Source: Chitinophaga sp. 180180018-3 (GTDB taxonomy: Bacteria > Bacteroidota > Bacteroidia > Chitinophagales > Chitinophagaceae). From it: DNA of 64,000 nucleotides. Of the stretch, positions 1 to 64,000 are shown in pieces. The notes below the pieces were generated by a model. The model was not told the DNA's origin. It saw only the letters and a list, made by a program, of their open reading frames with translations, and did not search any database. The position numbers were made by a program, and so were the translations under genes. Every line of letters starts with the position of its first letter. Position 1 is the first letter of the stretch. Where the stretch lies: positions 5,022,001 through 5,086,000 of the forward strand of contig NZ_CP140772.1 of NCBI RefSeq assembly GCF_037893185.1, written 5' to 3'.

Positions 1-2
1 CA

Positions 3-428
3 CTCGAAGAAGCCCTCTGCTACGGCTGGATCGACGGCATGTCTAAATCAATAGACGCAGCTACTTTCAAACAAAAATTCACCCCACGCCGCCCTAAAAG
101 CATCTGGTCGGAAAGAAATACACAACATATCGCCCGCCTCACCGCTGCCGGCAAAATGAAGCCCGCAGGCATCCTGGAGGTAGAGAAAGCCAAAGCCGAC
201 GGTCGCTGGGAAAAAGCTTACGCCACATCAAAAGAAGCAACCATCCCGGAAGACTTCATGACTGCACTAAAGAAAAACAAGAAAGCAAAAGCCTTCTTCG
301 ATACACTCAACAAACAAAATTTATTCGCCATCTACTTCCGGCTGCAATCTGCGAAAAAGCCTGAAACAAGGGCCAAACGCATCGCCATGTTCATCGAAAT
401 GTTCGCGAAAGGAGAAAAATTTCATTAG
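3..428 (+). CDS. YdeI/OmpD-associated family protein, 5' truncated by window edge
   Basis: The frame is open from base 3, so the gene starts before the window; the first internal Met is at 39. The visible part carries the family hallmarks: a CYGWIDG motif followed by a basic RRPKSIWSERN segment, then a helical C-terminal half rich in Lys and Ala ending in a Lys-rich tail. This matches the YdeI/OmpD-associated (bacteriocin-protection-like) proteins, small cytoplasmic proteins whose biochemical role is poorly defined. About 142 residues are visible of a usual 185-195, so roughly the first quarter is missing. The gene converges on the NTF2-like gene on the other strand. The family call is firm, the function is not. 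Confidence 0.85.
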   Translation, partial: LEEALCYGWIDGMSKSIDAATFKQKFTPRRPKSIWSERNTQHIARLTAAGKMKPAGILEVEKAKADGRWEKAYATSKEATIPEDFMTALKKNKKAKAFFDTLNKQNLFAIYFRLQSAKKPETRAKRIAMFIEMFAKGEKFH

Positions 429-461
429 CCAGGCCGCTCACAAAAAGCAAACGACCTGGCT
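427..461. terminator. Possible bidirectional hairpin between convergent genes
   Basis: A 7-bp inverted repeat (AGCCAGG at 427-433, CCTGGCT at 455-461) begins at the stop codon of the upstream gene and is followed by a short A-rich stretch. The loop of 21 bases is long, so this is only a weak terminator candidate for the convergent pair. Confidence 0.35.
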
Positions 462-475
462 GTTAAAAACAAAGA

Positions 476-1147
476 TTAAATCATGCCATTACCATGTGGC
501 ATCACCACAGGAATCACCTGCGCAACCTGCCAATGCTCGGCCAGCAGCTGATCCTTCAATCTCCATATGTCATAAAAAACAGCATCCCCACGCGACGACT
601 GCACCATCACAAAGTTCCCCTCTCCCAGTATACGATGAACCCGGCCTGGCTCCGGTAAAGAAGCACTATGCGGAATAAAATCTTCCGAAAACAAACGGGC
701 ATCCCAGTCATGGTAAAACCGGCGCACCACGTCTTTATTAACAGCAGTCAATTCCAGGTCTTCCACTACTGAAGCGCCTGCGGTTAAATCCACGCCAAAA
801 GGCTGCTCCTGCGTCGCATCCCAGTGCTCCGCCAGCTTCCCGTCTTCGAGGCGATAAAGATCCACAACAACCAGTTTTTTACCCATAAAAGCAACGTTCA
901 TATGCAGCATTACATAATCGCCATCGGCAATGGTACGCACCACTGGAGAAGCAGCCGACGGAGGCGGTGGCGGCAACTGCTTTAAGTGGTTTAACGCCTC
1001 CAGCAGCCCTGATTTCCCGTCCTTTACCTGCGGGCTATGCTGCATATAAGAATCGTGCACGTAAGTATCTATAACGGCTGTATTCCGTTCACCAATGAGG
1101 TGCCTGAGCGCTGCCAATACGGTAGCGCGGTTATTGGATGATGTCAT
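476..1147 (-). CDS. NTF2-like/SnoaL protein with two tandem domains
   Basis: This 223-residue protein has two consecutive NTF2-like (SnoaL-type) domains. The first (about residues 5-110) has the typical helix, then YVHDSYMQHSP, then strands ending in DLYRLEDGKLAEHWDATQ. The second (about 125-215) repeats the plan, with RRFYHDWDARLFSEDFIPHSA and DIWRLKDQLLAEHWQVAQ. The repeated LAEHW motif shows the internal duplication. Such proteins form cone-shaped barrels that bind or isomerise small hydrophobic substrates, but no specific reaction can be read here. There is no signal peptide, so it should be cytoplasmic. It stands alone, with 165 bases separating it from yccF on the same strand. Confidence 0.8.
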   Translation of the reverse strand: MTSSNNRATVLAALRHLIGERNTAVIDTYVHDSYMQHSPQVKDGKSGLLEALNHLKQLPPPPPSAASPVVRTIADGDYVMLHMNVAFMGKKLVVVDLYRLEDGKLAEHWDATQEQPFGVDLTAGASVVEDLELTAVNKDVVRRFYHDWDARLFSEDFIPHSASLPEPGRVHRILGEGNFVMVQSSRGDAVFYDIWRLKDQLLAEHWQVAQVIPVVMPHGNGMI

Positions 1148-1312
1148 GTATACAAAGATGACAGCAGAATCACCCTGCTGATATGATTAAATATGTTTCA
1201 GGAAAATGTTAGTGAAAGGAAACCCGGTTCCCTTTCCGGGAAGAGGGATCTTTGAGGATCCTTAACAGATATGTGGAGATGATAATGATGCAGCAAATAT
1301 AGCGAATAAAAG

Positions 1313-1681
1313 CTAATAAATCTCTTTCCCAAAAGGAGTAAAACTCAAACTCATCAGCTTAAAATGCTGACGCGCAAAGGGAATCCCTATAATAGTAATC
1401 GCCAGTAGCAACCCAAAGAAAAGATGGGTCAAAGCTATCCAGATCCCGCCAATGAAGATCCAGATGATATTGAAGAGCGTAGACAAACACCCCGTCTGCC
1501 CGCCGGATTCACGCACCTGCCTGCCGAATGGCATCAGTACCAGGAACCCTATTTTAAAACACTGAATACCGAAGGGTATTCCTATAATCGTCAGGCATAG
1601 CAATATCCCGCTGATCATATACTGGATAAATGCAACGAAGCCTCCGAAGATGAGCCATATGATATTACCTATCAGATTCAT
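1313..1681 (-). CDS. yccF: YccF domain-containing inner-membrane protein
   Basis: The 122-residue protein consists of two copies of the YccF unit, each a pair of hydrophobic segments followed by an ITIIGIPF-type motif and a basic stretch (GIPFGIQCFKIGFLVLMPFG near residue 35 and GIPFARQHFKLMSLSFTPFG near 98). The second copy closes with FGKEIY, the usual YccF end. Four membrane segments are expected. The family is widespread in bacteria and of unknown function. Length fits full-length members. It has its own gap on both sides, so no operon partner is evident. Confidence 0.9.
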   Translation of the reverse strand: MNLIGNIIWLIFGGFVAFIQYMISGILLCLTIIGIPFGIQCFKIGFLVLMPFGRQVRESGGQTGCLSTLFNIIWIFIGGIWIALTHLFFGLLLAITIIGIPFARQHFKLMSLSFTPFGKEIY

Positions 1682-1768
1682 ACTTCAAATGTAACTTCCT
1701 TCACTGATATTAGAAAACCACTCACGGAATAAAACCCGGGTGAGGGAGCACCCACCCGGTTACAGATG

Positions 1769-3643
1769 TTATCGCTTCCAGACGTTGTCTTTCACGTTTG
1801 CGTCCATGAACAGATTACCGTCCAGCTGTATTTCCCTGGCTTCTTTCGCCAGTGTCAGCTCCAGCCGGGCCGCTTTGGTATTAGCTTTCCAGATGGCCGG
1901 TGTTTGGTGGAAACGCTGCGTTGTGCCATCTGCATACGTAACAACCACATCAAACGGCACGGCAAACCCGCCGGTATTAACGATGCGCAAACTGGCTTTC
2001 TTACCTTTCTGTTCTACGCCAGCCAGTGTCAGATCAATATAGTTATTGCTGAAAAACCAGTTGTTCCAGAACCAGTTGAGGTTCTCGCCGGCAGCGGTAT
2101 TGAACGAGTTAAAATAGTCCCAGGGAATCGGATGTTTTCCATGCCAGTTACTCATGTACGCGTGTAAGCAGCGCTTAAACCGCGCATCGCCCAGCAGGTC
2201 TTTTATGGCCAGGTAAGATAACGATGCTTTTCCGTAAGAGTTATGGCCGTAGCCGGCTCCGCTCACCTGGGTCGACATGCTGATGATGGGCTGATCTTCT
2301 TCCGTAGCGGGGCTATTGATATATTTTTCTACCCTGAATTTCTTGTAGAAATTATCTGCTACGTCCTTTCCTTTCTCCGCTATACCGATCAGGTATTCGA
2401 AAGTAGTGGCCCAGCCTTCATCCATAAATGCATAGCGGGTTTCATTGATGCCCATGTAAAACGGAAACCAGGTATGCGCCATCTCGTGGTCCTGCACCAG
2501 CTGCGCAAAATCCAGGTCATCGCCCACGGTGCCGTCGTTTACCATCATCGGGTATTCCATGTCTGCAAATCCCTGCACGGCGGTCATCACCGGGAAAGGA
2601 TACGGCACGCCCGGCCAGTTGTGAGAAAACCATCTCAGCGCGTTCTGGCCAAATGCTACGGAATGATGAAAGTCGGTGGCGGTATCGTTGTACGCGGCCT
2701 GCATGCTGGCGCGTCGCATAGTGGAGCTGTCAACTATTGCGCTGGCAGCATCCCATACATAATGGTTGCTGGCGGCGTAGGTCACATCTGCAATATGATC
2801 GGCAGTGAATTTCCAGGTATTGTGGCCGTTTCGGCGGGTCACCACTTTCTGCTGCATCTCGGCTTTGTTGGCGATGTGCATCACCTCGTCTGATGTATAA
2901 GAGGCTTTCAGGCGCTTTGCAAACTCCGGCTGCAATACTTCATCGATATTTTGCAGCATGCCTGTTCCCCATACTACGAAGTTATCCGGCACGGTTACCG
3001 ATACGGTATAGTCGTTGAAGTCGCTGTAAAATTCGGCCCTGTCCGTATGTTCTATGCCATCCCAGCCGTTGTAGTCGTCGTATACCGATACGCGCGGGTA
3101 GGCGTAAGCCATGTATACGGAGGTGCTGTCGAGCATGCCTTCTCTTCCGCTTTGTACGGATAAATCATAGTGCCAGCTGATCTGCAGCACGATGCTGTCT
3201 TTCGATGCCAGCGGCTGCGGATATGTGACATGCCCCACGGTGCCTACGTCGTTGTTGAATGGCTGTCGTACGCCGTTCACGAGCAGGGTGTCGATCACTA
3301 CGCCGTCGGTCAGGAAGTCTTTGCTGACGTACCCTGAGCGGGGCGACTGGTATTTATGCAGATTACAAATAAGCCGGATAACTGCGCCGCGGAGGGCATC
3401 CGGACTGTTGTTCACATAATGGATGGTTTCCCGGCCATTCACCCGCCTGTCGGGCGGATTCACTGCCAGATGAATATCGTACCTGCCTTTGTTTTGCCAG
3501 TAACGCGGCCCGGGTGCACCGTTCTTGTCTCTCGTTCCGTTAACATATGCCTGACGGATATTCCGCGGCATATATAATTCCTGTGCATTGGCCAGCTTGC
3601 TGATGCCGGCCAGCAGCACCAGGCTGTAAAATAATTTCGTCAT
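1769..3643 (-). CDS. M1 family zinc metallopeptidase, secreted
   Basis: This 624-residue protein has an N-terminal signal peptide (cleavage likely after ANA, residue 20), an aminopeptidase-N-like N-terminal beta domain, and the thermolysin-like M1 catalytic domain. The zinc site is complete: HEMAH at 386-390 and the third ligand Glu409, exactly 18 residues after the second His. The substrate-recognition motif that is GxMEN in classic aminopeptidases reads GFADMEYPM near 358-366, with Tyr in place of Asn. It should act in the periplasm or outside the cell on peptides, releasing N-terminal residues. The C-terminal half has lower similarity to classic PepN and lacks the long helical ERAP-like domain. 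No operon partner. Confidence 0.92.
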   Translation of the reverse strand: MTKLFYSLVLLAGISKLANAQELYMPRNIRQAYVNGTRDKNGAPGPRYWQNKGRYDIHLAVNPPDRRVNGRETIHYVNNSPDALRGAVIRLICNLHKYQSPRSGYVSKDFLTDGVVIDTLLVNGVRQPFNNDVGTVGHVTYPQPLASKDSIVLQISWHYDLSVQSGREGMLDSTSVYMAYAYPRVSVYDDYNGWDGIEHTDRAEFYSDFNDYTVSVTVPDNFVVWGTGMLQNIDEVLQPEFAKRLKASYTSDEVMHIANKAEMQQKVVTRRNGHNTWKFTADHIADVTYAASNHYVWDAASAIVDSSTMRRASMQAAYNDTATDFHHSVAFGQNALRWFSHNWPGVPYPFPVMTAVQGFADMEYPMMVNDGTVGDDLDFAQLVQDHEMAHTWFPFYMGINETRYAFMDEGWATTFEYLIGIAEKGKDVADNFYKKFRVEKYINSPATEEDQPIISMSTQVSGAGYGHNSYGKASLSYLAIKDLLGDARFKRCLHAYMSNWHGKHPIPWDYFNSFNTAAGENLNWFWNNWFFSNNYIDLTLAGVEQKGKKASLRIVNTGGFAVPFDVVVTYADGTTQRFHQTPAIWKANTKAARLELTLAKEAREIQLDGNLFMDANVKDNVWKR

Positions 3644-3772
3644 AAGGATAAAAATAGGCAGATAAGGCCATCATAAAAAATTTTTCGGGAGATGGGAAAG
3701 CAACTGGTAGCTGCCTGAAAAACGGGCATATAGAAGGGGCCCCTGGTTAGGATTACCCATAGGGCGCACCAC

Positions 3773-4762
3773 TCAGGCCGCATCTTCCTCTATAACCCTC
3801 CGGCTGTACTTACGCCGGTATTCCACTGGTGTAAGCCCGGTGATCCGCTTAAATACCTGGCGGAATGTTTTCATGTCGTTGTAACCGGCATTATACATCA
3901 ATGTGCTGATGTTGATGGAACTCTTCTCCAGCTCCTTCTTCGCAGACTCTATTTTAACGCGCTGCAAATATTCCAACGGAGTATTTTTGGTGGCGCTTTT
4001 AAAACGACGGATGAAATTGCGCTTGCTCATATTAGCCTGCTCAGCTATCTGCTCTACGGTCAGCTGCTGGTCGTAATTAGCTTCTATAAAGCTCTGCGCC
4101 TTGTGAATCCCTTCATCCTCATGGCCCCGCTGGCCCTGGAATACGGCGAAATGCGCCTGGGAAACGCGGTCGATGTCAATGGAAAACATCTTGCTAACTG
4201 CTATGCTCACATCCCTGCCGCAGAATTTCTCTATCAGGTATATGACCAGATTCAGGGAAATAAAAGCGCCGCCGCTGGTATACACGCCATCCTGATCGGT
4301 CATTACTTTATCGGGCAGCAGTTTGATATCGGGGTAACGGTTACGCATATCCTCGATCGACTGCCAATGGGAAGTGCAGGACTTACCCGTCAGCAACCCC
4401 GCTTCCGCCAGGAAATAGCTGCCTATACAAAGGCTCGCCACTTCGGTTCCACCCTCGTACATGTCCTGTATCCAGCGAATCAATGCCTTGTTCTTTTCCA
4501 GTATCGTATCCGCCGCTCCTTCAAAAGCAGGTGCAATGATCAGATCCGCCTGTTTCACTTCGTCGATGGTCTTATAACAGATGAATTGTGCCGGCCGTTG
4601 CAGCTGTATATGCTTTGTTTTTTCGCTGGTCAGCTCCAGTTTAAACGCCGGTTCCCTGCCCGTCTGCTCCAGGTAATGATTAACACCGGCAAATATATCT
4701 ATCACAACAGCCAGCGACGATAATATGGCATCTTCGAAAATAAGTAGTGATACTGTTTTCAT
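3773..4762 (-). CDS. GlxA-type transcriptional regulator (DJ-1/PfpI domain + AraC HTH)
   Basis: An N-terminal DJ-1/PfpI-like domain (about residues 1-190, with the nucleophile-elbow-like VASLCIGSYFLAEAG and Cys112) is followed by an AraC/XylS double helix-turn-helix (about 230-325; IAEQANMSKRNFIRRFK and YNDMKTFRQVFKRITGLTP). This is the GlxA architecture; the PfpI part usually serves as a sensing or dimerisation domain rather than an enzyme. The frame is open further upstream to 4840, but the conserved start of the domain (MKTVSLLIFEDA) supports 4762; 4768 is an alternative. It is divergent from the DUF899 gene with 132 bases between them, so that gene is the most likely target. The ligand is unknown. 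Confidence 0.88.
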   Translation of the reverse strand: MKTVSLLIFEDAILSSLAVVIDIFAGVNHYLEQTGREPAFKLELTSEKTKHIQLQRPAQFICYKTIDEVKQADLIIAPAFEGAADTILEKNKALIRWIQDMYEGGTEVASLCIGSYFLAEAGLLTGKSCTSHWQSIEDMRNRYPDIKLLPDKVMTDQDGVYTSGGAFISLNLVIYLIEKFCGRDVSIAVSKMFSIDIDRVSQAHFAVFQGQRGHEDEGIHKAQSFIEANYDQQLTVEQIAEQANMSKRNFIRRFKSATKNTPLEYLQRVKIESAKKELEKSSINISTLMYNAGYNDMKTFRQVFKRITGLTPVEYRRKYSRRVIEEDAA

Positions 4763-4894
4763 GACCATGGTTAAATGTTGCCCCACAAAAATAATGCTTT
4801 CATTTGGCACAAATGCCCCCTTAAATCGGCGTGTTTGCACATCTTTATTTTCATGTTAACTCCGGAGATTTGTAACAGATCAAAATGCAACATT

Positions 4895-5713
4895 ATGAGT
4901 ACCCAAACATCCACTGAACCGGCAGTAAAAGCCCGTCCGCCTCATAAAGTAGTAACCCGGGAAGAATGGACCGCTGCCAGGAAACAATTCCTCCAGAAAG
5001 AAAAGCAATACACCCGCCTGCGCGACGAGCTCACCCGCGAACGCATGGAACTGCCCTGGGAGAAAGTAACGGAAAACTATGTTTTCGATGGCCCCAACGG
5101 TAAAGTAACCCTGTCCGACCTGTTCGATGGCCGCAGCCAGCTGATTATACAGCATTTTATGTTTGGCCCCCATGAAACAGTGGGCTGCGTAGGCTGCTCT
5201 TTCAGCGCCGACTCCATCGACAGTTCCCGGCTTCACCTCGAAAACCACGATGTATCGCTGGTAGCCGTTTCCCGTGCCCCCATTGAAGTGCTGGAAGCCT
5301 TCAAAAAACGGATGGGCTGGCATTTCCAATGGGTATCTTCCGGCAACAACAATTTCAACTACGATTATTATGTGTCGTTCCATAAGAGCGACCTGGAGAA
5401 AGGCAGCGTATATTACAACTATGGTATGTTAGAAGGGTTATCCCACACAACGGAAGACCTGCCAGGGCTCAGCTGCTTCTATAAAGACGCGGCGGGCGAC
5501 ATCTACCATACTTACTCTACCTATGCACGGGGAGGAGAACTGCAGCTGATAGTGTATAACTACCTCGATATTGCGCCACTGGGCCGCAATGAAGGCGAGG
5601 GCCTGACCGACTGGGTCAGACATCACGATAAATACCAATCCGGAGGAAAAGTAGATCCAACAGGGAAGTATCACGAAGAAAATACGCCGGGTTCTTGCTG
5701 TAACCACGATTAA
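4895..5713 (+). CDS. DUF899 family thioredoxin-like protein
   Basis: The 272-residue protein opens with a charged helical region, then the family pattern LPWEKVTENYVFDGPNGKV and a thioredoxin-like core. A CVGC pair (Cys98, Cys101) lies after GPHETVG, in the position of the redox motif, followed by SFSADSID and the aromatic WVSSGNNNFNYDY segment typical of DUF899. Family members are thought to be thioredoxin-fold oxidoreductases; no substrate has been assigned that can be read here. An earlier in-frame ATG at 4775 gives an extension unlike the family, so 4895 was chosen. The protein ends in a Cys-Cys-Asn-His tail. The small membrane protein starts 7 bases downstream, so they are probably cotranscribed. 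Confidence 0.85.
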   Translation: MSTQTSTEPAVKARPPHKVVTREEWTAARKQFLQKEKQYTRLRDELTRERMELPWEKVTENYVFDGPNGKVTLSDLFDGRSQLIIQHFMFGPHETVGCVGCSFSADSIDSSRLHLENHDVSLVAVSRAPIEVLEAFKKRMGWHFQWVSSGNNNFNYDYYVSFHKSDLEKGSVYYNYGMLEGLSHTTEDLPGLSCFYKDAAGDIYHTYSTYARGGELQLIVYNYLDIAPLGRNEGEGLTDWVRHHDKYQSGGKVDPTGKYHEENTPGSCCNHD

Positions 5714-5720
5714 TCGGCAT

Positions 5721-6038
5721 ATGAAACCATATTGTTCCTGCGGTGGCGCTACGGGCAGCGACCACCGCAAAACAGCTCCTGCACAGACCACAGGTCCGCT
5801 TACATGCTGGCAACGCATCGTAAAATTCTCAAAATGGGCGGCGCCGGGCATCACCCTGGCACTCATTCCGAAGTGCCCGTTATGCCTGGCTGCATACGTA
5901 GCCATCGGTACAGGAATCGGGTTGTCTGTAACCGCCGCTACGTGGCTGAGAACCGGGCTCGTGGTATTGTGTGTGGGGTCGCTCACTTACCTGGTTACTT
6001 CCAGGCTATGGATGCTGTATAAGCAGCACCGGCACTAA
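5721..6038 (+). CDS. Small Cys-rich membrane protein
   Basis: This 105-residue protein has a short N-terminal segment with a CxC pair (YCSCGG), a first hydrophobic stretch that carries IPKCPLCLAAY (two Cys around Pro-Leu, near residues 50-58), and a second membrane segment near 70-93. Paired cysteines in a first membrane helix resemble small metal-transport proteins of the MerC type, but similarity is not enough to assign a function. It follows the DUF899 gene by 7 bases. Its stop codon overlaps the stop codon of the GNAT gene on the other strand by 4 bases. Confidence 0.6.
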   Translation: MKPYCSCGGATGSDHRKTAPAQTTGPLTCWQRIVKFSKWAAPGITLALIPKCPLCLAAYVAIGTGIGLSVTAATWLRTGLVVLCVGSLTYLVTSRLWMLYKQHRH

Positions 6039-6553
6039 TGTTTCAGCTCAATATCAAATAACACCAGATCTTCCGGCTCTCCCGGCGGCATAATAGTTCC
6101 CTGCTGGATAAAACCCGAGCGTTTCAATAAATTAATAGACCGCTGATTATCCTGCTGGGTAATAGCCAGCAACCGAGGTAAGGCCAGTTCATTTTTTGTA
6201 TAATCCAATACCGCCATGGTGGCTTCATAGGCCAGCCCCTTCCCTTCTACTTCCGGCAGGAAAGCAAAACCCAGGTCGGGTACTTCCAGGTATTTCCGTT
6301 TAAAGAGGCCGCACATACCAATAGGCCTGCCTGTTTCCTTCAGCACCACTACCAATGCCCCATATCCCTGTTCCGCATATACCCGCAACAGGTTGTTCAT
6401 GATATAACGTTGCGCATCAGCCAGGGTATGGATCTGCCGGTCGCCGATATACTGCAGCCAGGAAGGGGTGTTCAGCAGTTCGAAAATAAATTCGTCGTCT
6501 GACGCAGCAAAAGTACGCAGCTGCAAACGGGGGGTTTCAATAATGATCTTCAT
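6035..6553 (-). CDS. GNAT family N-acetyltransferase (RimJ/RimL type)
   Basis: The 172-residue protein has the RimJ/RimL-like start ETPRLQLRTF, the acetyl-CoA loop region around FLPEVEGKGLAYEA (motif A, about residues 95-110), and the late NQRSINLLKRSGF segment (about 140-152). It should transfer acetyl from acetyl-CoA to an amino group; the acceptor (protein N-terminus or small amine) cannot be told. It begins 4 bases after the preceding minus-strand gene, so it belongs to the AI-2E transporter/helical-protein/GNAT unit. Confidence 0.88.
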   Translation of the reverse strand: MKIIIETPRLQLRTFAASDDEFIFELLNTPSWLQYIGDRQIHTLADAQRYIMNNLLRVYAEQGYGALVVVLKETGRPIGMCGLFKRKYLEVPDLGFAFLPEVEGKGLAYEATMAVLDYTKNELALPRLLAITQQDNQRSINLLKRSGFIQQGTIMPPGEPEDLVLFDIELKH

Positions 6554-6557
6554 TCAT

Positions 6558-7037
6558 TTATTTTTTTCGCAGCTCCTGCAGCTGACGCTGATAATCATAT
6601 TGCAGATCTTCATGCTCGCCGGCTATCACTTTTTCAATTTTCTTCAGCTGCTGATCATAGAGGTTATTTAACTGGATACTGTAGGAAGATAGTAATCCGC
6701 TTTCTTTCATCTTTGTACAAAAATATACCAGCAACTCCGCCTCTGCCGGTTTTGATCCCATATAACGTATATGCTTATTCGTTATACGGAGTATCTTCCT
6801 CAGGCGTTTCTTTGCATGATACAATTTATCACCGGTCATCTCTTCAAAGCCGCTGTCTATTTCTTCTTTCACGGTAGTAAGATAACCTTCCGGATCATGT
6901 GCCTCAAATAACAGGTAGCTAAGCAGTTCCTTGTTATCGAGTTTATACCTGGCCAGCCGCAAACAAAGGGCAGATAAGGCCGACGGCGGCAGGGTACTTA
7001 GTTCCTTTTTAATATCGCTGACAGAAGCTGCTTTCAT
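6558..7037 (-). CDS. Hypothetical all-helical cytoplasmic protein
   Basis: I do not recognise a characterised family. The 159 residues are almost entirely predicted helix, rich in Leu, Lys and Glu, with an early LPPSALSALCLRLARYKLDNKELLSYLLFE segment (given in parts: LPPSALSALCLRL, then ARYKLDNKELL) and a Lys/Arg-rich coiled tail (QRQLQELRKK). No signal peptide or membrane span. Proteins of this look are common as conserved hypotheticals in Chitinophagaceae. It lies between the AI-2E transporter (17-base gap) and the GNAT gene (4-base gap), so it is almost certainly cotranscribed with them. Confidence 0.65.
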   Translation of the reverse strand: MKAASVSDIKKELSTLPPSALSALCLRLARYKLDNKELLSYLLFEAHDPEGYLTTVKEEIDSGFEEMTGDKLYHAKKRLRKILRITNKHIRYMGSKPAEAELLVYFCTKMKESGLLSSYSIQLNNLYDQQLKKIEKVIAGEHEDLQYDYQRQLQELRKK

Positions 7038-7054
7038 ATTTGCGAATATACTAT

Positions 7055-8143
7055 CTATTCCGCAGCAGCAGGCTTGCCACCTTTTCTTTCCAGCCAGGAA
7101 TTAAATACTGTATAAAACACCGCCACGATAATAGCGCCCTTGAATATCCCTGTAAAGCCCCAGGCAGCCACGCCTCCGATCACCCCCAGGAACAACACCA
7201 GGAAAGGCAGCTTGCCGCTACGGGCTATCAGGTAAGGTTTGAGGATCGCCTCTCCTATGAGTATCCCTACACCGTATATGATCAGGAAAAGCGTCATCCC
7301 CGGATGGCCCTGCATGGCCATCCAGATGGTAACAGGTACCCATACTACCAGTGGCCCTATTTGTATGACTACCAGGAAAAACACCACCGCTGCTAATCCC
7401 AGCGCAATCGGGATGCCCGCTATTTTAAGTCCTATCCAGGCAACAATAGCGGTAATAAAAGCAGTGCCCATTACGCCTATAGATACGCCCTTCACTGCCA
7501 TAGTGGTAGCTTTCAGCAGGTCGCTGCCTTCTTTCTTTCCCAGCAGATGCTCCGCCGTGGCCCTGATAGGCCGCACCGATTTTTCGCCGCTCACCAGGAA
7601 AAATGCGGATATGATAATCCCGATTATCAGCTGCACCGCCGCTCCGATTATACCGGCGCCGCTGCTGATAACATGATGCAGCACCGTACGCACCTGCTGC
7701 TCCCGTACATTATTGGAAATAGTTTCTCTGGGGCTTTCCTGCAGATGCTGCCAGAAGTCGCTGATCTCAACGCCCACATAAGGAATATTAATAACCCATT
7801 GCGGCAACGGCGGAAGACCGTTCTCCTTCACATTGGCAATCCAGTGTATGGCTTCCCGGATATGCGAACCCAGCGCAGCAATGATATAGGTGACCGGCAG
7901 CGCAATGATAGCGATAACTACAATGGCATAAACCGTAGCCGCCAGCTTACGCCGGCCGCCAAACCAGACTGCCATACGCTCGAACAGCTGATGAAACGAC
8001 ACAGAAAAGATCAGCGCAAAGGTGAGTACGCCGAAAAAGATACGCAACACATCATACAGCGCCAATAACAGGGCCAGCAACAACAGCAGCACAAGTATAG
8101 ATTCTATCATGTTCCTGGAAGCCGGCCGGTGAAGGTTATTCAT
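7055..8143 (-). CDS. AI-2E family transporter
   Basis: The 362-residue protein has about seven to eight membrane segments arranged as in the AI-2E (YdiK/TqsA/PerM) family: two at the N-terminus, a periplasmic middle region (about 95-160), then a cluster including IIGAAVQLIIGIIISAFF, the conserved GVSIGVMGTAFITAIVAWIG and the late FLGVIGGVAAWGFTGIFKG motif. Members export signalling molecules, Na+ or other small solutes; the substrate cannot be told. It is the first gene of a minus-strand unit with the helical protein and the GNAT. A second in-frame Met at residue 12 is an alternative start. Confidence 0.88.
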   Translation of the reverse strand: MNNLHRPASRNMIESILVLLLLLALLLALYDVLRIFFGVLTFALIFSVSFHQLFERMAVWFGGRRKLAATVYAIVVIAIIALPVTYIIAALGSHIREAIHWIANVKENGLPPLPQWVINIPYVGVEISDFWQHLQESPRETISNNVREQQVRTVLHHVISSGAGIIGAAVQLIIGIIISAFFLVSGEKSVRPIRATAEHLLGKKEGSDLLKATTMAVKGVSIGVMGTAFITAIVAWIGLKIAGIPIALGLAAVVFFLVVIQIGPLVVWVPVTIWMAMQGHPGMTLFLIIYGVGILIGEAILKPYLIARSGKLPFLVLFLGVIGGVAAWGFTGIFKGAIIVAVFYTVFNSWLERKGGKPAAAE

Positions 8144-8215
8144 ACGGCAATCGTTTTAGGCTTATTACATAAATATACCACCATTACCGCATAAAATTGC
8201 TACGCCGTATGTTCC

Positions 8216-8788
8216 CTACAATGCTGCTGCCCACTCACCGGCAGTTTTCACGGTCGCCTGCCTGGGAAAGATCTTTTTCACCAGGAAATCGTGTGTTTCC
8301 GGATCCCTGTCGGCACAGCAATCAGACAACACCGTGATCTCGTAATCTTTATCTGCAGCTTCTCTCAATGTGCTCAGCACCACGCCGCTGGTCGACAACC
8401 CCGTGAGCACCAGTTGCTCCGCCCGGTATCTTCCCAGCACCAGCTCCAGATCGCATCCGGCAAAGGCGCTCACTCTTTTTTTGTTCACCACAATTTCTCC
8501 CGGCAAAGGCGCCACGGCAGCAGGAATAGCCGCCCCCTCATCTTTCTCCAATACAAACCAGCCACCGCTCCTGAAAAGCTGCTGGAACATTTTGTTCTCC
8601 GGGTGCACTTCAGGATATCCCTCACGGAAGCCCAGCACGGCATATACCACAGGGATACCTTTCGCTCTGGCTGCTGCTATGGCGGTTTGAAGATTCGCTG
8701 TCAGCTGGTGGCTGTCGGACGCAATGCTCATCGCCCTTTCCTGGATATCCATTACCAGCAATACTGTAGATGAATTTGTTGATGTCAT
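8216..8788 (-). CDS. Isochorismatase-like hydrolase lacking the usual catalytic Cys
   Basis: The 190-residue alpha/beta protein has the isochorismatase fold: LLVMDIQ with the catalytic Asp near residue 14, VNKKRVSAF with the conserved Lys, and the TSGVVLSTLREAADKDYE turn followed by LSDCCADRD. In cysteine-hydrolase members (nicotinamidase, YcaC) the nucleophile Cys sits in the turn; here that position is Val, as in isochorismatases that use Asp. So it is more likely an isochorismatase-type than an amidase-type enzyme. It starts 4 bases after the MFS stop codon and is the last gene of the MarR-MFS-hydrolase unit, which suggests a role in handling the exported or inducing compound. Confidence 0.87.
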   Translation of the reverse strand: MTSTNSSTVLLVMDIQERAMSIASDSHQLTANLQTAIAAARAKGIPVVYAVLGFREGYPEVHPENKMFQQLFRSGGWFVLEKDEGAAIPAAVAPLPGEIVVNKKRVSAFAGCDLELVLGRYRAEQLVLTGLSTSGVVLSTLREAADKDYEITVLSDCCADRDPETHDFLVKKIFPRQATVKTAGEWAAAL

Positions 8789-8792
8789 ATGC

Positions 8793-10148
8793 TTAAGATT
8801 GTTTTTTCAGGAAGACAGGAATAAGGAAAATCACCACCATCACACAGGCAGCCAAACAGTACCCGGCTAACAAATGCAGGTTGGCATCTGTAGCCCCGCT
8901 ATGGAATTCGTGCTTAAGCCTCGATCCGGCTACAATGGCGCCCACATAGCCCACGGTGCGGTACAGGCCAAAGGAAATCCCCACCTGGCCTGCCGGCGCC
9001 GCGGCATATAAGGTAGCCTGGTTGGCGATCGTCAATACCCCGGTGGCAATGCCCAACAGGATGGAAATAGCCATGATAAAAGGAATCGATGATTCCCTGT
9101 TCAGCAGGAAAAACCCTGCGGATGCAATGATAATACTCAGTGTTCCGGCCAGCAGCAGGCGGTTGTTATGTTTGGAGCCGGATACCAGCAGGCTGCAAAG
9201 CATTGCTGCCAGCGACAAAGGCAACATCAGGAGTCCTACGCGGGAAGGACTGATCCCCTTCGATTGCTCCATCCATTGCGGCATCCCGTAAATGGTCATG
9301 TACATAACGAAGTTGATGGCCACCTGCCGGAGGAAAGTAGTGCTCAACGGCACATTCATGACCAGCAAACGCATATCAATAAACGGCTGCGGATGTTTTA
9401 CTTCTACCGAAATAAAAACTATTAGCGCCAGTAATACCAACGGAATTTTTATCCATAACCAGGATGGATAAAGTAATGTTAACAGGAAGATGATCAGGAA
9501 TATGGCGAATGTAAGTACGCCCGGCAGGTCCAGTTCTTTCAGCACCTGTCCGGCTTTTTTCTTTACCGGCGCTTGTTCCCGCCTGCTTACCCACGACAGT
9601 GCCAAGGCGATCAGCACCAGCGGAATGTTCACAAAAAATATTCCCTGCCAGCCGAAATGCTCTGTGAGCACACCTCCCAGGAAAGGCCCAAACGCAATAG
9701 ATACCTGCGATGCAATAGCTAGCAGCCCCAGTATCCGCCCCGGCACCTCCTGGTGAAGCGCTGCATAACGCTGCCGGATCATAGTCATGGCCGACGGATA
9801 AGCAGCGGACGATCCCAGGCCCAGTAATACTCTCGATACAATCAGCCAGGAAAAATTACGGGCCAGTACCCCAATCAGCGCCGAGATCAATATCACCACA
9901 AATCCCAGCAGGTTGATCCTGCGGGCGCTGAAAATATCGGCCAGTCTTCCCATCAGCGGCTGCCCGATGGCCGAGGTCAGGTACAAAGGCACTATCAGCA
10001 GTGCGCCGGTTCCCAAATCCTGCCCGAATGCCCCACAGATCGATACGATAGCCGTAGCCAGCATCGTTGAATTCAGCGGGTTCAACATATTGCCCAGCAC
10101 CAGTGGCGCCATGAACCAAAAAGTGTTCGTTTCCCTGACCCTGTACAT
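8793..10148 (-). CDS. MFS multidrug-type transporter (DHA2-like)
   Basis: The 451-residue protein has about 14 hydrophobic segments. The DHA motif A-like loop reads GRLADIFSARRINL (near residues 67-80), and motif C-like GPFLGGVLTEHFGWQGIFFVN near 155-175 (given as GPFLGGVLTEHFG, WQGIFFVN) marks the drug/H+ antiporter group. It should export small toxic compounds in exchange for protons at the inner membrane. It follows the MarR gene by 19 bases and precedes the hydrolase by 4, so MarR most likely controls it. The substrate is unknown. Confidence 0.9.
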   Translation of the reverse strand: MYRVRETNTFWFMAPLVLGNMLNPLNSTMLATAIVSICGAFGQDLGTGALLIVPLYLTSAIGQPLMGRLADIFSARRINLLGFVVILISALIGVLARNFSWLIVSRVLLGLGSSAAYPSAMTMIRQRYAALHQEVPGRILGLLAIASQVSIAFGPFLGGVLTEHFGWQGIFFVNIPLVLIALALSWVSRREQAPVKKKAGQVLKELDLPGVLTFAIFLIIFLLTLLYPSWLWIKIPLVLLALIVFISVEVKHPQPFIDMRLLVMNVPLSTTFLRQVAINFVMYMTIYGMPQWMEQSKGISPSRVGLLMLPLSLAAMLCSLLVSGSKHNNRLLLAGTLSIIIASAGFFLLNRESSIPFIMAISILLGIATGVLTIANQATLYAAAPAGQVGISFGLYRTVGYVGAIVAGSRLKHEFHSGATDANLHLLAGYCLAACVMVVIFLIPVFLKKQS

Positions 10149-10167
10149 AGCCTGTTATTATTTCCTG

Positions 10168-10602
10168 TCACGCATCAGGCAAGGTGGCCAGCAGCGCCAG
10201 CGCCTCCCGGATGACTTTCATCTCCTTTGCAGTATATTTTTCAGCAATGACCGCTGCCAGCCATTCTTCCCGCTCACGCCGGCTCTCTTCCACCATCCCG
10301 CGGCCCTTCTTCGTTAGCGACACCAGCGTTTTACGGCCATCGTCGGGCGCAGCACGCCGGCTGATGTAACCCAGCCCCTCCAGCCGGTTCAGTATCTGCG
10401 ACATAAACTGGGAACTGATCCGCAGCGCCGTACCTAACTCCGACGGATACGCTTCCTGCTGGCTCATGAGCAGGCTCATCACATGCCCTTCCGAATGCGA
10501 TATAGCTCCCAGGTTGCCTACCTGCCTGCGTAAACGCTTACTCATTTTTGTAACCAGGTCGCGTAATGCCTGGCCTATTACTACTGCATCTGATTGACTC
10601 AT
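10168..10602 (-). CDS. MarR family transcriptional repressor
   Basis: The 144-residue protein has the MarR winged helix-turn-helix: the helices around LGTALRISSQFMSQILNRLE (about residues 76-95) and the wing GYISRRAAPDDGRKTLVSLT with the conserved DxR. The flanking helices would form the dimer. It leads a minus-strand unit with the MFS exporter and the hydrolase. Two overlapping palindromes lie directly upstream across its probable -7 box, which points to autorepression relieved by a small phenolic or similar ligand, as is usual for the family. Confidence 0.92.
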   Translation of the reverse strand: MSQSDAVVIGQALRDLVTKMSKRLRRQVGNLGAISHSEGHVMSLLMSQQEAYPSELGTALRISSQFMSQILNRLEGLGYISRRAAPDDGRKTLVSLTKKGRGMVEESRREREEWLAAVIAEKYTAKEMKVIREALALLATLPDA

Positions 10603-10607
10603 TATTT

Positions 10608-10630
10608 AGTTAATTAACTTTGCAAAGTTA
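10608..10630 (-). promoter_or_regulatory. Probable MarR operator overlapping the promoter
   Basis: Two perfect palindromes overlap here: AGTTAATTAACT (10608-10619) and AACTTTGCAAAGTT (10616-10629). On the minus strand TAACTTTG (10630-10623) fits the Bacteroidota -7 box TAnnTTTG, 20 bases before the marR ATG. A repressor bound to the 14-bp palindrome would cover the -7 box. No clear -33 TTTG is present. The palindromes are seen; their binding by MarR is inferred. Confidence 0.65.
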
Positions 10631-10656
10631 CTTTGGTATTTTGATATAAAAAAGTT

Positions 10657-10684
10657 TTTGCTCCCGGAGGCCTCCGGGAGCAAA
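10657..10684 (-). terminator. Rho-independent terminator of the permease gene
   Basis: A 14-bp perfect stem around CTCCCGGAGG/CCTCCGGGAG with no unpaired loop bases beyond what folding requires. On the minus strand it follows the stop of the permease gene (10715) by 30 bases and is followed by CAAAAACTTTTTT, a T-rich tract. Confidence 0.8.
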
Positions 10685-10714
10685 CATGTTTATCTTACTT
10701 GTTGATTATTCGTG

Positions 10715-13165
10715 TCATCCGTCTGTTCGCAGACTCTTCACGGGATTGGCCAGCGCGGCTTTCACTGCCTGGAAGCTGATGGTTGCCAGTGCAATGAAAA
10801 CAGATAACAGCGCTGCCACTACAAATATCCACACGCTGATATTGATGCGGTAAGCAAAATCGCTCAGCCAGTGGTTCATGACCAACCAGGCTACCGGCGC
10901 GGCGATCAGGAAGGCGATGCACACCAGCTTTATGAAATCTTTTGAAAGCAATACAATAATATTGGCGACAGATGCGCCCATTACTTTCCGCACCCCGATC
11001 TCTTTGGTACGCTGGGTGGTCGTGAACAACGACAATCCCAGCAGTCCCAGGCAGGCAATAGAGATCGCCAGGGCAGAGAAAATACCGAATATCCTGCCGA
11101 ATAACTGATCGTTGGCATATTGCTGATTAAACCTGGCATCCAGGAAATAATAATCGAAAAGATTACCCGGGAAATAGGCGTCGTATTGCGCCTGGATTGC
11201 CTTCATGGTAGCAGTAATATCCTTTGTATCCACCCTTACGGAGATAGCGCTGTTGGTACTGTACAGCGGCATCAATATCAATGGTTCCAGCGGATAACGC
11301 AGTGATTTCTGGTGAAAGTCGGAAATGACGCCTATCACATCCCACTGCTTTCCTTCTACGTGAATGGTTTTGCCGATTGCATCATCCGGCTTTGCAAAGC
11401 CAAGCAGCTTTGATACATTTTGATTCAGCAGGATGCTATGTACCTTGTTTCTATCAACGTTATAATCGGTGGCATCAAAGTTTCTTCCTGCCAGCAACCG
11501 GATGCCATACATTGGAACAAACTCCGGGCTGACCGCCACTTTGCGGGTAGTGAAGTGTGGTGCATGTTCATCGCTGCTCAGGCTCAGATCAAAATCGCGG
11601 CCCATTTCATCAGCGGCAACGCTCCATGAATTGGCGACGTTCTGCACGTGAGGAATCTTCTTTAATTCATCTTTGAAAGCATCTGAGCGGGTGATGAAAG
11701 TGGAATCGAACTGCGTCAGGCCAGGCCCCCTGACCACGAGTACCTGCGAGAGGTTAATGCCCAGATCCTGTTTGCTGATATAACGCATCTGGCTATATAC
11801 AACGAATGAGCCGATGATCAATGCAATGGTAATGGCAAACTGGCTTACCACCAGGATCCTGCGCAGATGAATACCCTTTGATGAGGTGGTATATTTTCCT
11901 TTTAAGACCACTATCGGTTTGAAGGAAGACAACACAAACGCAGGATAAAATCCTGATACAAAAATCCCTGCCACCAATATCGCCAACAGAAGGGCGATCA
12001 CATTCCATCCATGCAATCCATTATGGAAAAGGTAAGATAAGGAGAGATGATATTGAATGAGATGATTGAAAGCAGGCTGCAACAGGGTCACGAGGATGAT
12101 AGCCAGCCCGAGGGCAATCATGTTCACCACGAAAGATTCTGTCAGAAACTGTTTGATCAGTTGCAACCGGGTAGCGCCGCTTACTTTCCTCACACCCACC
12201 TCTCTGGCTCTGTCTGCAGATTTGGCGGTAGAGAGATTGATATAATTAACCCAGGCGATGGAGATGATCAGTGCGGCAATGATCAACATCGACCAAACTA
12301 TGGTGGCACTGTCGGTATTGGCCAGTTCGTATTCGTAATCGGAATACAGATGTGCGCTGGTTAAAGGCTGTAAATAGAATTTCTCAACGCTGCCGGATAT
12401 CTTGTTTCCCTGGAAATGCCTGTCGCTAAAGGCGGGCAGCTTTGCCTCCACCGTTTTATAATCCGTTCCGGGCCTTAGCTGGATATAGTGCCAAAAGTCG
12501 GAATCGGTGAAATCATAGTCGGACTGCTTCCATGGATTCGGGCCGCTGTAAAGCGAATTATATGACAACAGGAACTTAAACTTCAGATGAGAATTTTCCG
12601 GCGGGTTAGCGCAAATGGCGGTCACTTTACAGGGTATCCCATCAAAGCTGATTACTTTCCCCATCATATCAGCAGCATTGCTATGCTTATCAAACAGTGT
12701 ATTGGCAAGCGTTTGGGAGAGTACCAGTGAAAAGGGCGCGGTGAGCGAGGTAGATTTATCGCCGGCAATCAGCGGATACGAAAACATATCGAGGAAGGCG
12801 TTGTCGACAAAGTAGCCTCCCTGGTCGCCGATCTTTTTATCTTCAGTTATCATAACCCCGTATGCCGGGCGCATGCGGGTATGGTTGATCACTTCCGGAA
12901 AATCGTCCTGCATCGCCTTTCCCACGGCGGAATAAGTGATGGTACCATGCTGTATCAGCTTTCCGTTTTGATAACGGTCGTTGGTGACACGGAAGATATC
13001 TGCCGCATTTTTATTGAACCTGTCAAAACTCAGCTGGAAACTTACATATTGCAGGATCAGCAGACACGCCGCAATGCCGATAGATAAACCTGTAATATTG
13101 ATGATGGAGAAAACCTTATTCTTGGCCAGGTTTCGCCACGCAGTGCTGAAGTAGCTTTTGAACAT
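10715..13165 (-). CDS. FtsX/MacB-type ABC transporter permease
   Basis: The 816-residue protein starts with the typical MFKSYFSTAWRNLAKNKVFS, a membrane segment, then a MacB-like periplasmic domain (about 45-240), three membrane segments with ERAREVGVRKVSGAT in the FtsX core (about 315-330), a second periplasmic domain, and a second FtsX core with RTKEIGVRKVMGASVANI near 715. This double architecture is the usual large permease of Chitinophagaceae, often acting in mechanotransmission-type export or lipoprotein/antimicrobial peptide stress. No ATPase gene is in the window, so its partner is encoded elsewhere. It lies 42 bases after the next, paralogous permease, so the two are probably one transcript. 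Confidence 0.92.
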   Translation of the reverse strand: MFKSYFSTAWRNLAKNKVFSIINITGLSIGIAACLLILQYVSFQLSFDRFNKNAADIFRVTNDRYQNGKLIQHGTITYSAVGKAMQDDFPEVINHTRMRPAYGVMITEDKKIGDQGGYFVDNAFLDMFSYPLIAGDKSTSLTAPFSLVLSQTLANTLFDKHSNAADMMGKVISFDGIPCKVTAICANPPENSHLKFKFLLSYNSLYSGPNPWKQSDYDFTDSDFWHYIQLRPGTDYKTVEAKLPAFSDRHFQGNKISGSVEKFYLQPLTSAHLYSDYEYELANTDSATIVWSMLIIAALIISIAWVNYINLSTAKSADRAREVGVRKVSGATRLQLIKQFLTESFVVNMIALGLAIILVTLLQPAFNHLIQYHLSLSYLFHNGLHGWNVIALLLAILVAGIFVSGFYPAFVLSSFKPIVVLKGKYTTSSKGIHLRRILVVSQFAITIALIIGSFVVYSQMRYISKQDLGINLSQVLVVRGPGLTQFDSTFITRSDAFKDELKKIPHVQNVANSWSVAADEMGRDFDLSLSSDEHAPHFTTRKVAVSPEFVPMYGIRLLAGRNFDATDYNVDRNKVHSILLNQNVSKLLGFAKPDDAIGKTIHVEGKQWDVIGVISDFHQKSLRYPLEPLILMPLYSTNSAISVRVDTKDITATMKAIQAQYDAYFPGNLFDYYFLDARFNQQYANDQLFGRIFGIFSALAISIACLGLLGLSLFTTTQRTKEIGVRKVMGASVANIIVLLSKDFIKLVCIAFLIAAPVAWLVMNHWLSDFAYRINISVWIFVVAALLSVFIALATISFQAVKAALANPVKSLRTDG

Positions 13166-13207
13166 AGCGTATATTTTTAAGCTTGTCTTGCCGGATTATT
13201 GTTGTCC

Positions 13208-15574
13208 TCACCCCTCTGTTCTCAGGCTTTTTACAGGATTCATCACGGCCGACTGCACACTTTGCCAGGCGATGGTGATCATAGCCACCAAAACAGACAG
13301 CAGCCCCGCCAATCCAAACAACCACCAGTCGAGGCTCACCCGATAAGCAAACTGCTGCAGCCAATGATGCATAATATACCAGGCTACCGGAAAAGCAATG
13401 AGCATACCAGCCATCACCGGCCTGAGAAAGCCTCCGGCCATGAGCATCATGATATTGGTAACGGATGCTCCCAATACTTTCCTGACGCCGATTTCCCGGG
13501 TACGCCGGGAGGCCGTAAACATGGCCAGGCCAAATAAACCGAGGCAGGAAATAAAGATGGCCAGCACCGCAAAATAATTGCACAACCGGCTTACCAGCTG
13601 TTCATTTTTATAAAGCCGGGTATACTCCATATCAGAAAACTGGTACGTAAAAGGATAACCGGGATTGATACGCTTGCAAAGTCCTTCCAGGCCTGCCAGC
13701 ACGGCTTTGGTTTTTCCCGGGGCTATGCGCACCAGTATATTCCCCCATTTGGGCTGCCTTTCCAGCCTGATCACCAGCGGATCAATTGTTTCATGCATGG
13801 AGTTAAAATGGAAATCTTTCACTACGCCTATGATCGTTCCCTGAATTCCGTCGAGCGTAAACGACGCTCCCACCGGGTGTTGATAACCGGTTTTTGCCAC
13901 GGCTGTTTCGTTCAGTATATAACTCGTAGAATCGTTGCCAAAATCAGCGGAGAAATCCCGGCCTTCCACAAGCGATAATTGCATCGCTTTCACAAAGCCA
14001 TATCCTACCGCTGCATCCGCAAATGTTGCTTCCAAAGCCGGATCTTTCCCGGTCCAGCTGATCCCGCCTTTATGATGACCAATCACTGTTGGCGATTCCC
14101 TCATGGCCGATATCGATGTGATGCCCGGAATATTGGCGGCTTCCGTTTTGAACAGGTCATAACGACTGGTCAACGTTCCTTCAATGGGCACATACAGCAA
14201 ATGATATCTGTCGTAACCCAGGTTCTTCGTTTGTACATATTCCATTTGCCGGTATATCACCAGCATACCAGTGATGAGGATCACTGACAACGTGAACTGA
14301 AAAACCACCATTCCTTTGCGGAACCAGCCTCCCTGGCCGCTTTGTTTAAGGCCGCCTTTCAATACCTTCACAGGATTCAATGACGACAGGAACAACGCCG
14401 GATAGCTGCCAGCCACCAATCCGGTTACCAGCAGCATTCCTCCCGCCAGTGCCCAGAATGCCGGTTGCTGTACCGGTATCGACAGCTGCTTCCCGGTTAC
14501 CCCGTTAAACGCCGGCAGCAACCATGTTACTGCCAGCAACGCCACCAATATGGCAAAGAAGGTGATCAGTAAAGCCTCGCCTATGAATTGCGCTACCAAA
14601 GAAGAACGCAGCGCTCCCACTGCCTTGCGGATGCCCACTTCACGTGCTCTTTCGGCAGAACGGGCGGTAGAGAGATTCATGAAATTGATGCAGGCAATGA
14701 GCATCACGAATATCGCCAGCAGGAAAAAAAGCCGTACATATTCGATCCGCCCGCCTGCGGGGGAGCCGTTTTTGAATATGCCGTGCAAATACTTTTGGGA
14801 GAATGGTTGAATGTTCAACAAAGTGCTTCCCTCTTTGCTTCTCGGCTGATAGTGGTACACGAAATCTTTCATCTTGGCAGCTACCTTCGCCGGATCGGCA
14901 TCCTCACGGAGCCGGATATACGTATTCGGGCTGAAGCTGTTCCAGCTCTGCGTCCATGCATGGCTGGCATTGAAATAATCCCCCCAATACCGTACAAAAT
15001 CGAATTGCAAAGAAGAAGCAGCTGGTATTTTAAAAACGGCGCTGACAGTCAGCTGCGCAGTATCTTCGCATGTCACCACCTGGCCGATGGCATTGCCGGC
15101 ATTACCGAAAAGGCGCGTGGCCACATCCTCAGAAAGCGCCACTCCGCCAGGTTGCAGCGCAGTAGCGGCATTGCCCTGCAACAGCGGGAAACTGAACATC
15201 CGGAAAAAATCATCCCCGGCATAAGCCCCTGCCAGCTTCAAGGCCTTATCAGTTGTTTTGATGACCACTGGCGGATATTCCTGGTACCCTGCTGCATACC
15301 GTATTTCAGGCAACGACTTCTTCAGCTCAACAGCCAGCGGGCATTGCGTGAGGTAACTGGCATCCGTTTTTCCCTGCGCCGTTTGCTGTACATATACCTG
15401 ATATAGCTGCTTATTGTTGTCATGAAATCCATCCACGGCCTGCTCATCACGGATCCAGAGTATCATCATCATGCTGCAGGCCAGGCCCAGCGAAAGGCCC
15501 AGGATGTTAATCAGTGAAAATGCTTTATTACGGATAAGATTGCGCCAGGCAATCCGGAGGTAATTTCTGATCAT
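13208..15574 (-). CDS. FtsX/MacB-type ABC transporter permease (paralogue)
   Basis: The 788-residue protein has the same plan as its downstream neighbour: MIRNYLRIAWRNLIRNKAFS, a MacB-like periplasmic domain, an FtsX core with ERAREVGIRKAVGALRSSL, a second periplasmic domain, and a final core with RTREIGVRKVLGASVTNI. The end (MNPVKSLRTEG) matches the neighbour's end (ANPVKSLRTDG), a conserved C-terminal signature that shows they arose by duplication. As with the neighbour, no ATPase is nearby. Tandem orphan permeases of this sort are frequent in this family; the substrate is not known. Confidence 0.92.
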   Translation of the reverse strand: MIRNYLRIAWRNLIRNKAFSLINILGLSLGLACSMMMILWIRDEQAVDGFHDNNKQLYQVYVQQTAQGKTDASYLTQCPLAVELKKSLPEIRYAAGYQEYPPVVIKTTDKALKLAGAYAGDDFFRMFSFPLLQGNAATALQPGGVALSEDVATRLFGNAGNAIGQVVTCEDTAQLTVSAVFKIPAASSLQFDFVRYWGDYFNASHAWTQSWNSFSPNTYIRLREDADPAKVAAKMKDFVYHYQPRSKEGSTLLNIQPFSQKYLHGIFKNGSPAGGRIEYVRLFFLLAIFVMLIACINFMNLSTARSAERAREVGIRKAVGALRSSLVAQFIGEALLITFFAILVALLAVTWLLPAFNGVTGKQLSIPVQQPAFWALAGGMLLVTGLVAGSYPALFLSSLNPVKVLKGGLKQSGQGGWFRKGMVVFQFTLSVILITGMLVIYRQMEYVQTKNLGYDRYHLLYVPIEGTLTSRYDLFKTEAANIPGITSISAMRESPTVIGHHKGGISWTGKDPALEATFADAAVGYGFVKAMQLSLVEGRDFSADFGNDSTSYILNETAVAKTGYQHPVGASFTLDGIQGTIIGVVKDFHFNSMHETIDPLVIRLERQPKWGNILVRIAPGKTKAVLAGLEGLCKRINPGYPFTYQFSDMEYTRLYKNEQLVSRLCNYFAVLAIFISCLGLFGLAMFTASRRTREIGVRKVLGASVTNIMMLMAGGFLRPVMAGMLIAFPVAWYIMHHWLQQFAYRVSLDWWLFGLAGLLSVLVAMITIAWQSVQSAVMNPVKSLRTEG

Positions 15575-15719
15575 GAGAACAAATGCTGAAAAAATATGCC
15601 ATACACCTGTGCTAATGTTTGTCAGAAGTTAAGAAATAGATTTTAATATAATATGTCCGTTTTTGTACACCTTTGTGACCGGTTACAACATCGCAGGATA
15701 CCAGGCAGAATTGATTACG

Positions 15720-16523
15720 CTATATCCTTCCTCTCACTTCTTTCAGCTTCATGACCATACGTGTTCCTTCGTTTGCTACCCACTCATTGTATTCGGCTAT
15801 TACCTGCAGGCGCTGAGCTTCTGTAAGAAAGCCACTCTCCACCATTTGCGGTCCTCTTAGCTCAGCTACCTTCGTCCATATACCGGCTTTATCCGGGAAG
15901 GATGCCTCGCCTTTCACATACACTTCATCAGCAGGCAGCACTGTTACATCCGTAAAGCCCAGGCTGTTGAAAAGCTCCGGGAGATGATCGGCAATTTCAT
16001 TATCCATACCAGCATCGGCGCGCCAGTGCAGGAAGGCCTGGTAAAACTGCTGCATGCTCTCGGGCGGCGCCGGCGTCCATTCCAGGCGGGCATGATTATA
16101 ATCGAGGATAGAAATATAGCCTCCCGGTTTCAGCAGCGATTTAAAGTGTTGCAGCGCTGCTGCCGGATTACTGAGCCATTGTAATACTCTCGCCGAAACG
16201 ATCAGGTCGAATTTCTCCGCAGGAGCAAATGTAAACAGGTCCGCTTCCTGCAAGTCGAGATTAGCAAGCCCCGCATGATCTTCCCGTCCTTTCCGGATTA
16301 GATGAATGCTACTGTCGATTCCTGTCACATGCCCTTCCGGCCCGATTGCCTCAGCAATACCCGCTGAGATGGCGCCCGTTCCGCAACCTGCGTCGAGCAC
16401 ACGCATACCCGGGCGGAGCAGGGGAATAATAGTGGCATAGCTGCTTTGCAGACTCCTGTTATCCAGTATACTGGTATTTCCTTTGGGCATCGCGGCCCTT
16501 TCTGTAGCGGTATCTTTTTTCAT
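15720..16523 (-). CDS. SAM-dependent class I methyltransferase
   Basis: The 267-residue protein has the Rossmann motif I VLDAGCGTGAIS (about residues 42-53), motif II acidic loop GIDSSIHLI, and a motif near VSARVLQWLSNP followed by LKPGGYISILDYN, the usual post-III region. It is a Methyltransf_11/25-type enzyme that uses S-adenosylmethionine; the acceptor is unknown. No signal peptide. It is divergent from the esterase lipoprotein (132 bases between the start codons) and separate from the permeases. Confidence 0.9.
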   Translation of the reverse strand: MKKDTATERAAMPKGNTSILDNRSLQSSYATIIPLLRPGMRVLDAGCGTGAISAGIAEAIGPEGHVTGIDSSIHLIRKGREDHAGLANLDLQEADLFTFAPAEKFDLIVSARVLQWLSNPAAALQHFKSLLKPGGYISILDYNHARLEWTPAPPESMQQFYQAFLHWRADAGMDNEIADHLPELFNSLGFTDVTVLPADEVYVKGEASFPDKAGIWTKVAELRGPQMVESGFLTEAQRLQVIAEYNEWVANEGTRMVMKLKEVRGRI

Positions 16524-16655
16524 AATAATTGGTTAAATATAATACCCGGGAGACAAAAAAGGAAGCAGATCCATTACTTTAGAAAAACATTAAACAGAAA
16601 TACCTGTTATGTTATAGTAGCATCATCCGGCAGCCATTTACCTAAAACAAATGTT

Positions 16656-17507
16656 ATGAAACTGTATCCTGCTGTAATACTATTGTTCGCGCTATTCGCC
16701 TGTAACCGGCCACAACTGCTGAAAAACAACGGCAGCCTTCCCGCCAGGATGTATTCCAGGGAAGTAAATGATTCCTTTTCCATCTTCATACAACTTCCCG
16801 AACATTACAATAAAACCAACGCCGACAAATACCCGGTGGTATACCTGCTGGATGCTAATCTTTATTTCGATATCATGGCTGCAGTTACACGCCGGTATAC
16901 AGAAGTGGGTTTACTGCCAGATGTAATACTGGTGGGCATTGGGTATCGCGACTTCCCCACAATGGACTCCCTGCGAAACCGCGATTATACGTACCCGTTA
17001 GCCATACCGGAGTATGAAATGCCCGTGAGCGGCGGGGCCGATAAATTCCTGGCTTTTATCAACAGGGAGCTGGCTCCTGAAATAGACCGGCACTATAAAA
17101 CTGATAGCAGCAAACGTGTGCTCATGGGGCATTCCCTGGGTGGATACTTCACTGCGTATGCCCTTTACCGTGATATCACCGGTACCGGCCCGAAGTTTCA
17201 CGGCTATGTGGCGGCCAGTCCATCTCTCCATTACAACAATTACTATCTGCCAAAGCAGATAGCTGACTATCACATTGCGGCGGATACGATATTTGCATCA
17301 AAAGCATATTTCACTTTCGGTGGACTTGAAAAGTCTACCGACTCAGGAGACGTTCCCAGGGAAACCCTCCTCCGGCAACTCGACAGCAGCAACTGTATGC
17401 ATTACATCAGCTTCAAAGGAGAAATGCTTTCCAACCTGGATCACATGGATACCGGTCTTCCTACTTTTATTAAAGGCATGCAACTCACATTGCAGATGCC
17501 CCGTTAA
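16656..17507 (+). CDS. Esterase-family lipoprotein (alpha/beta hydrolase)
   Basis: The 283-residue protein starts with a lipoprotein signal (LLFALFAC, lipid Cys at 16), then the putative-esterase (Esterase D/Fes-like) fold: YPVVYLLDANLYFD near residue 59, the nucleophile elbow GHSLGG with Ser160, and a late LDHMDTGLP with the likely catalytic His. Substrates in this family range from acyl-CoA-like esters to siderophore esters; the window does not tell which. The frame is open to 16446, but the signal peptide fixes the start at 16656. It is likely anchored in the outer or inner membrane facing the periplasm. Confidence 0.87.
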   Translation: MKLYPAVILLFALFACNRPQLLKNNGSLPARMYSREVNDSFSIFIQLPEHYNKTNADKYPVVYLLDANLYFDIMAAVTRRYTEVGLLPDVILVGIGYRDFPTMDSLRNRDYTYPLAIPEYEMPVSGGADKFLAFINRELAPEIDRHYKTDSSKRVLMGHSLGGYFTAYALYRDITGTGPKFHGYVAASPSLHYNNYYLPKQIADYHIAADTIFASKAYFTFGGLEKSTDSGDVPRETLLRQLDSSNCMHYISFKGEMLSNLDHMDTGLPTFIKGMQLTLQMPR

Positions 17508-17515
17508 AAATAAAT

Positions 17516-17537
17516 CGGCCGCGTGGACACGCAGCCG
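17516..17537 (+). terminator. Weak hairpin after esterase gene
   Basis: A stem of 4 plus 5 bp with one C/A mismatch (CGGC-GCGTG against CACGC-GCCG) begins 9 bases after the esterase stop codon. No T-tract follows, so termination is uncertain. Confidence 0.35.
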
Positions 17538-17567
17538 ATGATCATAGAAACGGAAAAAATGTATTAA

Positions 17568-17676
17568 TTACTGTTGTGCACCCAGGCTGATCTTATTACC
17601 GCTGATGCGGGGATTACCCGCAGGAGGCCATGAGCATCCCTGCCAGCACCATATTTGCAATAGCTGGATAATTCAT
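17568..17676 (-). pseudogene. Possible frameshifted remnant of a small lipoprotein gene
   Basis: On the minus strand, ATG at 17676 opens a 20-residue frame MNYPAIANMVLAGMLMASCG that resembles a lipoprotein signal ending in MASC, then stops at 17614. Deleting one G from the GCGGG run would join it to the next frame, adding NPRISGNKISLGAQQ before a stop at 17568, for a 35-residue product. So this may be a broken small lipoprotein gene, or chance. There is no homologue I can recall and no ribosome binding site of note. It sits in the 241-base gap between the convergent esterase and GDPD genes. Confidence 0.25.
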
Positions 17677-17748
17677 TTTCTGGTTGTTGCATCTGATTAC
17701 AACAACACTACTCCCGTTTTTCTCAAACGGGTGACAACCATATGATTT

Positions 17749-18618
17749 TTATTTATGCAATCCGTTTTTCCGGAGCCAGGCAAGCAACTTCTCCGGGTAG
17801 TTGGTTTGAATAGCATTGGCAAAGGCCGCATCTTTCCGGCGCTGGCTGAACCCTGCGCCCTCCTGCTGCTCTTCCAGCTTATCGTATTTTCCCAAGGCGT
17901 TGATCCAGACCCGGGTACCATTGCTGGTGATCTGCTGCATCAGGGAATCTGAATAAAAGTCGTCATCGATATGAATCACCGGAAACTTTCCAAGCTGCTG
18001 TTCCATCTGCAGCGCTTCTTTTACTTCCGCCACATTATGCACCCGTGGCATAATCGGCAGCCTGGCGCTCCATTGCCGCAACCTGGCAGCTTCCTTATGG
18101 TCGTAAATGAAGAACAAGACCTGATCTTCCATCCCATTGGCTGCGATTAGCTTTACGGCCTGCTTAACCGCCTCCTCACTGTCTTCCTTAAAATCCACAT
18201 CCACCATAATTTTATCCTTGGCCAGTTTCAGGAGCTGATCAAAGGTGGGTATCTTTTCGCTGGTAGGCTGGCCGTTATACAACAAAGGGAATTGTAACAG
18301 TTCCTGATAAGTATAGTCGCGGATCTTCCCTTTCTTACCGGTAGCCCGTGTTATATTATCATCATGCATGATGATCAATACTTTGTCTTTCGTTTCATGT
18401 ACATCAATCTCCGCAATATCAATACCCTGGTTAATCGCTTCCTGCACCGCAGCCAGCGAGTTCTCCGGATACTTCAGATGGGCCGCCCGGTGTGCCGCCA
18501 CCATCACATGTTCAGGATGATGATAGAATTCGTCTAATATACCGTCTACAGGTCTGTTTTGCTGAGCAATGGCATTCAGGGATAGTAGGCACAGCAGGAA
18601 AAAGAAGAAGCGCTTCAT
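17749..18618 (-). CDS. Glycerophosphodiester phosphodiesterase family protein, exported
   Basis: After a signal peptide (cleavage likely near residue 18) the 289-residue protein shows the GDPD TIM-barrel signature: His43-Arg44 in AAHRAAHLKYPENS, the metal ligands Glu70 and Asp72 in IAEIDVHETKDK, and His85 in IMHDD. It should hydrolyse glycerophosphodiesters to glycerol 3-phosphate and an alcohol in the periplasm. The upstream minus-strand HAD phosphatase ends 49 bases before its start, so the two may be cotranscribed and act in sequence on glycerol phosphates. A weaker alternative is a phosphodiesterase acting on other lipids. Confidence 0.9.
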   Translation of the reverse strand: MKRFFFFLLCLLSLNAIAQQNRPVDGILDEFYHHPEHVMVAAHRAAHLKYPENSLAAVQEAINQGIDIAEIDVHETKDKVLIIMHDDNITRATGKKGKIRDYTYQELLQFPLLYNGQPTSEKIPTFDQLLKLAKDKIMVDVDFKEDSEEAVKQAVKLIAANGMEDQVLFFIYDHKEAARLRQWSARLPIMPRVHNVAEVKEALQMEQQLGKFPVIHIDDDFYSDSLMQQITSNGTRVWINALGKYDKLEEQQEGAGFSQRRKDAAFANAIQTNYPEKLLAWLRKNGLHK

Positions 18619-18667
18619 GAATGTTTATAGGTATTTCGTTTGCGGGAGCAAAATCCCTCATAGGGAA

Positions 18668-19483
18668 TTACGAATAGGGAAAGGCTAACACCTCTCCCAT
18701 CACTCTTTCGAAGAATTCCTCATTCAGCAGATCTTTCACTGATTTGATGATAAAATCAGGAGCATAGCCGAAATGCGCCAGGTCTTCTTCCCGGGTAACG
18801 CCCGTTAAAGTCAGTATGGTAGTGAATCCCATAGATCCTGCACCGAGAATATCTGTTCCCATGGTATCTCCGATCATAATAGTTTCGTCTGTTGCAAGCT
18901 GCAGTGCTTTCCGTGCCATGCGCATCATAACAGGACTCGGTTTTCCAACGCTGAATGCTTTGATGCCGGTGGCACATTCCAGCATGGCTACCAATGCACC
19001 GCAACCAACGCGGTATTTTCCATCGCCCATCGGACAATTAGGGTCAAGGTTGGTGGCAATCAGCTTTGCTCCTTTCATGATCATGTTGATCGCTTTATCA
19101 ACAGATTCGAGCATGATGGTTCTGCCTTCCCCGATGATGACATAATCCGGCTGATCATCTACAATTGAATAACCTGCATTATGCAACTCTGTCAATAAGC
19201 CACCTTCTCCAATCACATAAGCAGTGCCGTTTTCCTTCCGGGATGCCAGATAGCGGGCCGTAGCCATTCCGCAGGTAAAGATGTCGGTATCATTTACCCG
19301 GAAACCCATTTTGTTTAGCTTGTAACAAACATCCCTGCTGGTTCTCTGGCTGTTGTTGGTAAGAAATAAAAAAGGAATGTCCCTGTCGCGCAGACTATTG
19401 ATAAATTCCACCGCGCCGGGTATGGGTTCACTGCCTTTGTAGATGACACCATCCATGTCAATTAAAAATCCCTTCTTTTTCAT
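18668..19483 (-). CDS. HAD-IIA family phosphatase (NagD-like)
   Basis: The 271-residue protein has HAD motif I FLIDMDGVIYKG (nucleophile Asp9, Asp11), motif II LFLTNNSQRT, the C2-type cap, and motifs III/IV KPSPVMMRMARKAL and IMIGDTMGTDILGAG. This is the NagD/PNPase/AraL group, which dephosphorylates small sugar, nucleotide or glycerol phosphates in the cytoplasm. Its neighbour on the same strand is a GDPD, which would release glycerol 3-phosphate, so a glycerol-phosphate role is a reasonable guess but not shown. Confidence 0.92.
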   Translation of the reverse strand: MKKKGFLIDMDGVIYKGSEPIPGAVEFINSLRDRDIPFLFLTNNSQRTSRDVCYKLNKMGFRVNDTDIFTCGMATARYLASRKENGTAYVIGEGGLLTELHNAGYSIVDDQPDYVIIGEGRTIMLESVDKAINMIMKGAKLIATNLDPNCPMGDGKYRVGCGALVAMLECATGIKAFSVGKPSPVMMRMARKALQLATDETIMIGDTMGTDILGAGSMGFTTILTLTGVTREEDLAHFGYAPDFIIKSVKDLLNEEFFERVMGEVLAFPYS

Positions 19484-19665
19484 AGCTATCAGATGTTGGT
19501 TTTGTATTCGATAAGAAATAAAAATGCTGTCTGAAAAAAACAGGAATAAATAAAGGCGGCAAACGGGGAAAGAATAAAGGAAGGAAGCAGCTAGTCATTA
19601 TCGACTAACTGCCCTTAAAGATAATAATAAAATTCAAAAAGTAGGTATTAATTTTATTTTACGTC

Positions 19666-21366
19666 TTACAACGATTGGCGTTTTAGCTCATCCACCGCAT
19701 GATTGGCGGCACGCGCAGTGAGGGCCATATAAGTAAGTGATGGGTTCTGACAGGCAGAGGATGTCATGCAGGCGCCATCTGTTACAAAAACATTTTTCAC
19801 TGCATGCAGCTGGTTCCATTCATTGAGCATGGATGTTTTCGGATCTCTGCCCATACGCGCAGTGCCCATTTCATGAATCGCCATACCTGGCCATGAGTCG
19901 CGGTTGAAGGGCTTTACATTTTTCAGTCCTGCTGCTTCCAGCATTTCACAGGCATCCTGGTCCATGTCTTTGCGCATTTTTTTCTCGTTGTCTCTGAAAT
20001 CGCAGTTAAACTTCAATACCGGCTGCCCCCATGCGTCTTTGATGCTATGATCCAACATCACCTGGTTGTCTTCATAAGGTAAACATTCACCAAAACCCAT
20101 CAGGCCCATCTGCCAGGGCCCGGGCTCAGACAAATAATCTTTGAATGCGCCACCTATGCCGAGTTCGGCGATACCTCTTGCCCATCCGCGGCGGCTGCTG
20201 TAGCCGGTATATCCAAAGCCCCGCAGGTAATCGCGTTTATCATTGCCCACGTTGCGGAAGCGCGGAATATAAAATCCCGCTGGCCTGCGCCCGTAATAAT
20301 ATTTATCGCTGAACTCATCGGAAGTGCCGCTGGCGCCGGCATGGAAATGATGATCCATCAGGTAATGGCCCAGTACACCGCTGTCGTTGCCCAGTCCGTT
20401 CGGGAAACGGCCGGATACGGAGTTCAGCATCACAAACGTGCTGCCGAGGGCGGAAGCGTTCAGGAAAATGATACGCGCATAATATTCCACCGTTTCCTTT
20501 GTATGTTTATCGATCACACGCACGCCGGTGGCTTTGCCTTTAGCTTCGTCATAGATAATGCTGTTAACGATGGAATCGGGTCGCAGCGTCAGATTACCGG
20601 TTTTGACAGCTGCCGGCAAGGTCGACGACTGTGTACTGAAATAAGCGCCGAACGGGCATCCGTGGGCGCAACGGTTCCGGTACTGGCATTGCTGCCGGTC
20701 GCCGATAGGTTGCGTGAGGTTAGCCGTACGGAAAATGGTCATATGCCGGCCCGGGAACGACTTTTCTATTCTGCTTCTCACTTCTTTCTCAAAACAATTC
20801 AATTCCATCGGCTTCTGAAATACGCCGTCAGGCAGATGTGCCAGCCCCAGCTTCTCACCACTGATACCCGCAAAAGCTTCCACATGATCGTACCAGGGCG
20901 CCAGATCTTTATAACGTATGGGCCAGTCGATCCCTATCCCTTCTTTTGCATTGGCTTCAAAATCCAGATCGCTGAGCCGCAGGGAACCGCGGCCCCACAT
21001 AATAGAACGGCCACCAACGATGTCGGGCCGCATCCAGTCGAAACGTTTCGTTTCCACATACGGGCTATCCTTATCTTTCATCCAGTAGCTCTGGTTGAAT
21101 TCTTCCGGCAGATGGTCTCTTACCACATACGGATGATCTTTCTCATATTCGTTCGTAGTTTCGCCCCGGTGCTTCACTTCCCAGGGGGCAGCTGTGGCGA
21201 GGGTGTAATCCTTGATATGTTCCAGCTGGTGGCCTCTTTCCAGCATCAGTACTTTCAGTCCTTTTTCGCATAGTTCCTTTGCTGCCCAACCTCCGCTGAT
21301 ACCGGATCCTATTACAATAGCATCATAGGTATGCTGCGCCTCCGCTTTCAAATTCAAGTTGATCAT
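19666..21366 (-). CDS. GMC family FAD-dependent oxidoreductase
   Basis: The 566-residue protein has the N-terminal FAD dinucleotide fold AIVIGSGISGG (G20, G22, G25), the GMC segment GGRSIMWGRGSLRLSDLDF, a Cys cluster (CQYRNRCAHGCPFGAY near 235), and the C-terminal FVTDGACMTSSACQNPSLT with the His/Asn active-site pair (GMAIHEMGTARMG and CQNPSLT). It belongs to the glucose/gluconate-type GMC enzymes common in Bacteroidota. No gluconate-dehydrogenase subunit-3 or cytochrome gene accompanies it here. There is no Tat signal. The substrate is probably a sugar or alcohol. Confidence 0.92.
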   Translation of the reverse strand: MINLNLKAEAQHTYDAIVIGSGISGGWAAKELCEKGLKVLMLERGHQLEHIKDYTLATAAPWEVKHRGETTNEYEKDHPYVVRDHLPEEFNQSYWMKDKDSPYVETKRFDWMRPDIVGGRSIMWGRGSLRLSDLDFEANAKEGIGIDWPIRYKDLAPWYDHVEAFAGISGEKLGLAHLPDGVFQKPMELNCFEKEVRSRIEKSFPGRHMTIFRTANLTQPIGDRQQCQYRNRCAHGCPFGAYFSTQSSTLPAAVKTGNLTLRPDSIVNSIIYDEAKGKATGVRVIDKHTKETVEYYARIIFLNASALGSTFVMLNSVSGRFPNGLGNDSGVLGHYLMDHHFHAGASGTSDEFSDKYYYGRRPAGFYIPRFRNVGNDKRDYLRGFGYTGYSSRRGWARGIAELGIGGAFKDYLSEPGPWQMGLMGFGECLPYEDNQVMLDHSIKDAWGQPVLKFNCDFRDNEKKMRKDMDQDACEMLEAAGLKNVKPFNRDSWPGMAIHEMGTARMGRDPKTSMLNEWNQLHAVKNVFVTDGACMTSSACQNPSLTYMALTARAANHAVDELKRQSL

Positions 21367-21451
21367 ACGTCTGATATGAGTTGATACCGGCGGAAAATAG
21401 GAAAATAACAGAAAAAGGATCCGATAATTTGGATAAACGGAAGATTTTATT

Positions 21452-22483
21452 TCACTTCCGCTCCAGTTCCAGCAGCCACTGCTTCCGCCAGATACCGCCG
21501 CCGTAGCCGGTCATGCTGCCATCTTCTCCTATCACGCGATGACAGGGCACCAGTATCGAAATGCGGTTCATGCCATTAGCGCCTGCCACGGCTCTTATTG
21601 CCTCCGGCCTGTTCAGCCCATTGGCCTGTTGCTTGTAAGAACGTACCTCCCCATAAGGAATGGTTTGCAGCAACTGCCAGACCGATTGCTGAAAAACCGT
21701 ACCTGGCGTAAATAACGGCACGTCGAAAGTTTTGCGCTGACCTGCGAAATATTCCTCCAGCTGTTTTCTCAGCACTGCAAAATGTGTATGCTCCGCCTGT
21801 ATGAAATTAGCCTTCAGCATTTTTTTCAATGCGTTCAGCTCTGTTTCCAACATCTTCCTGTCTGTAAACTCCAGCAGGCAAATACCTTCTTCCACGGCGC
21901 AGGCCATCATGGTGCCCAGGGGCGTTTCCAGCCGCACTACATTAATGATCCGTTGCATTTTGCTCTGCTGCGGAGAGGCGCCAATCAATGATTTATAGGA
22001 ATCTGCAAACCCGCTCAGCGATTCATAACCGCTGTCGTATGCCACTGCTGTTACCGCTTCGCCGGCCTGTATTTTCTTAAAGGCCGCATTGATCCGGTTC
22101 ATCCGCTGATACGCCTGAAATGTAATTCCATGATGCTTCAGGAACCAGCGCCTGATGCGGGCAGGTTCTATCCCTCTTGCTATCAGATCGCCATCACGGA
22201 ACCTGACCGATGGATCTGTATTCATCTCTTTCAGCAGGGCGCTGATAAAAACAGGCGTTTCGTGTAGCCGGTCCAGTGGGCTACATATTTTGCAGGGCCG
22301 GTACCCCTTCTGGATGGCTTCTTTCGTTGTTCTGAGAAATTCTACGTTCTCTATCTTAGGCTTCCTGGCCGTGCAGGTAGGCCGGCAGAAGATACCTGTT
22401 GTTTTCACAGCTGCAATAAATGTTCCCTCATAGGAAGGATCCTTATCCACCAGCGCCTTGTACATGATTTCGTTTGTAAGCAT
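21452..22483 (-). CDS. ada: Bifunctional DNA-repair methyltransferase and regulator Ada
   Basis: The 343-residue protein has all Ada parts: the zinc domain with four ligand Cys (33, 37, 64, 67; CRPTC and CKIC), of which Cys33 accepts methyl from phosphotriesters; an AraC-type HTH (about 85-185, IARGIEPARIRRWFLKHHG, AYDSGYESLSGFADSYK); and the C-terminal O6-methylguanine methyltransferase with ILVPCHRVIG (active Cys314). It repairs alkylated bases and, once methylated at Cys33, activates adaptive-response genes, probably including itself. Length fits E. coli Ada (354). Its promoter is likely the TACTTTTG box just upstream. Confidence 0.95.
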   Translation of the reverse strand: MLTNEIMYKALVDKDPSYEGTFIAAVKTTGIFCRPTCTARKPKIENVEFLRTTKEAIQKGYRPCKICSPLDRLHETPVFISALLKEMNTDPSVRFRDGDLIARGIEPARIRRWFLKHHGITFQAYQRMNRINAAFKKIQAGEAVTAVAYDSGYESLSGFADSYKSLIGASPQQSKMQRIINVVRLETPLGTMMACAVEEGICLLEFTDRKMLETELNALKKMLKANFIQAEHTHFAVLRKQLEEYFAGQRKTFDVPLFTPGTVFQQSVWQLLQTIPYGEVRSYKQQANGLNRPEAIRAVAGANGMNRISILVPCHRVIGEDGSMTGYGGGIWRKQWLLELERK

Positions 22484-22499
22484 GCTGTATCGTTTTATA

Positions 22500-22531
22500 C
22501 AAAAGTAGTCCGGGTGAAAAATCAGGACAAC
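22500..22531 (-). promoter_or_regulatory. Candidate ada promoter
   Basis: On the minus strand TACTTTTG (22507-22500) fits the Bacteroidota -7 box TAnnTTTG, 16 bases before the ATG. A GTTG (22531-22528) lies 20 bases upstream in the -33 position, one base off TTTG. The leader would be short. Confidence 0.5.
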
Positions 22532-22804
22532 CGGAAAACTGACAAGTATTTTTTCCAGCTACAAGAATAGCATGATAAAAATACATCATGTTAAGTGAAA
22601 GTAATATGAACATTACGACAAACAACTTGTTATTTTAGTCAGACTGTTGTCGAATGTATTCCCTCTTTCATCCAGAGCAAAGATGTATAATAGCCAATAA
22701 CCAGAAAATTATCTCTAAAACCACCTCTATGGTCGTATAAGCCTGTAAGTAGTTCTATCTATTCAGTCCACATCATATTTATCAACCACTAAAATCAGAA
22801 CAGT
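22532..22804. other. Gene-less region upstream of the first susC
   Basis: The gap between ada and susC holds no gene. It is AT-rich, with one inverted repeat, CATGAT at 22571-22576 and ATCATG at 22585-22590, separated by 8 bases. I see no clear TAnnTTTG box for susC, and no sigma or anti-sigma gene. Confidence 0.5.
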
Positions 22805-25800
22805 ATGCGGAAATGTCTACATGCCGGCACTACAGGGCATATCTTCCTGTGTTTGCTGTTATGCCTCAGCCATGCAGTTTTTGCACAAAATGTAAAGGTG
22901 ATCGGAAAGGTCACTTCTCCCACCGGCGATCCTGTACCGGGGGTATCTGTTATGTTGAAAAATGCCAAAGCCGGTGCTATCACCGACAACCAGGGTACTT
23001 ACATGATCAATGCCCCCGGAGATGGCGTGCTGATCTTTAATGCCGTGGGATTTATCCGTCAGGAAATACCCATTAATAACAGGGGAATCGTAAATGTTAC
23101 TGTTACGGAAGACAACAAACAGCTCGGTGAAGTGGTAGTCACCGCGCTGGGCGTTACCAAAGCTAAAAAGAGCCTGGGTTATGCCACTACCGAAATCAAA
23201 GGCGCCGACCTGGCCATTACCAACGAAGTAAACCCGGTGAATGCCCTGCAGGGTAAAGTAGCCGGCGTACAGATCGATCAGGGCGCAGGCGGCCTGTTTG
23301 GCAGCAGCAAAATCATTATCAGGGGTAACTCTACCCTGGGTAACAACAACCAGCCCATTTTTGTGATCGATGGCGTAATCGTGGATAACGGTATCTTCAG
23401 CGGTACCGGCCGCGATTTCGGGAACGATCTGAAAAACCTCAATATGGAAGATTTTGAAAGCGTCACTGTATTGAAAGGTTCTTCTGCTGCCGCACTGTAC
23501 GGTTCCAGAGCCATCAACGGCGTAATCCTGATTACCACCAAGAAAGGGCATGAACGAAAAGGGATAGGCGTTAACGTTAGTCAGACCTTCAATACTTTTC
23601 ATCCCTACTCCGGCCCGGATTTTCAAAACGAATACGGCGGAGGCACTGTAGGTGCCTTCTTTACGGATAACCGCGATCCCAACTACCAACCGGATCAGAA
23701 CTGGAGAACAAAAGTATTCCCTACCGACCCGGCTACCGGTAAGCCGTACATCGACCGCCAGATAGGCCGTGAACTGGAGAACTGGGGCCCCCGCTTCGCC
23801 GGTCAGGATGTGTTGAACTACGATGGCACACCCACTAAATACGTAGCACAGCCGAACAATTTCCTGCAGGCATTCCAGAACGGAAATGGCTCCGCCACCA
23901 ATATTTCGCTGGACGGTGGCAACGACCGTTCCACCTTCCGGGTATCCTATACACGCGATCAGAGCACTGGCGTAGTAGCCCAAAACAGTTTACTTAAAAA
24001 CAGCTTCGACCTGCGCGTTACCCATACCGTGAACAAATTCCTCAGCGCCGATGTAAGTGCCAACTATACGGATTTCGCCGGTAAGAACCCGCCGCGGCTG
24101 GGCGGCCTCGATGCCTTCGCCTCCTATAACTTTGGTAAACTGTTCAGCTGGATATTGCCCAGGAACTATGATACCAGGTACTGGATGCAGAAAGACAAAT
24201 ACACCAGCATATTTGGCGGCGTGCCCAATCCCACAGATCCCAATGAGCCCAACAAAGCGCCCGAATCCAGGTTCTGGTTCAGCCTGTTCGAAAACGAATA
24301 CCTGCAGAATGAACAGACTATCCGGGGCCGCATTGCACTCACCGCCACCATCAACCCCTGGCTGAAATTCCTGCTGGAAGGCAACATCAATAACCTCTAT
24401 ACCAAAAACGAAAACAAAGAACTCGGACAGGGACAAAATTTCGCCGGCGGATTATACGGCTTAGGACATACCAGCAAAGAAAGCTATTTCCTCAAATGGA
24501 TGGCAATGATCAATAAAACGCTGACGAAAGACCTGGACCTGAGCGGTTATATCGGCGGTGAAACCCAACGTTTCCAGACCACTTACAACTACAGCGAAAC
24601 AGTAGGTGGACTCAATTACCCCGGAAAGTACTTCCTGGCTAATTCCGTGCAGAAACCGACAGCCCAGGGCGGCGTTAAAAACAGGAAAGCATTCAACTCC
24701 CTCTATGCAAGTGCAGACCTGGCGTGGAAAAACCAACTTTACCTGCAGGCAACCTTCCGCGGCGACTGGTCCTCTGCACTCACCTATTCAGACGGAAGCG
24801 GTAATTTCTTCTACAGCTACCCGGCAGTGAGCTTATCCTGGCTGTTTTCAGAAACCTTCAAATTGCCCACCTGGATCAGCTATGGTAAGCTGAGAGGCAA
24901 CATCGCAGCCCTCGGTGGAGATACCGATCCCTTTGTCATCAATCCGGGATTTACCTTCAACGGCTATACGTCGTCTAACGGCACGGATGTACCTACATCT
25001 ACCTATAGCCGTTTCCGTGATCCGCTCACCGGCAGGTTCATCGTACTGCAACCCAATCTTAAACCACAGCGGAAGATCGCCAAAGAGCTGGGGCTGGAAA
25101 TGCGTTTCCTCAAAAACAGGATTGGCTTCGACGCATCAGTATACCAGGACAACACTAAGAACCAGATACTGGATATTGGCACCCCACAGGAATCAGGGCA
25201 GGAAGGTATCCTGATCAACGCCGGTAATATACAGAACCGCGGACTGGAAATAATGGTAGATGGAAGTCCGGTTAAAACCAAAAACTTTGAATGGAACACC
25301 AACCTGAACTATTCCTTTAACAAGAACCTGATCAAGGACCTGTATCCCGGCCGTACCGAATACGACCTGGGCGCCAACATCGGAGAAATCAGCACCTGGG
25401 CCATTGTCGGACAATCCTACGGCGTACTGCGTACCACCATTCACTCGCAGCCTTACCAGGCAACAGATGCCAACGGCAAACCGGTCGACGATCCCAACAA
25501 CGGAAAACCCGTACTGGCATGGCGTTCCGACGCAAGGGCAGCCTTCCCTGCACGCAGCAATACCCTCCAGAATGTGGGCGACATCAACGCAAAATTCCGC
25601 GCCGGCTGGGGCAATACCTTCCGCTACAAGGGCTTCTCGCTGAATGTATTGCTGGATGCCAAGATCGGCGGCGACTTCGTATTGCTCACCTACCGCTACG
25701 GTACACATACCGGCGTATTCCCCAACACACTCAAAGGACGGGATGCTGAACACGGCGGTATCACCTGGACCAGCAAATACGATAACCAGACTTACGACGA

Positions 25801-26239
25801 TGGGCTCATCCCCGACGGCGTTTTTCCTAAAGGACAGAAAGTGACCCTGCCCAATGGTACACAGGTAGATGTAGGCGGACTTACCTACCAGCAGGCCTAC
25901 GATAAAGGCTACGTAGAGCCAACTCACGCACCACAGTTCTATTATCGCTATGGCTCCTCTTCTACTGGCGTGGCCGATTACTGGATCAGGAAAAACTCCT
26001 GGATATCACTTCGCCAGATATCGCTTGCCTACCAGTTTCCCGCCAGCATCTGCAATAAGCTAAAGCTCAATAACCTGAGCCTGGCTATCGTAGGCCGCGA
26101 TCTGTTTTACCTGTACAATTCGCTGCCCTACAACTATAATCCTGCCTCCAACAACTCTAACAACACCGCCTATTCCGGTGAAGAAGGATTTTTGCCGATG
26201 ATCAGATCCATCGCAGGCACCATCAGGGTAGGATTCTAG
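22805..26239 (+). CDS. SusC/RagA family TonB-linked outer-membrane transporter
   Basis: The 1144-residue protein has a signal peptide (cleavage likely after VFA, residue 27), a carboxypeptidase-regulatory-like domain (about 28-110, VIGKVTSPTGDPVPGVSVML), the SusC signature VNALQGKVAGVQI, a TonB plug (IIIRGNSTL, PIFVIDGVIVDN) and a long beta-barrel ending in a C-terminal aromatic (RVGF). It should import a bulky oligosaccharide, peptide or other ligand over the outer membrane with TonB energy, with the SusD lipoprotein as lid. The start at 22805 gives a regular signal. It is followed 34 bases later by susD. No glycosidase gene is near, so the ligand cannot be guessed. Confidence 0.95.
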   Translation: MRKCLHAGTTGHIFLCLLLCLSHAVFAQNVKVIGKVTSPTGDPVPGVSVMLKNAKAGAITDNQGTYMINAPGDGVLIFNAVGFIRQEIPINNRGIVNVTVTEDNKQLGEVVVTALGVTKAKKSLGYATTEIKGADLAITNEVNPVNALQGKVAGVQIDQGAGGLFGSSKIIIRGNSTLGNNNQPIFVIDGVIVDNGIFSGTGRDFGNDLKNLNMEDFESVTVLKGSSAAALYGSRAINGVILITTKKGHERKGIGVNVSQTFNTFHPYSGPDFQNEYGGGTVGAFFTDNRDPNYQPDQNWRTKVFPTDPATGKPYIDRQIGRELENWGPRFAGQDVLNYDGTPTKYVAQPNNFLQAFQNGNGSATNISLDGGNDRSTFRVSYTRDQSTGVVAQNSLLKNSFDLRVTHTVNKFLSADVSANYTDFAGKNPPRLGGLDAFASYNFGKLFSWILPRNYDTRYWMQKDKYTSIFGGVPNPTDPNEPNKAPESRFWFSLFENEYLQNEQTIRGRIALTATINPWLKFLLEGNINNLYTKNENKELGQGQNFAGGLYGLGHTSKESYFLKWMAMINKTLTKDLDLSGYIGGETQRFQTTYNYSETVGGLNYPGKYFLANSVQKPTAQGGVKNRKAFNSLYASADLAWKNQLYLQATFRGDWSSALTYSDGSGNFFYSYPAVSLSWLFSETFKLPTWISYGKLRGNIAALGGDTDPFVINPGFTFNGYTSSNGTDVPTSTYSRFRDPLTGRFIVLQPNLKPQRKIAKELGLEMRFLKNRIGFDASVYQDNTKNQILDIGTPQESGQEGILINAGNIQNRGLEIMVDGSPVKTKNFEWNTNLNYSFNKNLIKDLYPGRTEYDLGANIGEISTWAIVGQSYGVLRTTIHSQPYQATDANGKPVDDPNNGKPVLAWRSDARAAFPARSNTLQNVGDINAKFRAGWGNTFRYKGFSLNVLLDAKIGGDFVLLTYRYGTHTGVFPNTLKGRDAEHGGITWTSKYDNQTYDDGLIPDGVFPKGQKVTLPNGTQVDVGGLTYQQAYDKGYVEPTHAPQFYYRYGSSSTGVADYWIRKNSWISLRQISLAYQFPASICNKLKLNNLSLAIVGRDLFYLYNSLPYNYNPASNNSNNTAYSGEEGFLPMIRSIAGTIRVGF

Positions 26240-26273
26240 CAGCAGACCATTGTATCACTCAAAACACCAGATC

Positions 26274-27965
26274 ATGAAAAAAACGACAATCAGATATATA
26301 AAAGCTGCTATGATAGTGGCATTACTGGGCACCAGCTCCTGTTCAAAAAACTTCGGGGATATTAATACCGATCCAAGTGTGGTGATCACACCGGATGTTA
26401 AATACCTGCTCAGCTATTCGGAAGATAAACTATTCACCTATCAGGGTACTGAATGGGTGTGGGAAAGCATGGAACAGCTGATGCGTGTAACCCAGCACGT
26501 TACCTCCAGCCCGTACGAGATCACCGGTAACGTTAACACCCGTTACAGTAACTACTACCTGCAGATCCTTCCCAATCTTTTTGAGATAAGACGCCAGGTA
26601 GATGCCAGAAAGGATAAGGACAACTACCAGAAGATCAAAGAAGTGACCTACATCGTGCAGGCGCTGCACGGCATCAAGGTAACGGATATGAACGGAGCCA
26701 TCCCCTATTCACAGGCAATACAGGGCCGCTACGATCAGAAATACAGCCCGGTATACGACGATCAGGCAACGCTGTTCAATACCCTGCTGGCACAACTGGA
26801 TGAAGCGATCAGAGTGCTTTCTGATAATTCGCTGCCAGCCCAGGCCACCTATGGATCATCTGACATCTATTACCAGAGCGACTGGGTAAAATGGGTGAAG
26901 CTCGCCAATACGCTGAAGCTAAGGATTGCCGCACGGCTCGAAAACGCCGATAATGCCAGGTGCCAGGCAATTTTTCAGCAGGTGCTCAAAGATCCTATTG
27001 GCCCAATTGATGGCGATGATTCTCAGCTGAAATATATGAATGTGACTTACGTTCCGTTCGGTACCAGCGGCGATATCGATTACCGCAGCCGCAGGTATGC
27101 CACCACCTCTATCATGTCGTTCCTGAAAAGCAGCAACGATCCCAGGTTACCGGTTTACTTCGATAAAAACGACCTGACAGGCAGCTTCCGGGATTCGCTC
27201 ACGAAATACGGCGTCACACTTCCTTCGTTTATAGATCCGGCCGATCCGCTGATCATGTACCAGGGAGGTCCGGCCGACTGGACCACCAACCCCACCGTAG
27301 CAAGTTTTATCAGCAACGGTTTTGTGGTGAGCCCTTATACCAAATACTCGCTGATATCGCCGATCAACCGCCGGTTTTTCTCTCCACAGCTGAATCAGGC
27401 CAAAGGCAACTTCCTGGATGTGGCAGTCACTTATGCAGAAACCTGTTTCTACATAGCGGAATTTATACAGAAGGGATATGCAGGTGGCGCCAATACCAAA
27501 GGCAGTGCGGAAGACTGGTACAAAAAAGGTATCACCTCTTCCATTCAAACCATGAATACCATTGCCATTGCAGCGGGATCTACAACGGCCTATTCCGGAA
27601 CAGGAGCAACAGAAATCAGCAACTATCTCGGCAATCCGCAGGTAAAATTCAATGGCGTCAACGACCTGGAACGTATCTACATCCAGCAGTATCTGGGTAT
27701 GTACCGGCAACCTAACGAGGCATATGTGTTCTGCCGCCGTACCGGCTATCCTAAAACAGGATCTGCCTATTACAGCAGGGAGCCATTCAATGAAGTGATC
27801 TTCCGCCGTTTCTGGCTGACCGATCCTGGAGAAGTAAACCGCGCCAATTGGAATGCGGCGATGCAGCAACAGGGCTTTACTCCGAATGCGATGGATTTGC
27901 CTACCCTCAGCACGCAGCGCGTGTGGTATGATAAGAATGCGCCGGATTTTGGGAAGGGGAAATAG
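26274..27965 (+). CDS. SusD/RagB family outer-membrane lipoprotein (SusD-like_2 type)
   Basis: This 563-residue lipoprotein has a signal ending in GTSSC (lipid Cys23), then the helical TPR-like scaffold of SusD. The opening CSKNFGDINTDPSVV and the closing TQRVWYDKNAPD are typical of the SusD-like_2 branch. An upstream in-frame ATG at 26250 would put extra residues before the signal, so 26274 was chosen. It caps the SusC barrel and captures ligand at the cell surface. Directly after its stop lies an inverted repeat shared with the convergent kinase gene. Confidence 0.93.
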   Translation: MKKTTIRYIKAAMIVALLGTSSCSKNFGDINTDPSVVITPDVKYLLSYSEDKLFTYQGTEWVWESMEQLMRVTQHVTSSPYEITGNVNTRYSNYYLQILPNLFEIRRQVDARKDKDNYQKIKEVTYIVQALHGIKVTDMNGAIPYSQAIQGRYDQKYSPVYDDQATLFNTLLAQLDEAIRVLSDNSLPAQATYGSSDIYYQSDWVKWVKLANTLKLRIAARLENADNARCQAIFQQVLKDPIGPIDGDDSQLKYMNVTYVPFGTSGDIDYRSRRYATTSIMSFLKSSNDPRLPVYFDKNDLTGSFRDSLTKYGVTLPSFIDPADPLIMYQGGPADWTTNPTVASFISNGFVVSPYTKYSLISPINRRFFSPQLNQAKGNFLDVAVTYAETCFYIAEFIQKGYAGGANTKGSAEDWYKKGITSSIQTMNTIAIAAGSTTAYSGTGATEISNYLGNPQVKFNGVNDLERIYIQQYLGMYRQPNEAYVFCRRTGYPKTGSAYYSREPFNEVIFRRFWLTDPGEVNRANWNAAMQQQGFTPNAMDLPTLSTQRVWYDKNAPDFGKGK

Positions 27966-27988
27966 CTTTTAGTTAGCATCAGGAATAG

Positions 27989-28044
27989 GGAATTAAGCAT
28001 TAAAAAAGAGCGGAGGTTTCCGCTCTTTTTTAATGCTTAATTTC
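27989..28044. repeat. Inverted repeat D, bidirectional terminator, variant of the 3'-end repeat family
   Basis: A 24-bp perfect stem (27991-28014 with 28019-28042) separates convergent susD and kinase genes. The outer arm reads AATTAAGCATT, then a run of six A, then GAGCGGA. It resembles the other family members in AATTAAG and AGAGCG but lacks the common AAACAGAGCGAAG arm. The A/T run next to GC-rich inner arms makes it a normal two-way terminator. It overlaps the stop codon of the kinase. Confidence 0.8.
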
Positions 28045-30148
28045 ACAGCACATGATATGCCAGCACTGGCAGCTCAATCCAGAACGTACTGCCATTACCT
28101 TCACTACTTTCCACCCAAATCCGGCCGCCGTGTGCATCTACGATCTGTTTACAGATAAATAAACCTAATCCAAAAGATTGTTCACCGGAAGTACCACTAC
28201 GTCTGGCGGTTCCTGAAAGGCCGAAGAGATTCTCCTTTATATCATCCGGAATGCCAATGCCATTATCTTTTACAGCTATCAGCACAAGAGCTCCGCTACT
28301 TTCCATGAATACCCGGATAACTCCACCGGAAGGACTGAATTTGATGGCATTGGTAATGAGATTACTGAACACCCGCCACATCTTTTCCCTGTCGCAGGCA
28401 ACGATGGCGGGATGTAAGTCGGCAATAATCGTTTGTCCTTTTTCCTCGGCTTTTTGTTGCAGCAACCCGATGCAGTATTGAATAATAGTGTGTAATTCCG
28501 CAGGTTCTTTATGAATATCGCTGGCAATATCGAGGTTCATCATCTCGCTGATAAGCGTCAGCGAATGAGTGGCAGATTCCCTGATGATAGTGAGCAGTTC
28601 TGAACTGTCGCTGTCGGTGATCGCGCCTGAATCGAGCAAAAGATCTGACAAGGGAATGATCGCTCCAATGGGATTACGCAGATCGTGCGCAACAATTTTC
28701 ATCATTTTTGTATTGTTTTGCTGGCTTTGCTCCAGGGCGCTGAGACTTTCTTCCAGGATTTCATTTTGCGTGGAAATCGTATCGTTCATTGCCTGCAGTT
28801 TCTTAGCATTGGCACGTGCTTTCCTGGCATTAAACCAGACCTGCAGGATAATACCCAGAGCAAATACGAAGAATAGCAGAGAAATGATGAGATAGGCGTT
28901 TTTTACTTCATCCTGTTTCTTTAATAACTTCAATTCATAATCCCTGGCCAGGAAATCGAATTGCTGTTGGGTGTTCACACTACTAAGCGGATTGTTAACA
29001 TTGTCCAGTGAATCTTTCATCCGGAGATAATTACGAGCAAGGCTTAACGCAGTTGACGGCCGATTTTTCAACTCGTAATACTGAGATTGGAGATTCAGCA
29101 ACCAAAGCTTGCTGCCAGCATTGGGAAATGAATCCAGAGAGGATTGCAGTTTTTCCATCCATGCATGTGCTTCGTCGTATCTTCTTTGGCTAAGCAACAT
29201 GCTGATTAATTTGTTAATGGTGCTTTGCGCATTCCCCATTTCACATTCTTTTCGCAGATTAATCTGAATGTTTGCTTTATATAGATTTTCAGCCTGGGAA
29301 GTGTCGCCGGCTTTCAAAAGTTCATCTGCTTTATTACCGTAAACAACTCCTCTGGACACTTGCATATTTCTTTCCCGCTCCGGCATGCCTTTAAAAACCG
29401 GTTCGAACAGTTGAATATATCTTAGCGTACTGTCATAGTAAAATAAGGCGCTGTCGCTTCGATTGATTTGACTAAAACACAGTGCGATATTATCCAACTG
29501 GCCCTGCTGATATCGAAACCGATAAAATGTATCCGGGGCACAGGCCTGCAGATTTAGAAAAGTTGCCCGGAAATAGGGAACTGCATCAGGGAATAGTTTC
29601 TGACGATAGTATACCATGGCAATTCGTCCGTTAAACTCACTAAACGTGCAGGTATCCCCTGATTTCTGAATGTAATCTCTGCCCTGGAAATAGTACGTAA
29701 TGGCATCGGCAAGTTTCAGTTTCTCCCGGAGTATATCACCCCGGCATAGTATGGCAAGGCCATACATTTTAGAACAGGCGGGCTCGTTTTTATAATCAGC
29801 CAGGATGTTCAGAATGCTGTCGATATATATATTACCCATATCCGGATCCCGTCGGTCCAGCCAATAATGCTCCAGCTTAAAGTAGTATTTTTTTGAGATG
29901 TCCAGCGGACTGGGGTCGGGGAAAGCGTCATACGCCGAATCAATGCGGCGGAAGGCTTCCTGATACTGATTGGATGTATATACCCGAAGTCCGTTAATAA
30001 AGGGATCGAAATAAGCCGAATGATCTGCCATCTGTTTATGCGATTGGTTACAGGCAGTTGTCAGTAAGAACCATAAATACAATAAAGCCAACGCATACAG
30101 GGAACCTAATCCGGAAGATTTTCTATAGCTGTGTTCCAGTCTATACAT
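28043..30148 (-). CDS. TPR-containing sensor histidine kinase, lipoprotein-like N-terminus
   Basis: The 701-residue protein has a lipoprotein-like signal (FLLTTAC, Cys33), an extracytoplasmic TPR-like helical region (about 40-400), one membrane segment (417-440), a coiled linker, a HisKA domain with phospho-acceptor His488 in VAHDLRNPIGA, and a HATPase_c domain with DNGIGIP and FGLGL. It lacks a receiver or DNA-binding domain, so a separate response regulator is needed; none lies next to it. From the membrane segment on it aligns without gaps with the kinase at 53974-56085. Both sit next to susD, which suggests they sense the state of the neighbouring SusC/SusD system. Confidence 0.93.
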   Translation of the reverse strand: MYRLEHSYRKSSGLGSLYALALLYLWFLLTTACNQSHKQMADHSAYFDPFINGLRVYTSNQYQEAFRRIDSAYDAFPDPSPLDISKKYYFKLEHYWLDRRDPDMGNIYIDSILNILADYKNEPACSKMYGLAILCRGDILREKLKLADAITYYFQGRDYIQKSGDTCTFSEFNGRIAMVYYRQKLFPDAVPYFRATFLNLQACAPDTFYRFRYQQGQLDNIALCFSQINRSDSALFYYDSTLRYIQLFEPVFKGMPERERNMQVSRGVVYGNKADELLKAGDTSQAENLYKANIQINLRKECEMGNAQSTINKLISMLLSQRRYDEAHAWMEKLQSSLDSFPNAGSKLWLLNLQSQYYELKNRPSTALSLARNYLRMKDSLDNVNNPLSSVNTQQQFDFLARDYELKLLKKQDEVKNAYLIISLLFFVFALGIILQVWFNARKARANAKKLQAMNDTISTQNEILEESLSALEQSQQNNTKMMKIVAHDLRNPIGAIIPLSDLLLDSGAITDSDSSELLTIIRESATHSLTLISEMMNLDIASDIHKEPAELHTIIQYCIGLLQQKAEEKGQTIIADLHPAIVACDREKMWRVFSNLITNAIKFSPSGGVIRVFMESSGALVLIAVKDNGIGIPDDIKENLFGLSGTARRSGTSGEQSFGLGLFICKQIVDAHGGRIWVESSEGNGSTFWIELPVLAYHVL

Positions 30149-30719
30149 AGTAGGTTTATATCGGTTAAAAATTGACAGTATAAGGGAATATCTCTACCCG
30201 CGATTAATAAAGCAGATCACTACGCTGATATTCTAATGCTATTCTGGATTTCACTGACCACTTATTAACCTGCGAAAATTTTAAACCTGGTACACCATTA
30301 AGCATTAGTGTTGGAAGACTGAATCTCCAATACCTACTAATATAAACAAACTGTCTGATTTTCAGAGGTTTTATATTTATAGTCAGGTCAAAATAGATAT
30401 CAAAATTACCGCAACCTTTACCCAATGTAGTCTGTAGCTTATTTCTAAAAGAAGGCGACGGAATTCATTGGTTCCCGGACGTACCATCTATCAGGTCCGC
30501 AGTTTAATTCCTGACAGCGCCGGCATTCCGTCTGTTACTATGTGCGTGCGCCCCGGTGCGCATGCCCCGTGGGTCCGGATGCGCATGACACACTAGTTGC
30601 TGATTTTCAGCTTATCACCAACAGGCTGTAATCCCGCTGTAAATCAGCTTTCAGGACAAGTAGCCGGCGTTGTCTTTTCAGCCAAATAAAAAACAAACAA
30701 CCCAAAATCCTAAAATAAA
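30149..30719. other. Gene-less region between kinase and ArsR operon
   Basis: About 570 bases hold no credible gene; the frames present lack coding signs. Most is AT-rich, but 30541-30590 is a GC-rich patch with two near-copies of CCGG(A)TGCGCATG (30553-30564 and 30575-30587). It may contain the kinase promoter at its left end. No tRNA or ncRNA signature was seen. Confidence 0.5.
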
Positions 30720-30771
30720 TTTGCCAAACCAAATGGTTATATATAACTTTACCAAACCAAATGGTTATATA
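30720..30771 (+). promoter_or_regulatory. ArsR operon promoter with twin operator
   Basis: TTTG at 30720-30723 and TAACTTTA at 30744-30751 with a 20-base spacer fit the Bacteroidota -33/-7 promoter (one mismatch in the -7 box). A 20-base direct repeat, CCAAACCAAATGGTTATATA, occurs at 30724-30743 and 30752-30771. Each copy contains AACC-AAAT-GGTT, an inverted repeat (30727-30738 and 30755-30766, 28 bases apart). One lies inside the promoter spacer and the other over the expected start, the layout of autorepression by ArsR. Confidence 0.7.
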
Positions 30772-30804
30772 AATAACTTCTTTGTAAAAAACAACGATAA
30801 GAAC

Positions 30805-31116
30805 ATGCTCGCTCGCAGAGACGTATTCCAGGCAATTGCCGATCCTACCCGCAGGGCCATTATAGGGCTGCTTGCAGGACAAACCATGACTTTAAACGGT
30901 GTTGCTGAGAATTTCAGCATGAGCCAGCCTGCCATCTCCAAACACATGCGTATACTTACCGAATGTGGATTGGTAGTGATGATCAAACAGGGCCGGGAAA
31001 AGCACTGCAGCGCCAATTTTGCAGCGTTACGGGAAGTGGCCGACTGGACAGCTCAATACCGCTCCTTCTGGAATAACAAACTGGATAAACTGGAGCACCT
31101 GCTGAAAGAAAAATAA
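30805..31116 (+). CDS. ArsR/SmtB family transcriptional repressor
   Basis: The 103-residue protein starts RRDVFQAIADPTRRAII, a hallmark of the ArsR group that sits with SRPBCC genes, and has the winged HTH (GVAENFSMSQPAISKHMRIL, about residues 32-50) and wing VMIKQGREKHCSAN. It lacks the metal-binding CxC, so it likely does not sense metal. An open frame starts at 30670, but residues before 30805 run through the operator and do not look coding. It leads an operon with two SRPBCC genes and probably represses it through the twin sites upstream. Confidence 0.92.
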   Translation: MLARRDVFQAIADPTRRAIIGLLAGQTMTLNGVAENFSMSQPAISKHMRILTECGLVVMIKQGREKHCSANFAALREVADWTAQYRSFWNNKLDKLEHLLKEK

Positions 31117-31143
31117 GTATTCATCCAATAAAACAAATCCATC

Positions 31144-31593
31144 ATGGCAGAACCGTATGTAAAAGCAGAGATGCTTATCAGAAAACCCGCCAGAGAAGTT
31201 TTCCAGGCTTTTATTGATCCGGAGATCACAAAGAATTTCTGGTTCACTAAAGGAAGCGGTAAACTGGAAACCGGAAAAACTGTTACCTGGGAATGGGAAA
31301 TGTATGGCGTTTCCTCTACCGTAACGGTAAAAGAGATCGTACCAAATGAGAAGATTGCTATCGATTGGGGCAATCCCGCTACCCACGTGGATTTCGTGTT
31401 CCAGTCGTTCAGTGATGACAGTACCTATGTGGTGGTTACCAATTACGGTCTGAAATCAACAAACGAAGCACTGTTCAGGGAAATAAATGACCTCACCGGC
31501 GGATTCACTACGGTACTCGACGGCCTGAAAGCCTACCTGGAACATAACATCCGCTTAAACCTGATAGGAGATAAATTTCCTCAAAAAAAATAA
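31144..31593 (+). CDS. SRPBCC (AHSA1-like) family protein
   Basis: The 149-residue protein has the START/Bet v 1-like fold of the AHSA1 group: VKAEMLIRKPAREVFQAFID at the start, the conserved FWFTKGSGKLETGKTVTWEW strand region, and a final amphipathic helix (LNDLTGGFTTVLDGLKAYLE-like, near 118-138). Such proteins bind hydrophobic ligands or act on Hsp90-like partners; ArsR-linked members are usually of unknown role. It follows arsR by 27 bases and is followed by a second SRPBCC gene after 12 bases. Confidence 0.9.
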   Translation: MAEPYVKAEMLIRKPAREVFQAFIDPEITKNFWFTKGSGKLETGKTVTWEWEMYGVSSTVTVKEIVPNEKIAIDWGNPATHVDFVFQSFSDDSTYVVVTNYGLKSTNEALFREINDLTGGFTTVLDGLKAYLEHNIRLNLIGDKFPQKK

Positions 31594-31605
31594 AAACCTG
31601 TAAAG

Positions 31606-32133
31606 ATGGAAAAATATGGTAAGATGACGGCACCGGGTACCCTTGTATTTGAACGGCTCCTGCCCGGGCCTGTCGAAAAAGTATGGGCTTACCTCACCGA
31701 ATCTGAAAAGAGAGGTAAATGGCTCGCCAAAGGAGAAATGGAATTGTTTGAAGGCGGAAAAGTAACACTGGAATTCCTCCACAGCGATTTGAGTCCGGAT
31801 ACAAACGACCCCATTCCCGAAAAGTACAAAAGCATGGAACATGGAGCAAGTTCCACCGGCACCGTGTTGAAAATCTCCCCGCCCCACCTGCTTGCATTCA
31901 CCTGGGAAAGTAATTCGGATGTAACGTTTGAGCTGAAAGAGCAGGGCGAAAAAGTACTGTTACGACTCACTCACCGCAACCTTGTTGGCAGTAAAGATAT
32001 CCGCGTTGAAACTGCAAGCGGCTGGCATACACATCTGGGTGTACTGGTGGCCAACCTGGAAGCAACCACTCCTGCCGGCTTCTGGAAAACACATATGAAA
32101 CTGGAACAGGAATACGAACAAATGCTTTCATAA
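31606..32133 (+). CDS. SRPBCC (AHSA1-like) family protein, second copy
   Basis: The 175-residue protein again has the AHSA1-like fold: LVFERLLPGPVEKVWAYLTE at the start, a KWLAKGEMELFEGGKVTLEF core, and a C-terminal helix around GWHTHLGVLVANLEA. It differs clearly from the first copy (it is longer, with a larger middle loop), so the two are not recent duplicates. It is the last gene of the ArsR unit, converging on the minus-strand hypothetical gene with only 10 bases between the stops. Confidence 0.9.
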   Translation: MEKYGKMTAPGTLVFERLLPGPVEKVWAYLTESEKRGKWLAKGEMELFEGGKVTLEFLHSDLSPDTNDPIPEKYKSMEHGASSTGTVLKISPPHLLAFTWESNSDVTFELKEQGEKVLLRLTHRNLVGSKDIRVETASGWHTHLGVLVANLEATTPAGFWKTHMKLEQEYEQMLS

Positions 32134-32143
32134 CCTTAGTGTC

Positions 32144-33253
32144 TTACATACTGCGCTGCAGGATAATTATTTCGCCGGGACCCCCTTCATTCGAATTAGG
32201 CCGGAACACGAGCGCATAAGCGCTGTTATCCTGCATCGCAGCATCCGCCAGTACTGCAGCCTTATTCCTTACACGGATGACAGCATTACTCACCAGATCG
32301 GTGTACAGGCCGTCTGCATTGTTTTGCAGAAAACATTCCACCACACGCTGCTCCCGGATCAATATCCATCCGTTCCCTTTTTCATGCGTGAACCGGATGA
32401 GGAAACTGTTGTTTCCCAACGCTGTTGCCGGCCAGGTCGAGTAAAAGTCCAGGCCGGTTTCAAGCAGGGGGATGCTGTTCATGGTGCCATCTGCACTGAT
32501 CTCACAGATCCCTGCTGCACCACCTTTGCCGGTATAAAACAACCGGATCGTATCGTTGCTGCTTACCGAAAGAAATTCAAATTGCGCCGGGCGTAGCGTT
32601 AATTGGGCCGACGATAATATCTTCCCTGCTGTATCCATTGTCCTTAATAACAATCCGCCTGCATGGCGACAAAGCAGGTATGTTTTATCATTTGCCACTA
32701 TCGCCTTATTCCGCTGTGGCATATCTACCTTTATTTCTTTCTTCTTCTTTACCTGCCCGTTTTCAAAATTCAATACCAGCAGCTTATCGGGTTTCTTATC
32801 TGAAAATACTTCGTCCATCCAGCTCAACACCTGCTGTCCGATTGTGCCTATGAACTTCCCTGCAAAAGGCCTCCCGGGCTTCAGTGGCGTAACATTGTCC
32901 CGCCCTGAAACCGGCAGGAAGGTCTCCAGTTCCTTATCGGGGTGATAGGGAGTTACAGACAGCCACAACGCCCCATCCGGTGCATGAAACACGGATGGCA
33001 GCATTCCGGCAGTTTCGTGCATCACCTTTACAATATTCCCGTTCGAATCCACTACGGCATAAAGTATATCGTACCCTCCTGTGGCCTTATACGCATGAAA
33101 GGTGACAAAGAGCTGGTCTTTTTCTCCGGATACCGCTTCCGTCAGCGACAGTTGATGATACTTTCCTGCAGGTCTGATTTCAATTAACCGTCCTTTCTCC
33201 AGCGGTGTAATGGCAACAACAATGGCATTCTCCACATGCAGCAATTCGTCCAT
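32144..33253 (-). CDS. Hypothetical beta-rich protein
   Basis: I do not recognise a family. The 369 residues are beta-rich with recurrent Asp-Gly turns (YAVVDSNGNIVK, FHAPDGALWLSV, RTMDTAGKILSS, EISADGTMNSI), suggesting a beta-propeller-like fold. No signal peptide or membrane span is visible. Its start is 168 bases from the divergent tetR, and the first TetR operator lies between, so TetR may control it too. It is convergent with the second SRPBCC gene. Confidence 0.65.
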   Translation of the reverse strand: MDELLHVENAIVVAITPLEKGRLIEIRPAGKYHQLSLTEAVSGEKDQLFVTFHAYKATGGYDILYAVVDSNGNIVKVMHETAGMLPSVFHAPDGALWLSVTPYHPDKELETFLPVSGRDNVTPLKPGRPFAGKFIGTIGQQVLSWMDEVFSDKKPDKLLVLNFENGQVKKKKEIKVDMPQRNKAIVANDKTYLLCRHAGGLLLRTMDTAGKILSSAQLTLRPAQFEFLSVSSNDTIRLFYTGKGGAAGICEISADGTMNSIPLLETGLDFYSTWPATALGNNSFLIRFTHEKGNGWILIREQRVVECFLQNNADGLYTDLVSNAVIRVRNKAAVLADAAMQDNSAYALVFRPNSNEGGPGEIIILQRSM

Positions 33254-33360
33254 AGTGTACTTATTTTAGGCAGATGTGAGTAAACACATTGCGGGTTAAT
33301 AACAGTGTCCAATATACGAATTCTTCCAAAGGCAAAAGGTATTGTCTGCCTGGTTTCAAT

Positions 33361-33384
33361 TTTTAGATAGATCTCTCTATTTTT
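33361..33384. promoter_or_regulatory. TetR operator candidate 1
   Basis: Inner TAGATA-GATC-TCTCTA is an inverted repeat with one broken pair (8-bp half-sites TAGATAGA and TCTCTCTA). It aligns base for base with the 24-bp sites at 34004 and 34995. It lies between tetR and the divergent hypothetical gene, and just upstream of a TATATTTA -7-like box (33397-33404). Confidence 0.65.
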
Positions 33385-33421
33385 AAAAATCTTCCTATAT
33401 TTACTCCCGAAATTGACGCGC

Positions 33422-33985
33422 ATGCAGAAAAAATTAAAAGTAAAGGACCGGATATTGCTGGTGGCGGCAGAACTGTTTTCCCGCCAGGGATACACGCAAA
33501 CCGGCATTAACCAGATCATTGCCGAAGCCGATATCGCTATTGGTTCCCTATATAACCACTTCCCTTCCAAAAACGATCTGCTGCTGGCTTACCTGCAAAA
33601 GCTGGAAAACGAATGGTTTGAAGGGTTCGATAAATTCATTCAGGGTATCGATAATCCGAAAGAAAAGATCCTGAAGTATGTGGATTTCCGGATTGCGCAT
33701 CAGCTGAAAACTGATTACTGTGGCTGCCCTTTCATCAAAATCATCGCGCAGGTAGGCGCCCGCGAAGAAAAGGTGCAGCAGATGGTGGAAGGCCATAAAA
33801 ATAAACAAAAGGCCATGCTGTATAGTTTCTTCAAGCAACTCCCCAACGAAGGCAACCTCGACAGGAAAATGCTGTCAGACAACTGCTTCATGATGGTGGA
33901 AGGCGCTGTTGTCAGCACTACGATTGCCCGCAATACCCAGGCACTCGAAAACGTAAAGAAATTTATCAGGAAAACACTTTCCTGA
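33422..33985 (+). CDS. TetR/AcrR family transcriptional repressor
   Basis: The 187-residue protein has the TetR HTH at its N-terminus (LVAAELFSRQGYTQTGINQI and IAIGSLYNHFPSKNDLLLAY, about residues 14-52), with a C-terminal helical ligand domain rich in charged residues. The start at 33422 (ATG) was preferred to a TTG 9 bases earlier. A Cys-rich stretch (KTDYCGCPFIKI) typical of the YxaF/LmrA-like group lies in the ligand domain. It leads a run with a haloalkane-dehalogenase-like hydrolase and an MFS exporter; each gene is preceded by a copy of the same inverted repeat. Confidence 0.92.
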   Translation: MQKKLKVKDRILLVAAELFSRQGYTQTGINQIIAEADIAIGSLYNHFPSKNDLLLAYLQKLENEWFEGFDKFIQGIDNPKEKILKYVDFRIAHQLKTDYCGCPFIKIIAQVGAREEKVQQMVEGHKNKQKAMLYSFFKQLPNEGNLDRKMLSDNCFMMVEGAVVSTTIARNTQALENVKKFIRKTLS

Positions 33986-34003
33986 TTTTTTTTGCACAGT
34001 AAT

Positions 34004-34027
34004 AAAATAGATATATCTATCTATTTT
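34004..34027. promoter_or_regulatory. TetR operator candidate 2
   Basis: The arms AAAATAGATA and TATCTATTTT are perfect inverted repeats of 10 bp around a 4-base spacer. A perfect 14-bp palindrome, ATAGATATATCTAT, lies within (34007-34020). It sits between tetR and the hydrolase gene, 25 bases before the hydrolase ATG. Confidence 0.75.
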
Positions 34028-34052
34028 AAAACATTAATTTAAATCTGAAAAC

Positions 34053-34976
34053 ATGATACCCGCTAACGAAACCTTTCATGGAACATTTCCATTTGCGCCT
34101 CATTTCAGTACCGCACCCGGATTCCGTATGCATTATGCAGATGAAGGCAGCGGTCCGGTGGTGCTTTGCCTGCACGGAGAACCAACATGGGGCTACCTCT
34201 TCCGGCATCTTATCGCGCAGCTTTCCCACAGCTATCGCGTGATTGTTCCCGATCATATGGGCTTCGGGAAAAGTGAAACACCAGGCAACCGCAGCTACTG
34301 GCTGCAGGATCACATCCTCAACATCGAACAATTTGTGCTGGATCTCGATCTGCAACAGATCACCCTCGTGCTGCACGATTTCGGTGGGCCGGTAGGCATG
34401 GGCCTCGCCGCCAGGCATCCTGAACGAATCGCGCGCGTGATCAATGTCAACGGCCCCGCTCCTTTCGGTCAGCCCAGCCTCCCGCAACGCTTTGCAGCCA
34501 ACCTCGAAGATTCGCCCTGGTTCAGGTGGATAATGGCCGCTCATCCACACGGTAAACTGGAAACAATACTGAACGAAATACATTACAACATACTCAGTAC
34601 CCTGAAACTAAACGGATTCGAACGCAACGAACTGATAACCGATACCTGGCTGGAAGCCTACCGCGCGCCTTTCCTTACAGCGGCCGACTGCCGCGGGGTG
34701 CTGGGATGGGCCAAAGGCATCGCCACCGGTCAACATGTTTTCGAAACACCCTCCGAAAAAGCCCGGAACATCATCAGCGCATTGCCTGCTTTAGCCATCT
34801 GGGGTATGGCCGACCAAACCGTACAGGGCAAACATTTCCTGCCACTCATCCGTGAAACATTCCCCAACGGTCAGATATACGAACTCCCGGGCGTAGGCCA
34901 CTACAGCCCTGAAGATGATCCCGAAACCATCGGCCTGCTGATCCGCCAGTTTCTTTCACTTACTGCAAAAAATTAA
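34053..34976 (+). CDS. Alpha/beta hydrolase, haloalkane-dehalogenase-like
   Basis: The 307-residue protein has the haloalkane-dehalogenase start HGEPTW (residues 41-46), the nucleophile Asp109 in LVLHDFGGPVGMG, an acid in WGMADQTV (Asp254) and His283 in GVGHYSPED. Dehalogenases normally have Trp right after the nucleophile as a halide ligand; here it is Phe110. So halide binding may be weak, and an epoxide-hydrolase- or esterase-like activity is possible. Located between tetR and an exporter, each with the same operator, it probably takes part in detoxifying the TetR inducer. Confidence 0.88.
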   Translation: MIPANETFHGTFPFAPHFSTAPGFRMHYADEGSGPVVLCLHGEPTWGYLFRHLIAQLSHSYRVIVPDHMGFGKSETPGNRSYWLQDHILNIEQFVLDLDLQQITLVLHDFGGPVGMGLAARHPERIARVINVNGPAPFGQPSLPQRFAANLEDSPWFRWIMAAHPHGKLETILNEIHYNILSTLKLNGFERNELITDTWLEAYRAPFLTAADCRGVLGWAKGIATGQHVFETPSEKARNIISALPALAIWGMADQTVQGKHFLPLIRETFPNGQIYELPGVGHYSPEDDPETIGLLIRQFLSLTAKN

Positions 34977-34994
34977 CCGCTATTTTTTTTCTTT

Positions 34995-35018
34995 AAAATA
35001 GATAGAATTATCTATATT
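34995..35018. promoter_or_regulatory. TetR operator candidate 3
   Basis: Arms AAAATAGATA and TATCTATATT around the 4-base spacer GAAT give the same site as at 34004 with one broken pair. It ends 4 bases before the MFS start codon, so bound TetR would also block ribosome access or a leaderless start. Confidence 0.7.
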
Positions 35019-35022
35019 ATAT

Positions 35023-36435
35023 ATGGAAACAAGAACTTCACGGTGGATATCCATGCTTATTGTATCGTCGGCCATTTTCCTGGCTGTACTGGATATATTC
35101 ATTGTCAACGTAGCCCTGCCCTCCATTAAAAAGGGCATCAACGGAACCAACGGCGAGCTGCAACTGGTGATCGCTATTTACCTGCTGGGATATTCCTGCT
35201 TTCTCATCACCGGCGGCCGGCTGGGAGATTATTATGGCAGGAAAAAAATCTTCATCACCGGCATGTTGCTGTTCACTGTCAGCTCCTGTATCTGCGGTCT
35301 GTCGCAAACCGGCTGGCAGCTAAACCTGGCCCGCTTCTTCCAGGGCATCAGCGCGGCGCTGATGACGCCACAGGGAGTATCCTACATCCAGGTGCTGTTC
35401 CCCGAATCCAGGGAACGTATGAAAGCACTTGGCATTTATGGCATCATCGCCGGCTCCGCCTCGGTGATCGGGCAATTCCTCGGCGGCCTGTTACCCGACA
35501 CCCATTTCACGATCGACGGCTGGCGGCTCATCTTCTTTATCAATCTCCCGGTAGGCATCATTGCATTGCTGATGGCCGGTTTCTTCCTGAAAGAAACCAA
35601 CAGAGACACCTCCCGGCAATTCGATTACGGCGGTGTAGCCTTACTCACACCCGCTCTCTTCTGCCTGATATACCCGGTGATACAAGGGCGCGAGCTGGGC
35701 TGGCCCGCCTGGAGTATACTGCTCCTCGTAGTTTCAGTTGTATTGTTCATCATTTTTGCACGTAACCAGCAACGGAAACTCCACGAGGACAAAGCACCAC
35801 TCATCAACGCCCGGCTGTTTCATCTGAAAGATTTTCGTATAGGCCTGATCGCTACCATCTTTTATTTCCTGGTACAGGAACCCTATTTCCTGATCAGCGG
35901 CGTATTCTTTCAGGACGGACTAACTATTAGCTCCTCCACGGCCGGCTACTACTTTGTATTCCAGGGGATCGGGTATGTGATAGCCTCTATACTGTCAGTA
36001 AAGCTGCTGAATCATTTTGGCAAAAGAGTATTACAAACCGGCATCGTTATTATGATTGTCTCGCTGCTGCTACACGTAGCATTCCTGACCACGCCGCAGG
36101 CGGGTACACTTACGTTCGGCAGTATCCTGTTCCTGTACGGACTTGGTTGCGGTTCCGTGTTACCCTCTCTGTTGGCATTCTCTCTGAAAGGGATCCCGCA
36201 TGAATTTGCAGGCGCGGCATCCGGTACGTATTATACGGTTCAGCAATCGGCTATTGCGCTGGGTGCGGGTACTGTTGGTGGTATCTTTTTTTATTTCGTA
36301 GGTCATTCACCGTTAGTAGCCGATTATATAGCAGCTTACAAAGCGGCCCTTTATATCAGCAGCGCATTGCTGCTGGTGGTACTGGTTTGCCTGGCATTGT
36401 TACCGGATACGGTGAGAATGAAGAATATGGAATGA
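35023..36435 (+). CDS. MFS multidrug exporter (DHA2-like, EmrB/QacA type)
   Basis: The 470-residue protein has about 14 membrane segments, motif D1-like LDIFIVNVALPSI near the first helix, motif A-like GGRLGDYYGRKKIF (near 64-78), and motif C-like GQFLGGLLPD. It should export drugs with proton antiport. Its start codon follows the third TetR operator by 4 bases. The last residues MKNME run into the left end of an inverted repeat, so the repeat may have changed the C-terminus. Confidence 0.92.
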   Translation: METRTSRWISMLIVSSAIFLAVLDIFIVNVALPSIKKGINGTNGELQLVIAIYLLGYSCFLITGGRLGDYYGRKKIFITGMLLFTVSSCICGLSQTGWQLNLARFFQGISAALMTPQGVSYIQVLFPESRERMKALGIYGIIAGSASVIGQFLGGLLPDTHFTIDGWRLIFFINLPVGIIALLMAGFFLKETNRDTSRQFDYGGVALLTPALFCLIYPVIQGRELGWPAWSILLLVVSVVLFIIFARNQQRKLHEDKAPLINARLFHLKDFRIGLIATIFYFLVQEPYFLISGVFFQDGLTISSSTAGYYFVFQGIGYVIASILSVKLLNHFGKRVLQTGIVIMIVSLLLHVAFLTTPQAGTLTFGSILFLYGLGCGSVLPSLLAFSLKGIPHEFAGAASGTYYTVQQSAIALGAGTVGGIFFYFVGHSPLVADYIAAYKAALYISSALLLVVLVCLALLPDTVRMKNME

Positions 36436-36510
36436 AGAATTAAGAAACAGAGCGAAGGCCTAAGCGAATAAATGTTATTCGCTTAGGCCTTCGCTCTGTT
36501 TCTTAATTCT
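36436..36510. repeat. Inverted repeat A, 36-bp perfect stem, 3'-end repeat family
   Basis: The stem 36436-36471 pairs perfectly with 36475-36510 around an ATG loop. The family arm AATTAAGAAACAGAGCGAAG is at 36438-36457, the variable hexamer GCCTAA at 36458-36463, and GCGAATAA at 36464-36471. A further ATTCTTAATTTC outer arm is at 36520-36531 on the right, and a degenerate partner overlaps the MFS 3' end on the left. It sits between convergent MFS and TlpA-like genes and is a likely two-way terminator. Confidence 0.88.
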
Positions 36511-36516
36511 ATATTC

Positions 36517-37704
36517 TCAATTCTTAATTTCAAACCAATACACCTTCTGTAATTGCTGTTGCTTTGAAACTTCCACACCATAGGCTTCCATCGATGCTTT
36601 CAACTGTGTAAAATCGCCTGACTTCACTGTCATATTCACTTTCCGGCCAAACTGATCTATATTTCTGACTGTCATATTGCAATCAAACCGGTCCTGTAAA
36701 GCGCTGACCAGGGCCGGCAGCGTATTATTCTTGAGTACAATAATGCCGCCCTCACCGGTACTAATGTGGCTCACATCCTCCGGTTGCCGGGGCACGTCCA
36801 AATATAATTTGCTGCTGTCTTTTACTTCCATCACTATTATGTCAGTTAAACTATCTTTTTCTGCCATATGCAAATGCAAATTATCTAATATGGCCTCCAA
36901 CACATCCCGGTCCAATATTTTTTTCCTGCTCGCATAGTAGTAAGAAATACAACTGTCGGACAGTGAACCCGGCAATACCACCATTGCCCTGGAAGTCCCT
37001 AACAGCTGGGCCAGGCGCTCCCTCACTTTTGTCCCTATTACCACATCATTACAAAGATCTGTTCCTTTCCTGATGATATGTTTCCCCAATGGCAGATTGG
37101 TTACCGGTCCCATCGTGAAGTATTCGTTTTTTCCCGCATCTGCCCAGAGCTCCTGATAGTATTGTTGTAACGAATCATACAGATACTTCTCGCCGGTCAC
37201 CACAGGCTTCTCTGGCAGCGGAATCGGCTCCCGGTTTACAAATCGCCTCAGAATATCTTCATCCAGTGTTCCTTCCTTACTTGTCCATTTCACCTCCATC
37301 CGGTCGTCGATCAACACCTGGAACGGAATAGAGTTGATCCCGAATTTTTTGAACGTTTCCCCCGTAGTATCCGAAACTACTACAGATGAAAATGGCATTT
37401 TAGACAATAACCGCCGGATTACCACTTCTTTCTCATCACTCATAGCCAGGAATACAAGCTGCTTATTTCGTTTATTCGCTTCCGTTAATTTATTGAAATG
37501 AGGTACCTCTCCCAGGCATGGCCCGCACCAGGTGGCCCAGAAATCCACCACCAGAAATTTCCCCTTCAGTGATTTGTCTTTCGGCACATGCTCAATCCAG
37601 TTAGTGATCTGTAAATTGCTCACTTTATCTCCCCGCTTTACCTGGGAATTCGCTTGCATGGTCAACCCCAATAGGAATAAAAAAATCAGGCTTTTAGGTA
37701 ACAT
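36517..37704 (-). CDS. TlpA-like thiol-disulfide oxidoreductase with C-terminal extension
   Basis: After a signal peptide (cleavage likely near ANSQ, residue 20) the 395-residue protein has a TlpA/ResA-type thioredoxin domain with the active site WCGPC (59-63, in DFWATWCGPCLGEVPHF) and the cis-Pro loop GINSIPFQVLID. A C-terminal region (about 170-395) of DUF3738-type follows, with STGEGG and the repeated DRFDCNMTVRN segment. It should reduce or exchange disulfides in the periplasm. The final EIKN is encoded by the outer arm of inverted repeat A. It is divergent from the HEAT operon with 162 bases between. Confidence 0.87.
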   Translation of the reverse strand: MLPKSLIFLFLLGLTMQANSQVKRGDKVSNLQITNWIEHVPKDKSLKGKFLVVDFWATWCGPCLGEVPHFNKLTEANKRNKQLVFLAMSDEKEVVIRRLLSKMPFSSVVVSDTTGETFKKFGINSIPFQVLIDDRMEVKWTSKEGTLDEDILRRFVNREPIPLPEKPVVTGEKYLYDSLQQYYQELWADAGKNEYFTMGPVTNLPLGKHIIRKGTDLCNDVVIGTKVRERLAQLLGTSRAMVVLPGSLSDSCISYYYASRKKILDRDVLEAILDNLHLHMAEKDSLTDIIVMEVKDSSKLYLDVPRQPEDVSHISTGEGGIIVLKNNTLPALVSALQDRFDCNMTVRNIDQFGRKVNMTVKSGDFTQLKASMEAYGVEVSKQQQLQKVYWFEIKN

Positions 37705-37866
37705 GGGATATAATTTTACTGAATCTATGAAAATTTCGTAGATAAATATCCCCGAACTTTTTTACTAGATCAAATCGTTAAAAATTTCTTCCTGCGGCGC
37801 TGTTCCTCCTGAATTACTTATATTTACGCCCAGGCCGGAAACGGAGTCATTCAAAATGTTAACCAT

Positions 37867-38064
37867 ATGTCTGCTTTGAATTATTTAGTTGTCATGTTAG
37901 AGAATAGTCAGACGGAACAATTGCCTGTCCGCATATTCTTAACCCACCATACCCTTACTGGTATTGTTACCAACATTTACCCTTCATTTGTTGAAATCAG
38001 AACGGAAGATGGCAAACGCTGTGTGATTACACTCGATAAGATCGAAGCCATAGCCGGTATCTGA
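37867..38064 (+). CDS. Small Sm/SH3-barrel-like protein, first gene of HEAT-repeat operon
   Basis: This 65-residue protein has an N-terminal helix-like segment, then five short strands (PVRIFLTHHTLTGIVTNIYP, FVEIRTE, KRCVITLDKIEAI). The GxVxxxxPxFVEI ... ILDKIxAI pattern resembles Sm/Hfq-type or SH3 barrels, which often oligomerise or bind RNA, but there is no direct family match I can name. It is cytoplasmic. The next gene starts 34 bases later, and the four genes up to 44736 have gaps of 34, 15 and 41 bases, so it is the head of one transcript. A TATATTTA box at 37819-37826 is a weak -7 candidate. Confidence 0.6.
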   Translation: MSALNYLVVMLENSQTEQLPVRIFLTHHTLTGIVTNIYPSFVEIRTEDGKRCVITLDKIEAIAGI

Positions 38065-38098
38065 CGCCCGTCAATTATATCATTGAAAAAATCATAGC

Positions 38099-39733
38099 AT
38101 GGATCATACTACTCAGCGCCCGGACAATGCTTTGCCGGGGCTCATCCGTAAAGTTTTGGGCAGTCCGCATTCCGAACAGGTGATCAAGGCGCAGATCATC
38201 CAGATGGCTTCGCAGCACCTGCACGTGCCGGAGGTTACTACGGCCTTGCTGGAAGTGCTGCCGCTGACGAAAGACAAAGAAACCAAAGCCCGGTTGTTAC
38301 AATTCCTGTCCGGCCTCAATACGTCCCGTTTTCCGGACCCCACTGCGTTATTCAACGCGCTGCTGGAAGTATACCGGCAGGAGAAAGACAGAGACACACG
38401 TACCGCCCTGCTCTATCGCTTGCAGGATAGCATCCACCAGGATCCGCGGCTGGCGGTATTCTTCGTGGAGCTGGCAGCACAGGACACTTTGAGCGAGCAG
38501 GAGCGTATAGCCGTTCAGGATACGATCGCTTCTCTTCCTTCGATATCGGAAGAAACAGCGCTTGCTGCGTTGCTGAAAAACGTTAACGCACCTACGCTGA
38601 TGCAACTGCAGGCCATTGAGCTGGCAGAAAAATGCCCGGTATGGGGCGAAAAAATGGCGGCCGCCCTGCAACCCTACCTGGCCGTGAAAAACGACCGGAA
38701 TATACGGTTCCGCATTCTTTCCCGCCTGAGCAGTGCGCGATTGCTGGATGCCAGCTATGCGGCGGTCATCATCCCGGTGCTGCGCACGGATAACGATGCC
38801 TACACCCGTCTGGAAGCATTGCAGGCGTTGACGAAAATAAAGCCCTGGAATGAAGATATTCTGTTGCAACTGGTTTGGTCCGCCTCCCAGGATGGCGACG
38901 AAACCGTGCGCAGTAAGGCCTTGCAGTTACAGGGCGAATTGCCGGAGCTCAGCAACGAACAGATGATGGCGCTGGCAGGACTGCTGACTTCCGACCGTTC
39001 GGAAGGCGTTCGCCTTACCTTGCTACAGCAACTCAAGCCGCTGATGCGTATTCCGGAGATCAGAACACAGGTGGCTGCCGCATTTTCGGCTAACCCCGGC
39101 GTGTTCAACGATACGGAGTTCGGCATGCTGACCGACATGCTGGCGCCTTATGCCGGCAGAGACGAGCAAATCAGCCTGCAGTTGATGAACAGCGCTAAAG
39201 GTCTTCCTAACACCGGGCAGCGCAAAAAAGTATTGCAACTGTTGCTGGGCAAAGTGAATATCGAAAAAATACTCGATCCGCTGCTGCAGCTTTTCAGAAA
39301 CGAACGCAATGAAGAACTGCGGGAGGTATTGTTTAACCAGGTGAAAGCCTTGTCTGTAACGCGTCATCCGCAGCTGGCAGATATTTTCTGCGACGAGCTG
39401 ACAGAACCAGGCTCACCGTTCCGCGTTACCTGCGCAGGCATCCTCGCCAACGCTGCAGAAACGTACGCGCAAATTGTGCCGGCGCTGGAGGATGTACTGT
39501 TGTACGACAACGACCGTGAGCTGGTACGTATTTCGCTCGATGGCTACCTGCGCCCCGGCGTTACCAAACGTTTCGATGTGTTGCTGGCCGTTGTGAAGAA
39601 TGAAATGATAGATACCATTTCCCGCCAGAAGGCCATGGATGCGCTGATCAAGCTGCCGCTGGATGAACAGCAGCAGGAAGCACTTGCTACTGCCCTGTCA
39701 GGCATTAAACCCGGTACATTAAAAAACACCTGA
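38099..39733 (+). CDS. HEAT-repeat protein 1 of 3
   Basis: The 544 residues are entirely helix pairs with the HEAT pattern (for example DRDTRTALLYRL near 95-106, DAYTRLEALQALTKI near 240, DETVRSKALQLQGEL, SEGVRLTLLQQL). No signal, membrane span or catalytic motif. Near residue 58 a KETKARLLQFLSGL segment aligns with equivalent places in the two downstream proteins, so the three are paralogues. The role is unknown; HEAT arrays normally scaffold proteins or nucleic acid. It is followed 15 bases later by the 721-residue protein. Confidence 0.8.
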   Translation: MDHTTQRPDNALPGLIRKVLGSPHSEQVIKAQIIQMASQHLHVPEVTTALLEVLPLTKDKETKARLLQFLSGLNTSRFPDPTALFNALLEVYRQEKDRDTRTALLYRLQDSIHQDPRLAVFFVELAAQDTLSEQERIAVQDTIASLPSISEETALAALLKNVNAPTLMQLQAIELAEKCPVWGEKMAAALQPYLAVKNDRNIRFRILSRLSSARLLDASYAAVIIPVLRTDNDAYTRLEALQALTKIKPWNEDILLQLVWSASQDGDETVRSKALQLQGELPELSNEQMMALAGLLTSDRSEGVRLTLLQQLKPLMRIPEIRTQVAAAFSANPGVFNDTEFGMLTDMLAPYAGRDEQISLQLMNSAKGLPNTGQRKKVLQLLLGKVNIEKILDPLLQLFRNERNEELREVLFNQVKALSVTRHPQLADIFCDELTEPGSPFRVTCAGILANAAETYAQIVPALEDVLLYDNDRELVRISLDGYLRPGVTKRFDVLLAVVKNEMIDTISRQKAMDALIKLPLDEQQQEALATALSGIKPGTLKNT

Positions 39734-39748
39734 TCAATTGGATGATAT

Positions 39749-41914
39749 ATGAATATGAGCAGTATTACCGAAGATATTAAAGCCCGGCGTAATGCAGGCA
39801 GCGAACAGGCCCTGATGATGCTCGATATGGTGCCGTTGTCTGATACCGATACAAAGTACTCGTTGCTGTCGTCCGCCGCATTGTATTTAAATGACCGGGC
39901 GGTTGCTGAGAAATGGATTTCCCTGCTCAGTGAAGAAACCGATACCGCCTTACAGGCCGATATGCTGCAAAGACTGGCGGCAGGCGGCTTACAGGCGATT
40001 CCCGACAAGGGCCGCTTCATTGCCCTGCTGATGGATATCCTGCAGCAAAATGAATCGCGGGATATCGTACTTCCGCTACTTGGCAGGTTTGCGCTCCATG
40101 ATGCAGGCGCGCGCCGGAAGCTGATGGATTTTTACAAATCTCAGGAGAATGCAGATGTATCCCGGCTGATACTTTCCTGGCTGCTTATTCCGGTAGCCAT
40201 TAGTGAAGAAGATATTGAGTTTTATAGGGAGATATTGAACAAAACGGATACGGAAGATAAACTGGTGCTGGTAAACAGGCTCCTGCTGCACGATCAGCTG
40301 GATCGTCAGCAGCTGGAAGAGTTGCTGCAGCCTACGACCCCTGCTGTTATCCGGGAAATGGTGCTGCGCTATTGTGTGGATCGTTCCATTGTTCCGGAAA
40401 AAACCCTGCGCAACATCATCCTGGGTGATAACAATCCGCTGCTGAGAAAATGGAGTATTCAGCTGCTGGCGATACATGGTATCAGCGATACAGCCATCAC
40501 GGATGCTATACTGCACGCACTCCGGGAAGATCCGGATCCTGCGGTGCGACAGGCGGCCATGAATGTATTTGCCTATAGCATTGCGCTCACACCAGACAAT
40601 ATCAGTTTCCTCTGCAACTGCCTGCAAACGGAAAAGAATATTACCGTAGCGCAACAGCTGCTATACCTGCTGGCGCCGTATACGGAAAAAAACAGCGCCT
40701 TGTCGGATGCCTTGTGGAACCTGCTGGAACTGGATCTGCAAACCGATATAGCGGCCGGCATTTACGATATTCTTGGCCGGCAGGTAGCCGTTAATACGAT
40801 GATGTTCGAAAGGTTTATGGCAGCATATGAAAAAGAGCAACACGATGTTTGCAAGACAGTCATATTGAAAGCCATTACCACGGTAATGAATGTGGGCGAT
40901 GAATTAAACAGTTTGTATTTGCGTGCACTCGATGCCCCGGCTCCGGCCATCCGGGAATGGGCGCTGCGGGGAATCCTGCTGATCCCGGGCACCCGGGAAA
41001 ATACAGACGTGATAGCAGCAGCCGCGCCGGCATTGCTGCGCAGCGATCTGGCAGACCAGCTACGGTTGCAGCTGGCGAGGAAACTCAGCTTCATTCCAAA
41101 GCTGCCGGATGCCGCCATACAGGTTTTCAGCCGGCTCGCCGATCACGAAAACAACCAGGAAATCCGCAGTATCTGCAATAAAGTACAGGAAAAAAGCATT
41201 GCACAGGATGGCGGCACCCGCATCAACTGGGAGCAATGGCTGCATAAAGCCGACGTGACGCATGATTTCAGCGGTGTGTTCCCGCATATCTGGTGGTTCT
41301 ACAACGATAATCCACCGATGGCCAACAGTATCCTGTATGCTGGCCTTAATCCGGCTGCCTCTGGCAGTCTGTACCAGGCCGGCGTCAGCGACCTGGAAAT
41401 ACTGAATTTCCTGGCTGCCTATTCCGGGATAGACGATACCCTCAGCCGCTACGCACTCAATCAGCTGCTGCATACCGACCTTGGCAATGAATCTAAATTC
41501 AAATGGTACCTGCTGGCTCTGAAAAGCAACCCTTCCTGCGAAGAACTGAAAGAAGGACTGTGGCTGCTGCTGGAGAAAAGAGGACAATATATCAACATGA
41601 TACAGCTGGATGAACTACTCAGGCTTGTTTGGAAAAACGAGCTGGATGCTCAGTTCAGCAGGCGCATGTTGCGGCAGACTACCCCCGCCGGAATACTGCC
41701 CTATCTGCGTTACATCTCTGTAAATGCAGCTGCAGAACAGGTGCCTGAATTGCTGGCGGCAACCGCCAAATTACCGGGCATCCTGCAGGACCGCGATTGC
41801 AAAGAGCAGTTCATTACCGCCTGCCGCAACAGCGGACAGGATGCAGAAGCTCTGCAACGCAATGCAGCAGCGGCTCCCGGCTTTGCAGACGATGGGCCGG
41901 GGTTTGCAGATTAA
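39749..41914 (+). CDS. HEAT-repeat protein 2 of 3
   Basis: The 721-residue helical protein has a HEAT-like N-terminal half (DPAVRQAAMNVFAYSI near 255, PAIREWALRGILLIPG near 395) and a distinct C-terminal region with HDFSGVFPHIWWFYNDNPPM and SLYQAGVSDLEILNFLAAYS, rich in aromatic residues. The last residues repeat PGFAD twice (PGFADDGPGFAD). No signal peptide. The N-terminal part aligns with the flanking HEAT genes. The third gene follows after 41 bases. I cannot assign a function. Confidence 0.8.
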   Translation: MNMSSITEDIKARRNAGSEQALMMLDMVPLSDTDTKYSLLSSAALYLNDRAVAEKWISLLSEETDTALQADMLQRLAAGGLQAIPDKGRFIALLMDILQQNESRDIVLPLLGRFALHDAGARRKLMDFYKSQENADVSRLILSWLLIPVAISEEDIEFYREILNKTDTEDKLVLVNRLLLHDQLDRQQLEELLQPTTPAVIREMVLRYCVDRSIVPEKTLRNIILGDNNPLLRKWSIQLLAIHGISDTAITDAILHALREDPDPAVRQAAMNVFAYSIALTPDNISFLCNCLQTEKNITVAQQLLYLLAPYTEKNSALSDALWNLLELDLQTDIAAGIYDILGRQVAVNTMMFERFMAAYEKEQHDVCKTVILKAITTVMNVGDELNSLYLRALDAPAPAIREWALRGILLIPGTRENTDVIAAAAPALLRSDLADQLRLQLARKLSFIPKLPDAAIQVFSRLADHENNQEIRSICNKVQEKSIAQDGGTRINWEQWLHKADVTHDFSGVFPHIWWFYNDNPPMANSILYAGLNPAASGSLYQAGVSDLEILNFLAAYSGIDDTLSRYALNQLLHTDLGNESKFKWYLLALKSNPSCEELKEGLWLLLEKRGQYINMIQLDELLRLVWKNELDAQFSRRMLRQTTPAGILPYLRYISVNAAAEQVPELLAATAKLPGILQDRDCKEQFITACRNSGQDAEALQRNAAAAPGFADDGPGFAD

Positions 41915-41955
41915 TTGGCAGGTATCATATTTAATCATCTTTAGTCAACAAGAAT

Positions 41956-44736
41956 ATGGCGGAAGAAATTGCTTTATTCGATATACTCTTATCTGCAGAA
42001 CGCAGTACAGAAGAACGGTTAGCAGCACTTGTACAGCTACGTCCTTTCCTGGAAACCCAGGAAGGCGCCGACAAACTTGCAGCTGCCATCAATACAGAAG
42101 AAAGTACCCAGGTGAAGGGTGCTATGCTGGAGCAGCTCTGCAACATCGACATCTCCCGGATCAATAACCATCAGCAATATATCAGCGCTCTTTCCCTGAT
42201 AGCCTGCCTGGAACCGGAGCGGGAACTGCGTTACCTGGCCGTAACCCGGCTGGCATCGCTCGCGCCACACATGAGCGAGGTACAGGAAATACTGATAGAA
42301 ACGCTGGTACATGATATCGACAGTTACATACAGATCGCCAGTATACAGGGGCTGCAGCAATGTGTCAATAAGACCACGGAAACGATAGAAAAGCTCAGTA
42401 ACTATCTTCCATTTGCCCCGGCAGCCTGCAAAGGTCCGTTGCTGACACTGGTAGCACAGCTTCCGCAACCACATGCCACTGCGCTGTTGCTACATTTCCT
42501 CGATCCGCTGGAGCCAGTGCCCTTGCGGCTGGAGGCGTTACGGATACTGTCTGACATGCCATCCCTGCCCACCATCGCCGGCACTACGCTCACCCGGCTG
42601 CTTCCTGCGGAGGTGTCGCTTCGCGTCAGGAGCAGTATCATTGCGCTACTGGCTAATCAGCGCCAGGTGGATCCGGAGCTGTTTAACGGCATCTTTACTG
42701 CGCTGCAGCAAATGCCCGACCAACCGGAACTGCTGGCCCTGGTGGCCGACCGGCTCGTGGCCCATCCTGAGCTGCAGCAGCAATTTATTCAGCTGTTCTC
42801 ACAAACAACATCCGCCGGCCTTAGAATACGGCTGCTGGTACAGCTTCAGTACAGCGATGTTCCGGAAATCATTGTCAGCGGCTTACAGGACGCTAATCCA
42901 TATGTACGGGAAGCCACGCTTCCTTTTCTCACCAACAAATTTGCTCAGTTCCAGGATCAGCTGGAACCCGCACTGGCAAAGGCTATTCAAACAGAACCAC
43001 TCACTGCATTGCGGGGAGCACTGATACAGGTATTCCTGCAAACCGGCCGGAAATCCGCCACCACAGAAGATATTATTGTAGCGTTGGGCACTGCGGAAAC
43101 AGACCATCCGCTGAAAGTACAGCTGGCACAGGCAGCCTGCCAGGTAACGGTAACAGCACAAAACAGGCAACCACTGCTTCGTTTGTTCTGCGGCATACTG
43201 GAAGGAAAATGGTACCCGGCTGCGCTGAAAGAAATGGTAACAGCCCGGCTGCAGACATTCGCCTATACTGATGATCCTGATCTTAAAAAAAGTATGGGAC
43301 TGCTGCTGGACCAGGCAAAAGATATTCATGAACTCAATCGCATCTACGGCATACTGAAAACACTGGAAACTGATTTCAGTCAGCTTGCCCCTTCTTTATT
43401 CCGTGTCCTCTACCGCCATATCGGCTGGTATCCGCAGCAACCACTCGATCAGTGGGTGCAGCTGCTCGGCCAGCTTGCTGAACAGCACGCTGATATCAGG
43501 GCGGAGCTGCCCTACCTCGTAGCTGCTACCGGCGCCAACTGGCTGCTGAAGGGCGCCGACAAAGCCGATCAGACCGGCGCATTTTTGTCGACCTTCAAAA
43601 ACGCCATGCTGAAAAACGACGGCATGCGCGGTTATATGGAAATGGAACAGCTACTCGTGGATGCATGGAATAACAGAACGATCAAAAAGAATGAGCTCAT
43701 CGAGCTGTATACCATGCTGCTGCGCAGCCCTAAGTCGTCGGGCCTGTTGCAACAAGTACTCAATATCATGCAACAGGGCAAACTGGTCACCCCGGAACTG
43801 GTAACGCTGAGCCTCGATTACATCCTGGTATCCACAGACAAAGACAGTTTATACCTCGTAAGAAAGTACCTGGAGCAGGCCGGTTTCAACGACCTGGAAT
43901 ACCGCCAGCGATTGATCAACATCTTCACACAACAGCATTATGCGCAGTACATGCAGCATAATTTGCCGGAAATAAATTCGAAGCGGCGCATCACTAATCT
44001 GAACGACTGGGAATACAGCGGCTGGCTATGTCCGTACAACCAATGGCCTGTGGCCAATCTCATTTTCGCGATAGAACCAGGCGAGCTTGCCACACAGGTA
44101 TTCAGTCAGCTGCCGGCAGCCGGCACCGATGCTACCGCTACTCTGCCTTACCTGGTGCTGGAACATCTGTTCAGAAATTATAACAGCGCCTGGGCAAAGA
44201 GCATTTTCAAAGAAACTACTTCTTTCGAAACATTCCTGACGAACATATACAATGGCTACCAGCAGCTGACAGCCGCCAATCCGCTGGGCGACAGAATGCT
44301 GTACACCTTCTGGAAGAAATGGAGTGATTATGTAAGGCTACTCAACGGACAACCGGTGCCTGCCGCCCTAAGCGATGCAGCCGCACATATATACGGAGGC
44401 GTATGTAACGTGCTGAAAAAAATGGAGCCGGAGTTCAATGGGCGGCAGTTTCCACAAATACTCAATGGCATGAACAAGGATATTGTGCAGCAACACTGGC
44501 CCTGGAGTAATGAATTATGGGAGACTTTTGAATACAAATATTTTCCTAAAAAAGATCCCGACCAGGATGCTGCTGCACAGCTCTTTCAGCAGGCTGCTAA
44601 AGCCTTGCAGGCCGGCGACGGACCGGAAGGCCTCCGTTTGCTGAAAGACCTGGTAGCAAGGTATCCGCATACAAGGCAGGTGAAAGAGCAGCTGGAGGTG
44701 ATTAATAATGCGATAGCGAAGCTGGAAGGAAATTAA
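41956..44736 (+). CDS. HEAT-repeat protein 3 of 3, with TPR-like C-terminus
   Basis: The 926-residue protein is the largest of the three. HEAT-like pairs run through about residues 1-450 (PERELRYLAVTRLASLAP, DSYIQIASIQGLQQC, NPYVREATLPFLTNK), then a helical domain with DWEYSGWLCPYNQWPVANLI near 675, and a C-terminal TPR-like hairpin (AAKALQAGDGPEGLRLLKDL, near 880-900). No signal, membrane span or enzyme motif. Its stop codon lies inside inverted repeat B, so its last Gly-Asn is encoded by the repeat. It converges on the HTCS gene. Confidence 0.8.
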   Translation: MAEEIALFDILLSAERSTEERLAALVQLRPFLETQEGADKLAAAINTEESTQVKGAMLEQLCNIDISRINNHQQYISALSLIACLEPERELRYLAVTRLASLAPHMSEVQEILIETLVHDIDSYIQIASIQGLQQCVNKTTETIEKLSNYLPFAPAACKGPLLTLVAQLPQPHATALLLHFLDPLEPVPLRLEALRILSDMPSLPTIAGTTLTRLLPAEVSLRVRSSIIALLANQRQVDPELFNGIFTALQQMPDQPELLALVADRLVAHPELQQQFIQLFSQTTSAGLRIRLLVQLQYSDVPEIIVSGLQDANPYVREATLPFLTNKFAQFQDQLEPALAKAIQTEPLTALRGALIQVFLQTGRKSATTEDIIVALGTAETDHPLKVQLAQAACQVTVTAQNRQPLLRLFCGILEGKWYPAALKEMVTARLQTFAYTDDPDLKKSMGLLLDQAKDIHELNRIYGILKTLETDFSQLAPSLFRVLYRHIGWYPQQPLDQWVQLLGQLAEQHADIRAELPYLVAATGANWLLKGADKADQTGAFLSTFKNAMLKNDGMRGYMEMEQLLVDAWNNRTIKKNELIELYTMLLRSPKSSGLLQQVLNIMQQGKLVTPELVTLSLDYILVSTDKDSLYLVRKYLEQAGFNDLEYRQRLINIFTQQHYAQYMQHNLPEINSKRRITNLNDWEYSGWLCPYNQWPVANLIFAIEPGELATQVFSQLPAAGTDATATLPYLVLEHLFRNYNSAWAKSIFKETTSFETFLTNIYNGYQQLTAANPLGDRMLYTFWKKWSDYVRLLNGQPVPAALSDAAAHIYGGVCNVLKKMEPEFNGRQFPQILNGMNKDIVQQHWPWSNELWETFEYKYFPKKDPDQDAAAQLFQQAAKALQAGDGPEGLRLLKDLVARYPHTRQVKEQLEVINNAIAKLEGN

Positions 44737-44853
44737 GAATAGGGAATGTGGAATTAAGAAACAGAGCGAAGATCCTGGCGATTGAATTGAATTGTCAATC
44801 GCCAGGATCTTCGCTCTGTTTCTTAATTCCACATTCCCTATTCTTAATTTCCT
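44727..44853. repeat. Inverted repeat B, 59-bp perfect stem, 3'-end repeat family
   Basis: The stem 44727-44785 pairs perfectly with 44795-44853 around a 9-base loop. From outside in it contains ATTAAGAATAGGGAATGTGG, the shared arm AATTAAGAAACAGAGCGAAG (44752-44771), the variable hexamer ATCCTG (44772-44777) and GCGATTGA (44778-44785). It contains the stop codon of the HEAT gene and encodes the last 18 residues of the HTCS. It is the longest perfect member of the family and a likely two-way terminator. Confidence 0.9.
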
Positions 44854-47800
44854 GCGGCGTTTGCCCAAACTGCTTCTTAAACTCTTTACTAAAATACTTC
44901 CTGTCGTTATACCCAACTGAATATGCTACCTCATACACCGCCATTTCCTTTTCCTTCAGCAGCTGTGCTGCCTTTTTCATCCGGAGGGATTTGATAAAGT
45001 CGTTCACCGACATATCCGTTACCGCTTTCAGCTTCTTATACAACACCGGTGGGCTCATGGCCAGTTTCACCGACAACATATTCACGCCAAACTCAGGATC
45101 ATTCATATGTTCTTCTACAAAACCGATGGCCCGTTGCAGAAATGCCTGATCCATCTTATTCGGCAATGTATCATGAGCGGTATGGATATCATCAACAGAC
45201 GATACAGCTTCTTCTTTGCCTTCCGATGCCAGGCGCCGGCCCGCCACGTTCCGGATATTTTCTCTCAATGCGAGGAGGTTTCTTACATTCAGTTCCAGCG
45301 CACGCGGACTAAATGGTTTGGCCAGATAATGATCTGCGCCGGTTTCCAGTCCGTGTAACTGATCGGCCTGCCCGTTACGGGCAGTGAGCATGATTACCGG
45401 AATATGACTGGTCCGTTCATCTGTTTTCAACTCATGGCATAACATAAATCCATCCATACCCGGCATCATCACATCCGTGATTACCAGATCCGGAATCTGC
45501 TCTGTAGCGGTTTTCCAGGCTTCCTGCCCATCGGCGCAAAGGATTACCTGGTAGAGTGGTTCAAATGTTTCCCTGAGCAGCCGCCCCAGATCGGGGTTAT
45601 CTTCTGCCAGCAGAATGGTATTCAGCCGGGGAGCGGCGGTGGTTTCCGTTGCCGCGATTACAGGCGCACTATTCCGCTTCGGAACCTTAACAGGTTCGGG
45701 CAATGGAACGAGTGCGTCGCCCATGTAACTCTTCCTGGGGATAGTAACGGTAAAGCACGTACGACCTTCCCGGTTTCCTGAAGCGGGGCGGCTTTCTACG
45801 GTGATGGTTCCTTTATGCAACTCTACTATGCTTCTCGATAGGGCCAGCCCGATTCCGTAGCCGGTATTCTGTTGGCCATGGTCATCTCCCTGGAAAAAAT
45901 TATCAAACAACTTATCTATATATTCCGCGGCAATCCCGCGGCCGTTGTCGGTAACGCTGATCCGTACTTCGTCGTAACGCAGCTCTGCGCTTACTATAAT
46001 CGTACCTCCATCCGGTGTAAATTTGAAAGCGTTGGAAAGCAGGTTAAAGCATACTTTCTCCATCTGCAAGCTATCGAACCAGAGCGGGATGATATCACGG
46101 TGATGGTTAAACGAAATAGTGATATTGCGTTCTGTTGCCAGTTCCCGGAAATGATTCACGATGGCTTCGAGAAATGCCACTACATCGTGAGAAGCCGGCT
46201 GCAACCGCAGATGCCCGGTTTCCGCCTTACGGAAATCCATCAGCTCACTTACGAGGCGCAAAAGCTTGTCTGCATTATCTTTTACCTGGTGCAACTGCTG
46301 CCAGAAGAAACCGCCTGCGGCCCCGGAGCTCATGATCCTGTCTACCGGCGCAGTGATCAGCGTCAGATGAGTACGGATCTCATGAGAGATATTGGTAAAG
46401 AAATTGAGTTTTTCCTGGTGCAGTTCTTCCTCCTTTTTCAGCATTCCCCGGAGATAAAAGAAACGGAAAATCAGCCATAGCAACGCTGTAATTACCGCAC
46501 CGTATAGAAGAAACGACCACCATCTGAGCCAAAGCGGGGGCAGTACGGTAATCTTCAGCACTGCAGGCCGGCTCCATATGCCATCATTACCTGCTCCCTT
46601 CACCATAAACGTATATTCGCCCGCCGGCAGGCTGGTGTAAGTGGCAGCTGTATTGCTTACCTCGTTCCAGGATCCATCGAAGCCCACCAGCTTGTAGGCA
46701 TACCGGTTCTTACCCGGGCGGATGTAGTTCAGCAGCGCAAATTCCAGGGTGAATACATCCTGGTTATGATGGAAAACCACTTCAGGGGTCAGACTGATAT
46801 CTTCCTTCAGCAAACCATCTTTGCCATTGATCTTTACCGGCTGATTAAAAAGGTTCAGACCTGTAATCACCATGTTGGCATCGTAATTATTTGTTCCCAT
46901 TTTATCGGGATAAAATCCGGTAAGACCGTTATCCCCTCCAAAGAAGAACTCTCCCCTGCTGTCTTCCAGGAAAGAATTATAATTGAACTCATTGCCTGCC
47001 AGCCCGTCGCTCTGCGTATAGGTCCGGAACATATTGGTATCAGGATTGAAAACAGCCAGTCCGTTTTCCGTACTGATCCACAGGTTATGGCTGTTATCTT
47101 CGAGTATCCCCATGACGTTACTATGCGGCAGGCCGTCTTTCTCCGTATAGATCCTTCCTTTGCCTGTATTGGGGTCGTACAGGAAAAGACCATTATAATA
47201 CAAACCAATCCATATCCTGCCCCGGGCATCCTCCCGGATACAATTGATACCGTTTTTCTGTATCAGTTTGCAACGCCCGTCGGCATACAGGTATAAACCT
47301 TCTGCGGTACCGATCCAGATATTCTTTTTACGGTCTTCCAGGAAACAGGTGGTATGCCTGTTTTGTAATTCGGGAATACGCAGCGGCAGTTGTTCCAGGT
47401 TCCTGTTCCTGCGCCGGTACACAATTACGCCATTCTGCCAGCCGGACCAGAAGCGCCCCTGGCTGTCTTCCATCAATGCGCCTACCTCGGTGTTAAAAAG
47501 CTCCTCAGCAGTTCCCATGCCTGCGAAGTGTTTGAACCTTCCGGTGGCAGGGTCGAGCAGGTTGATGCCGCCACTATGCGTGCCTACCCATATATTTCCG
47601 TCCTTATCTTTCAGTACTGTTTTTACGAGATTGGATCCGATACTCGACGGATCATTTTCCTGGTGTTTATAGGCTGTGAAATTACCAGTAGCCCGGGAGA
47701 AGTAGTTCAGTCCGCCGCCTTCCGTGCCGATCCACAGGTTGCCTGCTCCATCTTCCGCCATACCGCTTACCACGTTGTTACTAATACTGCCATGCTGCTC

Positions 47801-48883
47801 ATTATTCTGCCATATGGAGAAAGCGGTCACAGACGAGTGTACTACATTTACGCCACCGAAGTAAGTGCCGATCCAGATAGAACCGTTGTTGTCCTGGAAA
47901 ATACTATGAAGGGAGTTCTGGCTGAGGCTTTTCCGGTTCACAGGGTCATGCTGAAAGGAGATACATCTGCCCGACAACGGATCCATGATACTCAGCCCTT
48001 CCTGGGTACAGATCCATAATCTGCCCAGCCGGTCTGAAAATATCTTCCTGATATTATTATTAATAATGCCGGTAGTATTACCCCGTTGTTGTTCATAACG
48101 GACAAAACTATGCGATGCAGGGTCATACCTGTTAACGCCACTGCATTGCGTGCCCACCCAAAGGCGGCGGTATTTATCTTCCGCTACCGTGGTAATCCCG
48201 TTGTCGCTCAGGCTGGCGGTATTATTGTCGTCGTGCAGGAACACCTCTTTGCAATAGCCGCCGGCATGCTTCTTCAGCCGGATAAGGCCACAGGTAGTAC
48301 CAATCCAGATAATGCCTTCATGGTCAGCGAACATACAGCGTACCAGTCCGTCGCCTATGTTAACCGGTGTAAACCGGTTATGCTGCTTATCCTTTAACCG
48401 GTACACTCCCTTCGCTGTGGCCGCCCAAACTGTTCCGTCGTTGTCCATCAGCAAAGCAGTAACCCCTGCGGTTACAGGCGTTTTGATAAAACAGTCCCGT
48501 ACCGGATCATAGCGATCCAGTCCCGCTTCGGTGCCTACCCAAACGCTGCCGGCAGTATCGCTCACCAGCGAGCTTACATAGCTGCTGGAAATACTGCTGC
48601 TGTCTGCATCATCATGTTCATAGATCCTGAAACTACGGCCATCGTAGCGATTAAGGCCGTGTCGGGTGCCAAACCACATAAAGCCGCGGCTGTCTTGTAC
48701 AATGGCAAATACGCTTTTATGCGAAAGCCCGTTCTCTACTTTAAGATGATTAAAAACAATGTTCTGCGCGCTGACATGTGTTAAATCGATACAGCAAAAC
48801 AGGATTATCAACAGAACAATCTTCCCCCGATAATACCATTTCCCCTTTCTGACATCGCGCTCCCGAAACGCAGTCATACCCAT
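44795..48883 (-). CDS. Hybrid two-component system regulator (HTCS)
   Basis: The 1362-residue protein has a signal peptide, 14 propeller blades (for example GFMWFGTRHGLNRYDG, GNLWIGTEGGGLNYF), a Y_Y_Y domain (about 705-780), a membrane segment (786-811), HisKA with phospho-acceptor His834, HATPase_c, a receiver with Asp1137 (VITDVMMPGMDG) and a C-terminal AraC HTH (about 1250-1345). Fourteen blades fit two seven-bladed propellers. Such regulators bind an oligosaccharide in the periplasm and switch on the adjacent susC/susD. The H-box reads HEIRTHLTL, with His839 in place of the usual Pro. The last 18 residues from EIKN come from inverted repeat B. It is divergent from susC (246-base gap). Confidence 0.95.
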   Translation of the reverse strand: MGMTAFRERDVRKGKWYYRGKIVLLIILFCCIDLTHVSAQNIVFNHLKVENGLSHKSVFAIVQDSRGFMWFGTRHGLNRYDGRSFRIYEHDDADSSSISSSYVSSLVSDTAGSVWVGTEAGLDRYDPVRDCFIKTPVTAGVTALLMDNDGTVWAATAKGVYRLKDKQHNRFTPVNIGDGLVRCMFADHEGIIWIGTTCGLIRLKKHAGGYCKEVFLHDDNNTASLSDNGITTVAEDKYRRLWVGTQCSGVNRYDPASHSFVRYEQQRGNTTGIINNNIRKIFSDRLGRLWICTQEGLSIMDPLSGRCISFQHDPVNRKSLSQNSLHSIFQDNNGSIWIGTYFGGVNVVHSSVTAFSIWQNNEQHGSISNNVVSGMAEDGAGNLWIGTEGGGLNYFSRATGNFTAYKHQENDPSSIGSNLVKTVLKDKDGNIWVGTHSGGINLLDPATGRFKHFAGMGTAEELFNTEVGALMEDSQGRFWSGWQNGVIVYRRRNRNLEQLPLRIPELQNRHTTCFLEDRKKNIWIGTAEGLYLYADGRCKLIQKNGINCIREDARGRIWIGLYYNGLFLYDPNTGKGRIYTEKDGLPHSNVMGILEDNSHNLWISTENGLAVFNPDTNMFRTYTQSDGLAGNEFNYNSFLEDSRGEFFFGGDNGLTGFYPDKMGTNNYDANMVITGLNLFNQPVKINGKDGLLKEDISLTPEVVFHHNQDVFTLEFALLNYIRPGKNRYAYKLVGFDGSWNEVSNTAATYTSLPAGEYTFMVKGAGNDGIWSRPAVLKITVLPPLWLRWWSFLLYGAVITALLWLIFRFFYLRGMLKKEEELHQEKLNFFTNISHEIRTHLTLITAPVDRIMSSGAAGGFFWQQLHQVKDNADKLLRLVSELMDFRKAETGHLRLQPASHDVVAFLEAIVNHFRELATERNITISFNHHRDIIPLWFDSLQMEKVCFNLLSNAFKFTPDGGTIIVSAELRYDEVRISVTDNGRGIAAEYIDKLFDNFFQGDDHGQQNTGYGIGLALSRSIVELHKGTITVESRPASGNREGRTCFTVTIPRKSYMGDALVPLPEPVKVPKRNSAPVIAATETTAAPRLNTILLAEDNPDLGRLLRETFEPLYQVILCADGQEAWKTATEQIPDLVITDVMMPGMDGFMLCHELKTDERTSHIPVIMLTARNGQADQLHGLETGADHYLAKPFSPRALELNVRNLLALRENIRNVAGRRLASEGKEEAVSSVDDIHTAHDTLPNKMDQAFLQRAIGFVEEHMNDPEFGVNMLSVKLAMSPPVLYKKLKAVTDMSVNDFIKSLRMKKAAQLLKEKEMAVYEVAYSVGYNDRKYFSKEFKKQFGQTPQEIKNRECGIKKQSEDPGD

Positions 48884-49129
48884 ATTTGCTCACTGATTAT
48901 AAGCGGTCAATAAAAATTACAGGCGGATTAAACGCTATATAAGTGGTAAAATACAAAAAATATTCATTGAAAATCAATCGGTTGACAATCCATTTAAAAT
49001 ATTCCCCCCATTTATTTAAGATTTTGGCCCCTATCCATGATAAATATAGTTGATTTTGAGCTTATCAATCAAAACAAATCGCATAATAATTTCCGTAATG
49101 GAACAACTACGCCTTCACTTAAAACAACG

Positions 49130-52100
49130 ATGCCAATGCTAATTGACAGATTTATCAAAAAAAATCTGGCAGGACTTTTATTGATCTTCCTGCCTGTAAT
49201 TGCCGCCGCTCAGAACAAAACGATCACTGGAACAGTGAAAGACAATACAGGGGCTGCCTTACCCGGGGTAACCATTACCATTAAAGGTACCAAAACAGGT
49301 ACTACCACCGATCCGGAAGGAAAATTCAGTCTTAGCGCCAAACCCGGCGCCACGCTTATACTAAGCTTTGTGGGTTATGAGCAGATGGAAGCTACGCTCG
49401 ACAATCAGGCCAGTTATACCTTTTCATTGAAGCCGGCTTCCAAGAACATTAATGAGGTAGTGGTAACGGCGTTAGGTATAGCCCGGCAGGCAAAAAGCCT
49501 GGTATATGCTACGCAAACCATTAAAACGGCTGAACTAAATGAAGTTCGTGATGCCAATAACGTACTGAACTCCCTTCAGGGCAAGGTGGCCAACGCCATC
49601 GTTACACAGGGTTCCGGCGGCCCTGGTAGCGGCGCCAGAATCGTATTGAGGGGTAACCGCTCCCTGCAGGGTACCAACACTGCCCTGATAGTGGTAGACG
49701 GGGTACCTATTGCCAACCCCACCTACAATGTTACCGGCAGTACCTTCGGAGGCATACAGGGCCCTGATGGCGCCTCTAACGTAAACCCGGACGACATAGA
49801 GAGCATGACCGTATTACGTGGCGCCTCTGCCGCCGCACTGTACGGCAGCCAGGCCGGCAATGGCGTGCTGGTGATCACTACAAAGAAAGGAACCAGGGAT
49901 GGCTTTAAAGTAGACCTGAACTCAGGCGTTACCTTTGAAAGCGCCTTTGCCCTGCCTAAGGTACAGAACCAATATGGCCAGGGCCTGGGGGGTACCATAA
50001 ACGCTACGGTAGGCGACAGCTGGGGCGCTAAAATGACCGGCCAGTCGTTCACCAACTACCTCGGCCAGCAGGATACCTATTCTGCCCAGCCCAATAATAT
50101 CCATAACTTCTTCAGGAATGCCGTTTCCCTTAATAATTATGTAGGAGTATCGGCAGGAAATGAAAAAATGCAGTCTTATTTCTCCTATACCAATAATAAT
50201 GTGGGTGGTATCGTGCCGGAAAACAATATGATGCGGCATACCGTAGACCTGAGGGTGAGCAACGAAATCAGCCCCAGGTTCTCTACTGATGCCAAGGTCA
50301 CCTACATTAACCAGCGCATCAACAACGTTCCCCGCAATGGTGAGGAAAACTCTCCGGTAATCGACGTCTACCAGATCCCCCGTAATGTTAGTCTGGCTAA
50401 CGCTAAAAACTATCAGCAAATGGGCTCCCAGGGTATCCCCGTGGCTACCGCCTGGCCCGCAACGCTGTCATCTATCTACCAGAACCCATACTGGATGATT
50501 TATAATACCTCCATCAACTACAAGAGAGACCGGGTGATGGGCTTTATATCTGCGAAATATAAGCTGACCGACTGGCTCAATATTACCGGCCGGGCTAACC
50601 TCGACCGCATGAAGGATGAACTGGAGCAATCGTATATGGAAGGAACAGTACTGCGCGCCGGACTGAGCACAGGAGGTGATTATCTGCTGAGTAACATGAC
50701 CACCACCCAACAGTGGTACGATCTGATGTTTGAAGGTAAGAACCACTTCGGCAAAAACTTCGACCTGAATTATTATGCCGGTGGTATCTTCTACGACACC
50801 CGTTACAGTATTAATTCACTGCAGGCAAACGGATTGCGTGTGCCCAACCGCTTCAGCACTGCTTTCGCCAAAGCACCTAATCCAACTGCCTCTGCAGGCG
50901 GAACACAAACACAGTCGCTTTTCGCGCAGGCCACCCTGGGATATAAAAATGCCGTGTTCCTCGATGGAAGTATCCGCAACGACTGGGATTCCCGTCTGCC
51001 CTCTCCTTATTCCTATGCCTATTATTCAGCCGGTACTTCCGTGATGATTTCCGAACTGGTACATATGCCCAAGGCCATCTCCTTCCTGAAAGCCAGTCTG
51101 AGCTATGCGCAGGTAGGTAATGGCGGCCAGGAACAGATCCGCAACGCTACGTTCAACTTCACACAAAGTGCCGGAAACGGCCAGATCAGCCGCAATACGA
51201 TTTATCCGATTGCCAACCTCAAGCCGGAAATTGTAAGCAACGTAGAAGCGAGCATTGATATGCGCATGCTCGACCAGCGCATCGGACTGACTGCCACCTA
51301 CTATAAAAGCAATTCCAAAAATCAGTTGCTGTCGCTCAGTCTGCCTTCCGCTACCGGTTACCAGACACAGTACATCAATGCAGGTAATATCGAGAATAAA
51401 GGCTGGGAGTTCCTGCTGACCGGCGCCCCGGTAAGATCCGCTGCCTTCAGCTGGGATGTTGCTTACAACGTATCTTTCAATAAAAACAAAGTAGTTGAGT
51501 TGTCCGATAACATCAAAACTTTTTCTATTAATACAGATGCCCGTGTGGCTACCGTAGTGGTGAAAACAGGTAGCAGCTATGGTGATTTATACGGTCTGAA
51601 ATGGGCTACCAACGATGCCGGACAGCACCTGGTTACTGCCGCAGGTAAACCCATCATCACCAGTACCACCGCTTACATTGGTAACTACAATCCTAAAGCC
51701 AACATGGGTCTTACCAATACCTTCAACTACAAAAACTTTTCCCTGCGCGTGCTGATCGATGGTCGTGTAGGCGGTACCGTAGTTTCAGGAACCGAAATGA
51801 ACCTGGCCTTCAGTGGTATTCCGGAAGTGACCTCGAAATACCGCGAAGGTGGCTGGAACCTGGGAGGCGTGGATAATAACAAGCAGCAGGTAACCAATAC
51901 CATCAGTGCGCAGGACTTCTGGCAAACCGCTTCCGGCAAACGTTACGGAGCAGCAGAATTCTTTGCTTATGATGCCACCAGTTTCCGCGTAAGAGAAGTA
52001 TCCTTCGGGTACAGCATTCCGTTGCCTAAGAACATCTTTATCAAAGGGCTGAAATTGTCTGCAGTAGCGCGTAACCTTGCGTGGATCTACAGGGGCAGCT

Positions 52101-52246
52101 CGCTGCTGGATATACCGGGTGTGGGTAAACGTAAAATGTGGTTTGATCCAGAGCTGAGCCTGGCCAACAGCAACTACCAGGGTGTTGAATACGGTAACCT
52201 TCCTTCTACCCGCAGCTGGGGCTTTAACCTGAAGGCAAGTTTCTAA
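49130..52246 (+). CDS. SusC/RagA family TonB-linked outer-membrane transporter
   Basis: This 1038-residue protein (from the ATG at 49130) has a signal peptide cleaved near IAAA (residue 27), a carboxypeptidase-regulatory-like domain (ITGTVKDNTGAALPGVTITI), the SusC signature NSLQGKVANAIV, a TonB plug (RIVLRGNRSLQ) and a barrel ending in LKASF. The frame is open from 49037, but that part does not look like signal. It is next to the HTCS and should be its target. Only about a third of residues look shared with the first SusC, so ligands likely differ. Confidence 0.94.
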   Translation: MPMLIDRFIKKNLAGLLLIFLPVIAAAQNKTITGTVKDNTGAALPGVTITIKGTKTGTTTDPEGKFSLSAKPGATLILSFVGYEQMEATLDNQASYTFSLKPASKNINEVVVTALGIARQAKSLVYATQTIKTAELNEVRDANNVLNSLQGKVANAIVTQGSGGPGSGARIVLRGNRSLQGTNTALIVVDGVPIANPTYNVTGSTFGGIQGPDGASNVNPDDIESMTVLRGASAAALYGSQAGNGVLVITTKKGTRDGFKVDLNSGVTFESAFALPKVQNQYGQGLGGTINATVGDSWGAKMTGQSFTNYLGQQDTYSAQPNNIHNFFRNAVSLNNYVGVSAGNEKMQSYFSYTNNNVGGIVPENNMMRHTVDLRVSNEISPRFSTDAKVTYINQRINNVPRNGEENSPVIDVYQIPRNVSLANAKNYQQMGSQGIPVATAWPATLSSIYQNPYWMIYNTSINYKRDRVMGFISAKYKLTDWLNITGRANLDRMKDELEQSYMEGTVLRAGLSTGGDYLLSNMTTTQQWYDLMFEGKNHFGKNFDLNYYAGGIFYDTRYSINSLQANGLRVPNRFSTAFAKAPNPTASAGGTQTQSLFAQATLGYKNAVFLDGSIRNDWDSRLPSPYSYAYYSAGTSVMISELVHMPKAISFLKASLSYAQVGNGGQEQIRNATFNFTQSAGNGQISRNTIYPIANLKPEIVSNVEASIDMRMLDQRIGLTATYYKSNSKNQLLSLSLPSATGYQTQYINAGNIENKGWEFLLTGAPVRSAAFSWDVAYNVSFNKNKVVELSDNIKTFSINTDARVATVVVKTGSSYGDLYGLKWATNDAGQHLVTAAGKPIITSTTAYIGNYNPKANMGLTNTFNYKNFSLRVLIDGRVGGTVVSGTEMNLAFSGIPEVTSKYREGGWNLGGVDNNKQQVTNTISAQDFWQTASGKRYGAAEFFAYDATSFRVREVSFGYSIPLPKNIFIKGLKLSAVARNLAWIYRGSSLLDIPGVGKRKMWFDPELSLANSNYQGVEYGNLPSTRSWGFNLKASF

Positions 52247-52265
52247 AAACTAAAACTAACGAAAA

Positions 52266-53822
52266 ATGAAAAGAAAGTCCATATATAGCATCAGCCTTTT
52301 CCTGCTAACGCTTACCGCCTGTACGAAGAAGTATGAGAAGATAAATACCAATGCCAATGCCATCGTAAACCCGGGCGCCGGCGAGCTTCCCTTTCTGTTT
52401 ACCAGGGCGGAAGATCAGGCCATGTTCAGCACCAGCTACCAGGTAGCGCAAAATCTGAATGCCGACCAGTACGCGCAGTATTTTGCCTGTGAATCCACGT
52501 CGTTCCCATCTGACCGGTATGTGATGCGGTCCGACTGGTTCAATTCTGCCTGGCTACGTTTATACACCGGCGTGGTGCCGCAGCTGCAGACTATTTTTGC
52601 GCAAACAGATCCTAACTCTTCCCAGTACGCACTGGCCAATATTGTGTGGGTGCTGGCTTTTCACCGGATCACGGATTACTGGGGGCCTATCCCTTACTTT
52701 AAAGTAGGGCAGCCTGGTACCTCCGTGCCTTATGATGGGCAGGATAAAATTTATGATGATTTTTTCAAGAGACTGACCACCGCCGTGAATGTGCTGAAAA
52801 CAAAAACCGGCGAAACACCTTTCTCTTCCTACGATATTATCTTCGGGGGTAAAGTAGACAAATGGATCAAATTCGCGAACACACTCCGCCTGCGGCTGGC
52901 ACTGCGTATTTCCAAAGTAGACCCGGTAAGGGCCAAAACGGAAGCAGAAGCCGCCTATGCAGCGGGCGTGATGGCGGCCAGTCCGGATGATGATGCACTG
53001 CTTCAGAAAAGCCTGAACGGAGGCGATATCAACGGTCTTGCTCAGATGAGCGACTGGAACGAGTTCCGCATGAGTGCAGCGATGGAATCGGTACTGAAAG
53101 GCTACAAAGACCCCCGCATGCCCATCTACTTCCTGCCTGCGGTAAACACAGGTACCTACGAAGGATTGCGCAATGGCCTCACGGCTACGCAGCTTACCCT
53201 GCCGGCCAACAGCGTAAAAGCCAATTCGCATGTAGGCGCCCGCTGGAGCTCCCCTGCAGCAGGCGGCATTACCGATTTCCAGATCACTCCCCAGAACGTC
53301 ATGTGTTCGGCAGAAGCCTGGTTTCTGCGTGCAGAAGGAGCATTGCTGGGCTGGAATATGGGCGGTACACCTAAAAGCCTGTATGAGTCCGGTATCACCC
53401 AGTCGCTCAAACAATGGGGGATCACTGATAATACCACTATCACGGCTTACATCAACGGCATTACACCGGCTATTGCACCGGGCGATTATCTCAATTCGCC
53501 GGCGCTGGTAAGCTTCCCTGTATTATTTGATCCGGTGAATCCGGCCGTGCAACAGGCACAAATCTCTATGCAGAAATGGCTGGCACTCTTCCCGGATGGC
53601 TGCGAAGCCTGGGCGGATTACCGCAGAAGCAAGAGCTTCAGTCTCTACCCGATCGCCAATTCCGATAACCCGGACGTAACGGACCCATCCAAGCAATGGA
53701 TACGCCGGCTTAGCTTCCTCCAGCAGGAATTCGACAACAATTCAGCTGCCATGGGGCCCGCTGTAGATCTGCTGAAAGGCCCGGATAAGATAACAACGCC
53801 GCTGTGGTGGGATAAGAACTGA
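52266..53822 (+). CDS. SusD/RagB family outer-membrane lipoprotein (SusD-like_2 type)
   Basis: The 518-residue lipoprotein has the signal FLLTLTAC (lipid Cys19) and the opening CTKKYEKINTNANAIV of the SusD-like_2 branch. The body is helical with the conserved KWIKFANTLRLRLALRI. It should cap the SusC barrel. It follows susC by 19 bases, so they are cotranscribed. Its stop codon lies 2 bases before inverted repeat C, and the same-strand kinase begins beyond the repeat. Confidence 0.92.
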   Translation: MKRKSIYSISLFLLTLTACTKKYEKINTNANAIVNPGAGELPFLFTRAEDQAMFSTSYQVAQNLNADQYAQYFACESTSFPSDRYVMRSDWFNSAWLRLYTGVVPQLQTIFAQTDPNSSQYALANIVWVLAFHRITDYWGPIPYFKVGQPGTSVPYDGQDKIYDDFFKRLTTAVNVLKTKTGETPFSSYDIIFGGKVDKWIKFANTLRLRLALRISKVDPVRAKTEAEAAYAAGVMAASPDDDALLQKSLNGGDINGLAQMSDWNEFRMSAAMESVLKGYKDPRMPIYFLPAVNTGTYEGLRNGLTATQLTLPANSVKANSHVGARWSSPAAGGITDFQITPQNVMCSAEAWFLRAEGALLGWNMGGTPKSLYESGITQSLKQWGITDNTTITAYINGITPAIAPGDYLNSPALVSFPVLFDPVNPAVQQAQISMQKWLALFPDGCEAWADYRRSKSFSLYPIANSDNPDVTDPSKQWIRRLSFLQQEFDNNSAAMGPAVDLLKGPDKITTPLWWDKN

Positions 53823-53824
53823 TG

Positions 53825-53938
53825 AATTAAGAATCAGGAATGTGGAATTAAGAAACAGCGCGAAGAAATTAGCGGTTGATGATCAAATCGCTAATTTCTT
53901 CGCGCTGTTTCTTAATTCCACATTCCTGATTCTTAATT
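53825..53938. repeat. Inverted repeat C, 50-bp perfect stem, 3'-end repeat family
   Basis: The stem 53825-53874 pairs perfectly with 53889-53938. It has the shared arm in the variant AATTAAGAAACAGCGCGAAG (53846-53865), the variable hexamer AAATTA (53866-53871) and GCGGTTGA (53872-53879, with one G/T wobble). Unlike the other members it lies between two genes on the same strand, after susD and before the kinase. It also gives an apparent coding frame from 53842, which I consider spurious. Confidence 0.88.
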
Positions 53939-53973
53939 TATTCCGTAATTTCATTTCCGTGCTAAATGAAACG

Positions 53974-56085
53974 ATGACCCGTATGAGCCTATTCTGCCGA
54001 CCCAACACTTACTATTTACAACCATTATTGTTTGTTTCATTTTTTTATTCGTGTACAACTGCTCCGGACGATAATCTGCCGGAACACAAGCGGTACTTTG
54101 ATGCCATTTTCCTGAAAAAAGATACCATCGAACATATCAATGTAGATTCTGCCGTCAACTTCATGGATAGTGCTTACCGGGCTTTCAGGAACCCGGGACC
54201 GGCAGATATGTTCAGAAGATACGACTATCTGCGCTGGTATTACCTGATACCGAAACATGACCTGCAGCTGGCTATGCAGTATGCAGACAGTACCCTTTCT
54301 CTGTTCAGAAACGAAAAATTCCGGCAGCATCATATCCGGGAATATGGCAGTGCCCTGCTGAGTAAAGGCGATGTTTACAGGGATCAGGGGAAATACAGTG
54401 AAGCTTATCTTTTCTATTATCAGGGCTGGCAGGCCATCCAGACTACCGGCGATAGCTGCTCTTATAAAGACTATAGCCGCAGATTGGGGATGATATATTA
54501 CAAGCAGGAGAAATACGTGAAAGCTATCCCGTATTTTGAAAAGAGCTTCGGCGAGGCACAGCACTGCGATCCGGATGTTTTTTTAAATTACTATTTCCAG
54601 CAGGAAATGCTCGATAATATAGGCCTATGTTACGAGTACGAAGGTAATTATGCCTCAGCGCAGCTTTACTACGACAGCGCACTTCGTTTCATCAATGCTA
54701 CAGGAAGTAAATTCAATACCAGCCAGTTCCAGATCTCAAAGAATGAAGCAGCCAAAGCTGTAGTACACAGTAACCTGGGCAACATACTGGCCAAACAGCA
54801 CCTTTTCGACGCTGCTGAAGCCGCCTATAAGGAAGGCATCCGAATCAACCTGAAGGAACAATATGAAATCCGGGATGCACAGAAAACAATGGCCAGGATG
54901 GCACAGCTTTATCTTTCCCAAAACCGGCTCCGGGATGCGGGAAAAATACTCGGTGAAATGAGAAGCTCTATGGACAAAGTGCCAGGACCTGCAGCAGATG
55001 AGCAGGCGCGCAAAGTGCGCTCCGACGAAATTGAATTGCTCTGGCGAAGAATGGAGTGGCAATACCTCGACCAAAGCGGGCAAACAGCAGCGGCATTCAA
55101 CATGTTGAAGTCCTTCAACCAATTGAACGATTCCCTGATCAATCTCAACAACCCGGTACTCCCCGATGCCAGCGACGAGATCGAACATATTTCACGGGAG
55201 TTTCATTTGAGCGGCGTGGAGAAAGACAACGCCCTGAAAACTTCTTACCTGATCATACTGAGTATCCTCTTTATTGGCTTTGTGCTGGTGACATGGATGA
55301 TCTGGCATAACTGGCGGAAATCCCGCAAACATCTTGCAGCCCTGAAGCTGCTTAACCAGCAGGTATTGATGGAGCATGAAAACGTCCGCCAGGGTCTGAA
55401 GGCGCTGGAACAAAGTCAGAAAGACAATTCCAGGATACTGAAAATAGTGGCGCACGACCTGCGCAGCCCTATCGGCGCTATTCAGTCGCTCGCAGAGCTG
55501 ATGCTGGCATCCCGCCAGCTGGCCGACCGGGATGCAGAGTTGATAGACCTCATACGGTCGTCCAGTGCCGATGCACTCATCCTGATCTCCGATCTCATGA
55601 CCCTGGATCGTGGTATTGCTGATGTGGAAAAAGAAACCGTGGAATTGCATACCGTACTCAAAAACTGTGTGGATATACAACAGGTGCTGGCCAATGAAAA
55701 AAAGCAGGAGATCACACTGGAAACAGTTCCCGTAGCGGTTACCGGCTACCGCGAAAAGCTGTGGCGGGTATTCAGCAACGTTATCGGCAATGCTATTAAA
55801 TTCAGCCCGCAGGGATCAGTCATACTAGTGAGGATGAATTGTGAGGAAGCTGTGGTAACAGTGAGTGTGGAAGATCATGGCATCGGCATTCCGGAAAATC
55901 TGCAGTCGAAAGTATACACCCCATCGTCTGCAACCAAGCGTGCCGGTACTGAAGGGGAAGAATCTTTCGGGTTGGGGTTGAGTATTTCCAGACAGATTGT
56001 GGAAGCCCACGGCGGAAAAATATGGTTTGAGTCGACAGAAGGGAAAGGCACTACATTTTTCATCACCTTAAACATAGCAGCCTGA
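53974..56085 (+). CDS. TPR-containing sensor histidine kinase, paralogue of the kinase at 28.0 kb
   Basis: The 703-residue protein has a lipoprotein-like signal (LLFVSFFYSC), an extracytoplasmic TPR-like region (about 30-400), a membrane segment (423-444), His494 in VAHDLRSPIGA and a HATPase_c with EDHGIGIP and ESFGLGL. It lacks a receiver. From the membrane segment on (281 residues) it aligns with the kinase at 28043-30148 with no gaps, and both follow a susD. The start at 53974 was chosen because the frame from 53842 runs through inverted repeat C; 53983 is an alternative. It converges on the PAS hybrid kinase with 8 bases between stops. Confidence 0.9.
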   Translation: MTRMSLFCRPNTYYLQPLLFVSFFYSCTTAPDDNLPEHKRYFDAIFLKKDTIEHINVDSAVNFMDSAYRAFRNPGPADMFRRYDYLRWYYLIPKHDLQLAMQYADSTLSLFRNEKFRQHHIREYGSALLSKGDVYRDQGKYSEAYLFYYQGWQAIQTTGDSCSYKDYSRRLGMIYYKQEKYVKAIPYFEKSFGEAQHCDPDVFLNYYFQQEMLDNIGLCYEYEGNYASAQLYYDSALRFINATGSKFNTSQFQISKNEAAKAVVHSNLGNILAKQHLFDAAEAAYKEGIRINLKEQYEIRDAQKTMARMAQLYLSQNRLRDAGKILGEMRSSMDKVPGPAADEQARKVRSDEIELLWRRMEWQYLDQSGQTAAAFNMLKSFNQLNDSLINLNNPVLPDASDEIEHISREFHLSGVEKDNALKTSYLIILSILFIGFVLVTWMIWHNWRKSRKHLAALKLLNQQVLMEHENVRQGLKALEQSQKDNSRILKIVAHDLRSPIGAIQSLAELMLASRQLADRDAELIDLIRSSSADALILISDLMTLDRGIADVEKETVELHTVLKNCVDIQQVLANEKKQEITLETVPVAVTGYREKLWRVFSNVIGNAIKFSPQGSVILVRMNCEEAVVTVSVEDHGIGIPENLQSKVYTPSSATKRAGTEGEESFGLGLSISRQIVEAHGGKIWFESTEGKGTTFFITLNIAA

Positions 56086-56093
56086 AGATACCT

Positions 56094-58412
56094 TTACTCC
56101 ACGCCTAACCGGATAGCCCTTAGCTGCACCACCCGCTGCAATGTTTGCAGCAGTTCCGCCGGCAACAGCGGTTTATGCAGTATATCAAAGATGTTCATCT
56201 CAGCCAGCCGTATACGCACGTCGTCCATGATATCGGCGGTAAAGATCACGATATGTACATCGGGGTAGTTTTTGCTAACGATCTCGGACAGCTCATATCC
56301 ATCCATTTTCGGCATATGCAGATCGAGCATGGCGAGGTGATAGCGCTTATTTCTAAGCATTTCCAACGCCTCCTGCGCATCCCGGGCGCAATCGGGTTCT
56401 ATACCGAAATACTGCAATTGTTTTCTGGCTACAATAATGTTAATGTTATTGTCTTCCACCAGCAATACACGCATACCGGCAAACCGTTTTTCATGCCCGG
56501 CCACAGGCGATAAACGGCTGGCGGGTGTAACCGGTGCTTTCTGTAAAGGCAGGTTGAAAGTAAGGTTGAAATAAAATTCGGCGCCCTGACCAGGTGAGCT
56601 TTTCACAGCGATGGTGCTGTTGTGCAGCTCTATTAGTTTTTGCGTGATGGAAAGCCCCAATCCTGTTCCGGAATACTCTCTCGTAGTAGCTTTATGGCCT
56701 TGTGTGAACGTTTCGAATACCGTTTCATGCAACTCTTCCGGAATGCCGATACCAGTATCCTTCACGGAGAAATGGATCACCGCCTGGCTGTTTTCAATCG
56801 CCACCAAAGAAATCGCCACCATCACTTCGCCCGATTCCGTGTATTTGATAGCGTTGCTGACGAGGTTATTCAATATCTGACTTAAACGTACCGGATCGCC
56901 CAATACTTTGAGTGGCACTTCACCGGCCACATCGCTTTTGAGCGCAATCCCCTTTGCCGCTGCCTGCGGACGGAACAAACTGAATATATCTTCCGGCAAT
57001 TTAAACAGGTTGATCTCGGCACTGGAGAGTTTCATGTTGCCACTTTCTACCTTATGCAGATCCAATACATCATTTACAAGTTGCAACAGATGTTCGGCAG
57101 AATAAGCCAGATTATTGATATACTCTTCCTGTTGTGGCGTATGATTCTGTTCCAGCAAGGCTGTCAGGCCAATGATACCGTTCAGTGGCGTTCTTATTTC
57201 GTGACTCATCACAGAAAGAAATTCTGTTTTCACCCGGGCTGCTTCTTCCGCAATGTTCTTTGCACGGATCAACGTTAGCTCGTCTTCTTTCTTATCTGTA
57301 ATATCCATGATAGCACCCCGCAATGCTACCACCTCTCCTTCTTTCACCACGGGTTCCCCGATGATACGCACCCATTTCTTTTCATTCTTTCCTGTAGTGG
57401 TTCTCAGTTCCAGGATAAAGGAAGTCTGCTCCCGTACAGTTTTATCCAATATGTTCAATATATATTCGCGATCGCTTTCTTCAAAAAACTCCAGGCTGGT
57501 ACCTATCGCCGGCTCATAATTTTCCGGAAGCCCGTAAATGATATAAGTTTGCCTCGTCCAGAAAACTTCGCCCGTTCGAGGGTTCAGCTCCCAGCCACCG
57601 GTTTTACTGATCGCCTGGCTGATATCGAGCAGTTGCTTACTCAGCAACAACTCTTCCCGGGCTTTTATCAGTGCCAGCTCATTTTGTTTTTTATCAGACA
57701 CGTCCATCAGTGTGCCTCTCAACTTCACTACCCTGCCATCCTCCGTTACAGGTACGCCTATGAGGCGCAGCCATTTTCCGGTTACATGCAGAAACTCATA
57801 ATCGTAAGGAATCTTTTCTTTTATGGCTCTTTCAACACAAGCTTCCAGGGCAGCGGCATATCTTTCATCACAGAAAAAAAGAAGATCCTTATATACCGGC
57901 CGGAAACCGGGAGGAATATCATCTTCCAGTATATGGTGGGTCTGCGGGGTCATGTATATTTCGGTAGTTTCCAGGTCGTATTCCCAACCACCAACGTTGT
58001 TCAGCCGCTGGCTTTCGAGCAACAACCAGGTTTGCCGCTCCGAGCCTCCGGTACGCCCCTGCAGCTGTTCGCCGGTGACATCCTGTATATGACCAATGAG
58101 GCAAAAGGGTTGCCCGTCGATACCCGGACAAGGTCGTACCTGCACCTTCAGGTGACGTATACCAAGGTGAGAATGGCGGATACGCAGGATCTCCTGGCGA
58201 CGGTTCACAATGGATGACACAGCCCGCTGCCGGTCATCTTCCATTATAATACTCATCCATCCGTTCCCCAGGGATTGGCTAACATTGAGCCCCGAGATCC
58301 GCTCCCATTCGCTATTTACGAAAAAGCACTCTCCTTCAAAGGTGTAAAGAATAATGCCCATTGGGGTCAATTGCAGCACCCGCTGAATATATTCTACATT
58401 CCTGGCGTCCAT
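56094..58412 (-). CDS. Triple-PAS hybrid sensor histidine kinase with receiver
   Basis: The 772-residue protein has three PAS/PAC-type domains in the first 380 residues (VEYIQRVLQLTPMGII, WEYDLETTEIYMT, WELNPRTGEVFWT), then HisKA with His404 in MSHEIRTPLNG, HATPase_c (DTGIGIP, GTGLGLS) and a C-terminal receiver (RVLLVEDNNINI, Asp697 in LAMLDLHMPKMDGYE). No membrane segment, so it senses inside the cell. There is no DNA-binding domain; the receiver probably feeds a phosphotransfer protein. It converges on the TPR kinase, 8 bases between the stops. Confidence 0.93.
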   Translation of the reverse strand: MDARNVEYIQRVLQLTPMGIILYTFEGECFFVNSEWERISGLNVSQSLGNGWMSIIMEDDRQRAVSSIVNRRQEILRIRHSHLGIRHLKVQVRPCPGIDGQPFCLIGHIQDVTGEQLQGRTGGSERQTWLLLESQRLNNVGGWEYDLETTEIYMTPQTHHILEDDIPPGFRPVYKDLLFFCDERYAAALEACVERAIKEKIPYDYEFLHVTGKWLRLIGVPVTEDGRVVKLRGTLMDVSDKKQNELALIKAREELLLSKQLLDISQAISKTGGWELNPRTGEVFWTRQTYIIYGLPENYEPAIGTSLEFFEESDREYILNILDKTVREQTSFILELRTTTGKNEKKWVRIIGEPVVKEGEVVALRGAIMDITDKKEDELTLIRAKNIAEEAARVKTEFLSVMSHEIRTPLNGIIGLTALLEQNHTPQQEEYINNLAYSAEHLLQLVNDVLDLHKVESGNMKLSSAEINLFKLPEDIFSLFRPQAAAKGIALKSDVAGEVPLKVLGDPVRLSQILNNLVSNAIKYTESGEVMVAISLVAIENSQAVIHFSVKDTGIGIPEELHETVFETFTQGHKATTREYSGTGLGLSITQKLIELHNSTIAVKSSPGQGAEFYFNLTFNLPLQKAPVTPASRLSPVAGHEKRFAGMRVLLVEDNNINIIVARKQLQYFGIEPDCARDAQEALEMLRNKRYHLAMLDLHMPKMDGYELSEIVSKNYPDVHIVIFTADIMDDVRIRLAEMNIFDILHKPLLPAELLQTLQRVVQLRAIRLGVE

Positions 58413-58796
58413 GCGAAGCGTTAATATTATTAATTGTGTTGTGGTGTTTCGATTATTTCGGTTCCGTTAACGATAGCGCGCTTAGCCTTTCCTGACCTGC
58501 CATTTTTTTGGTTATATGGGGAAGAGAATGGCTAACAGAATGTACTCTTTTACCAGATAGTGCGACAAAAAAGTCTTACCTAAGCTAACGTTTTTTTACA
58601 TAAAAAACAAAGAAGCATGTCAAACTATCCTAAAGAGTATTTCTATACGTTTTCGCCCGGCAGGTATCGCCGAAAGCATCCGCCAAGCCACCATTGCTGG
58701 TACTCGTCCGGAAAGATTAGTTTTTTCATATAATGATCAGTTGTATTCGGTGTCCGCGCAGTGCCGCAATTTTTAAGCCAGAAGGGGATAAAAAGA
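58413..58796. other. Gene-less region
   Basis: About 380 bases between the PAS hybrid kinase start and the terminator of the PaiB-like gene. It has no credible gene and no clear TAnnTTTG box. The kinase promoter is expected at its left end. Confidence 0.5.
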
Positions 58797-58822
58797 AAAA
58801 GCACAGCCTCGGCTGTGCTTTT
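58797..58822 (-). terminator. Rho-independent terminator of the PaiB-like gene
   Basis: A 12-bp stem AAAAGCACAGCC / GGCTGTGCTTTT with a 2-base loop lies 25 bases after the stop of the minus-strand gene and is followed on that strand by a T-rich tract (TTTTTCTTTTTATC). Confidence 0.85.
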
Positions 58823-58846
58823 CTCTATGTATCAACTATTCCGCTG

Positions 58847-59464
58847 CTACTCTCGTGGGATCTCCCGTTGCATGTACTCAGCGGTAACAACAGCGTTAGT
58901 ATCTTCGCTGGCCGATAGTTCGCGGATAATACTTTTTTGTTCCTGTACTGTTTTGTTCTGGCTGAGTTTTTTCTTCGCCTGCAAATCATCTACTACTATT
59001 TCGAAGGCCACAAGACCATTCATCATCTTCTGCCGGAAGCTGTCCGGTAATCCGCTCCATTGCTGGAGATATCCTGCTTCATAAGTCAGGATAGTATCTT
59101 CCAGTACTTTCATCACAGCAGCAGGATCTGTAATAAGAGTTGCCTGCCCGTAAGCATGCACCGCTACATAGTTCCAGGTAGGTACCTGTAACTGGTTCTC
59201 ATAATGCCTCGGGGAAACGTAAGCGTGTGGCTCATTGAAGATAACGAGGCTACGGCCCTTTTCTATTTCCTGCCATTGATCATTTGCTTTGGCGAAATGA
59301 GCCGTCAGCACCACCTGCCCGTCCCGCTCAGTTACCTGAAAAGGCAGATGTGTGGCCACCGGTACGCCGGCTGCGTTATTGACAATAGTAGCAAAGCTGA
59401 ACCGTGTCATAAAAGCGATGATCTCGGCCTTGTCGGTCATTTGATTTATCGTGGGTATGAACAT
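58847..59464 (-). CDS. FMN-binding negative regulator, PaiB family
   Basis: The 205-residue protein has the PaiB fold: MFIPTINQMTDKAEIIAFMTRFSFATIVNN at the start (given in parts: TDKAEIIAFMTRFSF), THLPFQV, LVIFNEPHAYVSPRHY, PTWNYVAVHAYG and a late LVAFEIVVDDLQAKKKLSQN. These match the split-barrel, FMN-binding PaiB proteins, first described in Bacillus as regulators of sporulation and protease genes, but their direct role remains unclear. It is divergent from a MocR-type regulator with an 86-base gap containing an inverted repeat; it is the most likely target of MocR. Confidence 0.9.
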   Translation of the reverse strand: MFIPTINQMTDKAEIIAFMTRFSFATIVNNAAGVPVATHLPFQVTERDGQVVLTAHFAKANDQWQEIEKGRSLVIFNEPHAYVSPRHYENQLQVPTWNYVAVHAYGQATLITDPAAVMKVLEDTILTYEAGYLQQWSGLPDSFRQKMMNGLVAFEIVVDDLQAKKKLSQNKTVQEQKSIIRELSASEDTNAVVTAEYMQREIPRE

Positions 59465-59514
59465 CTTCTCAATTTTTAAACCTGGTTATTTACAATGCAA
59501 AATTTCAATTAACT

Positions 59515-59534
59515 TGGATGATCCCGGTCATCCA
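59515..59534. promoter_or_regulatory. Inverted repeat, candidate MocR operator
   Basis: TGGATGA (59515-59521) and TCATCCA (59528-59534) are perfect 7-bp arms around the spacer TCCCGG. The site lies 16 bases before the MocR start and within the divergent intergenic region, where it could regulate both genes. Confidence 0.6.
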
Positions 59535-59550
59535 GTTTTAATTCAATTAC

Positions 59551-61005
59551 ATGGTCCAGTCATTACGCCCCTGGAAAACAATTATACAGCTCGATTTTAA
59601 CGCTGTTCAGGCGGTATACTTACAGATAGCAGAAGGTATTGTACGGGAGATAAAAACCGGCCGGTTGAAGCCGGGCGCGGCCTTGCCAGGTACCCGGTTG
59701 CTGGCAGACGACCTGCAGGTGAACAGGAAAACGGTGATACTGGCCTATGAGCACCTGATCCTGGAAGGCTGGCTGGAGGCAGTTGCCCAGAAGGGCACAT
59801 TTGTACCGCGGTCGCTGCCCGATTTCACCCGCCCTGTTGCCACCGGCGAGCCATTCAGTTTCCGGCATCCCCGCATTACTATCGATTCGCCGCATCCTCC
59901 CAACACCATTGTATTTGACACCGGCCTGCCGGATGTGCGGCTTACTCCCGTACGCGATCTGGCCAAAGCCTACAAACGAATACTGGAACAAAAAGCCCGC
60001 TGGCGGCTGTTGGGTTACGGATTTTCCCAGGGTGCTCCCGCCCTGCGACAGGCCATTGCCACCATGCTCAATCATCAGCGGGGCATGAGTGTGGGCCCGG
60101 ATGAGCTGTGCATTACCCGGGGCAGCCAGATGGCATTGTACCTGGCGGCCCACTCCCTGCTTGGCGCCGGCGACCTGGTGCTCATGGAGATGCCAGGCTA
60201 CCTGCCTACCTGGGAAGCCCTTGAATCGACCGGTGCACAGATCCTGCCCATTCCTGTAGACGATAAGGGCCTCGTTACCACCGAACTGGAAAAACACTGC
60301 CAGACCGGCCGCGTAAAAGCAATATACGTTACGCCTCATCACCAGTTTCCGACCACGGTAAGTATGAAAATGGAACGACGCCTGCACCTGATCAGCCTTT
60401 CCAACAAATATGGTTTTGCGATCCTGGAAGATGATTATGACCATGAATATCATTTCGAGGGAAAGAGCCTGATGCCCCTGGCCAGCCAGCAGCATGCCAT
60501 GAACGTGATTTACATCGGCTCCCTCAGCAAAGTGATAGCACCGGCTATGCGGATCGGCTATATAGCCGGACCGGCGTCCTTTATTGCCGCACTCACTAAA
60601 ATGAGGAGTATCATCGACATGCAGGGCGATCCTACCATGGAACAGGCTATTGCAGAACTGATGGACAGTGGCGCCATTGCGCGGCATTCCCGGAAAGCCA
60701 GTGCAGTGTATGCACAGCGGCGCCAGCTGATGGAACAGCTGCTGCAGGAACATCTTGGTAAATATATCAGCTATCAGAAACCCGACGGTGGACTGGGCTA
60801 CTGGGTGAAGTTTCATCCGGAGATAGATGTAATGATACTGACGGCTAACCTGCGTAAAAAAGGAATCGCTGTTTTTTCGCCGGAGAACATGTACTATACA
60901 GGGAAAGCTCCTAACGCGCTGCGGCTGGGCTTTTCCTCCCTGAATGAAGAGGAATTGAAAGACGGTATAGAAAAAATAGCGAAAACAGTAAAGGCGCTAC
61001 GCTGA
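59551..61005 (+). CDS. MocR-type regulator (GntR HTH + PLP aminotransferase domain)
   Basis: The 484-residue protein has an N-terminal GntR winged HTH (about 15-85, LAGALPGTRLLADDLQVNRK in the middle, with the conserved YLQIAEGI start) and a fold-type I aminotransferase domain with PLP-binding Lys327 in YIGSLSKVIAPAMRIGYI, LEDDYDHEY (292-300) and PHHQFPTT. Regulators of this class often bind PLP as an effector (PdxR, GabR). Its divergent neighbour is PaiB-like, so it may control that gene and itself. It ends directly at the stop of the response-regulator gene on the other strand, with no gap. Confidence 0.93.
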   Translation: MVQSLRPWKTIIQLDFNAVQAVYLQIAEGIVREIKTGRLKPGAALPGTRLLADDLQVNRKTVILAYEHLILEGWLEAVAQKGTFVPRSLPDFTRPVATGEPFSFRHPRITIDSPHPPNTIVFDTGLPDVRLTPVRDLAKAYKRILEQKARWRLLGYGFSQGAPALRQAIATMLNHQRGMSVGPDELCITRGSQMALYLAAHSLLGAGDLVLMEMPGYLPTWEALESTGAQILPIPVDDKGLVTTELEKHCQTGRVKAIYVTPHHQFPTTVSMKMERRLHLISLSNKYGFAILEDDYDHEYHFEGKSLMPLASQQHAMNVIYIGSLSKVIAPAMRIGYIAGPASFIAALTKMRSIIDMQGDPTMEQAIAELMDSGAIARHSRKASAVYAQRRQLMEQLLQEHLGKYISYQKPDGGLGYWVKFHPEIDVMILTANLRKKGIAVFSPENMYYTGKAPNALRLGFSSLNEEELKDGIEKIAKTVKALR

Positions 61006-61638
61006 TCAGAACCCCCATTCGGCGGCCTTTCTCACCAGTCCGGCAGCATTGCCTGCCTTGAACTTCTGCATCAGGTTTTTCCGGTGACTCTCTACTGTCA
61101 ACGGACTGATAAATAATTTCGCAGCAATCTGCGGTGAGGTCAACCCTTCTGCAATCAGCTGCAGTACCTGCTTCTCCCTGGCCGTCAATACCGGCTTTTC
61201 AACAGCATTAAACGCGTCTTGTTTTGTCAGTAGCTCCTGCGCTTCCCGGCTCAGGTAAATGCCGCCTCCGGCCACTATTTCAATCGCCTTTACCATCTCC
61301 GCAATGGGCACGCTTTTCAGCAGGTAACCCGACGCACCGTTATGCAGCATACGTAATACAATACTACGCTCACTGAAATTACTCAGGCCCAGTATTTTCA
61401 GGGCCGGATTCAGTTTCCTCGCTTCGAGGCATATTTCGATACCACTCATATCCGGCAGGTTCACATCCAGCAACAGTACATCCGCAGCAATGGTATTTAC
61501 CTGTTCCAGTATATCCTTCCCCGTTGCAGCCACACCCCGGATGATGATATCCCCGCTTTGCCCAAGCAGGGTGGTTAGTCCTTCCGTTACCAACGGATGA
61601 TCGTCGCCTATCAGCAGATTGATTTTCTGATCACTCAT
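61006..61638 (-). CDS. NarL/FixJ family response regulator
   Basis: The 210-residue protein has a receiver domain (IGDDHPLV near 11-18, phospho-acceptor Asp58 in LLLDVNLPDM) and a LuxR-type HTH (LTAREKQVLQLIAEGLTSPQ, IAAKLFISPLTVESHRKNL, about 145-200). Its start overlaps the histidine kinase stop by 4 bases (ATGA), so the two are a translationally coupled pair. A 18-bp palindrome in the divergent upstream region is a likely binding site. Confidence 0.95.
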   Translation of the reverse strand: MSDQKINLLIGDDHPLVTEGLTTLLGQSGDIIIRGVAATGKDILEQVNTIAADVLLLDVNLPDMSGIEICLEARKLNPALKILGLSNFSERSIVLRMLHNGASGYLLKSVPIAEMVKAIEIVAGGGIYLSREAQELLTKQDAFNAVEKPVLTAREKQVLQLIAEGLTSPQIAAKLFISPLTVESHRKNLMQKFKAGNAAGLVRKAAEWGF

Positions 61639-63602
61639 GGCAGTTTACATTCTATATTGATGATGGTGCCTGCACCCGGCGCCGATTGTATATCCAGCAC
61701 ACCGTTCAGATGACTTACACGGGCCTTTATGTTTTCCATTCCGCTTCCGCCCTGTGTACCGGCCGGATCAAATCCTTTTCCATCGTCTTCCACTGTAATA
61801 TAAATGATATTATCCTGTTGGGAGCATTGTACCAGTATCCGCGTAGCTGCTGCATGCCTGACAGCGTTGGTAACACTTTCCTGTACGATCCGGTAAAGCA
61901 TCAGCTGCACGGGATAAGGAATATCATTGCTGAGATCCAGTACCTGAAGAATGATATTGATACCGGCTTCTTTCAGGGTATGGGCATCGTCTTTCAGGGC
62001 ATCAGCCAATCCGAAGCGCGACAGCGACACCGGTGTAAGATCGCGGGCTATCTGCCGCAGCTCCATCATAGAGGTTTCCAGCTGATGGCTCAGTTTCTCT
62101 TTTATCCCCGAGGCATTCTCAGGAAGCTTGGTAAGGTTCAATTGTAACGCCGATAGCCGCCCTCCCAGCCCATCGTGCAATTCCCGGGCAAGCCGGCTGC
62201 GCTCCTGTTCCTGCCCGTTGAGCATAGCTGCGTAATTGTTGATCGTTTGTTCATGCTTTACTTTTTCCAGCTCCCGTTCCAACAGTTGCTGACGCTGCCG
62301 GCTAATGCGCTGCCGGTTACGCAGCAACAGGAAAAGCAGGAACAATACCACGATTACTACCAACAACGCAAACAGATAAATCATTTGCCGGAAATATCCC
62401 TGCTGCAATGCCAGCTGCTGCGTGCTGTTCTGATTTTTCAACTCCAGTATACGCCGTTCATTTTCGCTGGCCTGGTACTGCTGTTCCAGCTCGTTGATGC
62501 GGACTTTTATCTGACGTTGATCGAGGCTGTCTTTCAACTCCGTATAGGCTTTCAGGTAAGTAAACGACTCTTTCAGGCGCCCGGCCTTTTCATGAAGCTG
62601 GTAGAGGTCTTTCAGGGACGACAAATGATAATACGCGGACCCGTCTTCCGCTGCCAGCTTATAAATTTCACGAGCCTGACCAATAGCAGCAGCATACTTC
62701 CCCTGTGCTTCATAAATCTTCAGCCGCGCTGTCAGCAGGTTGTAGTGATTATTTTTATCCTTCCAGATAGTAATAACAGAATCGGCCTGTTCGCAGCGCT
62801 GTTCTGCTACTTTGAAATGGCCGTTCCTGCTTTCGTACATGGCATCATACAGGTACCACGGTCCCCATAAGCTGCTGGCGCCTGCAGCATCCAGCGCTGT
62901 GCGGGCCTGTGCCAGGTACTGGCCGGCCTGAGGCACACTATCCATCTGCAACAACAGGGTAGCTGCCGTGATATAAGCGTTGGCCTTATTCTCCGGCTGG
63001 CCTTTGATGCGGACCATTGCTATATTCTTCAGCAAATAAGGATACGCTTTTTGTGGCTGGCCGGCATTAATAAATTTGGAAGCAATATTGAACATGCTAA
63101 CGGACAGTGAAAGCGTGTCGTTGAGTTTTTCAAAAATGGGGATAACAGATAGTAACATTTCCAGTTCCCGGTCGGGGTTTCCTTTTCTTCCGATCACCGC
63201 GGAAAGGTTCCCGGTGGCAATGGCATAGAGGTGCATGGCCGGAGCGCTGGTATCCGGCTGCATAAGGCGGCGTACTTCGTTATAGGCCGCTTCCGATTTA
63301 TCAAGTTTATTGGTACGCGCATAAATCTTTCCGAGTACAAAAAGGGATTTTGCACGGCCGTAATGGTAGTGCTGCTCCTGCATGAGCTGTTCCGACTGCA
63401 GCGCATGGAAAAGGGCACTGTCGGGCTGATTACTTTTGAGATACAGCTCGGCCACTTCATACATCAGTCGCGCCCTGGTAGTATCAGGAGCCTTCCTGGC
63501 AGCCAGTTCCAACGTACTATCCAATTGTCGCCGGGATGCCTGTTGCGCGCTGATGATGTTCCAGGTTGTGAGGAACATCATGCAAAGTAGCCATGTTTTC
63601 AT
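61635..63602 (-). CDS. TPR sensor histidine kinase (HisKA_3 type)
   Basis: The 655-residue protein has a signal peptide (cleavage near ISAQ, residue 19), an extracytoplasmic TPR region (about 25-400), one membrane segment (407-427), a coiled linker, HisKA_3 with His476 in LARELHDGLGG and a HATPase_c domain (VQESVTNAVRHAA, VEDDGKGFDP). This is the NarX/LiaS-type kinase paired with NarL-type regulators; its partner is the overlapping gene. It has the same TPR/membrane-span plan as the other two TPR kinases, but a different kinase core. What is sensed is not known. Confidence 0.95.
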   Translation of the reverse strand: MKTWLLCMMFLTTWNIISAQQASRRQLDSTLELAARKAPDTTRARLMYEVAELYLKSNQPDSALFHALQSEQLMQEQHYHYGRAKSLFVLGKIYARTNKLDKSEAAYNEVRRLMQPDTSAPAMHLYAIATGNLSAVIGRKGNPDRELEMLLSVIPIFEKLNDTLSLSVSMFNIASKFINAGQPQKAYPYLLKNIAMVRIKGQPENKANAYITAATLLLQMDSVPQAGQYLAQARTALDAAGASSLWGPWYLYDAMYESRNGHFKVAEQRCEQADSVITIWKDKNNHYNLLTARLKIYEAQGKYAAAIGQAREIYKLAAEDGSAYYHLSSLKDLYQLHEKAGRLKESFTYLKAYTELKDSLDQRQIKVRINELEQQYQASENERRILELKNQNSTQQLALQQGYFRQMIYLFALLVVIVVLFLLFLLLRNRQRISRQRQQLLERELEKVKHEQTINNYAAMLNGQEQERSRLARELHDGLGGRLSALQLNLTKLPENASGIKEKLSHQLETSMMELRQIARDLTPVSLSRFGLADALKDDAHTLKEAGINIILQVLDLSNDIPYPVQLMLYRIVQESVTNAVRHAAATRILVQCSQQDNIIYITVEDDGKGFDPAGTQGGSGMENIKARVSHLNGVLDIQSAPGAGTIINIECKLP

Positions 63603-63662
63603 ACCTGAATTTGCAGAATTTCTTTCAATTCCGCTTGTTCATTTTATGAAATACACCCAACC

Positions 63663-63695
63663 GGGGAGATGCATCTCCCCTTTTTCCGGGAGATG
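63663..63695. promoter_or_regulatory. Palindrome with three half-sites, candidate response-regulator site
   Basis: GGGGAGATGCATCTCCCC (63663-63680) is an 18-bp perfect palindrome. A third half-site GGGAGATG follows at 63688-63695. It lies 61 bases before the kinase start on the minus strand and about 90 bases before the lipoprotein start on the plus strand. It could also work as a weak terminator on the plus strand because TTTTT follows. Confidence 0.5.
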
Positions 63696-63770
63696 AAAAT
63701 CATGGATAACAGCGATTGACCTGCCTTTGTGAAAGTAGGATTTTTGTACTCATTCAAATCATCCATCATC

Positions 63771-64000
63771 ATGAAAAACTTGTGTTCCTTCCTGCTGTTA
63801 CTCCCTGTTTTGCTGGTAACCGGATGCAGTAAAAAAGATAGCCATCCTTCCGGTGGCGGTGGTGGCGGTCACCTGTTTTACGCTGCCAATCTGGCTTTCA
63901 AGGTATTAGACCTGGGCTCAGGTACAGAGAAGAGCATTATTAATCATGCCCAGGAATCGCACCTGGAGCGTTATGATGTAGCGAGAGATGGTAGCGAAAT
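63771..64000 (+). CDS. Lipoprotein, 3' truncated by window edge
   Basis: 76 residues are visible: a lipoprotein signal (VLLVTGC, lipid Cys19), SKKDSHPS, six glycines as a linker, and the start of a beta-rich domain (HLFYAANLAFKVLDLGSGTE), perhaps a propeller. The gene continues beyond the window. It is divergent from the response-regulator/kinase pair, with a strong palindrome between, so it may be a target of that system. Confidence 0.8.
   Translation, partial: MKNLCSFLLLLPVLLVTGCSKKDSHPSGGGGGGHLFYAANLAFKVLDLGSGTEKSIINHAQESHLERYDVARDGSE

Follow-up and report, generated by a model that had tools for sequence, protein, structure and literature searches.

Hfq is the Sm-type protein with which the smallest product of the locus described here can best be compared. 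The YKH motif and Q8 of Hfq are residues of its proximal RNA site. Canonical Hfq was found over its curated cut-off in none of 79 genomes of the genus Chitinophaga and in none of 296 genomes of the phylum, and the Bacteroidota are reportedly without classical sRNA chaperones (PMC11697453). A second point of comparison is provided by the MoxR–vWA systems, in which the MIDAS sites of the vWA proteins are described, in part of one account, as binding extended or unstructured peptides (PMC7159879). A third is the domain DUF4132, of which the relevant section of a Deinococcus paper says only that it is possibly involved in molybdopterin biosynthesis (PMC8533742). Four genes of some Chitinophaga soil bacteria, here called S, A, B and C, make up a unit that is unlike any described system found, and none that matches it was met in the literature searched, which omits most subscription papers.

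The window, that is, the whole stretch of 64,000 nucleotides that was analysed, comes from the genome of Chitinophaga sp. 180180018-3, which is 8.13 Mb long and assembled as a single contig. The four genes all lie on the + strand, encode proteins of 65, 544, 721 and 926 aa, and are separated by gaps of 34 (S–A), 15 (A–B) and 41 (B–C) bases; the coordinates, lengths, gaps and shared strand given in a preliminary description of this DNA were reproduced. The features of the operon are as follows:

37867..38064, + strand: S, a predicted Sm-fold, Hfq-like protein of 65 aa, with a helix at residues 3–17 and five strands (AF2 model, Foldseek)
38099..39733, + strand: A, a HEAT protein of 544 aa (HEAT_2, 34.9 bits)
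38741..38944, + strand: segment of A, approximately residues 215–282, absent from the 472-aa A of five genomes
39749..41914, + strand: B, a predicted all-helical superhelix of 721 aa (HEAT_2, 37.6 bits; AF2 model)
41876..41911, + strand: predicted disordered tail of B, PGFADDGPGFAD, which ends in GPGFAD (21 of 21 aligned rows; pLDDT)
41956..44736, + strand: C, a helical repeat protein of 926 aa (HEAT_2, 19.2 bits, below the cut-off; profile kinship with B)
44554..44733, + strand: C-terminal extension of C, approximately residues 867–926, TPR-like by eye, absent from the C of 858–861 aa of five genomes

Both neighbouring genes, a thioredoxin-like gene upstream and a hybrid two-component gene (44795–48883) downstream, are on the opposite strand, so S-A-B-C stands alone. 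Beyond the hybrid two-component gene, a TonB-dependent receptor, a SusD-like lipoprotein and a TPR histidine kinase follow in a row (49037–56085 of the window); this neighbour of the operon is an ordinary locus for nutrient uptake. A regular-expression search for a −33/−7-like promoter pair gave a match in front of S at 7 of the 22 loci, the window locus not being among them. The four proteins are all acidic (mean pI 5.4 for S, 5.4 for A, 5.1 for B and 5.5 for C), and no membrane span or signal-like stretch was detected in them, the largest 19-residue Kyte–Doolittle mean being 0.89–1.39. None of them reached a curated cut-off except that of the generic HEAT_2 (A and B), family-model searches found no enzyme, nuclease or toxin family, and the best match in a PHROGs search had an E-value of 0.028; the earlier statement that the proteins have no membrane span or signal peptide is supported. 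Our reading, put forward tentatively and rated somewhat short of an even chance, is that S-A-B-C forms a cytoplasmic ring-plus-solenoid scaffold in which the tail of B would dock a partner, and that this scaffold works with a protein of the DUF5724/DUF4132 type. It draws on the conserved gene order, the retention of both halves where the unit has been split, the predicted Sm fold of S, the kinship of A, B and C, the want of any enzyme family in the searches, purifying selection, the invariant GPGFAD end of B, the position and distribution of a DUF5724 gene and a DUF4132 protein in a second operon of the genome.

The AF2 model of S (mean pLDDT 89.2) has an N-terminal helix and five strands arranged in the Sm fold, elements that are predicted along the whole length of the protein and that it shares with Hfq. 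When this model was searched against the PDB with Foldseek, all of the matches at E ≤ 0.001 were Hfq (49/49); VIA-align gave the top rank to a designed small β-barrel, so the fold alone proves neither descent from Hfq nor a ring. From its model S is predicted to be an Sm-type barrel, and the small barrel protein of the preliminary description can be sharpened to an Hfq-like one. In sequence, the six best matches of the S profile among PDB sequences were Hfq (E 0.025–0.59), the Hfq models TIGR02383 and PF17209 were weakly matched by 10 and 5 of the 22 members of S, respectively, and E and G residues in the first half of S align with E and G residues of Hfq. Unlike Hfq, S resides in an operon with HEAT proteins, stays under every Hfq cut-off (13.0 and 14.8 bits were the best among the matches listed to PF17209 and TIGR02383, for which the curated cut-offs are 27 and 61.7 bits) and lacks the proximal-site motif: in none of the 22 rows do the columns aligned with YKH and Q8, in a mapping made partly by eye, contain these residues. 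A comparison of S with E. coli Hfq using hhalign gave 14%. Because the sequences support descent from Hfq only weakly and the proximal RNA-binding motif is absent, ‘Hfq-like’ as used for S is mainly a claim on its predicted fold. The likeness was already recognisable, since automatic annotation has given the name Hfq or host factor-I to at least 13 of the 57 homologues of S in the database. The best sequence matches of S were to MM0924_fam (NF041655; 18/22 members, best E 6e-9), DUF6897 (12/22 members, best E 2e-4) and DUF2642 (6/22). These are small uncharacterised families, and S lies under their curated cut-offs wherever scores were given in bits; for MM0924_fam the cut-off is 45 bits, S of the window scored 19.0 and the best of six members scored in bits reached 33.8. 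The MM0924_fam model gave five weak matches over 247 genomes of the phylum, none of them over the cut-off, and MM0924 was not met in the literature searched.

It could be argued that S is a working divergent Hfq, a ring that chaperones RNA or binds mRNA and has the HEAT proteins as effectors, so that the unit would regulate expression post-transcriptionally in bacteria that lack canonical Hfq. The predicted Sm fold, the Hfq matches among PDB sequences, the weak matches to TIGR02383 and PF17209 and the want of canonical Hfq in the genus and phylum genomes would all suit such a role, but the residues found in place of YKH and Q8, the acidity of all four proteins, the carriage of S by only 22 of 79 species, unlike a global chaperone, and its faster change than A–C in several pairs make it unlikely. 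In the scaffold that we favour, S would most likely be a small Sm-type ring as in Hfq, serving as an assembly hub and no longer possessing the residues with which Hfq binds RNA at its proximal site. A gene with a predicted Hfq fold in one operon with three putative scaffolds offers a test case for RNA binding versus reuse of a ring for protein assembly.

That the three large proteins are paralogous helical repeats had been proposed from the sequence alone, and the HEAT_2 and hhalign results agree with it. The HEAT_2 cut-off (PF13646, 27.7 bits) is passed by A and B and failed by C, at the scores listed above. Profile comparison with hhalign gave 94.9% for A–B (E 4e-8), 90% for B–C (E 1.6e-6) and 70% for A–C (E 4e-5), the last in a register that is shifted relative to those of A–B and B–C. 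For comparison, eight other HEAT-hit stretches of this genome were each represented by their longest open frame, and these gave at most 7%; they are single sequences, which makes the control a weaker one, and some of them are cut by the stretch edge. By their profiles, A, B and C are related helical-repeat solenoids. The duplication with growth that had been suggested for them is plausible, but A–C aligns in another register than A–B and B–C. The AF2 model of B (mean pLDDT 84.0) is helical over residues 3–706 and describes a continuous superhelix. The likeness of A and B to HEAT/ARM alpha-solenoids (PF13646 and relatives) is generic, and so are the structure matches of the B model, which include importins, Integrator subunits and designed ARM repeats with TM-scores of 0.16–0.34 of the query among the 50 matches listed, none of which indicates one family. 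Searched against PDB sequences, B matched nothing up to E 0.1, and A and C gave weak matches to synthetic repeat proteins. The most conserved of the three is A, with a mean column identity of 77% (20 rows) versus 73% in B and 71% in C. Five genomes combine a 472-aa A with a C of 858–861 aa (four of the five are displayed in the alignments, whilst the lengths cover all five), and the A segment and the C extension, which they lack, are therefore dispensable. In the proposed scaffold A, B and C would be the arms, with S closest to A and B closest to C.

The very C-terminus of B is formed by GPGFAD, which is invariant in 21 of 21 aligned rows, where it follows a variable linker; a second PGFAD is found in the tail in six of the 21. 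In the AF2 model the last 14 residues (708–721) have a pLDDT under 50. Apparently disordered, and variable except in its last six residues, the tail seems to resemble a docking peptide, and in the scaffold reading its GPGFAD end would be the point at which a partner docks. The peptide binding by vWA MIDAS sites described in part of the account cited above (PMC7159879) suggests, by analogy, a possible mode of binding for a tail that ends in an aspartate. The six invariant residues could be used as bait in a search for this partner. Neither the invariant tail nor the DUF5724/DUF4132 neighbour described below had been mentioned in the preliminary description. As a candidate shared C-terminal tag, GFAD-stop had four matches in the window's own genome versus two for the reversed pattern, which gives no evidence of a tag family.

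C was found in 22 of the 79 Chitinophaga genomes, with an identity of 51–68% outside its own genome, and S in the same 22, with one more genome at E 0.09. Across a family sample of 195 genomes, four of them of the genus Chitinophaga, C was seen only in its own genome (1/195). Searches of 298 genomes of the order returned, besides the own genome, one weak match in a member of the genus with the A profile (E 9e-5, residues 196–311) and four weak matches with the S profile (E 0.001–0.009), and a pattern scan of genome contigs with C, in which near relatives were possibly left out, returned 36 matches of which none was confirmed. In a large protein collection, at least 53 relatives of C, with identities down to 46%, were found among the 7994 candidates that were scored from a larger set; the 668 candidates for S yielded 57 relatives, every one 63–72 aa in length. 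The named relatives of both are mostly Chitinophaga; two relatives come from metagenome bins labelled Azospira oryzae and Flavobacterium psychrophilum, which may be mislabelled. S-A-B-C is restricted to Chitinophaga in the samples searched, where nothing convincing was found outside that genus, and the earlier idea of a general Bacteroidota system was not borne out; the conservation of the four-gene order in other genomes was, the order S-A-B-C being kept in 20 of the 22 carriers, among them G230, whose C is broken near a contig end. Across the carriers the gaps range from 20 to 40 bases between S and A, from −8 to 15 between A and B, and from 17 to 50 between B and C. In the remaining two genomes (G258 and G225), which are sisters in a tree of RpoB, S-A and B-C have become separated and both halves are retained, approximately 0.72 Mb apart in G258 and on separate contigs in G225, whose A has a frameshift. 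The genes that flank the operon fall into at least six different sets among the carriers, and over the 21 kb of the window that entered the comparison only one flanking ORF had a relative in any other locus.

In both split genomes, B-C lies directly downstream, and on the same strand, of a gene for a DUF5724-DUF4132-DUF7737 protein of 1666 aa, at a distance of 6 bases in G258 and 19 bases in G225. This gene has a small ORF without a Pfam match 21 bases upstream, and S-A lies 2 and 15 bases behind another small ORF without a Pfam match. Since the two genomes are sisters, the adjacency of B-C and DUF5724 is probably one event. A small conserved ORF precedes DUF5724 in all of the 22 loci examined (35 genomes have DUF5724). 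As called, it encodes 135–169 aa (L063:2854-3261, L064:2750-3235 and 20 further loci); a Pfam scan of three copies gave no match, and the copies compared have the C-terminal end TFIRLTFLAGSFW or SYW. DUF5724 is present in 35 of the 79 genomes, comprising 21 of the 22 operon carriers and 14 of the 57 non-carriers (Fisher p 5e-9). The exception among the carriers is G216, which is also the carrier whose operon conflicts with RpoB. Away from the two split genomes, the other 19 carriers with DUF5724 have the gene at a distance from the operon (approximately 1.0 Mb in the window's genome), and two copies are defective, that of G239 lacking the first 962 residues and that of G230 being broken near a contig end. 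In G230 both C (L074:1-1362) and DUF5724 (L236:1-2484) are frameshifted into pieces near contig ends, so that an assembly error is possible; the breakage could be either this or decay. When the association of the operon with DUF5724 was assessed on the tree it was not significant (p 0.375 over 12 independent pairs, of which 4.4 went the same way, 1.0 the other way and 6.6 showed no difference), and the link is therefore a strong lead that falls short of being shown. It is limited further by the 14 genomes that have DUF5724 without the operon, by the reverse case of G216 and by the restriction of the adjacency to one lineage. Compared with the DUF5724 protein by hhalign, B and C gave 0.1% and 0.3% and thus showed no kinship, and DUF5724 and DUF4132 domains were absent from the Pfam matches of A, B and C up to E 1.

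It is also conceivable, though we consider it doubtful, that S-A-B-C is a self-contained accessory module that forms a structural or regulatory complex by itself and is unrelated to DUF5724, the adjacency and the shared distribution being products of genome size and descent. The tree-aware test, the single lineage in which DUF5724 adjoins the operon and the varied flanking genes are all in keeping with such a module, but B-C has landed immediately downstream of the one gene that is common to 21 of the 22 carriers, with the strand shared as well (as judged by eye from two gene orders). In the reading that we favour, the scaffold would work together with the DUF5724-DUF4132-DUF7737 protein and the small protein encoded upstream of it, and would probably be an optional adaptor of the stress or quality-control kind. 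S, A, B and C are also candidate partners for the DUF5724/DUF4132/DUF7737 proteins, which are uncharacterised, and the predicted fold of S and the DUF5724 neighbour provide two handles on function.

A second DUF4132 protein in the window's genome closes an operon-like row with AAA_5 and VWA_CoxE:

L238:5205-16934 (within G000:C1:2533000-2552900): genes for a 444-aa protein without a Pfam match, DUF5691 with HEAT, AAA_5, DUF5682, VWA_CoxE and DUF4132

This AAA_5 (MoxR-like)/VWA_CoxE/DUF5682/DUF5691/DUF4132 operon resembles S-A-B-C in that it also encodes large HEAT-bearing proteins, and it shares DUF4132 with the protein that precedes B-C in two species. Unlike MoxR–vWA systems, S-A-B-C is without an ATPase, a vWA protein or DUF4132. 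A more far-reaching version of the scaffold, which strikes us as improbable, would have, in a phylum said to be without Hfq, a ring of the Hfq fold reused as the hub of three solenoids; GPGFAD would couple this machine either to a vWA co-chaperone or to a DUF5724/DUF4132 protein. In the vWA variant, the metal site of the co-chaperone would bind the terminal aspartate of the B tail.

The history of the operon was studied on an RpoB tree that covers 76 of the 79 genus genomes. Its presence requires six changes on this tree, versus 19.3 on average and never fewer than 14 when it was shuffled 1000 times, and a single gain would need 13 losses. The tree of A+B+C for the 22 carriers shares 14 of 19 splits with the RpoB tree, and yet the two are mutually rejected (AU p 7e-6 and 4e-6), the placement of G216 being the conflict with the best support. 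From the clumped presence, the shared splits and the mutual rejection, descent with losses is the main pattern and at least one transfer is possible. A, B and C are under purifying selection, with dN/dS values of 0.03–0.17 in nine of nine pairs, which are not all independent. A conflict or anti-phage defence system, for which the patchy occurrence in 22 of 79 species, the six or more sets of flanking genes and the conflict of the operon and RpoB trees over G216 might be cited, is very unlikely in the face of the clumped presence and agreeing splits, the purifying selection and the family-model searches, which found no nuclease or toxin family; the PADLOC 2023 component models gave only four weak matches to the operon proteins (best E 0.01). 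The dN/dS of S was 0.05–0.38 in seven of nine pairs and 1.15 in a pair with hardly any synonymous change, and one pair gave no value. In some close pairs, though not all, the synonymous divergence of S, which has only 65 codons, is far lower than that of A–C: 0.023 versus 0.20–0.30 in the pair L054/L055, and 0.82 versus 2.1–2.5 in the pair L067/L068.
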